From Brevibacillus brevis (GTDB lineage: Bacteria; Bacillota; Bacilli; Brevibacillales; Brevibacillaceae), in the NCBI RefSeq assembly GCF_900637055.1, contig NZ_LR134338.1, positions 4,181,001-4,245,000 on the forward strand: 64,000 nt of DNA, read 5' to 3'. This document shows positions 1-64,000 of this stretch, piece after piece; position 1 is the first letter of the stretch, and the number at the start of each line of letters is the position of its first letter. The position numbers and the translations under genes were made by a program. The notes beneath the pieces are model-generated. The model searched no databases and was not told the DNA's origin. It worked only from the letters and a program-made list of their open reading frames with translations.

Positions 1-1
1 A

Positions 2-1495
2 CGATTTATGGGGACAGAAAAAAGATACCAACTGGGAAGATATTCTCTTTCTGCGGAAGACCTTTCCTCCTTTGTGATTAAATCTTTGAAGGCGGATGCA
101 GAGGCTCATTTAGGGCACCCCGTTCACGAAGCGGTTATCAGTGTGCCTGCCTATTTCAACGACACACAACGCAAAGCGACCAAACGAGCAGCAGAGCTTG
201 CTGGCCTCAAAGTAGAGCGTTTGATCAGCGAACCGACTGCCGCCGCGATCTCATATGGACTCCATCAGGAGGAATCCGAGACACAATTCCTCGTATTCGA
301 CTTAGGTGGCGGTACGTTTGACGTTTCTATTTTAGAAATGTTTGAAGGTGTGATGGAAGTAAAATCAATCGCTGGTGACAACTTTTTGGGCGGCGAAGAC
401 TTTACCGATCTGATTGCCTCTTATTTTATAGAAGCTCATCGACTCGATATCAGCACGCTAGACAGCAAGACGCGTTCGTCCATCCACAAACAAGCTGAGT
501 TGTGCAAGCGCGCCTTGTTTTCCGACCAAGAAGGGAAAATGAGCGTCAATATCCAGGGAGAGCTGGTTGAAACAACTCTCAGCCGGAATCAGCTGGAAGA
601 TCTCGCATTTCCTCTGCTTCAACGACTGCGTCAGCCGATCGAGCGTGCTTTGCGAGACGCATCCATCTCACCTCGGGAACTGGACGCGATCGTGCTGATT
701 GGCGGAGCAACGCGGATGCCGCTTATCAAATCCATCGTAAGCAAAATCTTTGGGCGACTACCCTATTCCCATATTAATCCTGACGAGGCTGTCGCATTGG
801 GAACAGCGATTCAAGCAGCACTCAAGGAACGCAACGAGGCGTTAAACGAGCTTGTTTTGACAGATGTTTGCCCATACACACTCGGTACGGGTATTGTACA
901 AACCATGGCAAACGGCAAACACGAGGATGGCTACTTCTTTCCGATCATCGAGCGCAATACGCCAATCCCGGTCAGCAGGGTAGAACGGCTATACACCGTT
1001 CTCGATTATCAACGGGCTATTCTCGTTGACGTGTATCAAGGCGAAAGCCGCCGTGTCGAACATAACCTCAAGCTCGGCGAATTGAATGTAAAAGTTCCCC
1101 CTGCCAAAAAGGGCGAGGAGTCTATCGATGTTCGTTATACATATGACATCAACGGGATTCTCGAAGTCGAAGTGACTGTCGTCTCTACAGGAGTCAAAAC
1201 CAAGGCCGTCATCGAAAAAAATCCGGGTAGTCTATCAAAAAAAGAAATTGAGGAGCGTTTTCAAGCTCTTCAAAACATTAAGATCCACCCCAGAGAACGA
1301 ACCGAAAATCGATTGCTTCTGGCAAAAGGTGAGCGTATGTATGAGGAAGCGTTGGGCGAAGACCGTATGATCATTGCAAATTACTTACGCCGCTTCGAAA
1401 GTGTCCTCTCCACCCAAAATGAAAGAGACATCGCCAAAGCAGCAGAAGAATTGAAGCAGCAGCTGGACATGTTTGAAGGGTGGAATGAGTATTAA
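2..1495 (+). CDS. hscC: HscC-type Hsp70 chaperone, 5' truncated by window edge
   Basis: Partial Hsp70 ATPase. The frame is open from base 2, and the roughly 80 N-terminal residues carrying the first phosphate loop lie outside the window. Visible are the ATPase segments [34 protein letters not shown] (about residue 100) and [10 protein letters not shown] (about residue 230), followed by a short substrate-binding region. The segments [10 protein letters not shown] and [12 protein letters not shown] are typical of the HscC subfamily rather than DnaK, and the C-terminal lid is short. HscC proteins have narrow client ranges and work with dedicated J-proteins. The next gene encodes a J-protein and starts inside this gene's stop codon (TAATG), so the two are translationally coupled. 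Assignment to HscC is from remembered family features. Confidence 0.9.
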
Positions 1496-3507
1496 TGGGG
1501 ATTTGGGAGATTCTCGGGATTGAACCGACAGACAATCCTGCCCAGATAAAAAAGGCCTATGCCAAAAAGTTGAAGGTGCACAATCCGGAAGTTGATCCTG
1601 AAGGCTTTCAGCGATTGCGAGAGGCGTATGACCTCGCCCTGAAGTACACACGCAATACCAAGCGGAATCGTATGATCGAAGAAACGTCGGATCATGAATC
1701 GGAAGAAGAATCGGTTCCCCTTCAGCCTCCCAGCCAACGCTATGAGCTGGCGAATACCGATTCCATAGAAGAGCAGCCTAACTACGATCCACCGCAGCGA
1801 CTCACATTGTTTGACAGGTTTTTAGAGGAAACAACGCAAGAAGTAGCCTCTCAAGAAGAGATCCCTATTCCCCATCGGTACGATTTCACGGAGAGCTACG
1901 ATCATTCCGAACGCTCCATGAACCCCGATGATATGGTGGAGCGTTTTTTCCGCCGTACGCAAGAGCTGTACGATCACTATCACGAACGTATCCAGCTTGA
2001 AAACTGGCGTGAGCTGCTGAATGACGAGGCCATGTGGAATGTCGGCTGCCATCAACTCATCGATACGCGATTTCTCCACTTTTTAGAAGAACACTATCAC
2101 TTGCCCCATGAGGTGTGGAAACTGCTCGATTCCCATTTTCAATGGCGGGAGAAATCAGAAAAGCTCGTAAGCCAGCTTTCAGGACGTTTTGTCGCTTACC
2201 TGAACGGCCAGCTTAATCAGACCTTCACGCTGCGTTACCACTCTTTTGAGAATCGCGATGACTTGGATATTGAAGCATTCCTAGAATGGCGCAGCGATGC
2301 GTTATTTGCCCTCATGGAAAATGATTGGGAAACAGCTCAGAGCTATTTGGCAAAAGCCCATGCCCTGTACGCTCTTGACCCCGATTTGATCCGTTTACAG
2401 GGCGAATATTTTTTGCGAACCGGAAATAAGAATCGTGCCTTTCATACCTTTGATCAATTGATACGTCTTGATCCAGATAACATCGATGCGTATTTGTATC
2501 GTGCCCGGCTTTTCCTTGAAAAAGGAGATGCCGTGGATGCGATCAAAGATTGCGAGGAAATCCTCACTCGCATGCCAGAACTGTGGGACGCTCGCAGCTT
2601 GCTGGGGAAAGGCTATCTTCAGCTAGGCGAATGGGAGAAGGCTCAAGAGGTTTTTCAGGAGATGCTTTCACATAATCCCTCCGATATCGACGCGAAGATA
2701 TGCCTGACGCAAATACAATCACCGTTTGACAGGATGACCGAGCCAGCTGCGAACAAGCAAGCCAAAGCTACTAGGAGAAAAAACTTGCAAGCACTCGGGC
2801 TTCCTGGCAAGCTAGCAAGGTTCAAGCAATTTTTTGCCATCTACACGAGACGTAACATTTGGACGATTATTTTTCTCCTCCTGCTCCATTACGCTATGTT
2901 TGCAGTTGTATCCATGAAGCTGGAGATGACTTCGGAGCAGATGTTTGACTCATTGGTCAATAAGTTCAAGCCTGTCCATATTAAGACGATGGACGAGTTA
3001 AAACAAACTCCGCTTGGCTACCAGGTGGAATTTACATTGACCAAAGCGTCTTATATCCATATGCTCCGCGTCTATGACAAAGAAAAGCATCCCGAGCCAA
3101 CAGCCGAGTTCATGCCTGCTGCCAGAGCCGAAGAACGGGATCTGTTAAACTCTGACACCGGCTATGTAAGTGTGGGTTACCTGGATCAACAAGCGATTAT
3201 TGTCATTACGGACTACGACCATGCCAAAGAAATACATGACAAAAAATCCATTACGATGCAAGGAACACTCAAGGCCATACCGGATGGCGAGATGTTGCCT
3301 GTCATTGTGAATGCTTTGGACAAACGCAAGCACCCTCACAATGCGGTTCTCGTGACCGATACGTATATCAATGCCAAGCCTGACTTAGAAGAAAAAGGAT
3401 GGCCGGGATCATGGCTTCTGGGCATTCTCGCGATGATTTCCATGTTGTATTACATCCGCATCATTCGTGAGATTCCCAAAACTCGCAAAGCATTGACATT
3501 CCACTAA
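1495..3507 (+). CDS. J-domain/TPR membrane protein, HscC partner
   Basis: A 670-residue protein starting with a DjlB/DjlC-like J-domain (residues 1-50, segments LGIEPTDN, IKKAYAKKLK, DPEGFQRLREAYD). The usual His-Pro-Asp tripeptide that stimulates Hsp70 ATPase is replaced by His29-Asn-Pro-Glu. A charged linker follows, then tetratricopeptide-like helices at about residues 260-400. One membrane segment lies at about 457-480 and another at about 638-660, with some 160 residues between them that would be outside the cell if the N-terminus is cytoplasmic. It overlaps the hscC stop by one base. It probably recruits HscC to the membrane or to a TPR-bound client; the client cannot be read from the sequence. 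Confidence 0.85.
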   Translation: MGIWEILGIEPTDNPAQIKKAYAKKLKVHNPEVDPEGFQRLREAYDLALKYTRNTKRNRMIEETSDHESEEESVPLQPPSQRYELANTDSIEEQPNYDPPQRLTLFDRFLEETTQEVASQEEIPIPHRYDFTESYDHSERSMNPDDMVERFFRRTQELYDHYHERIQLENWRELLNDEAMWNVGCHQLIDTRFLHFLEEHYHLPHEVWKLLDSHFQWREKSEKLVSQLSGRFVAYLNGQLNQTFTLRYHSFENRDDLDIEAFLEWRSDALFALMENDWETAQSYLAKAHALYALDPDLIRLQGEYFLRTGNKNRAFHTFDQLIRLDPDNIDAYLYRARLFLEKGDAVDAIKDCEEILTRMPELWDARSLLGKGYLQLGEWEKAQEVFQEMLSHNPSDIDAKICLTQIQSPFDRMTEPAANKQAKATRRKNLQALGLPGKLARFKQFFAIYTRRNIWTIIFLLLLHYAMFAVVSMKLEMTSEQMFDSLVNKFKPVHIKTMDELKQTPLGYQVEFTLTKASYIHMLRVYDKEKHPEPTAEFMPAARAEERDLLNSDTGYVSVGYLDQQAIIVITDYDHAKEIHDKKSITMQGTLKAIPDGEMLPVIVNALDKRKHPHNAVLVTDTYINAKPDLEEKGWPGSWLLGILAMISMLYYIRIIREIPKTRKALTFH

Positions 3508-3527
3508 AGGAGGCAGAGAGAAGTTCC

Positions 3528-4247
3528 ATGACAAAAGAAGCAGAAAACGAAAAAGAGATCGACCCAAAGTTAAGCCGCTATTTGCATGCTCTCTCCTCTG
3601 TTTGTTTAAATCAGAAGCAGCTCGCGTATTATTTGGCAATCCACGAGTACAACCGCCTGCGCGATACGTTTTTGCGGCTTCGAATTGATAACAGATGGGA
3701 CACAGGGGATGCTGCCAAAACGAAAGAGCGCTTGACCTGGTTGCTGGAGCATGGGCGAAGAGCTGAATTTGATCAGCATCGTCACATATTATCTGCACTC
3801 AGCGCTGCCAATCGTTCCAGCTACATCCCGACCTTAAAAAAAGGCGACATGGAGTCAGCCCGGCAGTTGATCGTGTACTCGTACATGAACAGACTCCCAC
3901 ATGCCGGCATTGCCGCCTTCGATTACGCTTGGTATCTCATTATTTGCAAAGCAGGCGCCCAGCAGTCCTATCTTCCCAAGGCAGATGCCGTAGAAAGCAT
4001 GCTGGATGTAGCCAAGCGAATCCAACTCGCTTATTCGAGTTGGGAAGAGTATTTATTTGCCTATGCATGTGGTAATCTTTATGACGAAGCAGGCGCGTCC
4101 AAAAATACGAGTAAAGCAACCGAAGCTCATATTTTGAAGCTCCTGACGGGTAAGTACAGTCCGATCCGTGAATTTGACTGGAAGTTTGATCTAACACCTT
4201 ACCTGTCCTCACCTCAAGTAGCAATCGTGCCTTCTTTTAGCAGCTAA
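3528..4247 (+). CDS. DUF1266-family protein
   Basis: A 239-residue soluble protein with no signal peptide or membrane segment. An excellent Shine-Dalgarno (AAAGGAGG) precedes the ATG, 20 bases after the J-protein gene. The block LTWLLEHGRRAEFD (about residues 69-82) and the later AFDYAWYLIICKAG ... IQLAYSSWEEYLFAYACG (about 130-185) match the DUF1266 pattern I remember: a G-R-x-E-[FY]-D block, then an aromatic-rich helix ending in SSWEE[FY]. DUF1266 proteins (YbeR, YbeU) also sit beside hscC, djlB and djlC in E. coli. Molecular function is unknown; it is most likely a third component or regulator of the HscC system. Confidence 0.75.
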   Translation: MTKEAENEKEIDPKLSRYLHALSSVCLNQKQLAYYLAIHEYNRLRDTFLRLRIDNRWDTGDAAKTKERLTWLLEHGRRAEFDQHRHILSALSAANRSSYIPTLKKGDMESARQLIVYSYMNRLPHAGIAAFDYAWYLIICKAGAQQSYLPKADAVESMLDVAKRIQLAYSSWEEYLFAYACGNLYDEAGASKNTSKATEAHILKLLTGKYSPIREFDWKFDLTPYLSSPQVAIVPSFSS

Positions 4248-4249
4248 GC

Positions 4250-4315
4250 TTACGAAAAAACGTCTCCCTCGGACTTTTAGAGCCATGTCCAAAGGGAAAC
4301 GTTTTTTGTTTTTGT
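4250..4315 (+). terminator. Rho-independent terminator of the hscC operon
   Basis: Inverted repeat with arms AAAAAACGTCTCCCT and AGGGAAACGTTTTTT around a short spacer, followed by a T-rich tract. It lies directly after the DUF1266 gene. Confidence 0.7.
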
Positions 4316-4337
4316 ATCAAGCCTCGATGAGGTCGTT

Positions 4338-4904
4338 TTACGCCTTAACAGATATGTCCTTCACCATATGGCTCAATTTATGCCCGCTTACGAGCACTGT
4401 CCCGTCCTCACGATAGCCAAGCGATTCATACAGCTTGCGCGCACGTGGTTTTTCCTCGTCAACGAGCAAAGCGATTCGGTCATGCCCGCGCTGAATCGCT
4501 TCTTTTTCAAAAGCATCCAGCAGAAGTGATCCGATCCCCTTCCCTCTGCATGAGGAATCAACCGCGACAGAATCCAAATAAAATTCGTCATCTTTTGCTT
4601 CTTTTACAAGCGTAATCGTCTCACCAGTCAAACGCTGGACATGCTCAACGAAGGGGCGATCGAGCACCTCTGTTTGGCTCCCATGATAAAAGAGCGCCAG
4701 TCCTACCGGTACATCTCCATCCATGGCAATCACCGCGTTTTCGTAGCTGAGCCGGTTATTTTCCTTCGCAAAAAACTCCTCCATCATGCGAATCGCATCC
4801 GCTGCCTCCGTTGCACCTGTCAACGTATGCGCAATATCTCCAATGGCATCATAAATTAATGGAGCAGCAAAAGCTGCATCTGTGGGTTCCGCTTTGCGTA
4901 TCAT
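4338..4904 (-). CDS. GNAT family N-acetyltransferase
   Basis: A 188-residue acetyltransferase of the GNAT fold. The acetyl-CoA loop is visible as VDSSCRGKGIGSLLLDAFE, and the C-terminal segment ARKLYESLGYREDGT is typical of the family. The start was placed at the ATG preceded by AAGGAGGAAACAC; a longer open frame to 5027 lacks a ribosome-binding site. It stands alone, convergent with the hscC operon. The substrate cannot be inferred; an amine or a protein N-terminus are possibilities. Confidence 0.88.
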   Translation of the reverse strand: MIRKAEPTDAAFAAPLIYDAIGDIAHTLTGATEAADAIRMMEEFFAKENNRLSYENAVIAMDGDVPVGLALFYHGSQTEVLDRPFVEHVQRLTGETITLVKEAKDDEFYLDSVAVDSSCRGKGIGSLLLDAFEKEAIQRGHDRIALLVDEEKPRARKLYESLGYREDGTVLVSGHKLSHMVKDISVKA

Positions 4905-5090
4905 GTGTTTCCTCCTTGCGTTTCGAGCATTCGCACGACACGACTCGTTAGATTCTTTGTCTATCATGCACATTTTCATTGTGTCACAATCTGCCAAGCT
5001 GATCGAGCTTTCCCGAAGATCGTTCACAGATCAGCAACAATGAAACCGCTCTCATTTCCCAAAAGCCGTTTCCTCTTTTTTCGCATCGAC

Positions 5091-6155
5091 TTATCCAATC
5101 ATTTTTTCAATCGTCAGCTTGCGATCATGTCGTAAATCGAGGAATTCGCCCATTCGTCTTACCAACGGACGCATCGGTTCATCCTGATGAATAAGAATCA
5201 CTTCGACTTCTTCCCCGCTACTCAACCTCGCCTTCGCGCCTACGTACAGCAAGGCAATGTAGCGGACAAACTGCGCAACGATCTCCACGTTCAGCACCCC
5301 GCTACAGGCTTCCTTCCACAGGAGCTGTGCCGCCTCAAATGGGGACGTCCTCCCTTTGTACACCCGATCAGAGCAGATTGCATCAAACATGTCGGCAACA
5401 GCGAGCACCTGACATTCGATCGGAATGTTATCGCCTTTTCTTTGCTCCGGATAGCCAGACCCGTCGAGTCGCTCGTGATGCAGCAAGGCACACAATGCCA
5501 ACAGCTCAGACCCACCCTTCATCTCACGGATCATTTCATAGCCGTAGACGGTATGCTTCTTCATGATCGCAAATTCTTCTTCACTTAGCTTGCCTGGCTT
5601 AAGCAATATTTCCTTGGGTACCCTCATTTTTCCAATGTCATGCAAAAATCCAGCTGTCCCCATGAATGCTACTCGCTCTTCATCCCATTTCATCAAGCGA
5701 GCAATGAGCGAACAGAGAATGCCTACATTTATTGAATGCCGGTATGTATAGCTGTCTGCGCCCTCCAGTACGTACAAGTTCCGGAACAAACCCAAATGCT
5801 TCGTCGATTTTTCTGCAACATCAAAAAAGATGTTGGAAAAATGATCAAGACTCGGTGCCCCGCCAACTGTCAGTTCATCAAAGAGTAGTCTCGTTTTGTC
5901 GAGAGCTTGTACATAAGCAGCAACGATCTCAGAATCTGCCTCTAGTTGGAAAAGTTGAGAAGTAACATCCTCACCGGTTCCCTCCGTAAGACTCTGTATG
6001 ATGTCGACCTCACGGACTCGTTGCTTTTGCAATAGGATCACATGGGCAGGCGTGATCGTCGTATTTTGTCCCAGCAGCAGAATTCCTTGTTCCGTGTATA
6101 AATCAGCCGCTAATACTTGCCCAATCAGTGAGAGATCAACAGGTGCCAAAGGCAT
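5091..6155 (-). CDS. HD-GYP domain phosphodiesterase (c-di-GMP type)
   Basis: A 354-residue protein with a C-terminal HD-GYP domain. The metal motif HDIGK, the distal HHERLDGSGYP and the HTVYGYEMI segment are intact, which predicts hydrolysis of cyclic dinucleotides. The N-terminal ~120 residues (starting APVDLSLIGQVLAADLYTEQG) are the variable region often found ahead of HD-GYP and have no recognised sensor. ATG at 6155 was preferred because GGAAAGG lies 7 bases upstream; a TTG at 6191 is in frame but has no Shine-Dalgarno. It is divergent from the JAMM gene. Activity is inferred from motifs only. Confidence 0.88.
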   Translation of the reverse strand: MPLAPVDLSLIGQVLAADLYTEQGILLLGQNTTITPAHVILLQKQRVREVDIIQSLTEGTGEDVTSQLFQLEADSEIVAAYVQALDKTRLLFDELTVGGAPSLDHFSNIFFDVAEKSTKHLGLFRNLYVLEGADSYTYRHSINVGILCSLIARLMKWDEERVAFMGTAGFLHDIGKMRVPKEILLKPGKLSEEEFAIMKKHTVYGYEMIREMKGGSELLALCALLHHERLDGSGYPEQRKGDNIPIECQVLAVADMFDAICSDRVYKGRTSPFEAAQLLWKEACSGVLNVEIVAQFVRYIALLYVGAKARLSSGEEVEVILIHQDEPMRPLVRRMGEFLDLRHDRKLTIEKMIG

Positions 6156-6331
6156 ACAATCAACCTTTCCAGTCTCCGTCTTTTTACTCAAATTATAGAA
6201 AGGAAGAGGGTGAGTTACAATCTTTTTTTCGACAATTCATAACTTTGCTGGACACCGGGACATTTCACTTTTCGCATACATATGATATCAAGCAAATGTC
6301 AGTGGTTTTATCAAGGAGGGACGAATGTCTC

Positions 6332-6823
6332 ATGACGACGCTGTACATCACACCAAAAGCGTGGAAACAGATTGAGCAGGCCGTACGAAAAAAACCCTCG
6401 CTGGAAACAGGAGGGGTCATGATGGGATACCCACTTGGTGAGGATAGATGGGTCGTTACGTATGCAAGTGAACCAGGCCCAAATGCGATTCACCAGCCAC
6501 ATTCTATATTTTTCGATGATAGGCATCTCAATAAGCTCGTCCGCAAATTAAGCAGACATCGACAATGGAAATACATTGGTGATTGGCATAGCCATACGGT
6601 AAAGCGCCTATCTCCCAGCAAAGGTGATAAGAGAACCATTTGGGCAAAAGCGTCCCAATCCATGTACATGTCCTCCTCTCCCCTCATGCTGATCGTCGGA
6701 CTAGGGAAAAACGATCAAATTAACGCAAGAGGATTCATCCTCGGAAATACTCTTCGCGAGGTTGGGAAGATTGAGCTGTATGATCGGCAAGCTCAGCGAC
6801 AGCTCGGTGAAAAAGCTCCATAG
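6332..6823 (+). CDS. JAMM/MPN domain metalloprotease-like protein
   Basis: A 163-residue single-domain protein. It contains the complete JAMM signature: an upstream glutamate (LETGGVMMG, about residue 25) and H-x-H-x7-S-x2-D, seen as HSH TVKRLSP S KG D (about residues 87-100). Such proteins bind zinc and cleave isopeptide or peptide bonds; bacterial examples process small ubiquitin-like sulfur carriers or ubiquitin-like tags. No sulfur-carrier gene is adjacent. ATG at 6332 follows AAGGAGGG. Its 3' end overlaps the end of the convergent pbpI-like gene by 89 bases. The substrate is unknown. Confidence 0.82.
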   Translation: MTTLYITPKAWKQIEQAVRKKPSLETGGVMMGYPLGEDRWVVTYASEPGPNAIHQPHSIFFDDRHLNKLVRKLSRHRQWKYIGDWHSHTVKRLSPSKGDKRTIWAKASQSMYMSSSPLMLIVGLGKNDQINARGFILGNTLREVGKIELYDRQAQRQLGEKAP

Positions 6824-8561
6824 CCTGGTTTTTTCCCCAGCTCGGCTGATTTTCTGCCACGACACAAATGGCGTACCGCGGCTCTTCTAACGGAGCGTAT
6901 CCGAGGAACCACAGATGGTTGTTTCCATTCGCATCCCCGATTTGCGCAGTCCCGCTTTTGCCTGCCACCTGCCAAGCGGAATTCATGAGCATCTGTCCTG
7001 TTCCCTCTGTGACGACTTTGCGCATCATTTTTCGCAATTTATTGGCTGTGACGTAGTCAATGCCGTCCAAAGAGAGCTCCTGCTCTGGGAATGTATGGAA
7101 TGACTGACCATTTCGGTATGCGATCTCTTTTACCAGCCGTACCTGAGAGCTTTGACCGCCACGCAAAATCGTTACCATCATGTTGGCTGCTTGCAAGGGG
7201 GTAATCCGTACATCCCGCTGACCGATGGCGCTTTGAATCAGGACGCCTTCATCGTCGCGGGATACACCCTCTGCAAAGACTCTACCCGGCTCTTCGCCAT
7301 CCAGCTGCTTGAAGTTTTTGAGTTTATACAGATGAGGGGTAACATGCCCCACTGGAGTGGTCAAGCCCAGCTTTTTTGCATATTCCTCCAACTTTTCTCC
7401 GCCCACCATCTTGGCGATATGTGCGATCGCAATGTTGCAGGATTGGGCATACGCTTCTTCCAGTGTCACACTGCCGTGACCTTCTTTTTTCCAGCAGGAG
7501 AATTGGTACTTCCCGTACTCTCCTGTACATGTGAAACGGTCAATAGGTGAAACGATTCCTTCTGCCAAGGCTGCTGCTGTTACCACTGTTTTATAGACAG
7601 AACCAGGCGGGAGTTGTTTGAACGCGCGATTTTTCCAGTCACTTGTGTTTCCCGTAACATTCGTTTGATCATAAGTAGGGCGGCTAACAGCTGCAAGAAC
7701 ATCGGCTGTTTGTACGTCCAAAACGACGATACTGCCCTCTTTGAGACCTACTTGATCGGCTGCTGCCTCCATGCTTCGTTGGATCGCTGCATCCAAGGTA
7801 GTCGTTAATGACAACGGATAGTATTGATTCGACTGCTTCGTGTAGCGAATATCCAGCCCTCGGAGCGGTTGTCCGTGGCCATCTACATAATAGGACAAGA
7901 TAGACGGCTCTACTCCCTGTAAAAAACGGTCAAAGCTTCGCTCCAGACCTGATGCCCCCAGCGTGCTCTCGGCATTCATTTTGCCGCTGGTCCATTCATC
8001 TGGATACAGCTTCTGCACCATGCCGGGATTTTTATGGATAAAACCAATCAGATGCTTGGCTACTTCATCAGCGCGGTATCGCTCTGTCACCGCCAAGGCC
8101 ACAACTCCTGGGATGGCAAGTGCATTGATTTCCTCGGCCTGCCGCTCGGTGAGCATCACCAGCTTGCCTGACTCCTCTCGCATGAGCAGTGGTACTTTTG
8201 CCTTTTCCATGGTTTCCGACAGCCGTTCCTTGGATTCTCCGGTTATTTGAGCCAATCGCTGCAAGCCATCTGTTCCTTGCAGGCTCCCTCGCGCCAACGG
8301 GAACAAAATCAAGGCGAGATGCTCTTCTCCGGTAAAAGCGTACCCATTTCGATCCACGATGTCGCCACGCCCGCTATGCAACACGATGCTTTGCTGTCTT
8401 TGCTTTACTGCTGCCTTTACCAAATCAACGCCATGCCGAGAAAACCGATGGGGCGATCCGAGTTGAATCCACCACAAGCGCACGACCAAACCGAGCCATA
8501 ACAACGACATGGACAGCAATACAAGAAAGTGGCGTCTTTTGATTCGTCGATCCAGCTGCAT
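6735..8561 (-). CDS. pbpI: Class B penicillin-binding protein (PbpI-like transpeptidase)
   Basis: A 608-residue membrane-anchored transpeptidase with one N-terminal membrane helix (residues 11-32), a dimerisation/pedestal region and a C-terminal penicillin-binding domain. The three catalytic motifs are present: S321-V-Y-K324, S374-C-N376 and K535-S-G. The start ATG follows CCAGGGAGGGAATTCG. It is last in the trmR-udk-pbpI run, the position of yrrR (pbpI, PBP4b) in B. subtilis, which supports the symbol. It cross-links peptidoglycan outside the membrane; a sporulation or division role is possible but not shown here. Confidence 0.9.
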   Translation of the reverse strand: MQLDRRIKRRHFLVLLSMSLLWLGLVVRLWWIQLGSPHRFSRHGVDLVKAAVKQRQQSIVLHSGRGDIVDRNGYAFTGEEHLALILFPLARGSLQGTDGLQRLAQITGESKERLSETMEKAKVPLLMREESGKLVMLTERQAEEINALAIPGVVALAVTERYRADEVAKHLIGFIHKNPGMVQKLYPDEWTSGKMNAESTLGASGLERSFDRFLQGVEPSILSYYVDGHGQPLRGLDIRYTKQSNQYYPLSLTTTLDAAIQRSMEAAADQVGLKEGSIVVLDVQTADVLAAVSRPTYDQTNVTGNTSDWKNRAFKQLPPGSVYKTVVTAAALAEGIVSPIDRFTCTGEYGKYQFSCWKKEGHGSVTLEEAYAQSCNIAIAHIAKMVGGEKLEEYAKKLGLTTPVGHVTPHLYKLKNFKQLDGEEPGRVFAEGVSRDDEGVLIQSAIGQRDVRITPLQAANMMVTILRGGQSSQVRLVKEIAYRNGQSFHTFPEQELSLDGIDYVTANKLRKMMRKVVTEGTGQMLMNSAWQVAGKSGTAQIGDANGNNHLWFLGYAPLEEPRYAICVVAENQPSWGKNQAMELFHRAVAELADHTAQSSQPREEYFRG

Positions 8562-8667
8562 CGAATTCCCTCCCTGGCTTTTTTCACCAGTATTGCCGGA
8601 ATGTACGCGACAGAAACAACGAACAAAGAAAAAAGCACACCGATCGTCACGGTGCACTTTGCGGTGT

Positions 8668-9312
8668 TTATGATTGATTGGCGAATTGTTGCTTCTCCAA
8701 TAAAATATTGCTGATCTTGGTAGATAACAGATCCAATGCTACTCGGTTGTAGCCGCCCTCTGGGATGATGACGTCTGCATATCGCTTGGTCGGCTCAATA
8801 AACTGCAAATGCATCGGTCGAACAACGTTTAAGTACTGTGTCACGACAGAATCGAGGGAACGACCGCGCTCTTCGATATCACGTACGATTCGGCGTACAA
8901 TACGCACGTCCGAATCGGTATCGACGAATACCTTGATATCCATCAAATCACGAATCCGCTCATCCTCCAGAATCAGCATTCCTTCCAGAATGATGACATC
9001 CTTCGGGTCGACCTGGATTTGCTCCGGCTTGCGGTTATGGACCTTGAAGTCGTAGATCGGTTTTTGAATCGCTTTTCCTTGCAGCAGCTCCTGCAAATGC
9101 GCAAGCAACAAATCGTTGTCAAAAGCGAAGGGATGGTCGTAGTTCGTCAACGCCCGCTCTTCTGGGCTCAAATGGCTTTGATCCTTGTAGTAGGAATCCT
9201 GCTCAATCATCGTTACACTATCATTTTGGAACTGGCGGTACAGCTCCTTTGCTACAGTCGTTTTTCCAGAACCACTGCCTCCCGCTACCCCAATCAATAC
9301 GGGGTTACCCAT
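8668..9312 (-). CDS. udk: Uridine kinase
   Basis: A 214-residue cytosolic kinase of the pyrimidine salvage pathway that phosphorylates uridine and cytidine. The P-loop [12 protein letters not shown] is at residues 8-19. The following EQDSYYKD and NYDHPFAFD segments are diagnostic of Udk, as is the phosphate-binding [13 protein letters not shown]. Length is normal. It lies between trmR and pbpI. In B. subtilis two U32-peptidase genes and greA occupy parts of this interval; none is present here. Confidence 0.96.
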
Positions 9313-9363
9313 GCTTCATGTCCCCTTCCTCATGATGCTTTACACGTTTACGACCCTATGTTT

Positions 9364-9999
9364 TTACTTCTTTTTCATACTGATGGCCAGCCCGTCTCCA
9401 ACTGGAATAAATGTCGTTTCCAGATCAGGACGCTCCATCAGGTGTGAATTATAAGAAAGCAGCTTGTCCACCATTGGACGCTGGCGCTTGCCCGCTTCTT
9501 CAGGGGTCGCCACCAGTCCTCGGAACAGGACATTGTCGCTGATTACCAAACCGCCTTCACGAAGAAGCGGTAGATACAAATCGAGGAATACTCGATACTG
9601 ACCTTTGGCCGCATCGATAAACAAGCAGTCAAATTGATACGACTCCGGCAGCCCTAAAGTGGCATCACGTGAAAGAATTTCTACACGGTCTGCACATCCT
9701 GCTTCTTTTATATTTGCCCGTGCTCTCACCAATCGATCTTCATCTATGTCCATCGTGACAATTCGCGCTTCCGGTGCAGCTTCTGCAAGCCAAATGGTGG
9801 AATAGCCAATTGCCGTACCCACTTCAAGAATCGCTTTGGGACGATGCAGCAATAACAACATCCGCATGACTTGAGCGGACGGGAGCTGTACAATCGGAAT
9901 GTTTTCCTCTGCCGCCTCCTGCTCCAGTCGCTTGAGCAGCAAAGAACGCTCGGGAACCAGGCTTGACACGTAGTCGTCAATTGCCGGATTGGTAATCAT
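9364..9999 (-). CDS. trmR: SAM-dependent O-methyltransferase (TrmR family)
   Basis: A 211-residue class I methyltransferase of the COMT-like family. Motif I appears as ILEVGTAIGYSTIWLA, followed by the acidic SAM contact VTMDIDEDR and CLFIDAAKGQY with the metal-ligand aspartate. Position between mltG and udk matches B. subtilis yrrM, shown to be the tRNA 5-hydroxyuridine methyltransferase TrmR, making mo5U at tRNA position 34. ATG at 9999 follows AAAGAGGAG. The function is transferred by family and synteny. Confidence 0.87.
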   Translation of the reverse strand: MITNPAIDDYVSSLVPERSLLLKRLEQEAAEENIPIVQLPSAQVMRMLLLLHRPKAILEVGTAIGYSTIWLAEAAPEARIVTMDIDEDRLVRARANIKEAGCADRVEILSRDATLGLPESYQFDCLFIDAAKGQYRVFLDLYLPLLREGGLVISDNVLFRGLVATPEEAGKRQRPMVDKLLSYNSHLMERPDLETTFIPVGDGLAISMKKK

Positions 10000-10027
10000 G
10001 ATTTCACTCCTCTTTCGTTACAACCGA

Positions 10028-10062
10028 ATTATTATAGCACACCTTAGGAAAACTTGGCTACG
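10028..10062 (-). promoter_or_regulatory. Candidate extended -10 promoter for trmR-udk-pbpI
   Basis: On the minus strand the sequence TGCTATAAT gives a perfect -10 (10031-10036) with an extended TGn element. No good -35 lies at 17 bases. It is 29 bases upstream of the trmR start codon and downstream of the mltG terminator. Confidence 0.5.
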
Positions 10063-10085
10063 TCAAGCACTGTTGATCGCATGCA

Positions 10086-10119
10086 AAAAAAAGAGGAAAC
10101 TTGGTTAGTTTCCCCTGCT
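10086..10119 (-). terminator. mltG terminator overlapping the stop codon
   Basis: On the minus strand GGGGAAAC and GTTTCCTC form a stem with the loop TAACCAA, followed by eight T. The mltG stop TAA sits in the hairpin loop, so termination structure and coding end overlap. Confidence 0.8.
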
Positions 10120-11205
10120 TTTCTTATCATTTGCTTCATGCTCTTGCAGTGTTTTGGAAAAGTAATGCTCGGACGTTCCGTCTTTTTTCGTCACGTAGAA
10201 AAAGTAATCGTGTTTAGCCGGATTGACGACGGCTTCAAGTGAAGCTCTGCCTGGGCTGGCAATCGGCCCCGGCGGCAATCCAGGATTCGTGTACGTGTTG
10301 TACGGGCTTTTTACTTTTAGGTCCTCGAAGGTCAGACGGTCTCGTTGTTTGCCGAGAACAAATTGGACAGTAGCATCAGCCTGCAAAGGCCACTTGTCGC
10401 GAATCCGATTGTAGTATACGCCTGCTACAAGTGGACGCTCCTTGTCTACTGTTACTTCACGCTCAACGATCGATGCGAGATTAACGGCTTCATCCAGTGT
10501 TAAATCATGCTGCTTCAGTTGCTCTGTCCACTCTTGCTTCCATTCCTTTTGGAATTGAGCCAGCATACGCGAGACGACATCATGTGCTGTAGCGTCTTTG
10601 TCCACTTCATACGTTTCCGGGAAGAGATACCCTTCCAAACGGTGTTTTCGGTCTGCATGCTTTGGTATGGCTGCGACAAAAGGATAGTCGGGAAATGCAC
10701 CTTCATTTACTTCTTTTAAGAATGCCGCCTTCTCTACAACGCCTTCTTTGTCGAGATGATCGGCGATCTGTTCGACATTCCAGCCTTCTGGGATCGTAAA
10801 TCGGTTTGCATTGATCACCGTATTTCCTTCTACCATGGCAGTTAGTATCTCGTCGATAGCTTGGCCAGTCGTAAATTGGTATTCTCCCGCCTTAAGTTTA
10901 GGGGCCACGCCTTTATACTTCACGTAGTAATTAAATACATCGGCATTTCGGATCAGACCTTGTTCTTCCAGTAGTAGACCGATTTTTTGTACGGAGGAAC
11001 CGGACGGAATCGCCACGTTCTTCACCGTCTGTTCACCTGCAACCGGCTGTAATTGCTGGTACACGTACCACGATGCTCCCCCCGCTGCCAAAATGATCAA
11101 CAACAATAAGGCAACCAGCCACATCACAATTCGTCCGCCGCGTCTGCGTCGATGTGTCACTGGGCGGCCGGGGTTAAAATCAGGCTTCGCTGACATTGGT
11201 TTCAA
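10105..11205 (-). CDS. mltG: Endolytic murein transglycosylase MltG
   Basis: A 366-residue YceG-family protein that cuts nascent glycan strands and sets their length. It has an N-terminal arginine-rich cytosolic tail, a membrane helix (about 25-47) and an extracellular LysM-like plus catalytic region. The catalytic glutamate lies in ASIVERE (about residue 248), and PYNTYTNPGLPPGPI is the family signature. The start is TTG at 11205, 9 bases after GGGAGG; an ATG three codons in is too far from that site. It corresponds to yrrL of B. subtilis. Own terminator downstream. Confidence 0.94.
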   Translation of the reverse strand: MKPMSAKPDFNPGRPVTHRRRRGGRIVMWLVALLLLIILAAGGASWYVYQQLQPVAGEQTVKNVAIPSGSSVQKIGLLLEEQGLIRNADVFNYYVKYKGVAPKLKAGEYQFTTGQAIDEILTAMVEGNTVINANRFTIPEGWNVEQIADHLDKEGVVEKAAFLKEVNEGAFPDYPFVAAIPKHADRKHRLEGYLFPETYEVDKDATAHDVVSRMLAQFQKEWKQEWTEQLKQHDLTLDEAVNLASIVEREVTVDKERPLVAGVYYNRIRDKWPLQADATVQFVLGKQRDRLTFEDLKVKSPYNTYTNPGLPPGPIASPGRASLEAVVNPAKHDYFFYVTKKDGTSEHYFSKTLQEHEANDKKSRGN

Positions 11206-11306
11206 GCTAGAAATCCTCCCTTTAGGGTCTCTTTATCTCCATCCCATCCATTATACAAGAGGCTTATCCAGCTGTCACTTCATGGGTGATTTTGGCGAAA
11301 AAAGAC

Positions 11307-11342
11307 ATAAAAAAAGAGCCCACCAGTGGCGGACCCTTTCTT
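11307..11342 (-). terminator. Terminator after the ireB-ruvX-DUF1292 run
   Basis: The minus strand carries AGGGTCCGCCAC then TGGTGGGCTC and a run of seven T, directly downstream of the DUF1292 gene. Confidence 0.75.
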
Positions 11343-11351
11343 ACGAATCTA

Positions 11352-11642
11352 TTAAATTCCGTCTTTCTCCAAATCAGCAATCAAAGTTTCGAAGGTAGCT
11401 TCTACTTGCTCCCACTCTTCATCATCCTCGATTGGCTGGAGCATGTCTGTACCGTCATAACGCAGGAAGTGAACCTCGTACTCTTCTTCCTCTTCCTGAT
11501 CTACTGGTACAAGCACCAAATAGCTGCGGTCTTCAATGTCAAAAATGTACATGATACGAAAATCTCGCGGTTCCTCGGTACCTTCTTCCGTCAGCGCGAT
11601 CACATCGCCCACTTCGAACTCTTCCATCATTTCTTCACTCAT
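11352..11642 (-). CDS. yrzB: DUF1292 family protein (YrzB-like)
   Basis: A 96-residue very acidic protein (runs of Glu, with VPVDQEEEEEYEVHFLRYD) of the DUF1292/YrzB family, function unknown. It has the conserved position after ruvX in ireB-ruvX-yrzB. The start was put at ATG 11642, six bases after AGGTG. A GTG at 11651 that overlaps the ruvX stop is in frame but would overlap its own ribosome-binding site. Confidence 0.85.
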   Translation of the reverse strand: MSEEMMEEFEVGDVIALTEEGTEEPRDFRIMYIFDIEDRSYLVLVPVDQEEEEEYEVHFLRYDGTDMLQPIEDDEEWEQVEATFETLIADLEKDGI

Positions 11643-11647
11643 TGTGG

Positions 11648-12064
11648 TCACCTCGATTTCGCGTCCAAATATCCTTGGAGGATTAAAGTGGCCGCCATTT
11701 TATCTATCACTGTCTTTCGCTTTTGACGGCTGACATCAGCGGAGATCAGCATACGCTCTGCCGCCATCGTCGTCAAGCGTTCGTCCCACATGTGGACAGG
11801 AAGAGACGTGCGTTCCTCCAAAAGCTTGCCAAATGCTTGACACATTTCAGCACGCGGGCCTATGGTTCCGTTCATGTTTTTGGGCAAACCAACGACGAAA
11901 GCCCCAATTTGATACTCCGAAACTAATTCGCTCAGGCGCGCAAAATCCTTTTCCTTGGATTGTCGCTTGATGGTCTCTACTCCTTGCGCAGTCCATCCCA
12001 GCTCATCGCTGACAGCCACTCCAATCGTCTTGTCGCCTACATCCAACCCCATCAATCGTGTCAT
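11648..12064 (-). CDS. ruvX: RuvX/YqgF family nuclease-fold protein
   Basis: A 138-residue RNase H-fold protein. The RuvC-like metal site starts [20 protein letters not shown], with [11 protein letters not shown] and MWDERLTT later, the standard YqgF motifs. Family members act in 16S rRNA 5'-end maturation in E. coli and as Holliday-junction resolvases in some species. It corresponds to yrrK. It sits 10 bases after ireB; the ribosome-binding site is weak, consistent with translation coupled to ireB. Confidence 0.92.
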
Positions 12065-12074
12065 CGTTTTAGGT

Positions 12075-12335
12075 CTACTTGCGCTCTGACAAGTAAACGG
12101 TCACCAACTCTTCTATGATTTTGTCCCGTTCCAATTTGCCGATCAGGCTCCGCGCGTTGTTGTGGCGTGGGATAAACGCCGGGTCGCCAGAAAGCAAGTA
12201 ACCGACGATCTGGACGATCGGGTTGTATCCTTTTTCCTGCAGGGCTTTGTACACCTCTGTCAATGTTTCTTGCACATCCGCAGCATTCGCTTCCTTGGGC
12301 ACCGTGAATTTCATGGTATTATCCAACGAACTCAC
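12075..12335 (-). CDS. ireB: IreB family regulatory phosphoprotein
   Basis: An 86-residue protein of the DUF965/IreB family. The core [33 protein letters not shown] (in two blocks) is nearly invariant in Bacillota. In Enterococcus, IreB is a substrate of the Ser/Thr kinase IreK and affects cephalosporin resistance. GTG at 12335 gives an N-terminus starting SSLDNTMKF, matching the usual family start, with GAGG eight bases upstream; GTG at 12344 is an alternative with AAAGGA. Gene order alaS-ireB-ruvX is conserved. Confidence 0.92.
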
Positions 12336-12445
12336 AATCAACACCTCGATTTCCTTTGAGACTCTTTTGGTTACATCCTCTTTTTTGTATTCGACTCGGA
12401 TTTCGTATACTCCTGTCGATTATACAAATTTCTCGTGCAATCGCA

Positions 12446-15094
12446 CTATTTCGCTACTGCTTGACTCTTTACGAAGTCAACCACTGCATCCAGTGCTTCT
12501 TGCAGCTTGGATGGGTCCTTACCGCCGGCTTGTGCCATATCAGGACGTCCACCACCGCCGCCACCGCAACGAGTTGCAACTTCCTTGATGATCTTGCCAG
12601 CGTGAATGCCTTGATCCATGAGATCTTTGGTTACACCTGCAACGAGGTTCACCTTGTCGCCATCGACCGCACCCAACACAATAACAGCAGAACCGAGTTT
12701 GTTTTTCAGCTCATCCACCATGCCGCGCAGATTGTCCATATCGACAGCGGAAACACGTGCAGCGAGTACATTCATACCGTCTACTTGTTGGAGTTTATCC
12801 GTCAAAGACGCTGCCTCGATGTTCCCCAGCTTTGCACGCAGGGACTCGTTTTCGCGCTGTACGTCTTTCAATTGTTGTTGCAGACCTTCTACACGTGCAG
12901 GTGCTTCTGCCAGTACTGGTGCTTTGAGTGCTTGCGCCACTTCTTTGAGCGTAGTGAACTGCTGGTTCAAGAACTGGTAAGCTCCGCGTCCTGTTACCGC
13001 TTCGATTCGGCGTGTACCTGCACCGATACCACTCTCGCTAACCAGCTTGAACAAGCCGATTTCCGCGGTATTTTTCACATGGCATCCGCCGCACAGCTCC
13101 AGGCTGTATTCGCCCACTTTTACAACGCGTACAACGTCGCCGTATTTTTCACCGAACAACGCCATTGCGCCCATCGCTTTTGCCTCAGCCAATGGTTTGT
13201 TGGAGATCTCGACACTCAGGTTTGCCCATACTTTTTCATTCACGATCGCTTCGATACGCTCCAGCTCTTCTGGAGTAATGGAGCTAATGTGAGTGAAGTC
13301 AAAACGGAGACGCTCTGGTGCTACCAAGGAACCTGCCTGATTGACATGCGTTCCCAGAACATCCTTGAGTGCTTGATGCAGCAAGTGAGTCGCTGTATGG
13401 TTTTGCGTGATAGCCAGACGTGCATCACGGTTCACTTCCGCGCGAACCTCATCGCCTTTGCGCAGGGTACCTGCTTCGACGATGACGGAATGTACATTTT
13501 GACCCATTGGTCCTTTTTGTACATCTGTCACACGTGCTTTCACGACATCAGAAATCAGGAAACCTTCGTCATTGATCTGACCGCCGCTTTCTGCATAGAA
13601 AGGAGTTTGGCTCAGAACGAGTTGTACGGTTTGACCTTCTTCTGCTTCTTCTACCAGCTGGTTGTCCAAAATAATCGCTTCAACTTTACCTGTTGCTACC
13701 AATTCAGTATAACCAACAAATTGGCTCGTAACCGTCAAATCAGACAATGGACCACCTTGGATTTGCATGCTGTCTACATCTTGACGTGCTGCACGTGCAC
13801 GCTCACGCTGTTCTTCCATCGCTTGATCAAAGCCATCGCGATCGACAGTCAGCCCTTGCTCGTCTGCGAAGTCTTCTGTCAAGTCAACAGGGAATCCATA
13901 CGTATCGTACATTTTGAACACATCTTGACCAGACAGTTGTGTTTTTCCGCTTTCTTTTGCGGCCTTCACCATGTCAGACAGGATCGCCAGACCGTCGTTC
14001 AGTGTCTCGTGGAAACGCTCTTCCTCGGCACGAATGACTTTTTCGATAAACGCACGCTTTTGGACAACTTCTGGATAGAATTCGCCCATCATCGTGCCTA
14101 CTGTCTCAGTCAAACTGTACAGGAATGGCTTCTCTACGCCCAGCTTTTTCCCCATACGTACGGCACGGCGAAGCAGACGGCGAATGACATAGCCACGTCC
14201 TTCATTGGATGGAAGCGCACCGTCACCGATCGCAAACACAACCGTACGTGCATGGTCAGCGATAACCTTCAGGGCTACATCCATCTCAGGGCTTGTTTTA
14301 TAGTTCACACCGGAGATTTCCGTGGTCTTTTCGATCAGCGGGAACAGCAAGTCTGTCTCAAAGTTGTTGTCTACGCCCTGGATGACAGACGCCATGCGCT
14401 CAAGACCCATCCCCGTATCGATGTTCTTCTTAGGCAGCGGCGTATAGGTACCGTCTGGATTGTGGTTGAACTGGGAGAATACCAAGTTCCAGACTTCCAG
14501 ATAACGCTCGTTCTCCCCACCTGGGTACAGCTCAGGGTCGTTCGGGTCGTTGCCGAATGCTTCTCCACGGTCATAGAAAATTTCCGTGTTCGGTCCGCTC
14601 GGGCCTTCTCCGATATCCCAGAAGTTGCCCTCCAGTCGGATGATTCGCTCTTCTGGAACACCGATTTTCTTGCTCCACAGCTCAAATGCTTCTTCGTCCT
14701 CTGGGTGAATGGTAACGGAAAGCAACTCAGGATCAAAACCGATCCATTTTGGGCTCGTCAAAAACTCCCATGCCCATTCAATCGCTTCTTCCTTGAAGTA
14801 CTCACCAATGGAGAAGTTACCCAGCATTTCAAAAAAGGTATGGTGGCGAGCAGTACGTCCCACATTTTCAATATCGTTGGTACGAATAGACTTTTGCGAG
14901 TTCGTGATGCGCGGGTTGTCCGGGATGATGCGGCCGTCAAAATATTTCTTGAGGGTCGCCACACCACTGTTGATCCACAGAAGGGAAGGATCGTCGATTG
15001 GAACCAATGGAGCGCTAGGCTCAATGCGATGTCCTTTTTCTACAAAAAAGTCGAGGAACATCTGGCGGATTTGATTGCCTGTCAGTTTCTTCAT
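12446..15094 (-). CDS. alaS: Alanyl-tRNA synthetase
   Basis: An 882-residue full-length class II synthetase. From the N-terminus: the aminoacylation domain ([14 protein letters not shown] at the start), the tRNA-recognition region, the editing domain with [11 protein letters not shown] and ELCGGCHV supplying zinc ligands, and the C-terminal C-Ala/DHHA1 region with the glycine-rich [19 protein letters not shown] follows GATGAGGAG. Expression is controlled by the T-box leader directly upstream. Confidence 0.98.
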
Positions 15095-15117
15095 CTACAT
15101 TCTCCTCATCTAAAAAT

Positions 15118-15376
15118 AAAAAAAGCCCCCATCCCCTCAGGGACGAGAACTGATTTTCTCGCGGTACCACCCTGCTTACAGGCTCGCTACACGTATCTAA
15201 GCCAAGGCCTGTCGCTTAAGTGGCGTCTAACGGTGCCAAGCCGCCGGGTTTTGCCCGGTCTTAGGAGTAGCCTTCTGCTGCTCTTCTTTTGGTCGCTCTC
15301 TCAACCATGGAGCGCCCTCTCTGTAAAAGGTCTGCAACATACTCGTTCCCTCATTGATTTCACATAAATCACTTTG
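15118..15376 (-). promoter_or_regulatory. T-box riboswitch, alanine-specific
   Basis: The leader of alaS contains the T-box core AGGGTGGTACCGCG (15160-15173, minus strand), followed by a terminator hairpin ending in a T run at 15117-15124. The specifier loop reads GAAG-GCT-AC, giving the alanine codon GCU at 15271-15269. The T-box UGGU can pair with the ACCA end of uncharged tRNA-Ala. Uncharged tRNA should favour the antiterminator and increase alaS transcription. Confidence 0.93.
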
Positions 15377-15381
15377 TCCAT

Positions 15382-15411
15382 ATTATAAATATTTTACCTG
15401 ATCACTGTCAA
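15382..15411 (-). promoter_or_regulatory. SigA-type promoter of alaS
   Basis: On the minus strand TTGACA (15411-15406) and TATAAT (15387-15382) are both perfect, separated by 18 bases. The T-box leader starts just downstream. Confidence 0.88.
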
Positions 15412-16472
15412 CTTTCATGCATCATGACAGCGATTCGGCTGACGATCACTTTGCAAACGACAAGAATCGGGACAGCAACGATAAGCCCGATGATCCCCCC
15501 TACAGTCTCCCCTACCAGCAGAGCCATGATAATGAGAAGCGGGTGCAAATGCAAAGAACGACCAACGATGTTTGGGGACAAAATGTTCCCTTCCACGATT
15601 TGAATGATGAGATTGACCACGATAACGAGTAATAGTGTCTTGGTGGAAATCGTAATCGCGATCACAACTGCCGGTGCCGCCCCAATCAAGGGTCCGATGT
15701 ACGGAATGATGTTGGTGAGACAAACGAATGCAGCCAGCACAAAAGGATACGGCATACCGATCCACCAGTAGCCCAAGTATGCGAAAACACCTACGATCAG
15801 GGCCACAATCATTTGTCCATGTATGTATTTACCCAAGGATTCATTAATATCCCGCAGGACAATCAGAACTTGCTTCCGATAAGCCTTTGGAACAATCGAC
15901 ATCCCCGTCTCATGCAGTTGCTTCATATCCTTCAAAAAGTAAAAAGCGATAAACGGCACGATAGCAAAAGCAAACAGCTTTCCCATTGAATGACGAGCGT
16001 TTTCTACGAGTTTCGCTACTGAATGAGACATCCCCTCATTCGACTGGATGATCACCCGGTCTACACCCCTCGAGATGCTATCCGGCAAGAAATATTTTCG
16101 TGCCTCCCACTCACTCATCCATGTATAGTACCAATCCATCAGGCGGGGAATATCGTCTGACAGCTCCACCAATTGTTTTGTAAAAATAGGGATGGCGTTA
16201 ATGATCGCAATGGTAATCACCAATACAAATGATCCATAAATGAGCAGGACTGCCATTAAGCGCGGAACCCTTCTTTTTTCCAGCAATTGCACGATCGGAT
16301 GGAGCAAGTAGGCGATGACGAGTCCCAATATGACGGGAACAAGCACTTCCTTTATGAGCGAAAACAACTGTGACAGGACTGGTCGGAGCAGCCAAAGCAG
16401 ATTGCCGATGACCAAAAGTGCGATGAGCCAAACAGCAGCAGCAAATAGACGACTTCGCCGAAGTTCATCCAC
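15408..16472 (-). CDS. yrrI: AI-2E family transporter / YrrI-type permease
   Basis: A 354-residue polytopic membrane protein of the AI-2E (UPF0118/PerM) family, with several hydrophobic helices. The conserved AFAIVPFIAFYFLKDM and ITNIIPYIGPLIGAAPAV-like region (here CLTNIIPYIGPLIGAAPAVV) are clear. Family members have been linked to export of small molecules or Na+/H+ exchange; the substrate here is unknown. GTG at 16472 was chosen because GGGAGGAG lies 11 bases upstream; ATG at 16502 has none. Position next to alaS matches B. subtilis yrrI. Confidence 0.88.
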   Translation of the reverse strand: MDELRRSRLFAAAVWLIALLVIGNLLWLLRPVLSQLFSLIKEVLVPVILGLVIAYLLHPIVQLLEKRRVPRLMAVLLIYGSFVLVITIAIINAIPIFTKQLVELSDDIPRLMDWYYTWMSEWEARKYFLPDSISRGVDRVIIQSNEGMSHSVAKLVENARHSMGKLFAFAIVPFIAFYFLKDMKQLHETGMSIVPKAYRKQVLIVLRDINESLGKYIHGQMIVALIVGVFAYLGYWWIGMPYPFVLAAFVCLTNIIPYIGPLIGAAPAVVIAITISTKTLLLVIVVNLIIQIVEGNILSPNIVGRSLHLHPLLIIMALLVGETVGGIIGLIVAVPILVVCKVIVSRIAVMMHES

Positions 16473-16544
16473 GTTCCCCAACTCCTCCCTATTTGCATAC
16501 ATCTTTTTTAGCTTGTCTCATTCACATAAATTTCATGTAACCTA

Positions 16545-16573
16545 TTGACACACAATTTCGTGTTCAGTAGTAT
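16545..16573 (+). promoter_or_regulatory. Promoter of the Mn riboswitch-terC transcript
   Basis: A perfect TTGACA (16545-16550) followed 17 bases later by TAGTAT (16568-16573), about 22 bases ahead of the riboswitch core. Confidence 0.55.
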
Positions 16574-16584
16574 GTAATTACAAG

Positions 16585-16766
16585 AGGATATCTCCAAAGG
16601 GGAGTAGCTTTTTCGCAACATAGTCGTCATTACGGGATTTTTCCCCGGCTATGTTGGCAACATTTTCGTAAATGTTGTAAGCAAGACCTTTGCCGACCAG
16701 GTAAAAGGTCTATTTTTGTTTTTCAAACGACCTTTTCCTGTTCCGGGAAAGGTCGTTTTCTTTTTC
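16585..16766 (+). promoter_or_regulatory. yybP-ykoY manganese riboswitch with tandem terminators
   Basis: The aptamer shows the conserved AAAGGGGAGTAGC (16596-16608) and the closing GCAAGACCTTTGCC (16681-16694), as I recall them from the B. subtilis ykoY leader. Two helices lie between. It is followed by one terminator-like hairpin (AGACCTTT...AAAGGTCT then ATTTTTG, about 16684-16717) and a second strong one (ACGACCTTTTCC...GGGAAAGGTCGT plus T tract, about 16727-16763). Mn2+ binding normally favours readthrough into an exporter gene; a TerC-family gene follows. Confidence 0.9.
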
Positions 16767-16852
16767 GCCCCTTTACACACACTATAGGAGGTATCAAGAA
16801 AACGGCCAGCGGATTATTCGCTTCCAAAAATGGATTAGGAGGAGGAAGAGAA

Positions 16853-17539
16853 ATGGATTTATTGTTAACACCTGAGTTCTGGACTGCATTACTCTCTATC
16901 GTTATCATCGACCTGGTGCTGGCCGGGGACAATGCCCTCGTCATCGGGATGGCTGCTCGTAACCTGCCTGCTCATCAACAAAAGCAAGCCATCATCTGGG
17001 GAACGGTTGGTGCAATTGTCATTCGTGCATTGGCAACACTCGCTGTCGTTTGGTTGCTGAAGATTCCTGGTCTGCTGCTTGTAGGTGGTTTGATTCTCAT
17101 TTGGATCGCCCTCAAGTTGCTGATTCAAGATAATGGTCATGAGAATATGAAGGCAAGCGGAACACTTGGAGCAGCGATTTGGACGATTATTGTAGCCGAC
17201 ACAGTAATGGGCTTGGATAACGTTATCGCGGTTGCTGGTGCAGCACATGGTGATTTCCTTCTGGTAGTTATCGGTTTGATCATCAGTGTTCCGATCATGG
17301 TATGGGGTAGCACATTGATCTTGAAGCTGATCGAGAAATATCCGATCGTTATTTATATCGGTTCTGCAGTATTGGCGTATACCGCAGCTAGCATGGTAAC
17401 GAGCGAGAAGTTCCTCACACCGTTCTTTGCCGCTTACCCTTGGGTGAAATGGGTATTCATCGTAGCTGTTGTGGTTGGTGTCCTGTTGATCGGACGCATG
17501 AAAAGCCAACAGCAAAAACGCTTGGCAGAACAACCTTAA
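16853..17539 (+). CDS. TerC family membrane protein, probable Mn2+ exporter
   Basis: A 228-residue protein with about seven membrane helices. Two acidic metal-site repeats are visible: IIDLVLAGDNALVIGMAARN (residues 18-37) and VADTVMGLDNVIAVAGAA (about 115-132). It belongs to the YkoY/YjbE branch of TerC, which exports Mn2+, in some cases to metallate secreted enzymes. The yybP-ykoY riboswitch upstream strongly supports a manganese role. ATG follows GGAGGAGGAAGAGAA. A terminator follows. Confidence 0.9.
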   Translation: MDLLLTPEFWTALLSIVIIDLVLAGDNALVIGMAARNLPAHQQKQAIIWGTVGAIVIRALATLAVVWLLKIPGLLLVGGLILIWIALKLLIQDNGHENMKASGTLGAAIWTIIVADTVMGLDNVIAVAGAAHGDFLLVVIGLIISVPIMVWGSTLILKLIEKYPIVIYIGSAVLAYTAASMVTSEKFLTPFFAAYPWVKWVFIVAVVVGVLLIGRMKSQQQKRLAEQP

Positions 17540-17542
17540 TGC

Positions 17543-17582
17543 AAAGCAAGGCTCCGTCGTTTCCGCGACGGAGCTTTTTCAT
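17543..17582 (+). terminator. Terminator of the terC gene
   Basis: Stem GGCTCCGTCG / CGACGGAGC with a short loop followed by TTTTT. Confidence 0.9.
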
Positions 17583-17655
17583 GTATGTCGAAAAAAAAGC
17601 ACCCGAACACAGTGTATGTTCGGGTGTTTATTTACGTTCCAATTCACATTTTGTG

Positions 17656-17841
17656 TTAACGAGTAACGGCACGCATCAGCTTGCGACCTGATTTCCACAT
17701 ACGCGTCACATCACGCATGGAGAAGGGCAACTGATTCCAATTCAATGAAAACCGACTGCGACGTCGCGGAGCCATCCAATAGCCAATGATTGCCACAATT
17801 CCGCTTGTGGCCAGAACCCGCAACAGGCCTCGAGTGAACAA
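17656..17841 (-). CDS. Small membrane protein (YrzQ-like position)
   Basis: A 61-residue basic protein with one hydrophobic stretch (VLATSGIVAIIGYWMA, about residues 9-24) and an arginine-rich tail ending in RKLMRAVTR. TTG at 17841 was chosen because GGAGG lies eight bases upstream; the ATG at 17856 lacks a ribosome-binding site and overlaps that motif. B. subtilis carries a small membrane gene (yrzQ) at this place; sequence kinship is plausible but unproven. Function unknown. Confidence 0.6.
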   Translation of the reverse strand: MFTRGLLRVLATSGIVAIIGYWMAPRRRSRFSLNWNQLPFSMRDVTRMWKSGRKLMRAVTR

Positions 17842-17877
17842 GCGTGCCACCTCCATTGGTTTTACCGCTCAAATCCA

Positions 17878-18084
17878 CTACATATTCAAGTGAGCGGTTA
17901 CTGTCTGATCCTCAATAAACAGATCGTTGAGCGAATGCAAGGATCCGTCTTCCTCAACTTGGTAGACAGAAGCGATCTGCTCATTGGAAACGCTCATTTC
18001 TATAAAGCAGTTCCAGCAATAGTATTGATTGGTTCCAATCTTTCCTACGTCTTTGGAACTGCAATTCGGGCATATGACACGCAC
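17878..18084 (-). CDS. yrzR: Zinc-ribbon-like small protein (YrzR-like)
   Basis: A 68-residue protein with four cysteines as CPNC at residues 5-8 and CWNC at about 23-26, a probable zinc ribbon. The remainder includes YQVEEDGSLHSLNDLF, a pattern shared, as I recall, with B. subtilis YrzR at the same locus. GTG start seven bases after AGGGAGG. Function unknown. Confidence 0.72.
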   Translation of the reverse strand: MRVICPNCSSKDVGKIGTNQYYCWNCFIEMSVSNEQIASVYQVEEDGSLHSLNDLFIEDQTVTAHLNM

Positions 18085-18116
18085 ACGCTTTCCTCCCTTT
18101 CACGCCTGGCCACGAA

Positions 18117-18596
18117 CTAGTCCGGCACGATCAGGTTTTCTTCCCCGACGATAACGGATGCTGGTGCAGGGAGGCGCTTTCGTCCTTCCGTAATATCTGC
18201 AAGCCAGCCATTCGATAGTTCGTACCCTACAAGTTTCTCCCAGTTGGCTGAAAAGTAAACATCTTCCAGCCTTCCCAAACACTCTCCGGATGCGGTAATC
18301 ACCGCTTTTCCTTTTAGCTTCGTCTTTCCCGTCACAATGCCGACAGGCTCTAGTCCGGCGAGATGAGGTAAGGGCGTGATCGCGTCTTTTCCCGATACGG
18401 TAAGGCAGGACTCCCCGACCGCATGAATATGTTCGGTAGGAATATAGGTACCTGATTGGAACCAGCCCTGTTCGCTCAGCAAGACTCCTCGTACATGCCA
18501 AGTGGAGTCGCAAAGAATGTCACGCACGGTTCCAATCGTCTCCCCTGTTTGAAGGCAAACAACTGGCAATCCGACTGCATCCATTGCCTTGCGCAT
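18117..18596 (-). CDS. yrrD: PRC-barrel domain protein (YrrD-like)
   Basis: A 159-residue protein with two PRC-barrel-like units: GLPVVCLQTGETIGTVRDIL at the N-terminus and KLKGKAVITASGECLGRLEDVYF in the middle. Such small beta-barrels mediate RNA or protein contacts; no specific role is known. ATG at 18596 lies nine bases after AAGGGGG. An ATG at 18605 is in frame but too close to that site. It is 74 bases downstream of recD2. Confidence 0.82.
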   Translation of the reverse strand: MRKAMDAVGLPVVCLQTGETIGTVRDILCDSTWHVRGVLLSEQGWFQSGTYIPTEHIHAVGESCLTVSGKDAITPLPHLAGLEPVGIVTGKTKLKGKAVITASGECLGRLEDVYFSANWEKLVGYELSNGWLADITEGRKRLPAPASVIVGEENLIVPD

Positions 18597-18670
18597 GTGG
18601 GACATCCCCCTTCCGCCTTGTTAGTATCAGGCGAAATGGACACGTCCATTCGGCGCAAATGGTTCCAACT

Positions 18671-20932
18671 TCACTCTTGCTTTAGCCGTTCTTCCAGGTA
18701 ACTGTACCGAACCCCCTCCTCATCAGACTCTACAGCTGCACGGAACGCATCCGGCTCTCCACACATGATGAGGAATGATTTGCTCCGGGTAATCCCGGTA
18801 TAGACCAGCTTACGTCTGAGCATACGGTAGTAGCTTTTGACAAACGGCATGATCACAATCGGAAATTCGCTGCCTTGAGACTTATGAACCGAGCAGCAGT
18901 AGGCAAGCGTCAGCTGATGATAATCCGAACGCTTGTACACCACTTCCCTGTTATCAAAGGCAGCGACCAGCATCTCCTGGTTCTCCGCATTTTCATTCGG
19001 GAAAAAGATGGCGACGATCTCACCCATGTCACCGTTAAACACCTGTTCTTCAGCATTGTTCACCAATTGCAGGACCTTGTCTCCTGTACGGAAAGTCGTC
19101 TCTCCGAAAGTAACTTCACGCTTTTGCGGCGTTTTCGGATTAAACAGCTCCTGCAATTCTTCATTCAACCGGTTCACACCGGCATTACCTTTATAGATAG
19201 GGGCTAATACCTGAACATCTTTTGCCGTATATCCTTTTTTTACGGCTCCGAAGCAAATTTGTTTCACTGCTTCCGGAACTTCTTGTGGCAAACTTGTGAA
19301 GAATCGCCGATCCGGGGTGGTGTGAAGCAAATCTGCCGGTACATTCCCCTTGCGTACATCATGGGCCAACCGAATAATAGTGGACTCTTCTGCTTGCCGA
19401 TAAATTTCTGTCAGCTGTACCAACGGTAACAATCCAGATCGAATCATATCCAGCAGGACGTTGCCTGGTCCTACGGACGGCAACTGGTCAGGGTCTCCTA
19501 CCATGATGATCTGCATGTCATCCGGGACCGCACGAAACAATTGATTTGCTAACCAGATATCGACCATGGACATTTCATCCACAATTAATAGCCGGCCACG
19601 GATTGGATGCTCCGCGTCATGCTCGAAGCTCTCCCCTTTGTAACCGAGCAAGCGATGGATGGTCATTGCTGGTAAACCCGTAGTCTCTGTCATCCGTTTT
19701 GCTGCACGTCCAGTAGGAGCCACAAGAACGATCGGGAACGGATTTTCTTCGTTGTATTTTTTCAAGTCCAGAGACAATCCATGAAGCTGAGAAAAAACAC
19801 GACAAATCCCACGAATGACTGTCGTTTTCCCCGTACCAGGTCCCCCTGTCAAAAGCATCAGACCTGCTTTGATCGCCTGTTCAATGGCATCACGCTGCGT
19901 CTGGGCATACGTAATCCCCAGCTCATCCTCGACCGCCCCTAACGCACGGTAAAACTCCGAAGTCGGGAACGTACCGAATTCATCCCGCGCAGCGAAGTGA
20001 CGCAGTCTTTTGGCAAGACCGAGCTCGGCAAAAAACAATGAGGGCAAATACACCCGCTCATCTTCCCAGGCAATTTTGCTCGACACAAACAGGGCTTCCA
20101 CTGCCAGTTGAATATCGTCTCCAGAAAAGTCGTGCCCCCCGCACTCTTCGAGAAGGCGCAGCGTTTTTTCACAGAGCTCCTCCACAGGCAAATAAACATG
20201 TCCTTCTGAATACGAAGCCTCCTGCAAGACAAAGAGAGCCGCCGCCTTCACACGTTCTTCTGAGGAAGCAGCGATTCCAGTAGCTCGTGCAATGTCATCT
20301 GCCCGCTTAAAGCCGATTCCCACGACATCCTCAATCAACCGGTAAGGCTCTTCCTTCAGCACAGTCATCGTTTCCAGCTTATAGGTCTGATAAATACGCA
20401 GCGCCATGTTCACACCAATGCCGAAGTCGTACAAGAAAACCATGGCACTTTCCAAGGAACGATGCTCGACTACAGAATCATAGATCGTTTTGGCACGTTG
20501 TTCAGAAATGCCTGGTACCTCAGCCAATCGCTCCGGGAAGTCCGCGATAATCGATAGCGCATCTACACCGAGCTGCTCGACAATCCGTTTGGCCATCTTC
20601 TTTCCGATCCCTTGAAACAAACCACTGGCTAAGTATCGCTCAACCCCGGCCAATGTTTTCGGCGTTTCACGTTCATAGCGCTTTGCTACGTACTGCTGGC
20701 CAAAACGAGGGTGTGTCTTCCATTCACCGTAAAAGGTGTACAGCTCATCTGGATGCGGGCGAGGAAAATTACCGACAATAATGACCTCCGATTCTTTAAT
20801 CGATTCGGTAGTCTCTTCTATCTTAAGACGGATAACTCCGTACCAGGTTTCTTCCTTGTAAAAAATTTCTTGAGAAACAAATCCTCGAATGTAGGTTTCC
20901 GCAAACAGCGAGATTGACTGCTGCTCGTCCAT
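18671..20932 (-). CDS. recD2: RecD2-type ATP-dependent DNA helicase
   Basis: A 753-residue SF1 5'-3' helicase that is not part of RecBCD. The N-terminus has helix-hairpin-helix modules (SGLFQGIGKKMAKRIVEQLG; VPGISEQRAKTI; VVGIGFKRADDIA). The Walker A motif GGPGTGKTT is at 363-371, the Walker B/DEAD segment reads LIVDEMSMVD, and the final motif is YTGITRSKSFLIMCG. It acts in replication-fork and damage response. ATG after GTAAGGAGGCG. Gene yrrC is at the same place in B. subtilis. Confidence 0.96.
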   Translation of the reverse strand: MDEQQSISLFAETYIRGFVSQEIFYKEETWYGVIRLKIEETTESIKESEVIIVGNFPRPHPDELYTFYGEWKTHPRFGQQYVAKRYERETPKTLAGVERYLASGLFQGIGKKMAKRIVEQLGVDALSIIADFPERLAEVPGISEQRAKTIYDSVVEHRSLESAMVFLYDFGIGVNMALRIYQTYKLETMTVLKEEPYRLIEDVVGIGFKRADDIARATGIAASSEERVKAAALFVLQEASYSEGHVYLPVEELCEKTLRLLEECGGHDFSGDDIQLAVEALFVSSKIAWEDERVYLPSLFFAELGLAKRLRHFAARDEFGTFPTSEFYRALGAVEDELGITYAQTQRDAIEQAIKAGLMLLTGGPGTGKTTVIRGICRVFSQLHGLSLDLKKYNEENPFPIVLVAPTGRAAKRMTETTGLPAMTIHRLLGYKGESFEHDAEHPIRGRLLIVDEMSMVDIWLANQLFRAVPDDMQIIMVGDPDQLPSVGPGNVLLDMIRSGLLPLVQLTEIYRQAEESTIIRLAHDVRKGNVPADLLHTTPDRRFFTSLPQEVPEAVKQICFGAVKKGYTAKDVQVLAPIYKGNAGVNRLNEELQELFNPKTPQKREVTFGETTFRTGDKVLQLVNNAEEQVFNGDMGEIVAIFFPNENAENQEMLVAAFDNREVVYKRSDYHQLTLAYCCSVHKSQGSEFPIVIMPFVKSYYRMLRRKLVYTGITRSKSFLIMCGEPDAFRAAVESDEEGVRYSYLEERLKQE

Positions 20933-20966
20933 CTAAACGCCTCCTTACATAAAAAACCGTTCCAGA

Positions 20967-21001
20967 AAGGAAAAATCCACTTTTCTTGAAAGTGGATTTC
21001 T
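20967..21001 (-). terminator. Terminator after the chemoreceptor gene
   Basis: Stem AAATCCACTTT / AAAGTGGATTT with loop CAAGA on the minus strand, followed by TTTTTCC. Confidence 0.8.
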
Positions 21002-21013
21002 CATATGCTCGTC

Positions 21014-22674
21014 TTAAATTGTAAATCGTTTTACTTGTTCTGACAACTGCTCGGCCATTTTCGCAAGCGTTTCGGATGCCGCTGTCATTTCCTCGGACGT
21101 TGCTGACTGTTCTTCGGACGCTGCTGCTACTTCCTGTGTATCTCTTGCCGCTGTTTCCGCAAGTCCAGCTATTTTTTCGGAGTGACTCACCAATTGGACT
21201 GTATCGCGATGAATCGCTTGAGCAGCATCGTTCATGCGATGTACTTGCTGGCTGACGTCTTGAACGGCTACCAAGATTTGTTGGAAGCTGTCTCCTGCCT
21301 GGGCCACTCCTTCGCGTCCATCCTGTATAGCGACTGCAGTCGTTCCCATTTCCGATACTGCCGCGAGAATATCTGTATGGATCGTATGAATCAAGCCTGC
21401 GATCTCTTCTGCAGCCTCACCCGATTGCTCAGCCAGCTTACGCACCTCTTGGGCCACAACCGCAAAGCCTCGTCCCTGTTCCCCCGCCCGTGCAGCCTCG
21501 ATAGCAGCGTTCAAAGCCAATAGATTCGTCTGGTTGGATATTTGACGAATGGTCGTGATGATTCCGATGATTTGCTCGGATTGAGAGCCAAGCTCGCGGA
21601 TCACCTGCTCTGTACGACGGGCATGATCTGTGATTTGATCCATTTCTAGTACGAGTTCTTGCAGCTTGCCTTCCCCAACCTGTGCCAATCGATTTGCGTC
21701 TGTCGCATCAGCATTTACTTGATTAGTCGAGGCCGCGATTAGTTGGATATCTCCACCGATGCGAGACAAAAAGCTGTATCCGTTACCGTTTGTTTTTGTT
21801 GTTCGGAACCTGTAGCGATTTCCGAAGAAGCCATGGATATTTGTTCGGAAGCACGTGCACTTTCTGTCGCACTCGCTGTTAATTCTTCCGAAGCTGCCGC
21901 GACCTGTTGGGCTACTCGCTGCACCTCGTTGACCATGCGGCGAAATACCCCCATCATCTCGTTGTACATCGACGATAATTCCCCAAGCTCGTCCCGGGAA
22001 CGTACAGTCACTTGCGTGGTCAAATCTCCTGTCTCTGCACGCTTCATTGCCAATACCAGCTCTTTTAGCGGTCGAACCAGCTTGTTGACAATAAAAATTC
22101 CTGTGACCAGCGCTAAGGTGGCACTTACCAGGTTGAGGAGAAACATCATCGGACGGCTGCTCTCAATCGTCGTTAGCAAATCATTTTCGTAGCTGCCAAT
22201 AGCTAGAATCCACCCGTTTGGCAGCTGCTTATACGCCGCCACTTTGGTAGAGCCTCCGAATTCATATTCGATCCAGCCGTTTTTTTGAGCGAGCATGACT
22301 TGCGTGAATTCTTCATTCGCCAAAGAGGTATTCTCGACTTTCGGGTCTGGATGAAAGATGGCGTTTCCACTTGCATCCAAGATATAGGCGTAGCCAACCA
22401 TGCCATTTGGCTTGTAGTATTTTTCGGCCACCTCGCGTGTTATTTCGTTAATTTTCTGTCTGTTCCCCTCATTTATCGTTGCATCTTGAGCGTAAACAGC
22501 CAGCTCTCGTGCCTTCATTTCCGTTATGTATTGCAAGTCAGATACAGCCAGCTTGTATAGCGCGCTGCGTGCATTTTCAAATTGGATATAGCCGACGACC
22601 ATTAATGGAAGCATGGTTAGGATGAGTATCGTAAACACCAGTTTGTAGCGAATAGAGTAGCGTCTGGCCAACAT
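21014..22674 (-). pseudogene. Methyl-accepting chemotaxis protein, frameshifted
   Basis: Two reading frames together make one chemoreceptor. The first (21739-22674) has a membrane helix at 12-34, an extracellular Cache-like sensor, a second helix at about 177-199, a HAMP domain and the start of the signalling helices. The second (stop at 21014, open past 21769) holds the rest, including the conserved tip [18 protein letters not shown]. They join at a run of five A on the plus strand (21768-21772). One extra base there would give continuous reading ...[10 protein letters not shown]. It is either a real loss of function, a sequence error or expression by slippage. ATG at 22674 follows AAGGAGAG. 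Confidence 0.85.
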
Positions 22675-22801
22675 GAAAGTCCTCTCCTTATCGGGTGATC
22701 CGGATTATATAGTTCTTCAGGATTAGTACTACAGCATCATTTTACCATCCTCTTCCACAATTCACCACAAACTCCAATAAGAAACCCGCTTTTGCTCAAA
22801 C

Positions 22802-22837
22802 GAAAAAACCGCTTGGCTTCATCCAAACGGCTTTCAT
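22802..22837 (-). terminator. iscS terminator
   Basis: On the minus strand AAAGCCGTTTGG and CCAAGCGGTTT form a stem followed by TTTTTTCG, immediately after the iscS stop. It separates iscS from the chemoreceptor gene. Confidence 0.8.
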
Positions 22838-22843
22838 CCTTCG

Positions 22844-23989
22844 TTATTCTCGTACCAAGCGCTTTACAATCGCAGCAACCGCTGTAGCAGCCTGCTTCGC
22901 CTCTTCCACTGTATTCGTAATCCCAAAGCTGAAACGAATGGCTGAATGCGCAATCTTCTCGTCCAAGTGCATCGCTTTTAGAACGTGTGACAGCTCTAAT
23001 GATCCGGATGTACACGCTGAGCCACTGGCTGCTGCAATCTTGGCGATATCCAGATTCATCAGCATGGTTTCTGTATGGGCACCAGGGAAGGACACATTTA
23101 AAATATGGGGCAATGCCTGCTCGCTATGTCCATTCAGGCAGAACGTAATTCCTGCTTCCTGCCAGACTGCAATCATCGCTGCTTTCATCTGCTCATATTT
23201 TTCAACCCGCTCGGCCATTTCCTCGCCAGCGACCTTTGCCGCTTCGGCAAAGCCAACAATCCCGGCCAGGTTTTCCGTTCCCGCTCTGCGTTTGCGCTCT
23301 TGTGAACCGCCGTGCAATATCGGGGAAAACGGAACCTTACGCGCTAAATACAAAGCGCCGACTCCTTTTGGACCATTAATTTTATGGGCGGATACCGAGA
23401 GCATATCAACAGGCAGCTTCCGTGCATGGACAGGAAGTACACCAAAAGCCTGTACGGCATCCGTATGAAAAACAATCCCTTTTTCACGCAGGAAGGTACC
23501 AATTTCCTCGATTGGCTGGATCGTTCCTACTTCGTTGTTTCCGTACATAATGGACACCAGAACCGTATCCGGGCGAACCGCTTGTTTCAGGTCTTCCAAG
23601 CGGACCATGCCTGTCTGATCAACAGGCAAGTACGTCACTTCAAATCCAGCCTGCTCCAAAAATTCACAAGCATGCAAGACTGCATGGTGCTCGATTTGCG
23701 AAGTAATGACGTGACGACCACGTTCGCGCTGTGCCATTGCAGCACCGATGATCGCCATATTGTCGGCTTCTGTCCCGCCACTCGTAAAGATGAGCGATTG
23801 CGGATCAGCATCCATAAAGTCGGCAATCGTATCTCTCGCCTGCTCCAACGCTTTTCGCGCTTCGCGACCTGCACCATGGACACTGGATGGATTCCCGAAT
23901 ACTTGAGTCAAATAGGGAGTCATAGCAGCAACTACACGTGGATGTACCGGCGTAGTAGCTGCATGGTCAAAATACAATAGATCTGACAA
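22844..23989 (-). CDS. iscS: Cysteine desulfurase
   Basis: A 381-residue PLP-dependent enzyme that takes sulfur from cysteine for tRNA thiolation or iron-sulfur assembly. YFDHAATTPVHP opens the protein; the PLP lysine lies in SAHKINGPKG, and the catalytic loop cysteine in GSACTSGSLELSHVL. TTG at 23989 is favoured (AGAAGG eight bases upstream) over GTG at 23998. It sits downstream of cymR as in B. subtilis yrvO. There, mnmA/trmU follows and receives the sulfur; here a terminator and a chemoreceptor follow, so the partner must be elsewhere. Confidence 0.94.
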   Translation of the reverse strand: MSDLLYFDHAATTPVHPRVVAAMTPYLTQVFGNPSSVHGAGREARKALEQARDTIADFMDADPQSLIFTSGGTEADNMAIIGAAMAQRERGRHVITSQIEHHAVLHACEFLEQAGFEVTYLPVDQTGMVRLEDLKQAVRPDTVLVSIMYGNNEVGTIQPIEEIGTFLREKGIVFHTDAVQAFGVLPVHARKLPVDMLSVSAHKINGPKGVGALYLARKVPFSPILHGGSQERKRRAGTENLAGIVGFAEAAKVAGEEMAERVEKYEQMKAAMIAVWQEAGITFCLNGHSEQALPHILNVSFPGAHTETMLMNLDIAKIAAASGSACTSGSLELSHVLKAMHLDEKIAHSAIRFSFGITNTVEEAKQAATAVAAIVKRLVRE

Positions 23990-24020
23990 TGCTGTCACCT
24001 TCTACCAACTTATAGTACGT

Positions 24021-24186
24021 GTTCAAAAAGTCGGCTTTTTAGCACCGAGAAGATGGCGAGAACCGAACGAAGGAGGAGCGGAGTGTAGGTAATCTACATG
24101 AGCACCGGACTTCGGAGGTGAACGCCATATTCGATGTCGAATGAGCTTTCTGAGCTACTTCGTGATCAAAAGACGACTTTTTGAAC
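24021..24186. repeat. MITE-like inverted-repeat element
   Basis: A 166-bp non-coding element whose ends are inverted copies: GTTCAAAAAGTCGGCTTTTT on the left and the complement of GTTCAAAAAGTCGTCTTTTG on the right, each flanked by TATA within 11 bases. The inside contains further pairings (GAAGATGGCG with CGCCATATTC; TGTAG with CTACA). A remnant of the same family lies at 55996-56019. It occupies the iscS 5' leader, between cymR and iscS. No transposase is present, so mobilisation in trans is inferred. Confidence 0.75.
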
Positions 24187-24199
24187 AACCTCTTATATT

Positions 24200-24619
24200 C
24201 TAGATGTAAAACATATAATTATCAGCAGGACCATCGTCTTCAAAGCTGATCAAGTCTTGAAGGGAAGTCGAATCCAGAACAGCAGAAATACTATCCCGAA
24301 TACGCAGCCACAAATAACGCTTAGCCGGATCTTCTTCCTCTGCAAATTCCACAGGGCTGATCGGTCCTTCCAGCACGCGAATCACATCACCAGCAGAAAT
24401 CTCATCCGGCTGCTTCGCCAGAACGTAACCGCCATATGCGCCACGAATGCTTTTTACCAAACCCGCGTTACGCAGAGGCGCAATCAATTGCTCCAAATAA
24501 TGCTCGGACAAATCGTGTTTTTGGGCGATGCTCCGTAGTGAAGTCGGCCCTTCTCCGCAACGGTTGGCCAATTCCATCATGATCGTCAGCCCGTAACGTC
24601 CTTTCGTCGAAATCTTCAC
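24200..24619 (-). CDS. cymR: Rrf2 family regulator, CymR-like
   Basis: A 139-residue winged-helix transcription factor. KISTKGRYGLTIMMELA opens the protein and HDLSEHYLEQLIAPLRNAGLVKS forms the recognition region. It lacks the three clustered cysteines used by iron-sulfur Rrf2 proteins such as IscR, which favours CymR, the cysteine-metabolism repressor that acts with CysK. The neighbour iscS supports this. GTG at 24619 after GAGGAGAG; longer frames have no ribosome-binding site. Confidence 0.87.
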   Translation of the reverse strand: MKISTKGRYGLTIMMELANRCGEGPTSLRSIAQKHDLSEHYLEQLIAPLRNAGLVKSIRGAYGGYVLAKQPDEISAGDVIRVLEGPISPVEFAEEEDPAKRYLWLRIRDSISAVLDSTSLQDLISFEDDGPADNYMFYI

Positions 24620-24716
24620 GTTAACAACTCTCCTCTTTGTATCGGTAATACGCGCCCGCCCCCTACATGTCTTCTGTATCGTGGGACACACTAACATCTT
24701 AGGGGGTGATATGCAG

Positions 24717-24890
24717 ATGACAACAAACAAACGCTCGGAACGAGGTCCCAACCACCCGTCCGACACCTTGTACGACCAACCCGCAGGCACGATTGCTCAC
24801 AAAGCCCGTTACGGTGCGAGTGAGCAGAGCAAACAACCGAATGAAAACGGTGATTTGCCCAATAAACCAGGCGGAAATGTCCGCACTTAA
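24717..24890 (+). CDS. Small hydrophilic protein of unknown function
   Basis: A 57-residue protein rich in Asn, Gln, Gly, Pro and Lys with no hydrophobic segment. It is preceded by TTAGGGGGTGAT and followed by a strong terminator, which supports it as a real gene. ATG at 24711 is an alternative start. Composition is reminiscent of small spore proteins, but no SASP motif was recognised. Confidence 0.6.
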   Translation: MTTNKRSERGPNHPSDTLYDQPAGTIAHKARYGASEQSKQPNENGDLPNKPGGNVRT

Positions 24891-24894
24891 AAAT

Positions 24895-24930
24895 GTTAGC
24901 TCCCCCATTATTCGGGGGAGTTTTTCCTTG
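24895..24930. terminator. Bidirectional terminator between the small ORF and rarA
   Basis: Stem CTCCCCC / GGGGGAG with loop ATTATTC, followed by TTTTTCC on the plus strand and a weaker T tract on the minus strand. The rarA stop codon lies in the loop. Confidence 0.85.
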
Positions 24931-26266
24931 GCAACCCACGTCCATCCATCTTCTGTCTTTCTTCCTGGAAGCGGCGAATGTGACGCTCATAGCCGTGATC
25001 CTTTGGCTGGTAGAACGAGTAGTTTACACCGTCAGGCAGATACTGTTGAGGTACATACCCATATGGATAGTTATGCGGATACAGATATCCCTGACCGTGT
25101 CCCAGCTTCGCAGCTCCCTTGTAAGCAGAATCTCGCAGATGAATCGGTACTTGCTTGTGACCATCCGTTCGGATGCGATCCAACGCAGAATTAATTCCGT
25201 TGTAAGCGGCATTGCTTTTGGGGGCGGTTGCCAGGTACGTCGTCGCTTGTGCTAAAGGGATACGCCCTTCAGGCATCCCCATCAATTCTACCGCCTGAAA
25301 GCAGGAAATCGCAACTGTGATCGCTTGCGGGTCAGCATTTCCGATATCCTCTGAAGCCGAGATGACCAAACGGCGAGAAATGAACCGTGGATCTTCTCCG
25401 GCATCGATCATTCTCGCCAACCAGTAAAGAGCTGCGTCCGGATCAGAACCACGAATGGATTTAATAAAAGCAGAGATCGTGTCGTAATGGTTGTCCCCAC
25501 TCTTATCGTAGCGTACAGCCCTGCGCTGAATGGATTCTACGGCGACGTCCAACGTCACGGTAATTCGTCCATCCGCTCCTGGTTGTGTCGTTGTCACCGC
25601 CAGTTCCAATGCGTTCAGCAAACGTCTGGCATCCCCTTCCGCGTATTGAATCAAATGCTCTGCCGCTTCCGGTTCTACAGTGACAAATAGCTCCGCCAAT
25701 CCGTTTTCTTCATCAGTAAGTGCCCGATCCATGACCTGCTTCAATTCCTCATGAGAAAGCGATTGAAGGGAAAATACTTGTGAACGCGACAAAAGCGCCG
25801 GGTTCACCTCGAAAAAAGGATTCTCCGTCGTAGCGCCGATCAAAATGATCGTGCCTTCCTCCACATAAGGAAGAAGGGCGTCCTGTTGGGATTTATTGAA
25901 GCGGTGAATCTCGTCTACGAACAATGTTGTCCGCTGACTGTCCATGACGAGCCGCTCCTTTGCCGCATCAACCACTTTGCGGATGTCAGCGACACCAGCC
26001 GTAACGGCATTTAACTCGGAGAAATGCGTGCGTGTGGTTCGGGCAATGACTTTTGCCAGCGTTGTTTTCCCTGTACCTGGAGGTCCGTAAAAAATGACAG
26101 AGGACACTTGATCTGCTTCAATCGCGCGTCGGAGCAGCTTTCCAGGAGCCAAAATATGCGATTGTCCGATCACATCTTGAATCGATTGCGGCCGCATCCG
26201 CGCAGCCAATGGCTTCTGTTTGCCCCCACTCTGCTGGTCGTAGGCAAACGTGAATAAATCATCCAT
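24908..26266 (-). CDS. rarA: Replication-associated recombination ATPase RarA
   Basis: A 452-residue AAA+ ATPase of the MgsA/WHIP/RarA family that acts at stalled replication forks. Walker A is FYGPPGTGKTTLAK, Walker B is TLFVDEIHRFNKSQQDALLP, and sensor 1 is LIGATTENPFFEVNPALLSR. The C-terminal tetramerisation domain contains MPEGRIPLAQATTYLATAPKSN. It corresponds to yrvN. ATG after AAAGGATAG. It starts 6 bases after the end of tcdA, forming an operon. Confidence 0.96.
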   Translation of the reverse strand: MDDLFTFAYDQQSGGKQKPLAARMRPQSIQDVIGQSHILAPGKLLRRAIEADQVSSVIFYGPPGTGKTTLAKVIARTTRTHFSELNAVTAGVADIRKVVDAAKERLVMDSQRTTLFVDEIHRFNKSQQDALLPYVEEGTIILIGATTENPFFEVNPALLSRSQVFSLQSLSHEELKQVMDRALTDEENGLAELFVTVEPEAAEHLIQYAEGDARRLLNALELAVTTTQPGADGRITVTLDVAVESIQRRAVRYDKSGDNHYDTISAFIKSIRGSDPDAALYWLARMIDAGEDPRFISRRLVISASEDIGNADPQAITVAISCFQAVELMGMPEGRIPLAQATTYLATAPKSNAAYNGINSALDRIRTDGHKQVPIHLRDSAYKGAAKLGHGQGYLYPHNYPYGYVPQQYLPDGVNYSFYQPKDHGYERHIRRFQEERQKMDGRGLPRKNSPE

Positions 26267-26272
26267 GTTCCA

Positions 26273-27028
26273 CTATCCTTTTACAGGCTGCCACTCCAAA
26301 ATATCTCTTGCCACTACACTGGCCAAAATTAAACCAGCTACAGAAGGCACGAAAGCATTGCTTGCTGGAGGCATCCGCACTTTGCTAATCGGTGAATTCG
26401 GGTTAGAAACGATCTGTTCGCGTACATCTACACGTACGGTTACGGGAATCTCACGGGAATAGACAACTTTTACCCCTTTGTAGATACCGCTTTTCCGCAG
26501 CTCACGACGAATGACCTTTGCAATCGGATCATAACTCGTTTGGGAAATATCGGCAACCTCAAAACGGGTTGGGTCCATTTTGTTGGCCGCACCCATGCTG
26601 GAAATAATAGGGATATTGCGACGCTTCGCTTCCTTAATCACATGGAGCTTCGCGGACATGGTATCCATGGCATCCACGATGTAATCCAATTCATGCTCAA
26701 ACAGCGCATTCGCTGTTTCTTCATTGTAGAACATATGAAGTGTTACGACCTCGCACTCTGGATTGATCGTCGCGATACGCTCCTTCATGAGCTCAGCCTT
26801 TTTTTGACCGACTGTGTTCAACGTCGCATGGATTTGGCGGTTGATGTTCGTAATGTCTACTACATCCTTATCCACCAAAACGAGCTTGCCTACACCTGTA
26901 CGCGCCAGTGCTTCTACTGTAAAGGAACCGACTCCGCCAATTCCTAATACAGCAACGCGGCTATTTTTCATTTTTTCCAAACCTTCGGGACCGAAGGCCA
27001 ATTCACAACGAGAAAATTGATGAAGCAT
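26273..27028 (-). CDS. tcdA: tRNA threonylcarbamoyladenosine dehydratase
   Basis: A 251-residue E1-like enzyme that cyclises t6A37 in tRNA to ct6A using ATP. The nucleotide-binding segment is VAVLGIGGVGSFTVEALARTGVG, followed by LVDKDVVDITNINRQIHA, the family signature. There is no catalytic-cysteine ThiF arrangement and no sulfur-carrier gene nearby, which favours TcdA over ThiF or MoeB. ATG at 27028 was chosen with AAAGGTG nine bases upstream; GTG at 27040 overlaps that site. It corresponds to yrvM. Confidence 0.92.
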   Translation of the reverse strand: MLHQFSRCELAFGPEGLEKMKNSRVAVLGIGGVGSFTVEALARTGVGKLVLVDKDVVDITNINRQIHATLNTVGQKKAELMKERIATINPECEVVTLHMFYNEETANALFEHELDYIVDAMDTMSAKLHVIKEAKRRNIPIISSMGAANKMDPTRFEVADISQTSYDPIAKVIRRELRKSGIYKGVKVVYSREIPVTVRVDVREQIVSNPNSPISKVRMPPASNAFVPSVAGLILASVVARDILEWQPVKG

Positions 27029-27121
27029 ATTTCGTGTCACCTTTCATTCGCAAGCGAGATTATTGTGGTTGTTCAACACGGACTTATAGTCAATCGGAAA
27101 AGTAGGATTGAAGTAGAAAAA

Positions 27122-27301
27122 AGGAGCCCCATTATGCCGTGTTGCTCCTTAGTTTTGAACCTGCACATCGCAGGTGGGTGTCTTGCCGAACTGTTACAGA
27201 CGTCCACTCTAAGGAGGCATGCCTTTACAATCACGGACGAAAAACTCCCTAAACAAACTTTGTGGCTCAAAACTATCGGATGTCACGAGCATCGCAGGGC
27301 T
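27122..27301 (-). ncRNA. ssrS: 6S RNA (BsrA-like)
   Basis: The roughly 180-base gap between tcdA and aspS has no credible ORF but folds as 6S RNA. The 5' end GCCCTGCGATGCTCGTG pairs with the 3' segment CACGGCATAATGGGGC through ATGC-CGTG/CACG-GCAT and GCCC/GGGC blocks. A long irregular hairpin lies between, and the RNA ends in a T run at 27115-27122. B. subtilis carries 6S-1 RNA near aspS and yrvM, as I recall. The RNA sequesters RNA polymerase holoenzyme. TATGAT at 27310-27305 is a suitable -10. Confidence 0.75.
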
Positions 27302-27353
27302 TTCATCATAGTATTACCAATGTATCAAAGAGCAATGCAGTTACGCAAGTCGA

Positions 27354-29144
27354 TTACGCTTCTCCCTTTTCTTCTTCTGTGACAACTGTTGCAATGGACA
27401 GCTCTTTCAATTGCTTTCCGTCTACTACATCTGGAGCGTTTACCATCAGGTCGCTCGCACTTGCTGTTTTCGGGAATGCGATGACTTCACGCAGGTTGGT
27501 GCGGCCAGCCAAGAGCATAATCAGGCGGTCCAAGCCGAGAGCGATTCCACCGTGTGGAGGTGTACCGTACTCGAATGCATCCATGAGGAAGCCGAATTGT
27601 TTCCGCGCCTCTTCTTGTGTAAAGCCAAGCGTGGTAAACATTTTTTCTTGCACCTCGCGCTTGAAGATCCGCATGGAACCTCCGCCGAGCTCATATCCGT
27701 TGAGAACCATGTCGTACGCTTGTGCGCGCATTTGACCTGGATCGGTGTCGAACAGGTGCAGATCTTCGTCTTTTGGACGTGTGAACGGATGGTGCAGGGC
27801 AACGTAGCGTTTTGCATCCTCATCCCACTCAACCAGCGGGAAGTCTACTACCCAGAGGAATGCGAACTGGCTTTGGTCAATCAGACCAAGTTCAGCACCC
27901 AGCTTGGAACGAAGAGCACCCAGTGCATCTGCTACTACTTTTGGTTTGTCTGCAACGAACAGGAGCAAGTCGCCTTCTTCTACCGCCAAGCGTGCTTTCA
28001 TCTCGTTCAGTTCTTCTTCTTTAAAGAACTTCGCAATTGGCCCTTTGACTTCGCCGTCTTTGAAGCCGATCCAAGCCAAGCCTTTCGCGCCATAACGGGA
28101 AGCGAATTTGCCCAGGTCGTCTGCTTCTTTACGGGAGTAGTGTCCGCAACCTTTTGCGTTGATCGCTTTTACTTGTCCGCCGCCAGCTACTGCTGCTGCA
28201 AACACTTTGAAGTCACTTGTCGCAACCAGATCAGATACGTCTGTCAGCTCCATGCCGAAGCGTACGTCTGGTTTGTCAGAACCGTAACGCGCCATTGCAT
28301 CCGCATACGTGAGACGAGGGAATGGAGTCGGTACGTCTACGCCAACTGTTTGCTTGAATACGTGAGCGACCATCTTTTCCATCATTGGCAGGATTTCTTC
28401 CATAGACAGGAACGAGGTTTCAATGTCCACTTGGGTAAATTCAGGCTGACGGTCAGCACGCAGGTCTTCGTCACGGAAGCAACGAGCGATTTGGTAATAG
28501 CGCTCCAAACCGGATACCATCAAAAGCTGTTTGAACAGCTGTGGCGATTGCGGCAGTGCGTAGAACTCGCCTGGATGCACACGGGAAGGCACGAGATAGT
28601 CACGTGCGCCCTCAGGAGTGCTCTTCTGGAGAATTGGAGTTTCTACTTCCACGAAGTTGTTCTCATCCAGGTAGTCACGGAATGCTTTCGCTGCTTTGCT
28701 GCGCAAAATCAGGGAGCGCTGCATTTCTGGACGGCGCAAGTCCAGGTAGCGGTATTTCAGACGAACTTGTTCATCTACATCGATCTCGTCTTCAATCAGG
28801 AACGGAGGCGTTTTTGCATCGTTCAGGATTTCGATTTCAGAGATGTGCACTTCTACTTCGCCGGTTTTGAGCTTCGGATTGACTGCTTCTGGTGCACGGT
28901 TCACAACTTTCCCTTTTACAACCAGAACGTATTCGCTGCGTACCTTGTCAGCCGCTTCCCAAGCTTCTTTGTTGTACTCTGGGTTGAATACGATTTGGAC
29001 GATACCCGTGCGGTCACGGAAGTCGATGAAGATAACGCCTCCGAGGTCGCGACGCTTTTGTACCCATCCGTTCAGTACGACTTCCTGCCCAACGTGTGCT
29101 GTTGTTACTTCTCCACCATGTACGGTGCGATATTGCCAAGACAT
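27354..29144 (-). CDS. aspS: Aspartyl-tRNA synthetase
   Basis: A 596-residue bacterial-type class II synthetase. An N-terminal OB-fold anticodon domain ([20 protein letters not shown]) is followed by the catalytic core with [19 protein letters not shown] (motif 2), the bacterial GAD insertion and motif 3 [16 protein letters not shown] at 29144 lies seven bases after GGGGGA. It is 24 bases after hisS and cotranscribed with it under the T-box. Confidence 0.97.
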
Positions 29145-29168
29145 GATCATTTCCCCCAACGATTTGTT

Positions 29169-30443
29169 TTATTGATTCGCTTTTGCAGCGAGTACCGAGA
29201 CGAGTTCCTCGCGTTTCACTTCTTGTTGCTCGCCTGTTGCCATTTCTTTTAGAACAACCGTGCCATTCGCTAATTCAGACTCACCGATGATCGCCGTGAA
29301 GCGAGCCTGTAGACGATCTGCTTGCTTTAGCTGTGCTTTCATTTTTCGATCCAGATAATCCAGCTCAGCTGCAACCCCTGCTTGGCGCAATTGGTCAACG
29401 AGTACGAACGCTGTTGCTTTTGCTTCTGGTGTCTGAACTACTACGAAGCAGTCAATGCCACCCGAGATCGGCAATTGAACACCTTGCTTTTCCAGAGCCA
29501 ACAGCAGACGCTCGATACTGAGTGCGAAGCCGATGCCTGGCATATCGTCGCCGCCCAGCTCTGCAACCAGTCCGTTGTAGCGCCCACCGCCACAAAGCGT
29601 TTCTACCGCACCGATCTCCGCCATTTTGATTTCAAATGCGGTCAGTGTGTAGTAGTCCAAGCCGCGAACCAGACGCGGATTTACATGAAACGGAATATCC
29701 AGTGCGGTCAAGTAGTCTTGCACTGCTTTAAAGTGAGCTGCGGACTCTTCACTCAAGTAGTCCAAAATGGACGGAGCATCCATTGTCAGCGATTTGCACT
29801 TTTCATTTTTGCAATCGAGCACACGCAACGGGTTGCGGTCAATACGAGATTGACAATCCTCACACAGCTCGGTGCGAACGCCGTTCAAATGTGCGAGCAA
29901 ATGCTCACGGTGACGCGCCCGGTCTTCTCCTGTACCTACGCTGTTCAATTCCACAGAAAGTCCTGTCAATCCGAGCTCCTGATACAGACGAATCGCAAGG
30001 CCAATGACTTCTGCATCGATCGCTGGATCGCTTGAACCGATCGCTTCTGCACCGAATTGGACGAATTGGCGATAGCGGCCTGCTTGCGGACGCTCGTGAC
30101 GGAACATCGGTCCCAGGTAGTACAGCTTGGTAGGCTGATTAGGCACACCGTACAGTTTGTTTTCCACGTAGGAGCGAACAACGCCCGCGGTCCCTTCTGG
30201 ACGCAACGTGAGAGCATCCGTACTGCGCGGATTGGCTACACTGTACATTTCTTTTTCCACGATGTCAGTCGTCTCGCCTACACCCCGTTGGAACAACTCT
30301 GTGCTCTCAAACAGCGGCGTGCGAATTTCCGCGTAATTGGAGCGGCGACACAGATCGCGGGCCTTGGCCTCCACGTAGTGCCACAGCTCTACAGTACCAG
30401 GCATGATATCCTGCGTACCGCGTGGGATCTGGATTCTTGTCAT
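29169..30443 (-). CDS. hisS: Histidyl-tRNA synthetase
   Basis: A 424-residue class II synthetase. QIPRGTQDIMPG opens the protein; motif 2 is GPMFRHERPQAGRYRQFVQFG, the histidine-binding loops are LVRGLDYYT and LCGGGRYNGLV, and motif 3 is GIGFALSIERLLLAL. ATG at 30443 follows GGAGG and GAGAGGA; longer frames are unsupported. It heads the hisS-aspS operon. Confidence 0.97.
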   Translation of the reverse strand: MTRIQIPRGTQDIMPGTVELWHYVEAKARDLCRRSNYAEIRTPLFESTELFQRGVGETTDIVEKEMYSVANPRSTDALTLRPEGTAGVVRSYVENKLYGVPNQPTKLYYLGPMFRHERPQAGRYRQFVQFGAEAIGSSDPAIDAEVIGLAIRLYQELGLTGLSVELNSVGTGEDRARHREHLLAHLNGVRTELCEDCQSRIDRNPLRVLDCKNEKCKSLTMDAPSILDYLSEESAAHFKAVQDYLTALDIPFHVNPRLVRGLDYYTLTAFEIKMAEIGAVETLCGGGRYNGLVAELGGDDMPGIGFALSIERLLLALEKQGVQLPISGGIDCFVVVQTPEAKATAFVLVDQLRQAGVAAELDYLDRKMKAQLKQADRLQARFTAIIGESELANGTVVLKEMATGEQQEVKREELVSVLAAKANQ

Positions 30444-30524
30444 TCCTCTCGAACCTCCATGTCTTTTCAAAAACTCGGGCTAAAGCCAAACCTCCAGGAT
30501 CAAGGAACTTATTTATCGTCAAAT

Positions 30525-30847
30525 AAAAAAGCCCCTCGCCTCCTGACATTTAGCAATTCGCCGCATGTCAGGGACGAGAGACTGGTTATACTCCCGTGGT
30601 GCCACCCTGTTTGAATAGCCCTACATCACAAAAGGCTATCCCACTTATTAGCCGTTAACGCCGGCACACGCCTGCCAGTTACTGGGGAAAGAGATTTCTT
30701 TCAGCCGTTCACTGCGGTCTTCAGGGATGTCATTCACCAAGCCGTTATACGAAAGCACTCTCAGCCACGGCGCTTTCTCTCTGGGCATCCGGTTCCTGGA
30801 TACTTGTTCCCGTCATCAGATCATTGTCTATTCAATAAAAAAGCTTA
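30525..30847 (-). promoter_or_regulatory. T-box riboswitch of hisS-aspS, probably tRNA-Asp responsive
   Basis: The leader has the T-box core AGGGTGGCACCACGGG (about 30593-30608) and a terminator hairpin ending in a T run at 30525-30530. The specifier loop reads GAAT-GAC-AT, giving the aspartate codon GAC at 30731-30729. The T-box UGGC pairs with GCCA, which fits tRNA-Asp (discriminator G) and not tRNA-His (discriminator C). Confidence 0.9.
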
Positions 30848-30853
30848 ATGTGA

Positions 30854-30882
30854 ATCATAGCAAACCCGCCAACAGCCGTCAA
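30854..30882 (-). promoter_or_regulatory. Promoter of the hisS-aspS operon
   Basis: On the minus strand TTGACG (30882-30877) and TATGAT (30859-30854) with a 17-base spacer, just ahead of the T-box leader. Confidence 0.85.
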
Positions 30883-30931
30883 CAGGCGCTTGAATAAAAC
30901 TTTTTTTATTAACCACAAGTATATCCATCAC

Positions 30932-32455
30932 TTACTTGTCAGATACCTGTCCAGCTATTCTCGCACCCGAATAAATCTCATTCAAATCACGGAGCTTGTT
31001 TTCGACTAGAACCTTGTACGTGTCATTGTACGTTTTCGGGTCCTTTGGATTCGGAAAGCGCGTCAGCTTGCCGCTTCCTGGAGCCATCAGCTTGGATACC
31101 GCACCACAGCCGAGACCGAGGATGGTTTGTACCTCTTCCATGATCATGATGTTGTAGATGCTCTCCTGCCCTGGCTTGGCATACCCGACATTCTCCAGAT
31201 TTCCCAAAATGTTTTTCTGACGATACAAATAGTACGGGTCATAGCCGTTCGCCGTTGTCCACTCGGAGGCCATCTCCATCATCTTGCTGATCTCGTCGCG
31301 ACTGGCTACCTTGTAGCGGTCTTTGTTCTGCGTCATCTCAGATGCTCTCTTGAAAGACAGTGTATGAACCGTCAGAGAAGCAGGCATCAGCTTTTCTACC
31401 TCTTGGAGGCTGTGCGCCAGCTCGGCAACGCCTTCGTTTGGCAGCCCGATGATCAGGTCCATATTAATATTAGTCAAACCCATCTCCATGGCCAGATGGT
31501 ATTTCTCAATCGTCTCTTCGACAGTGTGATGACGTCCGATTGCCTGGAGCGTCTCCTGCGTGAACGACTGTGGATTAATGCTGATCCGATCCACTTCCCA
31601 CTGCTTCATGACATCGAGCTTTTCGCGTGTGATCGTGTCGGGTCTTCCCGCCTCAACCGTCAACTCGCGCACATCTCCCATGTGTGGGAAGGAACGATGC
31701 ATCGTCTCAAACAGCTGGTTCATGTCATCTGCGGTAATACTTGTAGGGGTTCCGCCGCCGAAATAAATGGACGTGATCCGTTGGTCATTCGCGTGAAGCC
31801 ACTCCCCCATCCGCTCTATCTCGTAATGGAGACCTTCGAGAAACGGATTAACCGAAGCCGTATGACTGCGAATCGCGTAAGCAGGAAACGTACAGTACGC
31901 ACACTTCGTCGGACAAAATGGGATGCCGATATATACCGATAGCTCGCGGTCAATCTGATACAAATCAGGCACGACGTAGAGCTGCTTGTCTACGATTTCT
32001 TGCAAAAGCTTTAGCTTGTATGGACGCAAAATCACATCCTGCTGCAATCTCTTGTGCGCTTCCTGTCTGTCTACACCAGCGGCGTTCAACTGATGCAGCA
32101 GTTTTGTCGGGCGTATCCCGGTCAAAATGCCCCAGCCTTGCTCCATACCCGTGTATTCTTCCAGCATCAATAACAGCGCATAGCAAAGAGCTTGCTTGGC
32201 CGTCTTTTTCATCGCTTTTTCATCACGTGCTACGTAGTCTCGCTCCACCTGATGAGAGATGCTTCGTTTGCCATCGAATAACTCACCTGATGCTACGACT
32301 CCATTTTCATGCACGGTCAATGCCAGCTTGATTTTCAAATCAGCCTCACCTGTCCACACGGGCACAAAAGCGAGCGCTGGATCTTCATAAAATAATGCGA
32401 GAATTAAGGAGAGTTCCCGCTCGAATGCGTGTCCCTCACATATGATCTGTATCAT
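30932..32455 (-). CDS. hemZ: HemZ-like radical SAM protein (coproporphyrinogen dehydrogenase family)
   Basis: A 507-residue radical SAM enzyme. The cluster motif C-x3-C-x2-C is seen in GIPFCPTKCAYCTFPAY, followed by YFGGGTPTSI (SAM contact) and the HemN-like segments RISINPQSF and NMDLIIGLPNEG. The extra ~160-residue N-terminal domain is typical of HemZ. B. subtilis HemZ is implicated in anaerobic haem synthesis, though many HemN-like proteins lack that activity. ATG at 32455 after GCAGGTG. Confidence 0.9.
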   Translation of the reverse strand: MIQIICEGHAFERELSLILALFYEDPALAFVPVWTGEADLKIKLALTVHENGVVASGELFDGKRSISHQVERDYVARDEKAMKKTAKQALCYALLLMLEEYTGMEQGWGILTGIRPTKLLHQLNAAGVDRQEAHKRLQQDVILRPYKLKLLQEIVDKQLYVVPDLYQIDRELSVYIGIPFCPTKCAYCTFPAYAIRSHTASVNPFLEGLHYEIERMGEWLHANDQRITSIYFGGGTPTSITADDMNQLFETMHRSFPHMGDVRELTVEAGRPDTITREKLDVMKQWEVDRISINPQSFTQETLQAIGRHHTVEETIEKYHLAMEMGLTNINMDLIIGLPNEGVAELAHSLQEVEKLMPASLTVHTLSFKRASEMTQNKDRYKVASRDEISKMMEMASEWTTANGYDPYYLYRQKNILGNLENVGYAKPGQESIYNIMIMEEVQTILGLGCGAVSKLMAPGSGKLTRFPNPKDPKTYNDTYKVLVENKLRDLNEIYSGARIAGQVSDK

Positions 32456-32549
32456 GGAGTTCACCTGCTTTTTCAAAAATGCCACTCCTCATCATAGCCG
32501 ACGAGAATTACTCGGGTCAACTAGACAAGTTGTGGCATCGTGTGCAAGG

Positions 32550-32720
32550 TTACTTTCGTTTTTGCCGAGGATGTTGGATATCCCGCAAGCCTGGATGAAA
32601 ATCTTGGGCCATTTCCACATTTTGCAGTGACGTTTCTTTCTCCAAATCGTCTTGAAAATCAACAGACAAAAACTGCCGATTCAATCCTTGCGCGAATGTT
32701 TCCTTCTTTGACTGTCTCAC
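32550..32720 (-). CDS. 56-residue hypothetical protein
   Basis: A small gene with a very strong ribosome-binding site (AGGAGG, eight bases before a GTG). The product is hydrophilic, beginning RQSKKETFAQGLNRQF and ending QHPRQKRK, with no membrane segment. It lies 94 bases upstream of hemZ in the same direction. No family recognised. Confidence 0.55.
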   Translation of the reverse strand: MRQSKKETFAQGLNRQFLSVDFQDDLEKETSLQNVEMAQDFHPGLRDIQHPRQKRK

Positions 32721-32929
32721 GATGAATTCCTCCTGATAAGCTGCGTGCGCTAGCGTCTAGTAAAATCTAGTATTGCCTAGCCTGCCAAAAAGCAATCAGG
32801 GAACCCATGCAGAACTTTGTCGTTTTTTGCAGGAAAAAGCAGGAGAAATAGCGAAGTGATTGTTTTGGTAAAAACATGCAAGATCGCAATGAATTCAAAA
32901 TGCTACGTATTTCGGAAAGGATGTCTATC

Positions 32930-34775
32930 GTGTTTGTTCGTCAAAAAATCCTGAGGAGTCTCCTGACTGTCGTCTGTGCCATTTCCCTCCCCGTTTCCGC
33001 AGCTTGGGCCGCCGGTTCTGTTCAGGTCACCGTGGACAAGCTCAATGTCCGTTCAGGTCCTAGCCTCCAAGACGCTATCGTCACTACACTGCCGAACAAA
33101 ACTGTGCTGCCCGTCATCTCCTCCAAAAATGACTGGATTCAGGTAAAACTTCCGAACGGCCAAAGCGGTTGGGTAGCGAACTGGCTCGTCAGCACACAGC
33201 AGCAACAACAGCCACAACAACAGAAACCAGCAACTGCATCTGCCAAGCAAGTGGAGAGCACCACAACGAATCTCAATGTTCGTTCTGGACCCGGTCAGAC
33301 GTACGCAGTCGTACAAACAATCAATCCAGGTACTCGCTACCCCATCGTGCAAAAAAGCGGCGAATGGATCGAAATTCAACTCAACGCAGGAACAAAAGGC
33401 TGGGTCGCAAACTGGCTTGTAAAAGAAGTAGGTGCGGGACAAGCTGTTTCTCCTCCCTCTACAGGCATTACACCTCCAACGACCAATCCTGCGGGCTCAG
33501 GCTCACAACCGAAGCCTCCTGCCGTACAAGGCCAGCCTAACCTTGGATTTCGCTCCGTACGTATACGCCACGCCAGATGCCAGCACACCTGCTATCGGTC
33601 AACTACATGCGGGCGAGAAAATCACGGTCTTGAACAGACAAAATGGCTGGATTCAATTCCCTTACGATGGAGTCAATGCTTGGCTCTCCACCGATCAAAC
33701 CAACCCGAACACAGGTCAACCGACTCTGCCCGAAAATGGAAATGGAAGCACGCAACCTCAGACTGGGCAACCATCTTCTTCAAGTCAAAGCGCCACAGTA
33801 AAAACGGACGGATTGAATCTGCGCAGTGAACCGAACACAACCAGTGCCATTCAAGCTACACTTCCAGTCGGAAGCAAGCTGACTGTTTTGGAAAAACAAG
33901 GAGACTGGTACCGCGTCAACACGGCGGCCGGAAAAGCTGGCTGGGTGGCAGGCTGGCACATTACGGTGAATCAACCAAGCATGCCTACTCCGAGTGGACC
34001 ATATGTGACGATCATGAATCCAGATACCAATGTTCGTTCTGGTCCGAGTACCGATCACGATATTATCAAACAGGTACAGCCTGGTGAGAAATACGGGATT
34101 GCCAATAAATCAGGCGAGTGGTTCCAAGTAAACTTCCCTGACGGCTCCACAGGCTACATTGCAGGTTGGCTCGTTTCTGCTAATGGAGCGCCAGCCGTGG
34201 TACGCAGTAATGATCTTGCCGGCAAAGTCATCGTCGTCGATGCTGGTCATGGTGGTACAGATGGTGGTTCGACTGGCTCCAGCTTCTCTACTTTAGAGAA
34301 AACGGTCAATCTGCAAGTATCTCTGCTCCTGCGCAACAAGTTGGAATCGGCAGGTGCCAAAGTCATCATGACACGGGCTGATGATCGCAAGCTGACCCTG
34401 CAGCAGCGCGTCGACATCGCGATTCAAAATCAGGCTGATATTTTTGTCAGCGTCCATCATAATACGCATCCAAACTCAGCAACGAATGGCTCGATTATTT
34501 TCTACTACAGCCAAGGTAACTCTAGCAAGCTCGCCTCCCTGGTTCAAACGGAACTGGTGAAAGCGACGAACTACAAGGACATGAATTACCGGTACGGAAA
34601 CTATTTCGTTCTACGCGAAAACCCGGTGCCATCCATTTTGGCAGAGATCTCCTTCTTATCCAACTACAACGACGAGATTCGCGCACGTTCCGAGAAACAG
34701 CAGGATCTTGCAGCGGAAGGTCTGTTCAAAGGGATCGTCCAGTACTTTAATACACAAAGCAATCAGGGAGGCTGA
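32930..34775 (+). pseudogene. SH3b-repeat N-acetylmuramoyl-L-alanine amidase, frameshifted
   Basis: A cell-wall hydrolase split over two frames. The first frame begins at GTG 32930 (after GGAAAGG) with a signal peptide (RQKILRSLLTVVCAISLPVS) and two SH3b repeats (KLNVRSGPS, NLNVRSGPG). The second continues from about 33545 with three more SH3b units (DFAPYVYATPDAS, GLNLRSEPN, DTNVRSGPS) and an Amidase_3 domain having VDAGHGG, the zinc glutamate in LEKTVNL, SVHHN and the catalytic LAEISFLSN. A single extra base around 33539-33544 (AACCTTGG) explains the break. Resembles yrvJ of B. subtilis. Whether it is a mutation or a sequence error cannot be told here. Confidence 0.85.
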
Positions 34776-34784
34776 TCCCTCGCT

Positions 34785-34846
34785 TACCAAAACCCTCATG
34801 CGAAAGAAGCTGGCTCAAGCCCTCTCGTATGGGGGTTCTTTTATGG
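34785..34846 (+). terminator. Terminator after the amidase gene
   Basis: Arms AAAACCCTCATGCGA and TCGTATGGGGGTT pair around a spacer and are followed by CTTTT. Confidence 0.6.
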
Positions 34847-34931
34847 CCCTTCCGATCACATCAAGGCAAGGCAGGCAGGAATTCCCAAAGGATTTGCGAA
34901 TATCATAAGGCATCGAAAGGAGTGATGACGG

Positions 34932-34991
34932 ATGAAAAATAATCACAACATCAGCAATCGCACGGTAGGGACGCAGGTGATCACAAGTTAA
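34932..34991 (+). CDS. Putative 19-residue leader peptide
   Basis: ATG preceded by AAGGAGTGATGACGG, then 19 codons (MKNNHNISNRTVGTQVITS) and TAA, ending 14 bases before the DinB-fold gene. The good Shine-Dalgarno makes translation plausible. It may be a coupling leader for the next gene or a decayed start of a former gene. Confidence 0.3.
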   Translation: MKNNHNISNRTVGTQVITS

Positions 34992-35005
34992 CCTTTGAAA
35001 ATGGA

Positions 35006-35509
35006 GTGATTTCTATTAAAACGATGTTTGAGTACAATTGGATGGTTCGTGAAGAATGGCTGAAATGGTGCGAGGATGTCCCGATGGAAGAATTGCTTCG
35101 TCCGCGCATCGGGGGTGTCGGTGGTATTTTGCACACACTGTTTCATGTCATTGATGTAGAGTGGAGCTGGATTCAAGTCATGCTGGGAAGGCCGGATTTC
35201 CAAGAAAGCTTCGACCTGCACAACCGGTTGGAAAAAGTCCGTGAGCTGGAGGCGACTTTTCGCTCGGATGTGCTTCAATTTTTGAACAATTGGGATGAAA
35301 ATATGGAAACAAAAGCGTTTCAGGATACGAAACCTGACGGCAGCATCGCTACGTACACATGGGGTGAAATTTTGCGGCACATGATCGCTCATGAAATCCA
35401 CCATGTCGGACAGCTATCGATATGGGCTCGAGAAATCGGGAAAAAGCCGATTTCCGCAAACCTGATCGGCAAAAATCTGATCCTCCCTTCAACCACTTTC
35501 ATTCACTAA
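35006..35509 (+). CDS. DinB-fold family protein
   Basis: A protein of up to 167 residues, a four-helix DinB/YfiT-type putative metal-dependent hydrolase or thiol transferase. Histidines of the metal triad are visible in GGILHTLFHVID and MIAHEIHHVGQL. The start is uncertain: GTG 35006 overlaps the GGAG motif, ATT 35015 has ideal spacing, and ATG 35024 is 15 bases away from GGAGTG. Substrate unknown. A terminator follows. Confidence 0.85.
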   Translation: MISIKTMFEYNWMVREEWLKWCEDVPMEELLRPRIGGVGGILHTLFHVIDVEWSWIQVMLGRPDFQESFDLHNRLEKVRELEATFRSDVLQFLNNWDENMETKAFQDTKPDGSIATYTWGEILRHMIAHEIHHVGQLSIWAREIGKKPISANLIGKNLILPSTTFIH

Positions 35510-35529
35510 CCCAATTCAGTACTGAAACG

Positions 35530-35572
35530 ACAAAAACGATTGCAATTGGCAATCGTTTTTGTTTTTGACTTT
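35530..35572 (+). terminator. Terminator of the DinB-fold gene
   Basis: Stem AAAAACGATTGC / GCAATCGTTTTT with a short loop, then GTTTTTG. Confidence 0.85.
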
Positions 35573-35578
35573 TCCGTA

Positions 35579-36130
35579 TTAATACGCCGGGCGTTTTTCC
35601 CACGGCTCAACTTGACCGACGATCATTTGCCGTTCAGTTTTTTGCAGAGCGTCAATCACCCCAGCCGCAATCTCATCATTCGTTAGCCAGCGTGAATGCG
35701 CACCTGCACATGTAAACCCGAGGATGACCCGTCGATATTTACAAACTTCTGATGTAGGTTCTATCGGTGGATTTCTCCAAGCACTGCTCCCACACACATG
35801 CAGCAATTGCCAGCGCTTCTCAGGACGCGACAGTTCTTCCACGATCACAGGCAGTGCATGCGGTGCAGTTGAATGAATCCACGCGACAACCACATCCATC
35901 GGCCCTCTTTTCTCTATGAGCTCGGCCATAGCTTGACGTAAGCCGTCTGTCTGGTGATAGTCTTGAGGCAACACATGAATCGACTTTGGATGAGTTGAAC
36001 CGTCTCTGACACTTCTTAATTTGACTGGATCACGGCCAAGCACGGTTACTTGATAACCTTGGCGAGCCAGCCATCGGGAGACCTCTGTAAGCATGCCACT
36101 CGCACCGATCACCAATGCTTCTTGGGTCAT
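35579..36130 (-). CDS. NAD(P)-binding short-chain dehydrogenase-like protein
   Basis: A 183-residue Rossmann-fold protein starting EALVIGASGMLTEVSRWLARQG, with a Gly-rich loop and a basic NADP-type second strand (VTVLGRDPVK). It is shorter than ordinary SDR enzymes (about 250), and the Tyr-x3-Lys catalytic motif is not evident (VCKYRRVILGF occurs late). Function unknown; it may bind nucleotide without oxidoreductase activity. ATG after CAGGGGGAATG. Confidence 0.75.
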   Translation of the reverse strand: MTQEALVIGASGMLTEVSRWLARQGYQVTVLGRDPVKLRSVRDGSTHPKSIHVLPQDYHQTDGLRQAMAELIEKRGPMDVVVAWIHSTAPHALPVIVEELSRPEKRWQLLHVCGSSAWRNPPIEPTSEVCKYRRVILGFTCAGAHSRWLTNDEIAAGVIDALQKTERQMIVGQVEPWEKRPAY

Positions 36131-36156
36131 GGTTTCATTCCCCCTGATGGTTGTGT

Positions 36157-36594
36157 TTATGATTCCACAATCAGTGTGACAGGACCATCATTTAACAGAC
36201 GTACGTCCATCATGGCGCCAAAGCGTCCTGTTTCCACCTGGAGACCTTTTTCTCGCAGCTTGGCGTTAAACAGCTCGTACAGCGGTTCAGCCTGCTCTGG
36301 ACGTGCGGCAGCCATGAAGTTCGGTCTTCTGCCCTTTCTGCAATCGCCATACAACGTAAATTGTGATACGGACAAAATTTGACCACCCTTGTCTAAAACA
36401 GAGAAGTTCATTTTGCCTTCCTCGTCTTCAAAAATTCGCAAGTTCGCAATTTTGTCTGCGATAAATTCTACTTCTTTTTCTGTGTCTTCATGCGTAATTC
36501 CTACCAGCAGCATTAACCCGTGATCAATTTGTCCGACGACTTCACCTGCTACGGTAACACTCGCTTCTCTCGTTCTTTGTACGACAACCCTCAC
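36157..36594 (-). CDS. dtd: D-aminoacyl-tRNA deacylase
   Basis: A 145-residue enzyme that hydrolyses D-amino acids (and glycine) mis-attached to tRNA. The active-site motifs [10 protein letters not shown] (about residues 76-85) and the C-terminal NDGPVTL are intact. GTG start nine bases after AGGA. It lies directly after relA, the conserved relA-dtd order. Confidence 0.96.
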
Positions 36595-36645
36595 ACTGAC
36601 TCATCCTTCCTGTTAGCTAAACAAGAACACCCAATCCACGAGGGA

Positions 36646-38818
36646 TCAGGTGCTCAGTATCCGGCGAACCGAATAAATATCTTTGATGCGCTTAATGCGC
36701 TCTACTACTTTCAACAGATGATCCACATTGCTAATCGAGATGGTCATATGAATTGTTGCCACTCGATTTTTATCGGACTTGCCACTGACAGCCGCGATGT
36801 TCGTTTTTGTCTCTGCCACAACCTGCAATACATCGTTTAACAGTCCGCTCCGATCATTGCCCGTGATCTCGATCTCTACATGGAAATTATGTTTGAAATC
36901 GGTATCCCATTCGACATCAATCAGACGCTCTGTACATTCGTCTGTCAGTACGTTCGGACAGTCCAGTCGATGCACGGATACCCCACGACCTCTCGTAATG
37001 AAACCGATAATCTGGTCGCCTGGGACAGGTGTACAACAACGAGAAATACGGACGAGCAAATTATCCAAGCCACGGACTTTGACGCCAGACTCACTCTTGG
37101 CAGAACGATTTGCTGGGTTCGGTTTGACCTCAGGAATGGTCGGGTTTTGTTCTTCGCGCTCCCGACGGAGTTTGTCTAGGAGACGAGTCGCAATTTGCGA
37201 AGCCGTAATGCCGCCATAGCCGACTGCGGCAAACATGTCTTCTGCCCCTTGGAAATTAAACCGGGCTGCCGCTTCCTTCAGGTTCGCTTCCGTCATCGCT
37301 TCTTTTACATCGAAGCTGCGCGACTTGATCTCCGCTTCCACCATCTGCTGACCTTTGGCGACGTTCTCTTCCCGCTTCTCTTTTTTTAAACCACTGCTTA
37401 ATCTTATTGCGGGCGTGTGCGGATTTGGCCATCTTTAGCCAGTCCTGACTAGGACCGTAGGAATGCTTAGAGGTCAGTATCTCGACGATATCGCCTGTTT
37501 TCATCGCATAATCAAGCGGTACGATCTTGCCGTTCACTTTGGCGCCAATCGTTCTGTTCCCTACCGCAGAGTGAATCCGATAGGAGAAGTCCAGCGGTAC
37601 AGAGCCTTTTGGCAGCTCGACTACATCACCTTTTGGCGTGAAAACGAAAACCGTATCGGAGAAAAGATCCTGCTTGAGACTCTCCATGAACTCTTGCGCG
37701 TTCGGAGCTTCCTCCGATCCACCTTCGATAATCTCCCGCAGACTGCCCAGCTTCTCTGCAAACGAGCCTTGCACGATGCTTTTTCCTTCTTTGTACGCCC
37801 AGTGAGCCGCGATCCCGATCTCTGCTGTCTGGTGCATATCCCACGTGCGGATTTGCACTTCCAATGGCTCACCTTTTGGCCCAATCACTGTAGTATGAAG
37901 AGATTGGTACATGTTCGTCTTCGGCATGGCAATGTAATCTTTGAATCTGCCTGGCATCGGCTTCCACAGGGTGTGTACGATACCAAGAACCGCATAACAG
38001 TCGCGGATGTCATTCACGATGATCCGCAACGCAAGCAGGTCATAAATCTCGTTGAACTGCTTGTTTTGTCTCGTCATCTTTTTAAAGATGCTGTAGATAT
38101 GCTTCGGACGTCCCGAAATTTCTGCCTCGATGTTTAACTCGCCCAGCTTTTCCCGGATTGTATCCGATGCTTCATTCAGGTAGGCTTCGCGCTCCACCCG
38201 TTTCTTTTGCATCAAATTCACAATCCGATAGTACTGTTGCGGATTCAAATACCGAAGTGCCGTATCTTCCAGCTCCCATTTGACGGAAGCGATCCCCAGG
38301 CGATGGGCAAGTGGTGCAAAGATTTCCAGCGTTTCATCGGAAATCTCGCGTTGCTTCTCTTCGGACATATGCCGAAGCGTCCTCATGTTGTGCAGACGGT
38401 CAGCCAGCTTGATCATGATGACGCGTATGTCCTGTGCCATGGCAACCAGCATCTTGCGGTGGTTTTCGGCGAGCTGCTCTTCTTTGGACTTGTATTTAAT
38501 TTTTTCCAGCTTGGTCACTCCATCTACCAGAAGAGCCACATCCGGTCCGAACTGCTCACGGAGATGATCAAGCGTAATCTCGGTATCTTCCACGACATCA
38601 TGCAAAAATCCAGCCGCAATCGTAACGGCATCCATGTGTAGGTTTGCGAGAATACCCGCCACAGCGATTGGGTGCATAATGTAAGGGACGCCTGATTTGC
38701 GTATTTGCCCTTCATGCGCTTTTTCGGCAAGCTGATAGGCACGTGTAATCAGGTCCAAATCCGATTGTGATAAATAGGTGCTTGCTTTTTTTACTACCTC
38801 ATCAATGCCGGTAATCAT
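36646..38818 (-). pseudogene. relA: (p)ppGpp synthetase/hydrolase RelA, frameshifted
   Basis: A RelA/SpoT homologue that would be 723 residues if continuous. The first frame (37256-38818) carries the HD hydrolase domain ([10 protein letters not shown] at about 72-81, [12 protein letters not shown]), the synthetase domain ([27 protein letters not shown]) and the TGS domain. The frame then leaves the correct path at a run of seven A in the mRNA (plus-strand T at 37381-37387), after residue 479. Removing one A restores reading into the second frame, which holds the helical, zinc-finger and ACT domains. As written, translation yields a protein with both catalytic domains but no regulatory C-terminus. 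Confidence 0.9.
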
Positions 38819-38866
38819 AGTTCCCTTCCCTTATCCTCTCAGTAAAATAACCTCAATCGAGGCCTT

Positions 38867-39060
38867 CTCACGGAGGAGCGACCGCATTATAGCGGAAAGT
38901 TTCACCGAAGTATTGCCGGAAGCAGACGCTGAGGCACTTCGTGATGCGCTCCGGAAAGTTTAAGCCTGGACGCATTTCGCACCGTGAAGCACTTGAACTT
39001 TCCTATACGTCTAGAAAACTTGGGCGTTGCCAAGCCTTTTGGCGCAGGCGAAGGCTTACT
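38867..39060. other. Structured intergenic segment upstream of relA
   Basis: The ~380 bases between relA and apt hold no convincing gene. They contain TATAAT on the minus strand (about 38886-38892) and several inverted repeats: GGAAAGTT/AACTTTCC, TCACCGAAGT/ACTTCGTGA, CTTGG/CCAAG and AGCCTT/AAGGCT. This suggests a folded relA leader or a decayed repeat. The apt terminator follows at 39155-39190. Confidence 0.4.
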
Positions 39061-39154
39061 TGCACGTATCATGTCTGTCTATTTCATACTATTATCTTGT
39101 ATGTCGTTCGTCTTGTAAAGCTGAATTCCCCTGTAAAGTATGTACAGCCGTAGA

Positions 39155-39190
39155 AAAAAGAAAAAAACGGGCATTTTACCCGTTTTTCCT
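39155..39190 (-). terminator. apt terminator
   Basis: On the minus strand AAAAACGGG and CCCGTTTTTTT flank TAAAATG; a T-rich tail follows. It ends the recJ-apt run. Confidence 0.85.
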
Positions 39191-39201
39191 TGTTGTATCA
39201 A

Positions 39202-39714
39202 TTAATATTGAACGAGCGATTTGATAGGAATTTCACCGATTTTGCTACGTCCATCCAAGTAGGACAGTTCGATGAAGAAGGCAGCTCCTACTACTTTGCC
39301 TCCGAGTTGCTCAATCAAATTGATTGTTGTCTCAATCGTTCCACCTGTCGCCAGCAAATCGTCTGCAATCAGTACGCGCTGACCTGGTTGGATAGCATCA
39401 ACGTGTACAGCAAGTGCATCTTTTCCATACTCAAGGTCGTAATCCGCCTTGATGGATTCATATGGCAGCTTGCCAGACTTGCGGATCGGCACAAAGCCAA
39501 TTCCCATTTCATACGACAAGGGAGCACCTACTACGAATCCACGTGCTTCTGGACCCGCAATCACGTCTGCTTGTACTTCACGAGCGAAGACAGCCAAGTC
39601 TTGAATCGCAGCTTTGTAAGCAGGGCCATCCTTCAACAGAGTAGTGATGTCCTTGAAACGAATACCTGGCTGTGGAAAATCCGGGATAACTCGAATGTAT
39701 TGTTTAAAATCCAT
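39202..39714 (-). CDS. apt: Adenine phosphoribosyltransferase
   Basis: A 170-residue purine-salvage enzyme converting adenine and PRPP to AMP. Visible are PDFPQPGIRFKDIT, GPEARGF and the PRPP-binding VLIADDLLATGGT. Full length. It starts 12 bases after recJ; the order recJ-apt-relA is conserved in Bacillota. Confidence 0.97.
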   Translation of the reverse strand: MDFKQYIRVIPDFPQPGIRFKDITTLLKDGPAYKAAIQDLAVFAREVQADVIAGPEARGFVVGAPLSYEMGIGFVPIRKSGKLPYESIKADYDLEYGKDALAVHVDAIQPGQRVLIADDLLATGGTIETTINLIEQLGGKVVGAAFFIELSYLDGRSKIGEIPIKSLVQY

Positions 39715-39726
39715 GAAAAATTCCTC

Positions 39727-42075
39727 CTAAACGGTGGCTGGTTCCACCAATTGATGAAGCGCTTGAATCATTGCATCAGAAGAAGAAAGCAATAAATCTG
39801 TAGCAAGCTGTGCCTCTTCCTTCCAATTCGCGTAAAGCACAGAGCTCTCGAGCGGCTTTTTCGTAGTGTTGGCCTGCAACGTGTACTGCTCAGCCTCTTC
39901 TACTAAAAACTCCAGCTCCATAAAGATGGCGATCATGCCGTCCAATAGATTTCTTTTCCATTGCAGCTTTCTGGCCAATGCATCCATGTGGATTTTTTTA
40001 ACAGTTGGCACCTGTACGAAAAACTGGTACAACTGTTTAAAATGATCCCGGCCCGGACAGGAAAGCCGCTCCATTCCCAAATCCGGATCACCAAACAAAC
40101 AGTATATGCGCTCCGCTTGTTTGAGCAAGTTACGAACCACTTCCAATTCGGATCGACGCGTCGGCAAATCATACAAAATCACGTTGGCAGAGGCAGTAAT
40201 GCTCGTACCCTCTCGACCAACCACGAACAAGGAATTCACCTGATCGCTTGTTGCTTTCGCTGCCAATGGCTCATAGCTTTCCGCGCGAAATAGAATGGTC
40301 ACCGAGTTTGACTCGGCCATCACTTGCTGCCATTTCTCTATCTTGTCTCGACTGCCTCGCCAGTCAAATACTTGCTGGTGTCCAACAGACAAATCACGGA
40401 TCGTCAGCTGAGGCTTTCGATTACCGTTCCATTCGTTTACAGACAATTCCCCCAATACGTGAAAACGTGCCTTGGGCGTTACTCTCTTTGTTACATGTGC
40501 CCAGTTGAAACCAATTGCATCCAAAGAGGTTCCCGCTTTGTTCAAAGTACACTTCAAATGATTGTCATCTCGCCCAATCGTGCGCATACCTTGTGTTTCT
40601 ACTTCTTCTAACAAAACGAGCGGTGTTGGATTCCCCATTCCATATGGGGCAAGCTGTTCGAGTTGCTCCGCTGCGGTCAAGCTGATCTCTTCCATACTCA
40701 TCGCAACGTCCACTTTGGTCATCGGCGTGAAGTCTTCAGCGGACAACCACTCTCCAGCGAGCTCATTTAATTTTTGACGTAATAAGTCGAGATTTTCTAC
40801 AGGCAAGGTCATCCCCGCTGCCATTGTATGACCGCCATAGTGCGGCAGCCATTCCTTGCAAGCAGTCAGACCTTCATACATATCAAAACCTGCAATGCTT
40901 CTCGCAGAGCCTTTTGCCGTTCCTTTTTCCGGATCGATGCCAAGTACAATCGTTGGACGGTAAAAAAGCTCAACCAATCGGGAAGCTACGATCCCTACCA
41001 CGCCTACGTTCCAGCCTTCTTTAGCCAAAACAAGCACATTGTTCTGGTCTGGCGGATACAGCTCATTCACCATCTGTACAGCTTCCTCAGTCATCGCTGC
41101 GACGATTTCCTGACGTTCGCGGTTTAAGTCGTCCAGCGCCTGGGCACATTTCTCTGCTTCGTCCATATCCGAAGTCGTCAGCAATTTCACAGCGGATTCT
41201 GCTGTCTCCAGCCTTCCGCTCGCATTCAGACGCGGTCCTAGCGCAAAGCCTACATGTCCCGCAGACAGCTCGGTATCGGCCAGTCCACAAACTCGGATTA
41301 AGGCCTGTAGACCAAGGTTCCGTGTATGATTTAAGCGCTTTAATCCTGCTCGAGCAAGAATACGATTTTCATCTACCAACGGCACCAAATCCGCTATCGT
41401 CCCCAATGCAGCCAAATCAGCCAAATGCAAAGGCGGCTCCTTCAGCAAGGCATGCCCCACTTTAAAGGCGACCCCCACTCCCGCCAACATATCAAACGGG
41501 TACGAACAGCCGGGCTTCTTGGGGTTAATCACAGCAAATGCCTCCGGGATGATTGCCGGAGGTTCGTGGTGGTCGGTTACAATGACGTCAAGACCCAACT
41601 GGTTCGCGTACGCTACCTGTTCGACTGCACTGATCCCTGTATCGACAGTGATGATCAGTTTATAGCCGCTATGATGCAGATGCGCCAAGGCGTCTTTATG
41701 TAACCCATACCCTTCTGTAAAACGGTTGGGAATGTAGTAGTCAAAAACAGCGCCGAGTTGGCGCAGTAGATGTACCATTAGCGATGTGGAGCTAACCCCA
41801 TCGGCGTCGTAATCGCCGTATATACAAATCGGTTCTTGCCTTTGAATGGCTTGTTGAATGCGATGCACGCTTTGTTCCATTCCATCCAGCAAGAAAGGGT
41901 CATGAAACAATTCTGGACCGGCTTGCAAAAAATCACGAGCCTTTTGTGATGTGTCAATGCCACGTATCACCAGTAGCTTGGATACGAGCGGAGTAAGCTG
42001 GCAATCTGCGGCAATACTAGCAGCAAGCTGCTCATCATAGGTGGCCAGTTTCCAGCGTGTTTTCGCTTTCAGCAT
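39727..42075 (-). CDS. recJ: Single-strand-specific 5'-3' exonuclease RecJ
   Basis: A 782-residue DHH/DHHA1 nuclease. IYGDYDADGVSSTS and VTVDTGISA supply metal-binding aspartates, VTDHHEPP is the DHH motif, and GPRLNASGR plus GGHTMAAGMTL mark the DHHA1 domain. A C-terminal extension of about 220 residues is typical of Bacillus RecJ. ATG at 42075 was chosen after GGAGGAAAGCCC. Confidence 0.96.
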   Translation of the reverse strand: MLKAKTRWKLATYDEQLAASIAADCQLTPLVSKLLVIRGIDTSQKARDFLQAGPELFHDPFLLDGMEQSVHRIQQAIQRQEPICIYGDYDADGVSSTSLMVHLLRQLGAVFDYYIPNRFTEGYGLHKDALAHLHHSGYKLIITVDTGISAVEQVAYANQLGLDVIVTDHHEPPAIIPEAFAVINPKKPGCSYPFDMLAGVGVAFKVGHALLKEPPLHLADLAALGTIADLVPLVDENRILARAGLKRLNHTRNLGLQALIRVCGLADTELSAGHVGFALGPRLNASGRLETAESAVKLLTTSDMDEAEKCAQALDDLNRERQEIVAAMTEEAVQMVNELYPPDQNNVLVLAKEGWNVGVVGIVASRLVELFYRPTIVLGIDPEKGTAKGSARSIAGFDMYEGLTACKEWLPHYGGHTMAAGMTLPVENLDLLRQKLNELAGEWLSAEDFTPMTKVDVAMSMEEISLTAAEQLEQLAPYGMGNPTPLVLLEEVETQGMRTIGRDDNHLKCTLNKAGTSLDAIGFNWAHVTKRVTPKARFHVLGELSVNEWNGNRKPQLTIRDLSVGHQQVFDWRGSRDKIEKWQQVMAESNSVTILFRAESYEPLAAKATSDQVNSLFVVGREGTSITASANVILYDLPTRRSELEVVRNLLKQAERIYCLFGDPDLGMERLSCPGRDHFKQLYQFFVQVPTVKKIHMDALARKLQWKRNLLDGMIAIFMELEFLVEEAEQYTLQANTTKKPLESSVLYANWKEEAQLATDLLLSSSDAMIQALHQLVEPATV

Positions 42076-42149
42076 GGGCTTTCCTCCAATCCTCATTCAT
42101 TATAGAGGATGGAGCACAAGCCTGACAATAGTAAGGCTTTCTCCGGTAA

Positions 42150-42190
42150 AAAAAGGAGAAAGCCGCGGGAATATCCCCGCGGCTTTCGGA
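42150..42190 (-). terminator. secF terminator
   Basis: On the minus strand AAAGCCGCGGG and CCCGCGGCTTT around GATATT, followed by CTCC and seven T. Confidence 0.92.
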
Positions 42191-43123
42191 TTAGCTTTCG
42201 TTTGGAGCAGTGGAAAAGCGCTTCCTGTTCATTTCTCTCTTTTTCAAAGAGACCCAGATTTGCGCAGCGATAAAGATCGAAGAGTAGGAACCACTGAGCA
42301 ATCCGAAAATCAGTACCAGAGAGAAGTTGCGAATCCCTTCGCTTCCCAGGAACACAATCGCAACGGCTGTCGCCAAAACGGTTACTACGGTAAAGACAGA
42401 GCGGCGCATCGTCTGCCACAAGCTCACATTTACCAGGTGTTCCAGGTCTTCAATTGTCTTGGTCTTCATCACGCGTTGATTTTCACGGATACGGTCAAAA
42501 ATAACAATCGTATCGTTCAACGAGTAACCAACGATCGTCAAAATAGCAGCGATAAAGGTCAAGTCAACCTCGAGTCGAAACACGGAAAACAACGCGATCG
42601 GGATAAATACGTCATGCAGCAAGGCAATCGCACACGCGACCCCGATCAAGAACTGGAAGCGGAACGCTACATAGATGGCAATCCCAAGTGCAGCAAACAA
42701 AATTGCCAGACCCGCATTGCGCACCAATTCTTGCGCAATAATCGGATCAACTGTAGCCTCTTGCTTGGTTACCTGCTCACCGTACTTGGCTTTCAATCCC
42801 TGTTCAATCTCTGTCAGCTTTTCCGGTGGAATGGTTTCTTCAAAGCGTGTATAGGCCTGTTTTTCCCCATATGCGGTCACATCCGTAAAATGTGTCTCCG
42901 GCAGCTTTTCCCGGATAATCGCATCTACATCAGTAGTCGAGAAATCCTTCCCGATATACATATCCAGACGTGTACCTGCTTTAAAATCAACTCCGAGATT
43001 CAACCCAAGAGTGAACATGGACAGCAGGCCCAACACAAGAATAATCAATGAAATCACAAAAAACTTTTTACGGTTTTTTACAATGTTGTACTTATCAGCG
43101 TACTCAAGTGCTCTATAACTCAC
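42191..43123 (-). CDS. secF: Protein translocase subunit SecF
   Basis: A 310-residue membrane protein with six expected helices. The first cytosolic/helix region reads FFVISLIILVLGLLS, and the conserved GYSLNDTIVIFDRIREN and the SVFTVVTVLATAVAIVFLG segment are clear. It works with SecD to complete export using the proton gradient. The start overlaps the secD end; GTG 43123 lies 10 bases from GGAG, and TTG 43126 is an alternative. B. subtilis has one fused SecDF, whereas here the two are separate. Confidence 0.93.
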   Translation of the reverse strand: MSYRALEYADKYNIVKNRKKFFVISLIILVLGLLSMFTLGLNLGVDFKAGTRLDMYIGKDFSTTDVDAIIREKLPETHFTDVTAYGEKQAYTRFEETIPPEKLTEIEQGLKAKYGEQVTKQEATVDPIIAQELVRNAGLAILFAALGIAIYVAFRFQFLIGVACAIALLHDVFIPIALFSVFRLEVDLTFIAAILTIVGYSLNDTIVIFDRIRENQRVMKTKTIEDLEHLVNVSLWQTMRRSVFTVVTVLATAVAIVFLGSEGIRNFSLVLIFGLLSGSYSSIFIAAQIWVSLKKREMNRKRFSTAPNES

Positions 43124-44348
43124 CAATTTCACTCTCCTTTACCCCGAACCAAGACGGCTTCTTAAATAGGTTCGTACGGATCAACAAGCCGAGGAGGAAA
43201 CGAGAGGCAAAAACGTTTGTAAAAATACTTACGATCGTTGTCAGCATCGAGATAATCGCAAAGCCTTGGATAGAGCTAGTCCCGAAGAAGTACAATACCA
43301 CAGCTGCGATCATAGCCGTAACCTGTGCATCCAAAATGGTGACCAAGGAACGTCGTTCACCTGCACGGAATGCAGATAGAATCGTCTTACCGGAACGAAT
43401 CTCTTCCTGAATACGTTCGTAGGTAATAATATTTGCGTCCACGGCCATCCCGATTCCCAAAATGAAACCAGCGATCCCTGGCAGTGTAAGCGTCGCATCC
43501 ATCCAATCCAAGAAGAGCAGGGAGAGATAGATGAAAGCTGCCAATGTAATGTTAGCGACCAGACCTGGCAAACGATAAACCACCAGCATGAACAGGAAGA
43601 TAAAGGCTCCACCGATATATCCTGCATACAAGGTTTTTTCCAAGGACATCGCACCAAGTGTAGCCCCTACAGATGTTACCTGTTTCTCAATCAGCTTGGC
43701 CGGCATTGCACCGGAGTTAAGTAAATCAGCCAACTCTTGAGCCGATTCTTGCGTATAGTCACCGGTAATTTGTGCACTACCACCGGAAATGACAGACTGA
43801 ATCGTCGGATTGGTCTGCATTGTATCATCTAAGAAGATTCCCATTGGCTTACCAAGATTTGCACGAGTCACGTCTTCAAGAAGTTTCGGTTCTTTAAATT
43901 TGACGGTAACCAACGGTCTTTTCAGGTCGTCGTAACCGACTGCTGCTCCCCCCGGAGCCAAATCGTTACCTCTCATCAACGTCTTACCTTGTACGTCACG
44001 GAACGTAAGGACGGCTGGCTTGCCGATCAACTCGCGAAGCTTTTCCTGATCAGCATCGTGGGAGGCAATCCTCACGCGGATTCGGTCCGGCAGCTCGACG
44101 TTTACCTCTGGTTCGGTAACGCCACCGATATTCACCCGTTTTTCGACCATTTGCGCTGTTGCAGCCAATAATGTTGTATCGACCTTTTGTCCTTCATTCA
44201 GGGGCTCTACCTGATACAAAATCTCAAAGCCGCCCTTTAGATCCAATCCTAGTGTAATATTGCTTGCTACTTGTCCAGTCGTGGTAAACAGACCGCCCAA
44301 CAAGCCCACCACAACCAGGAACAAAACAAGTCTGCTCCATTTAATCAT
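43113..44348 (-). CDS. secD: Protein translocase subunit SecD
   Basis: A 411-residue protein with an N-terminal membrane helix, a periplasm-facing-type P1 region (LGLDLKGGFEILYQV opens it) and five C-terminal helices with GIGMAVDANIITYERI(Q)EE, the proton-path signature. The P1 domain is shorter than in E. coli. ATG after AAAGAGGGG. Driven by a near-consensus promoter. Confidence 0.95.
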   Translation of the reverse strand: MIKWSRLVLFLVVVGLLGGLFTTTGQVASNITLGLDLKGGFEILYQVEPLNEGQKVDTTLLAATAQMVEKRVNIGGVTEPEVNVELPDRIRVRIASHDADQEKLRELIGKPAVLTFRDVQGKTLMRGNDLAPGGAAVGYDDLKRPLVTVKFKEPKLLEDVTRANLGKPMGIFLDDTMQTNPTIQSVISGGSAQITGDYTQESAQELADLLNSGAMPAKLIEKQVTSVGATLGAMSLEKTLYAGYIGGAFIFLFMLVVYRLPGLVANITLAAFIYLSLLFLDWMDATLTLPGIAGFILGIGMAVDANIITYERIQEEIRSGKTILSAFRAGERRSLVTILDAQVTAMIAAVVLYFFGTSSIQGFAIISMLTTIVSIFTNVFASRFLLGLLIRTNLFKKPSWFGVKESEIGEL

Positions 44349-44404
44349 GTAATACCCCTCTTTCCTAGCCGTGCCTCGTCGTCGACACGAAAACCAATAT
44401 GCCC

Positions 44405-44434
44405 ATTATAGCGAAGTAAGAAAAAACGTGTCAA
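44405..44434 (-). promoter_or_regulatory. SigA-type promoter of secD-secF
   Basis: TTGACA (44434-44429) and TATAAT (44410-44405) on the minus strand, both perfect, with an 18-base spacer. Confidence 0.88.
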
Positions 44435-44522
44435 TTGATGCTGGAAAAGCGAACCATGGTAACCAACCCCTTATCTGCATCGCGCATTTTTACCTATACG
44501 ATTTAGATAAGAAGAAGTTTCA

Positions 44523-44759
44523 CTACGAATTTTTGTACATTTGAATCATGAGGTAATTCATATACTTGTTTGGCTTCAAGGACAAAATGTCGTTGACAAG
44601 CTGGTGGATCGGTGGCATTTCTTTATAGCCGTTCGTGACGCATTCCCAAACGTCTTCCGGTGCCACGTTGTCGTACCCCAAGAGAGCAAATTCCTCTGCT
44701 TTGCTTACACAAAGACTTGAGACTTGTCCATACCATTCCTGTTTTTGCGCTTGGTCCAT
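44523..44759 (-). CDS. comN: ComN-like post-transcriptional regulator
   Basis: A 78-residue acidic protein matching the ComN/YrzD family (EDVWECVTNGYKEMPPIHQLVNDILSLKPNKY in two blocks). In B. subtilis ComN affects comER/comE mRNA levels and interacts with DivIVA. Position between secDF and spoVB is conserved. ATG after GAGGGGGAAATTGGG; it is divergent from spoVB and overlaps only upstream non-coding sequence of that gene. Confidence 0.85.
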   Translation of the reverse strand: MDQAQKQEWYGQVSSLCVSKAEEFALLGYDNVAPEDVWECVTNGYKEMPPIHQLVNDILSLKPNKYMNYLMIQMYKNS

Positions 44760-44846
44760 CCCAATTTCCCCCTCAAAGTAGTCATGCCGACAGCGGCACG
44801 TCCATATTCTTTACTGAGTGAATTTATCCTTGCAAAGGAGCCTTCC

Positions 44847-46433
44847 ATGAAACAATCCTTCTTTTACGGAACGGTCATCCTCATTATTGCTGGTGGCATT
44901 ACCAAAGTGTTTGGCTTTGCTCACAGGATCGTGTTGTCGCGCATTATCGGAGCGGAAGGAATGGGGCTTTATCAGATGGTTGTGCCCCTTTTATACTTTC
45001 TGATTACTGTGACGACATTCGGACTTCCGGTTGCCATTGCAAAGCAAGTGGCAGAGACGGAAGCAGCTAATAATCCGCGGCTGACTCGCCGATTTTTGTT
45101 CCTAGCCTTGTCGGTCGCCGGCGGGATTAGCCTCTTCATTTGCGTCCTGCTCCTCTTGTTCTCTCAATGGATTTCCGGAATGCTATTCGCAGACCCTCGT
45201 GCACACATTGTCCTGCTTGCAGCCATTCCGGTCATCCCGATTTCCGGTATTTCTCTTGTCCTGCGTGGGTACTTCCAAGGCAAGCAAAACATGATCCCTA
45301 CGGCCGTCTCTCAGCTTGTGGAGCAAGTCGTCCGAATGGCATTGGTCGTTGTCATGACGATGTCGTTTCTTTCTGCAGGCATTGAGTACGCCACAGCAGG
45401 GGCTGTCGCCAGCATTATTTTTGGAGAAGCCGCCGGACTCTTGTACATTCTCTGGCAGTATCGCAAAGGCAGCAAAAAAGCAGCAGCCGAGCTCCTGGAT
45501 AAGCCCCTTCTCATGACGGTTTCTGCAAGTAAAACGAGTTTGTCGCAACTCATCCACGTCGCACTCCCTGTCACGCTAAGCCGCGTCATCGGCTCCATCG
45601 CTTACGTGCTAGAGCCGATGCTCGTACCGTACGCGCTCGTCATTGCAGGCTTTACCACCTCGACTGCTACTGGTTTGTACGGACAGTTTGCCGGGATGGC
45701 TGTTCCTTTGTTGCTTTTTCCCACTTTTTTAACGTATTCCTTGTCCGTTTCCCTCGTTCCTGCCGTGGCTGAAGCGGCCTATCAAAAAAATGCTCCACTC
45801 GTGCATCGCCGCATTTATCAAGCCATGCGGATAACACTCGTCATCGGAGCACCTTGTACCGTCTTGCTCACTATTTTTGCAGAACCTTTATGTGTCCTGC
45901 TCTACGGCAATGAGTATCGGGAGGTTGGCGTACTGTTAAAAGAGCTGGCACCGTTCTCCGTCTTCCTATTTTTCCAAGCACCGCTTGCAGCCGCCTTGCA
46001 AGGCCTCGATTACGCTCAGGTCGTCTTTCGAAATACGCTGATCAGTGCCATCGTCAAAACTGTCGCCATGTTTTTTTTCACGGCACATCCAGCATTCGGT
46101 ATTCACGGCGCTGTCATCGCTCTTAATATCGGCATTACGCTTGGGACGTTATTGCATTTTGCCAGCCTGATCAAAAAAATCGGGTTTACGATCGACCTTC
46201 GGGAATTCGGCAAAATCGCGGTCGCCATGCTACTCATGGGTTATTCTGGTTCCTACATTGCCAAGCACTGGTTTATGGACATTTCGATTGGACAGCTATT
46301 GACTGCAAGCACCTTCATTAGCACCTTGCTGTACATTGTCCTGCTCGTCGCCATGCGCGTCTTGGGCAAGCAAGATGTGCGTCGCATTCCGTGGATCGGC
46401 GAACAACTCGCCGTGTTCTTCCCTCGCCGCTAG
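44847..46433 (+). CDS. spoVB: Stage V sporulation protein B (MOP flippase family)
   Basis: A 528-residue polytopic protein with about 14 membrane helices of the polysaccharide/lipid II flippase family. GGITKVFGFAHRIVLSRIIGAEGMGLYQM at the N-terminus (read in two blocks) is typical of SpoVB, which is needed for spore cortex synthesis. ATG at 44847 has AAAGGAG six bases upstream; the longer frame from 44724 is not supported. The stop is three bases from the convergent DUF421 gene. Confidence 0.93.
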   Translation: MKQSFFYGTVILIIAGGITKVFGFAHRIVLSRIIGAEGMGLYQMVVPLLYFLITVTTFGLPVAIAKQVAETEAANNPRLTRRFLFLALSVAGGISLFICVLLLLFSQWISGMLFADPRAHIVLLAAIPVIPISGISLVLRGYFQGKQNMIPTAVSQLVEQVVRMALVVVMTMSFLSAGIEYATAGAVASIIFGEAAGLLYILWQYRKGSKKAAAELLDKPLLMTVSASKTSLSQLIHVALPVTLSRVIGSIAYVLEPMLVPYALVIAGFTTSTATGLYGQFAGMAVPLLLFPTFLTYSLSVSLVPAVAEAAYQKNAPLVHRRIYQAMRITLVIGAPCTVLLTIFAEPLCVLLYGNEYREVGVLLKELAPFSVFLFFQAPLAAALQGLDYAQVVFRNTLISAIVKTVAMFFFTAHPAFGIHGAVIALNIGITLGTLLHFASLIKKIGFTIDLREFGKIAVAMLLMGYSGSYIAKHWFMDISIGQLLTASTFISTLLYIVLLVAMRVLGKQDVRRIPWIGEQLAVFFPRR

Positions 46434-46436
46434 CGC

Positions 46437-47150
46437 TTATTGCAGCGGCTTGTCTTTTTTGTCCAAATACATGATGCCACGTTCGTCAACGCTGCAAAAA
46501 GAAACCTCTCGAATGTCTTTGATTCCGTATTTCCGGATTTCTCGTTTCAGCCAAAGCTCGTTTTGTCCGATCTTGCTCAATGCCTCCGTCCTCACCTTGC
46601 CATCGAGAATCAGTGGGATGGGCAGACCTTTGTACGAGATAGAACCGACTTGAGGCTTTCTCATCAACGATAAATCTTCCCTCGTAATCTTGTCTTTTTG
46701 CTCCTTTAAAAACACACTCATCTGTCCGGTTGGCTCTAACACCGCAAATTCAACATCACCAATGTTTTTTACGTCTTTTTGCCGCAGATGCACCATCAAA
46801 TCATCCATGTTCAAGCGATTGCGACGCATCGCATGCTCCCTGATTTGCCCATTTTCTATAATCAAATCGGCAGAGCCGTCCACTGTATCGCGGAATTTCT
46901 TGCTCTTTAATGACACATAAGCGAAGGCGACTTCCAATAAGGCAATCAACAGCATCGGCAAATAAAACCGAAGAGCAGGTTTATCGACATCCTCAATCGC
47001 CAGTGCAGCCATTTCTGCCAGCATGATCGAGATGACCACATCAAAAACGGACAGCTTTCCCAATTCCCGCTTTCCCATCAACCGCACCAAGATCAGGAGG
47101 AAAAAATACGAGAAAAGGGTGCGAAGTAACACCATTGTAAGATTATCCAC
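46437..47150 (-). CDS. yrbG: DUF421 membrane protein (YrbG/YetF-like)
   Basis: A 237-residue protein with three N-terminal helices (LLRTLFSYFFLLILVRLMGKRELG opens it) and a cytosolic DUF421 domain (LIIENGQIREHAMRRNRLNMDDL; GKVRTEALSKIGQNELWL). Homologues occur in spore membranes and near stress genes; biochemical function is unknown. GTG at 47150 is preceded by GGGGGG. It is next to spoVB as yrbG is in B. subtilis. Confidence 0.88.
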   Translation of the reverse strand: MDNLTMVLLRTLFSYFFLLILVRLMGKRELGKLSVFDVVISIMLAEMAALAIEDVDKPALRFYLPMLLIALLEVAFAYVSLKSKKFRDTVDGSADLIIENGQIREHAMRRNRLNMDDLMVHLRQKDVKNIGDVEFAVLEPTGQMSVFLKEQKDKITREDLSLMRKPQVGSISYKGLPIPLILDGKVRTEALSKIGQNELWLKREIRKYGIKDIREVSFCSVDERGIMYLDKKDKPLQ

Positions 47151-47218
47151 TTACGCTGCCCCCCAAAGAACATTTGATACTAGTGTTCAACAGGGGGCAG
47201 GGAAAGTATTAGCACCAA

Positions 47219-48196
47219 TTACAGCCACTTTCTCTTGCGGAAAATGTGAAGCATGGCAAACGTCATGGCAAGCATAATCACGAGTGCCACGATCAGCATA
47301 TACGGTTCGGCTTCTTCACCCAGCCATGCGAAAGTATTCATCCCGAATAGTCCGGTGATAAATGTCAACGGAAGGATAATCGTGGAGATGATGGTAAGAA
47401 CTCGCATCGTCTCCGTTGTTTTGGCGCTAATGATGGTGTAGTACGTATCCAACGCACCGTTAACCAGATCACGGAAGGTTTCCGTTGAATCCGAAATCCG
47501 CTCCAAGTGGTCTGTTAGGTCGGTGTAGAACGGAACGTTTTCCTCGGAAATGTCGAAGGAGTAACGGCCGTTGACGTTCGCGAAAATTCTTTTTTGTGGC
47601 ATGATCACACGCCTGATTAAAATAATCGTTCGCTTCAACGCCAGGAACTCTTCGGTAATTTCCTCCATCTGATGTTCATAAATCTCGTCCTCCAGCTCGT
47701 CAATCCGCACACTAATCCGATCAATAATGGGAAAATATTCATCGGTAATCCCGTCTACAATGGCATACAGCAAATAGTCAGGACCTCTGTTCAAGTAAGA
47801 AATGTTGCGGTGACACATGGCAGCGATCCGACCGATGGTATTCATCGGGGACTTGTGGATCGTCACGATGTAGTTAGGGCCGAGAAAAACGTTCAGTTCT
47901 ACCGTTGTGATCTCGTCATCGCTTTCTTCATTGTAACGCAGGGCGTGAAAAACGAAGAAATAGTAGTCATCGTACTTGTCTACCTTGGCACGTGGACTGA
48001 CGTGCAGGCAGTCCTCAATTGCCAGCGGGTGAAAGTCGAAAATCTTGGCAATATAGGGCAGTTCATTGTTTCCCACATCATACAGATCGATCCAGAGCAA
48101 ATCCTCTGGTGATTTCAGCCATTGATCCTTCGTTGCCAGATCAACGTCGTGAAACATCTTCTGTTCAGAGTGGTTATAAAAGTACGTTTTAATCAA
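47219..48196 (-). CDS. corA: CorA family divalent cation channel
   Basis: A 325-residue CorA protein. A long cytosolic alpha/beta region is followed by a coiled helix and two C-terminal membrane helices. The pore signature GMN is intact in ITGLFGMNTF (about residue 290), and the C-terminus is the basic IFRKRKWL. It imports Mg2+ (or Co2+/Ni2+). The start is TTG with GAGG four bases upstream. It is absent from this location in B. subtilis, so it is a local insertion. Confidence 0.93.
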   Translation of the reverse strand: MIKTYFYNHSEQKMFHDVDLATKDQWLKSPEDLLWIDLYDVGNNELPYIAKIFDFHPLAIEDCLHVSPRAKVDKYDDYYFFVFHALRYNEESDDEITTVELNVFLGPNYIVTIHKSPMNTIGRIAAMCHRNISYLNRGPDYLLYAIVDGITDEYFPIIDRISVRIDELEDEIYEHQMEEITEEFLALKRTIILIRRVIMPQKRIFANVNGRYSFDISEENVPFYTDLTDHLERISDSTETFRDLVNGALDTYYTIISAKTTETMRVLTIISTIILPLTFITGLFGMNTFAWLGEEAEPYMLIVALVIMLAMTFAMLHIFRKRKWL

Positions 48197-48326
48197 TCTT
48201 CCTCACCCCCGTCTCGTTCCCCATCCATCATACGAAAATTCCTATCAATGTTCAACGCGAAGATGAATACGTGAGCCAAGCCTCTCATATAGATGTACAA
48301 ACACTTCCAATAAGGGGGTACATACC

Positions 48327-48743
48327 GTGCGAAGTGCATCCACCTCTGTACTGACAGGTCTATTGTATACGACATGTCTTGTTTTAATTGGAGCGTTGCT
48401 CGCGACCTTACTCCTTAGCTTCACCTCGATACGTGAAGGCACGCTGCCCTATTTTACGTATGTGATCAATGCCATCGCTCTCTTGGTCGGGGGATTCGTT
48501 ACCGGACGTCGTTGCGGCGGCAAGGGCTGGTACTACGGCGGACTTACCGGACTCACTTACTTCCTTTTCATCCTCTTAATCGGCTTCCTCGGCTTTGACG
48601 CCCCGATGCAATGGGGGACCTTCCTGTTCTTGTTCGGCGCTTTTGGCGTGGCTGCGTTAGGTGGGATTCTCGGCGTGAATTCAGCCAATTCCAACAACAA
48701 GCATAAAGGCGGTAAACCTAAAGTTATCAGGCCTCGCCGCTAA
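48327..48743 (+). CDS. yrzE: TIGR04086 family membrane protein (YrzE-like)
   Basis: A 138-residue protein with four predicted helices (TGLLYTTCLVLIGALLATLLL; YVINAIALLVGGFVTG; GLTYFLFILLIGFLGF; LFLFGAFGVAALGGILGV) and a basic tail. Family TIGR04086 is restricted to Bacillota and of unknown function; yrzE holds this position before yajC in B. subtilis. GTG start after AAGGGGG. Confidence 0.82.
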   Translation: MRSASTSVLTGLLYTTCLVLIGALLATLLLSFTSIREGTLPYFTYVINAIALLVGGFVTGRRCGGKGWYYGGLTGLTYFLFILLIGFLGFDAPMQWGTFLFLFGAFGVAALGGILGVNSANSNNKHKGGKPKVIRPRR

Positions 48744-48753
48744 AACAAGACAG

Positions 48754-48790
48754 AAAAAAGCAGGTGGATCACCCACCTGCTTTTCGCATG
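48754..48790. terminator. Bidirectional terminator between yrzE and yajC
   Basis: Perfect stem AGCAGGTGG / CCACCTGCT around ATCAC, with a T tract on the plus strand and TTTTTTCTGTC on the minus strand. Confidence 0.88.
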
Positions 48791-48792
48791 TA

Positions 48793-49113
48793 TTATTTGG
48801 ATTCTTCTTTTGTTTCTTCGCTCTTCGCTGGTTCACTCTTAGCAGGTTCGTTGCTAGCAGAAACTACGTTGTTGATCGCGCCACGATCGAAAGTAACATT
48901 TACGTTGTGAGCAATACGCAACGTAACAGTATCATCAGACAGGTCTTGGATCGTTCCATGCACTCCACCGATTGTTACGATCTTGTCGCCTTTTTTCAGA
49001 GCACCAAGCATAGCGTTGCGTTGTTTTGCCTTCTTTTGTTGCGGACGAATCAGCAAGAAGTAAAAAATCGCAAACATGATGATAATCGGTAAAAACTGAG
49101 TCAAGTCACCCAT
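48793..49113 (-). CDS. yajC: Preprotein translocase accessory subunit YajC
   Basis: A 106-residue protein with a single membrane helix (residues 7-23, PIIIMFAIFYFLLIRPQQKK) and the conserved LKKGDKIVTIGGVHGTI, followed by a low-complexity tail with a repeated AKSE. It associates with SecDF. It lies 18 bases after tgt in the usual tgt-yajC order. Confidence 0.95.
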   Translation of the reverse strand: MGDLTQFLPIIIMFAIFYFLLIRPQQKKAKQRNAMLGALKKGDKIVTIGGVHGTIQDLSDDTVTLRIAHNVNVTFDRGAINNVVSASNEPAKSEPAKSEETKEESK

Positions 49114-49131
49114 GAAAAAAATCCCCCTCGA

Positions 49132-50370
<1,239 letters not shown>

Positions 50371-50380
50371 GATTACATTT

Positions 50381-51409
50381 TTATAAAATTAACATCGCAT
50401 CGCCAAAACTGAAGAAGCGATACTCCTCTTCCACAGCCGTTTTGTAGGCACGCATCACATTCTCTTTTCCAGCCAAAGCACTCACTAGCATGACGAGCGT
50501 AGACTTCGGCAAGTGGAAGTTCGTCAGGAGCCCGTCCAGGATGGAAAACGTATAGCCCGGATAAATGAAAATATCCGTCCACCCAGAGGTTGCCACCAGC
50601 TTTCCTCCATTCGCGCGCCCTACTGTCTCCAATGTGCGGCAGGATGTCGTCCCGACAGCGATTACTCTTCTTCCTTCTGCTTTTGCCAGGTTCACCAGCT
50701 CTGCTGTTTCCTCAGGAATTTCATAGTACTCCGCGTGCATGACATGCTCTTCCACGGAATCCGCTGATACAGGGCGAAAAGTCCCAAGTCCCACATGCAG
50801 TGTCACGTAAGCCAGCTGTACGCCTTTTGCAGCGATTTGTTCCAAGTACTGCTTCGTGAAATGGAGGCCGGCAGTCGGAGCTGCTGCCGAGCCGCGCTCC
50901 TTCGCATAGACTGTCTGGTAACGCTCACTGTCCTCCAGTTGTGCGTGAATATACGGCGGCAAAGGCATCGAGCCTAATTGGTCGAGAATCTCATAAAAAA
51001 TTCCCTCGTACAAAAAGCGCACGATTCGTCCACCTGTCTCTGTCACGTCTTCACAAACACAACGCAAAAGACCGTTACCAAAAACCACTTCTGTCCCCGG
51101 CTTCATCCGCTTCCCGGGTTTCACCAGCGTCTCCCAGCGATCGTCACCAAGTGATTTCAACAAAAGGATTTCTATTTTTGCACCAGTCTCAGCCTTTTCT
51201 CCAATCAATCTGGCAGGTAAAACGCGGCTATCATTCATGACGAGTACATCCCCTGCCTGGAGGTGATCGATTAAATTGGTAAATTGCTGATGAACGATAT
51301 TGCCTGTTTGTTTCTCTAACACGAGCAATCTCGATGAAGTTCGGTCTTCTAGCGGGTGCTGAGCAATCAAATGCTCCGGCAAATCAAAGTCAAATTGTTG
51401 CACGTCCAC
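50381..51409 (-). CDS. queA: S-adenosylmethionine:tRNA ribosyltransferase-isomerase
   Basis: A 342-residue enzyme of queuosine synthesis that adds the ribosyl part of SAM to preQ1-t[47 protein letters not shown] and [18 protein letters not shown] are the family signatures. GTG start 10 bases after AAAAAGGAG. It is upstream of tgt, the next enzyme partner, with a separate promoter between. Confidence 0.97.
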
Positions 51410-51452
51410 GAAATCGTTACTCCTTTTTGCGGTAGATCTTGTGGCAAACGAC

Positions 51453-53387
51453 TTACTTTTCGATTGTCACATCCTGGTAGTAGTGTTGCAAGATATCTTT
51501 GTAGTCATACCCTTCCTCTGCCATCGCACGAGCTCCGTATTGCGAAACGCCAAGTCCGTGCCCAAAGCCAGTACCACGGAAGATGAATTGCGAACCATTG
51601 ATCATTTCTACTTCAAACTTTGTGCTGCGCAGAGGGGAGCCACCTTGTTGAAACACAGAACGGAAAGCATCCGGTGAAGAAACGACGATCGGCGTCCCGT
51701 TCGCTTCCATCGCAATCACACGTCCCGATGGCCCTCGCTCCGTCACTTTCAAGCTCGTTACGTTTCCTGAAATGCGTGGAGCTTTGTTCTTGTCATGCGC
51801 GGCATTGATCATGACTGCAAGCTCTGTTGAGGTAAACGGGCCACGTGTCCACGAATATGCATTTTCTTCTTTTACTTCTGAGAGGATCGTTACTTCTGCG
51901 CCAGTAGGGAGTACAGACAACACACGATGAGTCGTTGTACTTGGACCGGAGCGCAAATTGGTATTCTCGGTCGAAATGACCGCCATTCTTTGTCCCGCTG
52001 AATTGCTCTGGCCTGTTTCGGTTACCAGATCATTTCTTACATAGCCGAGCGTTCCATCTGCTAAAGCCACGCGATACCATATGCTCGCCTTGTCCATTGG
52101 AGATGTGTCTTTACTCTCGACAGATCGCAAATAAGGAACCGGATTGCCCCATACTTCTGTACCATCTGCCGTCATACCGCCAGCATTGGAGTAGAATAGC
52201 GACTCAGCTGGTTTGCCTTGGTAGTAAATGATTTCGCCTTCTGTCTTGTCAACGGCTTCACGTACATCCTCAGACTCTTTTGTATAACCATAATACGCCT
52301 GTTCGAAAACCGTATCGGACACATTGGCAACACCATACTTATTGCCTTGCCACACAGCACGAGTTCTCGACAGGACTGCCTGTGTTTTCAATGCTTCCAT
52401 CGGCCAGCCTGGAGCCATTTCAGAGCCAACGACTCCATACAGATACTCTTCCATAGGAAGCTCATTTACTAGCGTCAAGTGACCATTGTATTCCGATAGC
52501 TCCATCTCACCGCGATATGTACGCTGCTCTCGCTCCACAACGCCAATCACCGATTCATCGCCTGCTTTATTCGCTTCAACAGTCAGCTTTACTTGAGGGG
52601 AGAATACGTACTTCCAAATCACTTCATCCGGTGATCCGTATACATCCTGCTTCAATATAACATAAGATTGGCTGTCAGGCTCCTGATAGGAGAAAGAAGG
52701 GAATGCGGCACTTGCTCTTCGTTTCAATTCTTTCACGGCATCAGGACTTGCCTCGTCCCCGATCCAAACCGCATATTTGACTTTATCCCCATCTGATACC
52801 ATCACGGGATAAGCTGGAATACCTGCTGCTTCAAATGACGCTTGCCATTCTTGTGCTTCCTGTAAACTTTTGAATTTACCCGCTTCAAGTCGCAGTGGAC
52901 CTTTTACCAGCGGATTCTGTCCGATCGCTTGGGCAACCGTTTTTGCCTGATTGGCTGCCGCCTGATACGTATCATACGTTCCGCTTACGACCTGATAGAC
53001 GGTCTGACCGTTGCGCTTTGCCACCTGGATCGAGCCCTCGTATTTTCGTTGGCTCATTTGCTGTGCAATCTGTTGTGCGCGATTCCAGTCACCAGTTTCG
53101 GCAACGATCAGATGATATTCATCAACCCGGTAACGAGCTGCATCTCCCTTTAATTCAGGTAAATCTGTCTTGCCTTCGGGTCCATTGAGCACGACTTCCA
53201 TTCCATTTTCAGCCGTTAACGTAACGGAAGGAACGACTCCCCGATAGCCTTGTCCTGTATCCACAAATAGCGCAACTCTGATATTGTCGCCGGCTGCCTG
53301 CGCTGGTACTTGTCCTCCTACGAGAACTACTGATAGCAGGCCCACCGAAAGGACTTTCCCCATCCATTTCTTTCTCATGTCGTCCAT
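51453..53387 (-). CDS. SpoIID/LytB domain protein with SPOR and SH3 regions
   Basis: A 644-residue secreted protein with a signal peptide (residues ~1-32, [14 protein letters not shown] core). Two SPOR-like stretches follow ([32 protein letters not shown]), then the SpoIID domain ([48 protein letters not shown]), an inserted SH3b repeat (NTNLRSGPS) and the C-terminal [19 protein letters not shown]. SpoIID domains cleave denuded glycans or enhance hydrolases; this long form is more like LytB or SpoIID-related wall proteins than classical SpoIID. The start is ATG 53387; 53378 is also possible. Confidence 0.88.
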
Positions 53388-53514
53388 TGTCCTTTCTCCA
53401 CCTGATTTCGTCTAAGATTGATTTCGTCAAAAAATGGCATGTCTTCCCATGTTTTTCGACAATCGCAGGCTGATCTCCTGCCATTTTCGTAAAATGGGAC
53501 CAAACGCCCGCACG

Positions 53515-53554
53515 CAAAAAAACCACCGGAACGATGCGCTCCGATGGCCTTTAC
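53515..53554 (-). terminator. Terminator of the ruv-DUF2905 run
   Basis: On the minus strand CCATCGGA and TCCGGTGG form a stem followed by seven T, just after the DUF2905 gene. Confidence 0.7.
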
Positions 53555-53560
53555 ACTTTC

Positions 53561-53779
53561 CTATTTAAACAGCCGGAATAAATACATGCCAAGAGACAGG
53601 ACGATGCTAATCACAATACAAGTCACAATGGGAAAGTAGAACTTGACGTTTTCCTTTTCTACCACGATATCTCCCGGCAAACGCCCCAGCGGCAAAAATC
53701 TGCCTCCTACCTGCCACAAAAGACCGATTACAATTAAAGCAGCACCACCAATAATGAGTAGCTTGGCTACAGGATTCAC
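53561..53779 (-). CDS. yrzS: DUF2905 small membrane protein (YrzS-like)
   Basis: A 72-residue protein with two membrane helices ([37 protein letters not shown]) and the DUF2905 signature [25 protein letters not shown] at 53779 overlaps the ruvB stop (GTGA) and follows GGGAG, so the two are translationally coupled. Function unknown. Confidence 0.87.
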
Positions 53780-54774
53780 GATTTCATCTCCCGACCAAAG
53801 TGTTGGTACGCACTCGGGGTAAGAACCCGCCCCCGCGGCGTCCGCTGCATAAAGCCTATCTGCATGAGGTATGGCTCGCAAACATCTTCCACCGTTTGTG
53901 ACTCTTCTCCGATTGTTGCTGCGATCGTATCCAGTCCGACCGGTCCACCGTCAAAGCGATCAATAATCGCTAGCAACAGTTTATGGTCGATATGATCGAG
54001 ACCGCAGGCATCCACTTGCAATCTTTCCAACGCTTCTTTGGCAATCTCTGTCGTAATGACGCCTTCGCCTTTTACTTGGGCAAAATCGCGAACTCGCTTC
54101 AGCAAGCGGTTTGCCACCCGGGGTGTTCCCCGTGAACGTCTGGCAATCTCCTCTGCTCCGCCTTCTCGAATGACGACCTGCAGGATGTCGGCTGCCCGCG
54201 ATACGATAAAGGTCAGTTCCGGGACTGTATAAAACTCCAGGCGATTTACAACCCCAAAGCGATCCCGAAGCGGCGCGGACAGCATGCCAGCTCGCGTCGT
54301 GGCCCCGACCAGTGTAAATGGCGGCAAGTCCAAACGGACACTGCGAGCGCTTGGCCCTTTACCGATAATGATGTCCAGGGCAAAATCCTCCATAGCCGGA
54401 TACAGAACTTCCTCGACGCTCCGGTTGAGCCTGTGAATCTCGTCAATAAACAGGACGTCGCCCTCTTGCAAGTTCGTCAAAATCGCCGCCAAATCACCCG
54501 GACGCTCAATTGCCGGACCAGACGTCGTGCGGATATTCACACCAAGCTCATTGGCGATAATTTGCGACAGAGTCGTCTTCCCCAGACCAGGCGGACCGTA
54601 CAGAAGTACGTGATCCAACGATTCTTTCCGCATTTTGGCTGCTTCAATAAAAATTTTCAGATTTTCCTTTACGTGCTGTTGACCGATGTATTCGTTTAAA
54701 TAGCGAGGACGGAGGCTCAGCTCCGCCGCATCTTCTTCCCAATTCATATGCGTCGTGATGATCCGAGAATCCAA
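53776..54774 (-). CDS. ruvB: Holliday junction branch migration ATPase RuvB
   Basis: A 332-residue AAA+ motor. [20 protein letters not shown] opens it; Walker A is [15 protein letters not shown], Walker B is [16 protein letters not shown] and sensor 1 is [20 protein letters not shown]. The C-terminal winged helix ends [16 protein letters not shown] start eight bases after GGGGG. Confidence 0.98.
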
Positions 54775-54778
54775 AATC

Positions 54779-55396
54779 CTACCCCCTCATGAGCAACGCA
54801 AGCCCTTGTTTGATGAGCTTTTCTACACCATCGCCCTCTTTTGATTTCTCAGACAGCGTGTTTCTGATTTTTTGAAGTTCACCATCAGAGTAACCCAGTG
54901 CAGTCAATGCATCGAGTGCTTCGTTCAGTGCAGAAACAGCTTGCTCGCCTGCTGTCAAATCACCCGCTGCAACAGTCAAAATTGCAGATGGTGTGTACCC
55001 TACCAATTTATCCTTCAAATCGAGGATAATGCGCTGGGCTGTCTTTTTCCCAATCCCCGGAAATTTCGTCAAATAGGTAACATTCTCCTGTTGAACCGCC
55101 ATCACCAGCTGTTCAGGCGTCGCCGCAGCGAGAATCGCCAAGCCGCCCTTTGGTCCGATTCCGCTAACATCAAGCAGCTTGCGAAACAAATCGCGTTCGT
55201 CACGGGTAGCAAAGCCGTACAGCAGAATGGCATCTTCCCGCACGTGGTGATGGGTAAACAATTTGGTTTTGCTGCCTTCATACCGAACGAATTGGTACGG
55301 GTTTGGGCAAAACAGTCGATAACCAATTCCGCCCGTTTCGATGACTATGTATTCCGAATCGAGATAACTAAGTGTACCTTCTACAAAATCAATCAT
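54779..55396 (-). CDS. ruvA: Holliday junction DNA-binding protein RuvA
   Basis: A 205-residue tetrameric junction-binding protein. The N-terminal OB-fold starts [20 protein letters not shown], helix-hairpin-helix motifs are [16 protein letters not shown] and [20 protein letters not shown], and a C-terminal domain contacts RuvB. Its ATG overlaps the ruvC stop by four bases. Confidence 0.98.
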
Positions 55397-55893
55397 TTCT
55401 TGACCCCTTCCGAAATGGAAATGAACGCGCGAAACTGTGCGTGCGTAATGGCAATGCCCAATGCGTCCGCCACATCGTCGGGCTTTGGTACTTCTTTTAA
55501 CCGCAATAGGAGCTTCGTCATTTCCTGTATTTGCTTCTTCTCTGCTCCCCCGTATCCAGTCACGGCTTGCTTTACCTGCATCGGGGTATATTCATAGACC
55601 GGCACACCAGCCAGCTCTGCCGCAAGCAAAATAACCCCTCGCGCTTGACCAACTGTAAAGGCCGTCGTCACGTTTTTATTGAAGAAAAGCTTTTCGACGG
55701 ACATTTCATCGGGACGATATGTTTCCAGAAGGCTCTGCATTGCCTCAAAAATCTGTTTCAATCTAAGTGGCACTGGCAATCCTGCTTCTGTCTGAATGCT
55801 TCCATATTGGACGGGACGCAATTGACTGCCCTCTTTATCCACAACCCCGAAGCCAACAATCGCAATGCCAGGGTCAATTCCTAAAATGCGCAT
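55393..55893 (-). CDS. ruvC: Holliday junction resolvase RuvC
   Basis: A 166-residue RNase H-fold endonuclease. RILGIDPGIAIVGFG supplies the first catalytic Asp, SVEKLFFNKNV the second acidic residue, and DDVADALGIAITHA the last pair. It heads the ruvC-ruvA-ruvB-DUF2905 operon, each gene overlapping or within four bases of the next. B. subtilis itself lacks ruvC and uses RecU, so its presence marks a different lineage. Confidence 0.97.
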   Translation of the reverse strand: MRILGIDPGIAIVGFGVVDKEGSQLRPVQYGSIQTEAGLPVPLRLKQIFEAMQSLLETYRPDEMSVEKLFFNKNVTTAFTVGQARGVILLAAELAGVPVYEYTPMQVKQAVTGYGGAEKKQIQEMTKLLLRLKEVPKPDDVADALGIAITHAQFRAFISISEGVKK

Positions 55894-55995
55894 AGTCCAC
55901 TCTCCGTGAGCAAAGATTCTACACTCTACTGTAACACAAAGCTCCTAAAAAGCGAACGTGCATTTCCATTTTATATCCGAGTTCAAAAAGTCGAC

Positions 55996-56019
55996 TTTTT
56001 GAACAACCTTATAAAAAAC
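55996..56019. repeat. Palindromic remnant of the MITE-like element
   Basis: A perfect 24-bp palindrome built from GTTCAAAAAGTC and its complement GACTTTTTGAAC, flanked by TATA-tccga on the left and aacct-TATA on the right. It equals the two ends of the 24021-24186 element joined with the centre deleted. It lies upstream of ruvC on its 5' side. Confidence 0.7.
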
Positions 56020-56056
56020 CCGCTCCCTATAAAAGGAACGGGTTATACGGCGTCTG

Positions 56057-56248
56057 TTAGTGTTTGTTCATTCCGAGTGAATCCGACACATCATGCTGCA
56101 TGTGGGCATAGTCATCCACGCCACTCTGCATATGCTCTTTGATCTTGTTGATCTGTTGGTAATTGAGCTTGTTGTGTCCCTGGTTCAACTGAACGTACAA
56201 ACGCTGATGGAACTGGTCTTTGTAGCTACCTCTAGGCATGGTAGACAT
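56057..56248 (-). CDS. Small Gln/His/Met-rich protein of unknown function
   Basis: A 63-residue soluble protein rich in His, Gln, Met and Asn, including KDQFHQRLYVQLNQGHNK and DYAHMQHDVSD. AAGGAGGAG is 10 bases before the ATG, and a hairpin (AACCCGCTCC/GGAACGGGTT) lies downstream at about 56021-56047, supporting a real gene. No family recognised; composition suggests a spore or metal-associated protein, but this is a guess. Confidence 0.65.
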   Translation of the reverse strand: MSTMPRGSYKDQFHQRLYVQLNQGHNKLNYQQINKIKEHMQSGVDDYAHMQHDVSDSLGMNKH

Positions 56249-56377
56249 GGTCTAAAGACTCCTCCTTCGATCACCGTATGAAATCAGTATGGCGTAAGAG
56301 CAATGGCGCTATGATACCAAGATTTACGCCACATGAGCCAGACATCGAATTGAAACGATAAGCAGTGGAGGTGTTGG

Positions 56378-57466
56378 TTGTTGCGAAGCAAAGTCCTCAT
56401 TTTATGTATATGCTTTTTCGTAATCGCACTGTCAATGCCGCACTCTGCGCATGCCAAGGTCAAGAATGACATCACGGTCACCGTTTCGGTGTCACCCGAG
56501 TCCTCCTTCCAAACGACCATGTCCTTCCGTGATCAAAAGCATTTTACGAAGCGGCTATTGGGCTCTACTACCGAAGTCGCCTCCTATAACCCGCACTGGA
56601 TACGTGCTACATTGACCGTAAAAAAGCGAACGTATGTATTTGATCACGATGGCCAGCTTTATGAAAAAAAAATGCCTCGTCGTTATGTATTGGCCAACGA
56701 TGTTCGCCAACGGATCGAAGAAATGGTCAAATCCGTAGAGGCTGTCCATTTTGCACAGGCTATCCCTTGGGAACAGGTGAAAAAAACGTTGAAACGGATG
56801 GAGTTTGGTACCGTGATTGATTTAGAGACAGGCCAACGTTTTGATGTCCAGCGCAGAGCAGGCAATCGCCATGCCGATGTTCAACCGTTGACGCGCAAGG
56901 ATACACAGACCATGAAGAACATTTATCAGGGGAAATGGTCGTGGAAGCGCAGAGCCATTCTGGTAGAGGTAGACGGTACTTATTTTGCAGCATCCATGCA
57001 CGGAATGCCTCATGGCGCTGGTGCGATTAAAGGAAATGAATTCCCTGGGCATTTTTGCATCCACTTTTTCGGCAGCTCCACCCATCGGCACAAAGAGCCC
57101 GATCCTAGTCACAGCATGATGATTCTCAAAGCATCCGGAGCACTTGCAACTACAATAAAAGGGGCGTCTCCTGAAGAACTCGTCGGCTATTTCCTGACCG
57201 CTCTGCATGAGCACGACACCCATGCGATGCGAATGACAACAGATGGCTTTACGCTTCCAGAAGGGCTGTCTTCGATCGAGTCTGTACGATCGTCAGAAAT
57301 CATCATCCCGTCAGACGAACGCGGTCCCCTGTTGATAGAGGTTCCTGTTCGGCTCTCATATATTGCCCGGGAAGGCGGTAATTTTCGAGGGACATGGAAG
57401 TTTCTTTTGCGCCGCGAAGTTCCGGGGGAACGCTGGCGAATCATTGCGGTTGAACTGAATGAATAG
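56378..57466 (+). CDS. Secreted protein of unknown function
   Basis: A 362-residue protein with a signal peptide (KVLILCICFFVIALSMPHSAHA). A conserved-looking block at about residues 200-235 reads VDGTYFAASMHGMPHGAGAIKGN and FPGHFCIHFFGSSTHRH; I recall similar blocks in hypothetical secreted Bacillales proteins. The histidines could form a metal site. TTG at 56378 lies six bases after GGAGG (TTG 56381 is equally possible). It is divergent from the small Gln-rich gene and convergent with bofC. No function is assigned. Confidence 0.75.
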   Translation: MLRSKVLILCICFFVIALSMPHSAHAKVKNDITVTVSVSPESSFQTTMSFRDQKHFTKRLLGSTTEVASYNPHWIRATLTVKKRTYVFDHDGQLYEKKMPRRYVLANDVRQRIEEMVKSVEAVHFAQAIPWEQVKKTLKRMEFGTVIDLETGQRFDVQRRAGNRHADVQPLTRKDTQTMKNIYQGKWSWKRRAILVEVDGTYFAASMHGMPHGAGAIKGNEFPGHFCIHFFGSSTHRHKEPDPSHSMMILKASGALATTIKGASPEELVGYFLTALHEHDTHAMRMTTDGFTLPEGLSSIESVRSSEIIIPSDERGPLLIEVPVRLSYIAREGGNFRGTWKFLLRREVPGERWRIIAVELNE

Positions 57467-57473
57467 CAATGGA

Positions 57474-57542
57474 AGCAAAAATCCCTTTCCAGTCCAATAC
57501 GTGCTTGTTACACGAAAGGCTCGAAAGGGATTTCTTTTGGTC
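57474..57542. terminator. Bidirectional terminator between the secreted protein gene and bofC
   Basis: Arms AAATCCCTTTC and GAAAGGGATTT with an intervening spacer; T-rich on the plus side (TTTCTTTTGG). Confidence 0.65.
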
Positions 57543-57551
57543 TAACCATTT

Positions 57552-58124
57552 TCATTGTCCACTCCATTGGTATTCGCCATAGGTGGACAACACACTGTTA
57601 TACTCTGCCAGATTCCGAATGCGAATCCCCCGTTTCAGATTCTCCCATTCCTCTTTTGGCAGACTCGCTTCCATTTTTGCAGTATCGATTCGATAAAAGG
57701 TTTGCACGACCTCTTGTTCAGCAGGCAGACCATGAAAGAGAGTAAGCATGCCGTCCGCAGCTATTCCGATATGCCCATTCTCCTTGCATGCTGGTGCTAT
57801 ATCCTGCTCGCGTTTCATTAAGATCATCTTGACAGGTTCTGCTTGTACAATTTCCCATCCATTATAGTTGCCCATGACGTCTGCCAGTTGATTGGCATGA
57901 ACTGACACATGCTCTTCGTCTCGCACTCCACACAAATAATGGCGAGCTAAAACCAGTTCATACGACGTCCCCGCGACTACATCTGCTTTGCCTGAATGGT
58001 TCAGTAAACGAGCAAGACCCGAATCGTTTCCGTCCTTTCCTACTAATAGGATACCGACTACGATGCCTGTGGCTAATGCTGTACCCCACGTCGCGTAAAC
58101 CATCCACTTTTTCTTCTCAGTCAC
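57552..58124 (-). CDS. bofC: BofC-like intercompartmental signalling protein
   Basis: A 190-residue protein with an N-terminal membrane helix or uncleaved signal (ATWGTALATGIVVGILLVG) and an extracytoplasmic region. The C-terminal half matches the BofC fold: ACKENGHIGIAADGMLTLFHG, TFYRIDTAKMEASLP and GIRIRNLAEYNSVLSTYGEY. BofC is made in the forespore and restrains SpoIVB signalling that activates SigK. GTG start after GAAGGGG. Proximity to ruv genes matches B. subtilis. Confidence 0.85.
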   Translation of the reverse strand: MTEKKKWMVYATWGTALATGIVVGILLVGKDGNDSGLARLLNHSGKADVVAGTSYELVLARHYLCGVRDEEHVSVHANQLADVMGNYNGWEIVQAEPVKMILMKREQDIAPACKENGHIGIAADGMLTLFHGLPAEQEVVQTFYRIDTAKMEASLPKEEWENLKRGIRIRNLAEYNSVLSTYGEYQWSGQ

Positions 58125-58199
58125 ATAGAACCCCTTCTTTTATATAGGCTTTTCTTCCTATGATTTCCAAAAGGAAAGAGGGACATACGGGACCAATGA

Positions 58200-58260
58200 G
58201 GGATTGACGTTATATTTTTTTATTTTTGTCAATACAAAAAATTAATATACTATTTCATCT
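58200..58260 (+). promoter_or_regulatory. AT-rich putative cpdB control region
   Basis: ATTGAC and GTCAAT form inverted half-sites about 18 bases apart in an AT-rich stretch, followed by TATACT about 14 bases later. A promoter with a spacer-disrupted -35 or an operator is possible. The rest of the 216-base gap shows nothing further. Confidence 0.3.
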
Positions 58261-58341
58261 GGCTATCTATCCAGCTTCCGAATCTAATGATAAACTATTT
58301 TTGCTTGGCATTATTGTAAACTTATGGAGGTCATTTCAAAC

Positions 58342-60330
58342 ATGAAAAAAACGAACAAAAAAATGCTGACCGCTTTCCTCCTCAGCACTTCTTTGGTTGT
58401 TGGCGCTCTCTCATTTCCTCTTACTCCTGTAAGCGCGCAAACTGGTTCTGTCCTTAAGCTCCGCCTGTTGGAAACGACTGATATCCACACCAACATCGTT
58501 AACTATGACTACTATCAAGACAAAAACACAGACGAGTTTGGCCTCGCAAAAACAGCGACATTGGTCAAAAAAGCAAGAGAAGAAGTGAAAAACAGCATCC
58601 TGATCGACAACGGTGACTTGTTGCAAGGAAACCCATTGGGCGACTACGTGGCAAAAATCGACCCGTTGAAAGCTGGAGATACTCACCCTGCTTACAAGGC
58701 AATGAACCTGATGGACTATGATGTTGCCAATATCGGTAACCACGAGTTCAACTTTGGTTTGGAGTTCTTGGACACCAGCTTGAAGGGTGCAAAATTCCCT
58801 TACATAAACTCCAACGTCTATGTAGACGACAAGGACAAAAACCCGGACAATGACAAAAACATGTACACTCCTTACGAAATCCTGGAGCGCACATTTAAAG
58901 ATGAGAATGGTAAAGATGTAAAGCTCAAAGTGGGCGTTATCGGTTTTGTACCACCACAAATTATGCAGTGGGACAAGGCTCACCTGGAAGGAAAAGTAAT
59001 TGCGAAGGACATCGTGGAAACTGCCAACAAATTCGTACCTGAAATGAAGAAAAAAGGTGCGGACATCATCATCGCAGTTCCTCACTCCGGAATTGGCCCT
59101 ATCGAGGGTGGTCCTCAATTGGAAAACGCTAGCTACCAGCTGAGCAAAGTAGAGGGAATCGACGCGATCCTGTTCGGACACTCCCACTCCGTATTCCCAG
59201 GTCCTGGATTCGATAAAATTCCAGGCATTGATGCAGAAAAAGGAACGATCAACGGCAAACCAGCTGTGATGCCTGGCTTCTGGGGCAACCACCTCGGCGT
59301 GATCGACCTGACGCTGAAACAAGAAAACGGAAAATGGAAAGTGGCTGAGTCCGCTACCAAAGTAGTTCCGATTTATGACAAAGCGAACAAAGCATCCTTG
59401 GCTGATGCAGACAAAGCTATCGTGGATGCAGTAAAAGAAGATCACGATAAAACAGTTGAATGGGTTCGTTCTGCTGTAGGGAAAACATCTTCCCCGATCT
59501 TCAGCTACTTTGCACTTGTGCAAGATGACCCATCTATCCAAATCGTAACCAATGCACAAAAATGGTTCGTTGAGAAAAACGTGAAGGGTACAGAATACGA
59601 AGGCATTCCAGTTCTGTCTGCTGGTGCACCATTTAAAGCAGGCGGCCGTAACGGAGTAAGCTACTACTCCAATATCCCAGCTGGTACAATCGCCATCAAA
59701 AACGTATCTGACCTGTACATCTACCCGAACACATTGAAGGCGGTTCTGGTCGATGGAGCTACCGTGAAAGAATGGTTGGAGCGCTCCGCTGGACAGTTCA
59801 ACCAAATCGATGTGAAGAAAGCAGATGAGCAACCACTCATCAACGAGACTTTCCCAACGTACAACTTTGATGTAATCGACGGTGTTACTTATCAAATCGA
59901 TGTGACACAGCCATCCAAATACGCTGTGGATGGAAAAGTAGCAAACAAAGATGCAAACCGCATCAAAAACCTGTCTTTTAACGGCAAACCAGTAAAACCT
60001 GAAGACAAATTCATCGTCGTAACCAACAACTACCGTGCAAGCGGCGGCGGTGCGTTCCCAGGTTTGGATGGCAAAAACATCGTCATCGATTCCCCAGATG
60101 AAAACCGTCAAATCGTAATCGACTACATCCTGAACCAAAAAAATATCGACCCAGCAGCAGACAACAACTGGTCTTTTGCTCCAGTAGATGCGAAGCTGAA
60201 CGTTACATTCACTTCTTCTCCTGACGCGAAACCATTCGCTGAAAAATTGTCCAATATCAAGTTCATCAACGTATTGGAATCTGGGTTTGCGAAATTCTCC
60301 ATTGATCTGTCCAAGCCTGCTTCCAAGTAA
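58342..60330 (+). CDS. cpdB: Secreted 2',3'-cyclic-nucleotide phosphodiesterase/3'-nucleotidase
   Basis: A 662-residue enzyme with a signal peptide (TAFLLSTSLVVGALSFPLTP). The metallophosphatase domain has LLETTDIHTN, IDNGDLLQGNPLGDY, VANIGNHEFNFG and FGHSHSVFPG. The C-terminal nucleotide-binding domain has LVQDDPSIQIV, SAGQFNQID and YNFDVIDGVTYQIDV, matching E. coli CpdB along its length. It releases phosphate and nucleoside from extracellular nucleotides. No LPXTG anchor is seen, so it is probably released. ATG at 58342 follows ATGGAGG. Confidence 0.95.
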   Translation: MKKTNKKMLTAFLLSTSLVVGALSFPLTPVSAQTGSVLKLRLLETTDIHTNIVNYDYYQDKNTDEFGLAKTATLVKKAREEVKNSILIDNGDLLQGNPLGDYVAKIDPLKAGDTHPAYKAMNLMDYDVANIGNHEFNFGLEFLDTSLKGAKFPYINSNVYVDDKDKNPDNDKNMYTPYEILERTFKDENGKDVKLKVGVIGFVPPQIMQWDKAHLEGKVIAKDIVETANKFVPEMKKKGADIIIAVPHSGIGPIEGGPQLENASYQLSKVEGIDAILFGHSHSVFPGPGFDKIPGIDAEKGTINGKPAVMPGFWGNHLGVIDLTLKQENGKWKVAESATKVVPIYDKANKASLADADKAIVDAVKEDHDKTVEWVRSAVGKTSSPIFSYFALVQDDPSIQIVTNAQKWFVEKNVKGTEYEGIPVLSAGAPFKAGGRNGVSYYSNIPAGTIAIKNVSDLYIYPNTLKAVLVDGATVKEWLERSAGQFNQIDVKKADEQPLINETFPTYNFDVIDGVTYQIDVTQPSKYAVDGKVANKDANRIKNLSFNGKPVKPEDKFIVVTNNYRASGGGAFPGLDGKNIVIDSPDENRQIVIDYILNQKNIDPAADNNWSFAPVDAKLNVTFTSSPDAKPFAEKLSNIKFINVLESGFAKFSIDLSKPASK

Positions 60331-60339
60331 GCTTGTCAA

Positions 60340-60380
60340 CAACACAAACATCCCTCTTATGAGAGGGATGTTTTGTTTTA
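60340..60380. terminator. Bidirectional terminator between cpdB and the CotS-like gene
   Basis: Perfect arms AAACATCCCTCT and AGAGGGATGTTT around TATG, followed by TGTTTTAT. Confidence 0.9.
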
Positions 60381-60385
60381 TCCGA

Positions 60386-61414
60386 CTATCCAACAAAATG
60401 GTAATGCCCCCACGGAGATCGTTGGAAAATTCGTTCTCCGTCGTTTAAAAAGCGTTGGCGATTCGCCATCACTTTGCCTTCCATTTGGATCAACTGCATG
60501 ACACCCCGCATGTGGTAGCCCGGGCGCTGACTATACAAGCCCGTTACCTCCCGCAAGAAATTATCCGGATAGCGAAGCAATTGATGCACAGCCCAAATCT
60601 GAGTATCCGATAAATAGTTGACGTTACTGTAAGCTTCCATCGCTTCCACGAATGAATCCATGCGGTATTCCTGCATCAGTAGCATCCGCGACATCAATTG
60701 TACGAGGTCAACCAGCTGAAGATCATGACCGACAGTATCAAGGTCAATCAAATAGCAACTGCCTCGCTCCGTAAGCAAAAAGTTATGGCTCGCCACGTCT
60801 CTGTGTGCGAGTGTCCCCCGCTCCATGGCTACATACATTTCTGGCGTCAAAGGCAGCTTGTAAGCAGATTGAAGCAGCTCCTTGCCATCTCGAAGGACGT
60901 GATCTGCCTGTTGGGAAATGAGTTGCTCCAGTTTGCTCTGGGGGCCTTTCTGTTCAATCGACCACATCAGCCGCTCAAAGTATTCCAAGCGGCTCTCCCA
61001 TTTATCTAAAAGAGCCGGTTTTCCTTCATACGCATACGAAAGGTCAATAGGAAAGCCCTGAGCTGCAACATGAAAACGTGCCAATGTTTCTGCTGTTTTT
61101 TTGACATCGAAAAGAGAAGCGTTATCTGCTTCATGGCCATCAATCATTTTCATGATGGTGTAATGGCGCCCTTCAAACGCAAAAATTTTGGACCCTTCCT
61201 GATTCGCCACATACTGCACGGTATGATGAAAGCCCTTCTCATGTAGTGCATCTGCTAACTCTGTCACCCACACAGCTTTTTCGACCTGCTTATATCCTTT
61301 GAGTATCCAGTGGCCCCGGTCTGTTTTTAACAGGTTGACGTTTCGCTTCGGCTTCACCCCGTAGATTTGACAGCGAAAAGCCTTTTCAATGGTGGATAGG
61401 ATTCCTTTGTTCAT
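60386..61414 (-). CDS. CotS/YsxE-family spore coat kinase-like protein
   Basis: A 342-residue protein of the aminoglycoside phosphotransferase/choline-kinase fold used by CotS, CotI and YsxE spore-coat proteins. LAHRDVASHNFLL holds the catalytic-loop Asp and Asn, and YLIDLDTVGHD the metal-binding Asp; GHWILKGYKQ supplies a candidate ATP-site lysine. CotI/CotS-type proteins can be real kinases of coat proteins. It is 11 bases after the SafA-like gene, so coexpression in the mother cell is likely. Confidence 0.85.
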   Translation of the reverse strand: MNKGILSTIEKAFRCQIYGVKPKRNVNLLKTDRGHWILKGYKQVEKAVWVTELADALHEKGFHHTVQYVANQEGSKIFAFEGRHYTIMKMIDGHEADNASLFDVKKTAETLARFHVAAQGFPIDLSYAYEGKPALLDKWESRLEYFERLMWSIEQKGPQSKLEQLISQQADHVLRDGKELLQSAYKLPLTPEMYVAMERGTLAHRDVASHNFLLTERGSCYLIDLDTVGHDLQLVDLVQLMSRMLLMQEYRMDSFVEAMEAYSNVNYLSDTQIWAVHQLLRYPDNFLREVTGLYSQRPGYHMRGVMQLIQMEGKVMANRQRFLNDGERIFQRSPWGHYHFVG

Positions 61415-61425
61415 CCCATACCCTC

Positions 61426-63102
61426 TCAGTACGAAGAGGATTCTTCATGCCCATCTCCCCAGTTCGGCCAAACCCCTTGTTCAGGCATAGATGCCATACA
61501 CGGGGAAGGCGGGAACATCACGTTATTGTGAATCTCCTGTGGGGAACGATTGTACTTGCCTTTGCGGCCTCTGTACTCCGGGACTTCAGAAGAACACTCA
61601 CATGATGATGACTCCACTGGTTCCGGGCACACAGGCTTCTTCGCTCGTGGCCGCTTTAATGGCATGGGTGGAAATGGTGGTGGGCATGGATAAGGAAACG
61701 GCATCGGTCTGATCGGTGGTGGGACGATTGGAAATGGATTGATTGGTCGAATTTGTTCTGGACTCACTATCGGCCGTCGATTTGGATGAAACGGGCCAAT
61801 CCACGGGTTCCCCCACGGTGGGCAAGGCGGAAATGGCGGGCATGGTGGCGGGAACGGAGGTGGGAATGGCTGGAATGGCCGCACCTGTGGAGATGGCCTG
61901 CGGTCTTGCTCTGGGCTTACCCTCGTTGATGGCTTCAGCTTCTGTTGCGGACTCACTTTTGAAGGCGGCTTGAGCTGCTGTTCTGGGCTCACCTTCGAAG
62001 GCGGCTTCTGCGGCCGCAACGGACTCACACGTGGAGGTGGATAGTTTGGCTGCATCGGTTGCAATGGACTTACCCGTGGCGGCGGATAGTTTGGTTGCAT
62101 CGGTTGCAATGGACTTACCCGTGGTGGCGGGTAGTTTGGTTGCATCGGTTGCAACGGACTTACCCGTGGCGGCGGGTAGTTTGGCTGCATCGGTTGCAAC
62201 GGACTTACCCGTGGCGGCGGGTAGTTTGGCTGCATCGGTTGCAACGGACTTACCCGTGGTGGCGGATAGTTCGGCTGCATCGGTTGCAACGGACTTACCC
62301 GTGGTGGCGGATAATTCGGCTGTGGGCAAGGTGGGCATACATATGCTGGCGGTCGTGTAGGCTGTAATGGCAAGACCTGAGTCGGTGGTCTATATGGGAT
62401 GTTGGGCACATTTTGATTCGGTGGAATCGCTGGTGGATATATATACGGACTCACTCTGGTTGGAGGTGGAGTCGGTATGAGTGGACGTATAGGAACAGGC
62501 GGTTCCGGTGGCAGCACATTTGGCTTGCCTGAAATGTTCGGTGGTTTATACGGTGGCTTCTCAATCGGTTCTGCAGGTTTTTCAATTAGTTCTTCAATTG
62601 GTCTTTCAATCGGCTCTGTTGGTTTTGGGATTGGCCGTGTCGGTGGAGGTGGCGGTAATGTTGGTGGTGCCGTTGGCCTGACTACCTCGGGTGAAACAGT
62701 AGGAACTGGCGGCTTTGGCATCTCCTTGGGTGGTCTGGTGGGAATGGGAGCCGGCGGTAGGGTAGGTCTGGTCTCCTCCCTTGATTCGATTTCCACCTCT
62801 CCTGATTCTTCCGGCTCAATTGGCCGCCTCTCGATTTCTTGCGGTACCTCCATCTCTTCCTCTTCCGTAATCGGTCTTTCTTTCACATAAGGGGCCGCCT
62901 CACTCATTGGATGGGGGGGCGTTGTTCTTTGCGGTGGTCGGACAGGAACTTGTTTCGCCGGAATCTTGATTCTCGCTCCAGGATAAATTGTATCGGGAGT
63001 TTTTAATTGACTATTAAGGCGTAACAGTTCTTTGTAATCGACGCCATATCTTTTGGCGATCTTCCACATCGTATCGCCTTTTTGGACGATGTGTATTCTC
63101 AA
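61426..63102 (-). CDS. safA: SafA-like LysM spore morphogenetic protein with Pro-rich repeats
   Basis: A 558-residue protein. The N-terminal LysM domain (RIHIVQKGDTMWKIAKRYGV...NSQLKTPDTIYPGARIKIP) closely resembles SafA, which links the spore inner coat to cortex. An acidic linker leads into a very proline-rich region. Residue unit QPNYPPPRVSPLQPM occurs seven times (the last copy diverged), then degenerate PSKVSPEQ units and clusters of PPPFPPPCPP with several cysteines. The tail SSSCECSSE could be cross-linked. TTG at 63102 lies seven bases after GGGAGGAG. Confidence 0.82.
   Translation of the reverse strand: MRIHIVQKGDTMWKIAKRYGVDYKELLRLNSQLKTPDTIYPGARIKIPAKQVPVRPPQRTTPPHPMSEAAPYVKERPITEEEEMEVPQEIERRPIEPEESGEVEIESREETRPTLPPAPIPTRPPKEMPKPPVPTVSPEVVRPTAPPTLPPPPPTRPIPKPTEPIERPIEELIEKPAEPIEKPPYKPPNISGKPNVLPPEPPVPIRPLIPTPPPTRVSPYIYPPAIPPNQNVPNIPYRPPTQVLPLQPTRPPAYVCPPCPQPNYPPPRVSPLQPMQPNYPPPRVSPLQPMQPNYPPPRVSPLQPMQPNYPPPRVSPLQPMQPNYPPPRVSPLQPMQPNYPPPRVSPLQPMQPNYPPPRVSPLRPQKPPSKVSPEQQLKPPSKVSPQQKLKPSTRVSPEQDRRPSPQVRPFQPFPPPFPPPCPPFPPCPPWGNPWIGPFHPNRRPIVSPEQIRPINPFPIVPPPIRPMPFPYPCPPPFPPMPLKRPRAKKPVCPEPVESSSCECSSEVPEYRGRKGKYNRSPQEIHNNVMFPPSPCMASMPEQGVWPNWGDGHEESSSY
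62020..62325. repeat. 45-bp tandem coding repeat, about seven copies
   Basis: In-frame tandem repeat inside the SafA-like gene; the plus-strand core is CGGTTGCAACGGACTTACCC with GTGGCGGCGGGTAGTTTGGC. Each unit encodes 15 residues. Copies differ at a few third positions, which indicates selection on the protein plus recent copy-number change. Confidence 0.9.
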
Positions 63103-63195
63103 TGTTTTTCTCCTCCCTTGCACCAAACTCCCTAACATCGTATGCAGTCATGGGCGTTTTGCTCCTTGACGCCACTCCTTTGTTGGGAGGGAGTA

Positions 63196-63232
63196 GAAAA
63201 AGAAAAAACCAATCCCTCTAGGAATTGGTCTG
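63196..63232 (-). terminator. pheA terminator
   Basis: On the minus strand ACCAATTCC and GGGATTGGT flank TAGA, then six T. The pheA stop TAG is in the loop. Confidence 0.82.
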
Positions 63233-64000
63233 ATGCATATAAAATGGATACGTCCCGAGCTGGCGAACTTGACAACCAATAGCTTCAATCTCCGCAAACG
63301 CTCCTGGCAACAAGACGTCGTCCATCTTCTGCTCAATGTCGATGACAAAATAATAGCTTCCGAGTGCTTTCTTCGTTGGACGTGATTCGATGCGAGACAA
63401 GTTGACTTTTCTCCAAGCAAAAGCAGCCAGCACTTGATACAAGGCTCCCGGGAAATCTTCCGGCAGCGTGACCAGTATGGTCGTCTTTTCCTTGCGGGAA
63501 ACCGGCAGCTCAAGACTTTCCTGACCGACAAGAACAAAGCGCGTGTAGTTATTCGAATAATCTTGAATTTGTTCACGTGCAAACTCCAATGGATAAATCT
63601 CTACATTCAATCGAGTTCCAACAGCAGCCCACGGCTCTTCTGGATGCTCACTCACCATTTTTGCAGCCAATGCCGTACTGTTTACCGTTTCAATCGCTGC
63701 TTCCGGCAAATTCTCACGCAAAAAGTTGTGGCTTTGTGCAATCGCTTGAGGATGTGACATTACTCTCTTAATCGCGGACAAAGGCAATGGGTGCTCTCTT
63801 TTTGCCACCAACAAGTTTTGCGTAATCGGCAGTGCGAGCTCCGCCAAAATGGGCAGATCTACTTCGTGAATGAGCCAATCGAGTGTAGAGTTGACCGTTC
63901 CTTCAATGGAGTTTTCCATCGGTACAACACCGTATGCCACTTCATTTTTGGAAACAGCGTCTAGTACTTCAATAATACTTGGGTACGGAACGAAAGACAG
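63218..64000 (-). CDS. pheA: Prephenate dehydratase, 5' truncated by window edge
   Basis: At least 260 residues, with the frame open to the last base; the N-terminal ~20 residues are outside. It converts prephenate to phenylpyruvate in phenylalanine synthesis. GVVPMENSIEGTVNSTLDWL and the Thr-Arg-Phe catalytic motif NYTRFVLVG are intact. A C-terminal ACT domain with NLSRIESRPTK and GSYYFVIDIE gives feedback inhibition by phenylalanine. There is no chorismate mutase domain in the visible part. Terminator overlaps the stop. Confidence 0.95.
   Translation of the reverse strand: MSFVPYPSIIEVLDAVSKNEVAYGVVPMENSIEGTVNSTLDWLIHEVDLPILAELALPITQNLLVAKREHPLPLSAIKRVMSHPQAIAQSHNFLRENLPEAAIETVNSTALAAKMVSEHPEEPWAAVGTRLNVEIYPLEFAREQIQDYSNNYTRFVLVGQESLELPVSRKEKTTILVTLPEDFPGALYQVLAAFAWRKVNLSRIESRPTKKALGSYYFVIDIEQKMDDVLLPGAFAEIEAIGCQVRQLGTYPFYMHQTNS

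Follow-up and report, generated by a model that had tools for sequence, protein, structure and literature searches.

The closest known counterparts of the repeat analyzed here are bcr1–bcr3 of the Bacillus cereus group, which are MITE-like, carry a 5-bp A+T-rich motif (TTTAT), occur in high copy number at intergenic sites, show conserved folding, often lie inside transcripts, and have been reported as specific to that group, with bcr1 measuring 147–167 bp (PMC6542083, PMC3446304, PMC2267715). In a comparison by description only, they resemble in size, copy number, intergenic location, and fold a 178-bp element at positions 24015–24192 (+) of the window, by which we mean the whole stretch of 64,000 nucleotides analyzed from Brevibacillus brevis NZ_LR134338.1. 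However, in contrast to the host range of bcr1–bcr3, the element is found in Brevibacillus, Paenibacillus, and other Bacilli. Tn3-derived miniature elements (TIMEs) are non-autonomous and flanked by 5-bp direct repeats, as the element is. Nevertheless, Tn3-type inverted repeats have the form GGGG...TAAG, for example GGGGTACC...TAAG in the Tn3 copy of the genome under study, whereas the element ends in GTACGTGTTCAAAAAG / GAGGTTGTTCAAAAAG; identity with TIMEs was rejected owing to this difference in the ends. We know of no sequence relation between the element and Correia/NEMIS or ERIC repeats, from which it also differs in hosts and ends. Both kinds are mobile, small, and palindromic, and once transcribed they form folded RNAs that can influence neighboring mRNAs (review, PMC10969869).

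An IS200/IS605-type or REP-type origin was also rejected, since such elements have neither terminal inverted repeats nor target duplications and the element has both. Its features are those of a MITE: terminal inverted repeats, a target duplication together with an empty site, a short length without a transposase gene, and many dispersed intergenic copies. Searches of Rfam 15, including HEARO and 6S, gave no relevant covariance-model match when queried with the window copy and with 19 loci from relatives, and a known ncRNA family was rejected on this basis. The open-access literature, which is poor in subscription journals, yielded no description of the element, and it may have been described before.

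Insertion between cymR and the cysteine desulfurase gene

The element is housed in a 201-bp gap between two genes on the minus strand. The upstream neighbor is cymR (24200–24622), which scored 237 bits against the NCBIfam NF047409 cut-off of 195, and the downstream neighbor, recognized by a profile match, is a NifS/IscS-family cysteine desulfurase gene (22844–23998), for which the only cut-off passed was that of the PRK02948 IscS subfamily. These assignments agree with the location between cymR and iscS given in a preliminary description, which had reported a noncoding inverted-repeat element at 24021–24186 with TATA-flanked borders. Those coordinates correspond to the paired stem and fall short of the true borders, which were set from empty sites and direct repeats. 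The inverted repeat itself is real: the arms at 24020–24052 and 24155–24187 are 82% complementary, and folding compared with dinucleotide shuffles gave z = −4.9 for the element with its flanks and z = −5.95 for the exact element. Inverted-repeat and covariation analyses delimited a left terminal inverted repeat at 24015–24039 (+), with its stem arm at 24021–24039, and a right one at 24168–24192 (+), with its stem arm at 24168–24186. The ORF list of the element contains no frame of at least 60 aa, in keeping with the claimed absence of coding capacity. A 6S RNA gene is also present in the window, at 27122–27303 (−) (Rfam RF00013, 83 bits).

Comparison with relatives shows how the element came to lie here. 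Three close relatives (G003, G004, and G012) preserve the site in its exact empty state: their gap between these two genes reads CCAACTTATATTC, whereas the window reads CCAACTTATA-element-TTATATTC, with the 5 bp TTATA doubled relative to the empty site. The two copies of this target duplication, at 24010–24014 and 24193–24197, were placed by the empty-site and direct-repeat comparison and account for the TATA-flanked borders noticed earlier. The exact empty sites in close relatives demonstrate that the element inserted into this gap. Eight further aligned congeners also lack it at this position, giving 11 genomes without it, and five genomes carry it there (G000, G005, G013, G014, and G019), one of them with an internal deletion. 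The most likely history is a single insertion in the ancestor of the five sampled carriers rather than a recent event.

Copies, hosts, and derivatives

The preliminary description had noticed two copies and would have been refuted by the absence of others; the repeat proved far more abundant, occurring many times over in the genomes of numerous species. In the genome under study, blastn found about 10 copies that are nearly full length, along with dozens of partial matches. About half of the sampled congeners carry the element, and the other positive congeners yielded 6 to 22 blastn matches each; in the congener survey, at most 20 candidates per genome were scored. In named genomes, exact end patterns were almost entirely confined to Brevibacillus, Paenibacillus, Cohnella, and Fontibacillus, with roughly four chance matches estimated for a collection of that size. 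The element is widespread in Paenibacillus and has diverged relatives in several other families of Bacilli. Outside Paenibacillus, plasmids gave no blastn match to the element, and a search of viral contigs found nothing.

The wider distribution was surveyed with a covariance model (R1), which scored the window copy at 207.8 bits and was searched against 398 Bacilli genomes. Matches occurred in 50 of these, many belonging to one family (f4) and weaker ones to other families, with 87 matches in one genome and 67 in another. Named contigs with exact end patterns indicate that this family is probably Paenibacillaceae. The palindromic ends cause R1 to match true copies on their reverse strand as well, with scores that reach 25–37 bits; thus, weak distant matches were accepted only when accompanied by a direct repeat or by the apical motif described below. 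Two loci with neither (L305 and L315) were not accepted as relatives on score, and a third (L314) was a low-complexity false match.

Target duplication is a general property of the copies. When the flanks on the two sides were compared at 96 distinct sites, they agreed on average at 3.51 of 5 positions, compared with 2.47 ± 0.08 for shuffled partners, and extension to 6 bp brought no gain. The 5-bp direct repeat was perfect at 36 of the 96 sites, with an A+T content of 94% in the perfect repeats, and in the diverged families it was perfect in 12 of 23 full-length matches. Copies are mainly intergenic, only 4 of the 96 overlapping a long ORF. These statistics, together with the empty sites and the terminal inverted repeats, bear out the MITE-like part of the preliminary reading.

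All copies share ends close to GNGNNTGTTCAAAAAG. Derivatives with internal deletions retain these ends and shrink to about 36 bp, the end-to-end forms measuring about 36–45 bp. The second copy in the window is such a form: identified at 55975–56010 (+), it comprises 36 bp in which both ends are joined without the interior. This palindrome has a ruvC-like gene on one side and the next ORF on the other, and similar end-to-end forms recur at five other loci (L368, L372, L374, L376, and L377). Tandem arrays of two to four copies were observed at L392, L393, L062, L073, and L077, with a unit of approximately 180–185 bp including flanking bases, which suggests either repeated insertion at one site or unequal recombination.

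A conserved fold on the plus strand

Covariation was evaluated over 50 pairs in an alignment of 30 diverse copies (A1). Standard pairs occupied 95.6% of the cells, compared with 36–43% in slid controls, and changes on both sides were seen in 27 of the 50 pairs, compared with 11 ± 1.9 after shuffling and 5–7 after sliding. These double changes are distributed across both the terminal stem and the long internal hairpin at 24054–24127 (+), which comprises helices 4–9 and bears most of the internal paired changes. As many of them separate two subtypes, the independent events are fewer than the cells counted. In the same 30-copy alignment, no double changes were found in helix 3 (GAAG/CTTC) or in helix 10, a small hairpin (ATTCGATGTCGAAT; 24129–24142, +) that is conserved in sequence and whose pairing lacks double-change support.

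The fold belongs to one strand. Of the two strands, the plus strand gave the more stable fold in 28 of the 30 copies, and the consensus energies were −42 and −24 kcal/mol, respectively. G-U cells outnumbered A-C cells by 69 to 24, which leans toward the plus strand, although one pair dominates this count and its omission leaves 41 to 24. Paired changes have thus maintained the plus-strand fold, which supports the suggestion in the preliminary description of a structured RNA that spreads.

Within the long hairpin, an apical motif at 24078–24103 (+), GC-GGA-GUGUAG-loop-CUACAU-GA-GC with a 3x2 internal loop, was delimited from motif searches and single-copy folds and is kept in diverged relatives. 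Nearly all diverged copies retain the form GGA-RYGUA...UACRY-GA with its internal loop, and GGARYGTA...TACRYGAG was present in 23 of 25 loci, L305 and L315 being the exceptions. Seven diverged loci folded singly each gave the same apical shape of GC, the GGA/GA internal loop, and a stem of 5–6 bp, including those in which the lower stem differs considerably. Across 1.83 Mb of loci, the motif occurred 155 times, 123 of them flanked by terminal repeats, compared with a single occurrence in shuffled loci. The new part is this conserved, strand-specific fold with an apical motif common to several families. In one diverged family, the stem under an unchanged motif is a very long, near-perfect helix (L322, 1501–1677).

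Possible roles of the fold and of a putative mobilizing enzyme

Taken as a whole, the element is probably a non-autonomous DNA transposon of the MITE type whose plus-strand fold serves the element itself. Its insertions lie in A+T-rich intergenic DNA and duplicate 5 bp of the target, and a hypothetical enzyme supplied in trans would act on its ends of about 18 bp. The fold may work at the level of RNA or single-stranded DNA, for example if a protein binds the folded strand or a transcript. At the present locus, such an insertion in the ancestor of the five carriers would have placed the element downstream of the cymR stop codon and ahead of the iscS ribosome-binding site, which it moves 183 bp further apart.

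Given this position in a transcribed gap, a cis-regulatory RNA of the cymR–iscS operon, whether riboswitch, attenuator, or processing site, has to be considered, and a weak terminator-like hairpin with a T run does point the right way (24024–24048 on the minus strand, the transcribed strand of cymR/iscS; one predicted, with 0.3 expected by chance). Such a role is nonetheless highly improbable: the gap lacks the element in the 11 congeners mentioned above, three of them close, other copies lie beside unrelated genes, and the element is antisense to the operon here. Relative to their neighbors, 25 copies are in tandem sense and 36 in tandem antisense orientation, so that copies are not aligned with host genes, and this speaks against a function within host mRNAs. 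An operon riboswitch was rejected because of the empty sites and this absence of orientation. Given the same lack of alignment, it is probably the element, and not iscS, that benefits from the fold; an effect on cotranscription of cymR and iscS, as suggested in the preliminary description, is a conjecture, and the insertion would change iscS expression mildly at most.

A fold that serves the element could also be a feature of DNA, such as a cruciform or a one-strand hairpin of single-stranded DNA recognized by a transposase or replication proteins, instead of an RNA. This is a reasonable possibility, although not the one we favor. In its favor, terminal repeats are inherently sites on DNA, no transcript is known, and copies occur in both orientations relative to genes. 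However, the upkeep of a double-stranded palindrome would favor neither strand, yet the plus strand is clearly the better folded one, and conservation extends to the unpaired 3x2 GGA/GA loop; both observations are compatible with a role as single-stranded DNA. Somewhat doubtful, in our assessment, is an ordinary MITE with a functionless interior, in which covariation would reflect the shared ancestry of two subtypes and arm-to-arm correction of the palindrome. The partition of many double changes between the subtypes is consistent with it, as are the end-only derivatives, which show that the interior is dispensable for persistence. Nevertheless, double changes affect 27 pairs in both the terminal stem and the internal hairpin, against 5–7 in slid controls, and the apical motif, with its non-palindromic internal loop, is kept in diverged copies with lower stems of unrelated sequence.

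Bacterial MITEs are usually viewed as decayed transposon ends with dispensable interiors. In contrast, the interior fold of this transposon-like element is kept by paired changes, and its apical motif extends across several families of Bacilli, raising the question of whether an element that lacks a transposase spreads, or is tolerated, with the participation of a folded RNA or strand. A bolder and unlikely reading is that the copies form a superfamily of mobile structured RNAs of Bacilli that has yet to be described, in which a protein-recognized apical GGA/GA RNA, and not an encoded enzyme, would enable persistence and spread across families. With the alignment and model, a large class of repeats missing from Rfam could be annotated.

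The preliminary description had proposed a search for empty sites and for a matching transposase; the former were found in three relatives, but the latter was not. End-pair, end-only, DDE_Tnp_1, and Tn3 searches of partial coverage revealed no transposase whose ends match. Inverted pairs of ends spaced by up to 5 kb, examined at 118 contig loci and in one Paenibacillus replicon, enclose only host genes, such as an mnmE-like gene and an ABC permease, and solo ends in six distant genomes adjoin host genes. Outer ends with a different interior proved to be miniature or deletion forms and end remnants, in which no transposase was recognized. The DDE_Tnp_1 loci of 6 genomes and the closely examined Tn3 copies, all from genomes with a heavy load of the element, carry other ends, and two Paenibacillus-type genomes rich in copies (G113 and G124) have zero DDE_Tnp_1 matches. 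One Tn3-family transposase gene in the genome under study (L435; C1 86500–93500), with a 990-aa open frame, lies about 2 kb from an element fragment; its end, of the GGGGTACC...TAAG form, is unlike the ends of the element.
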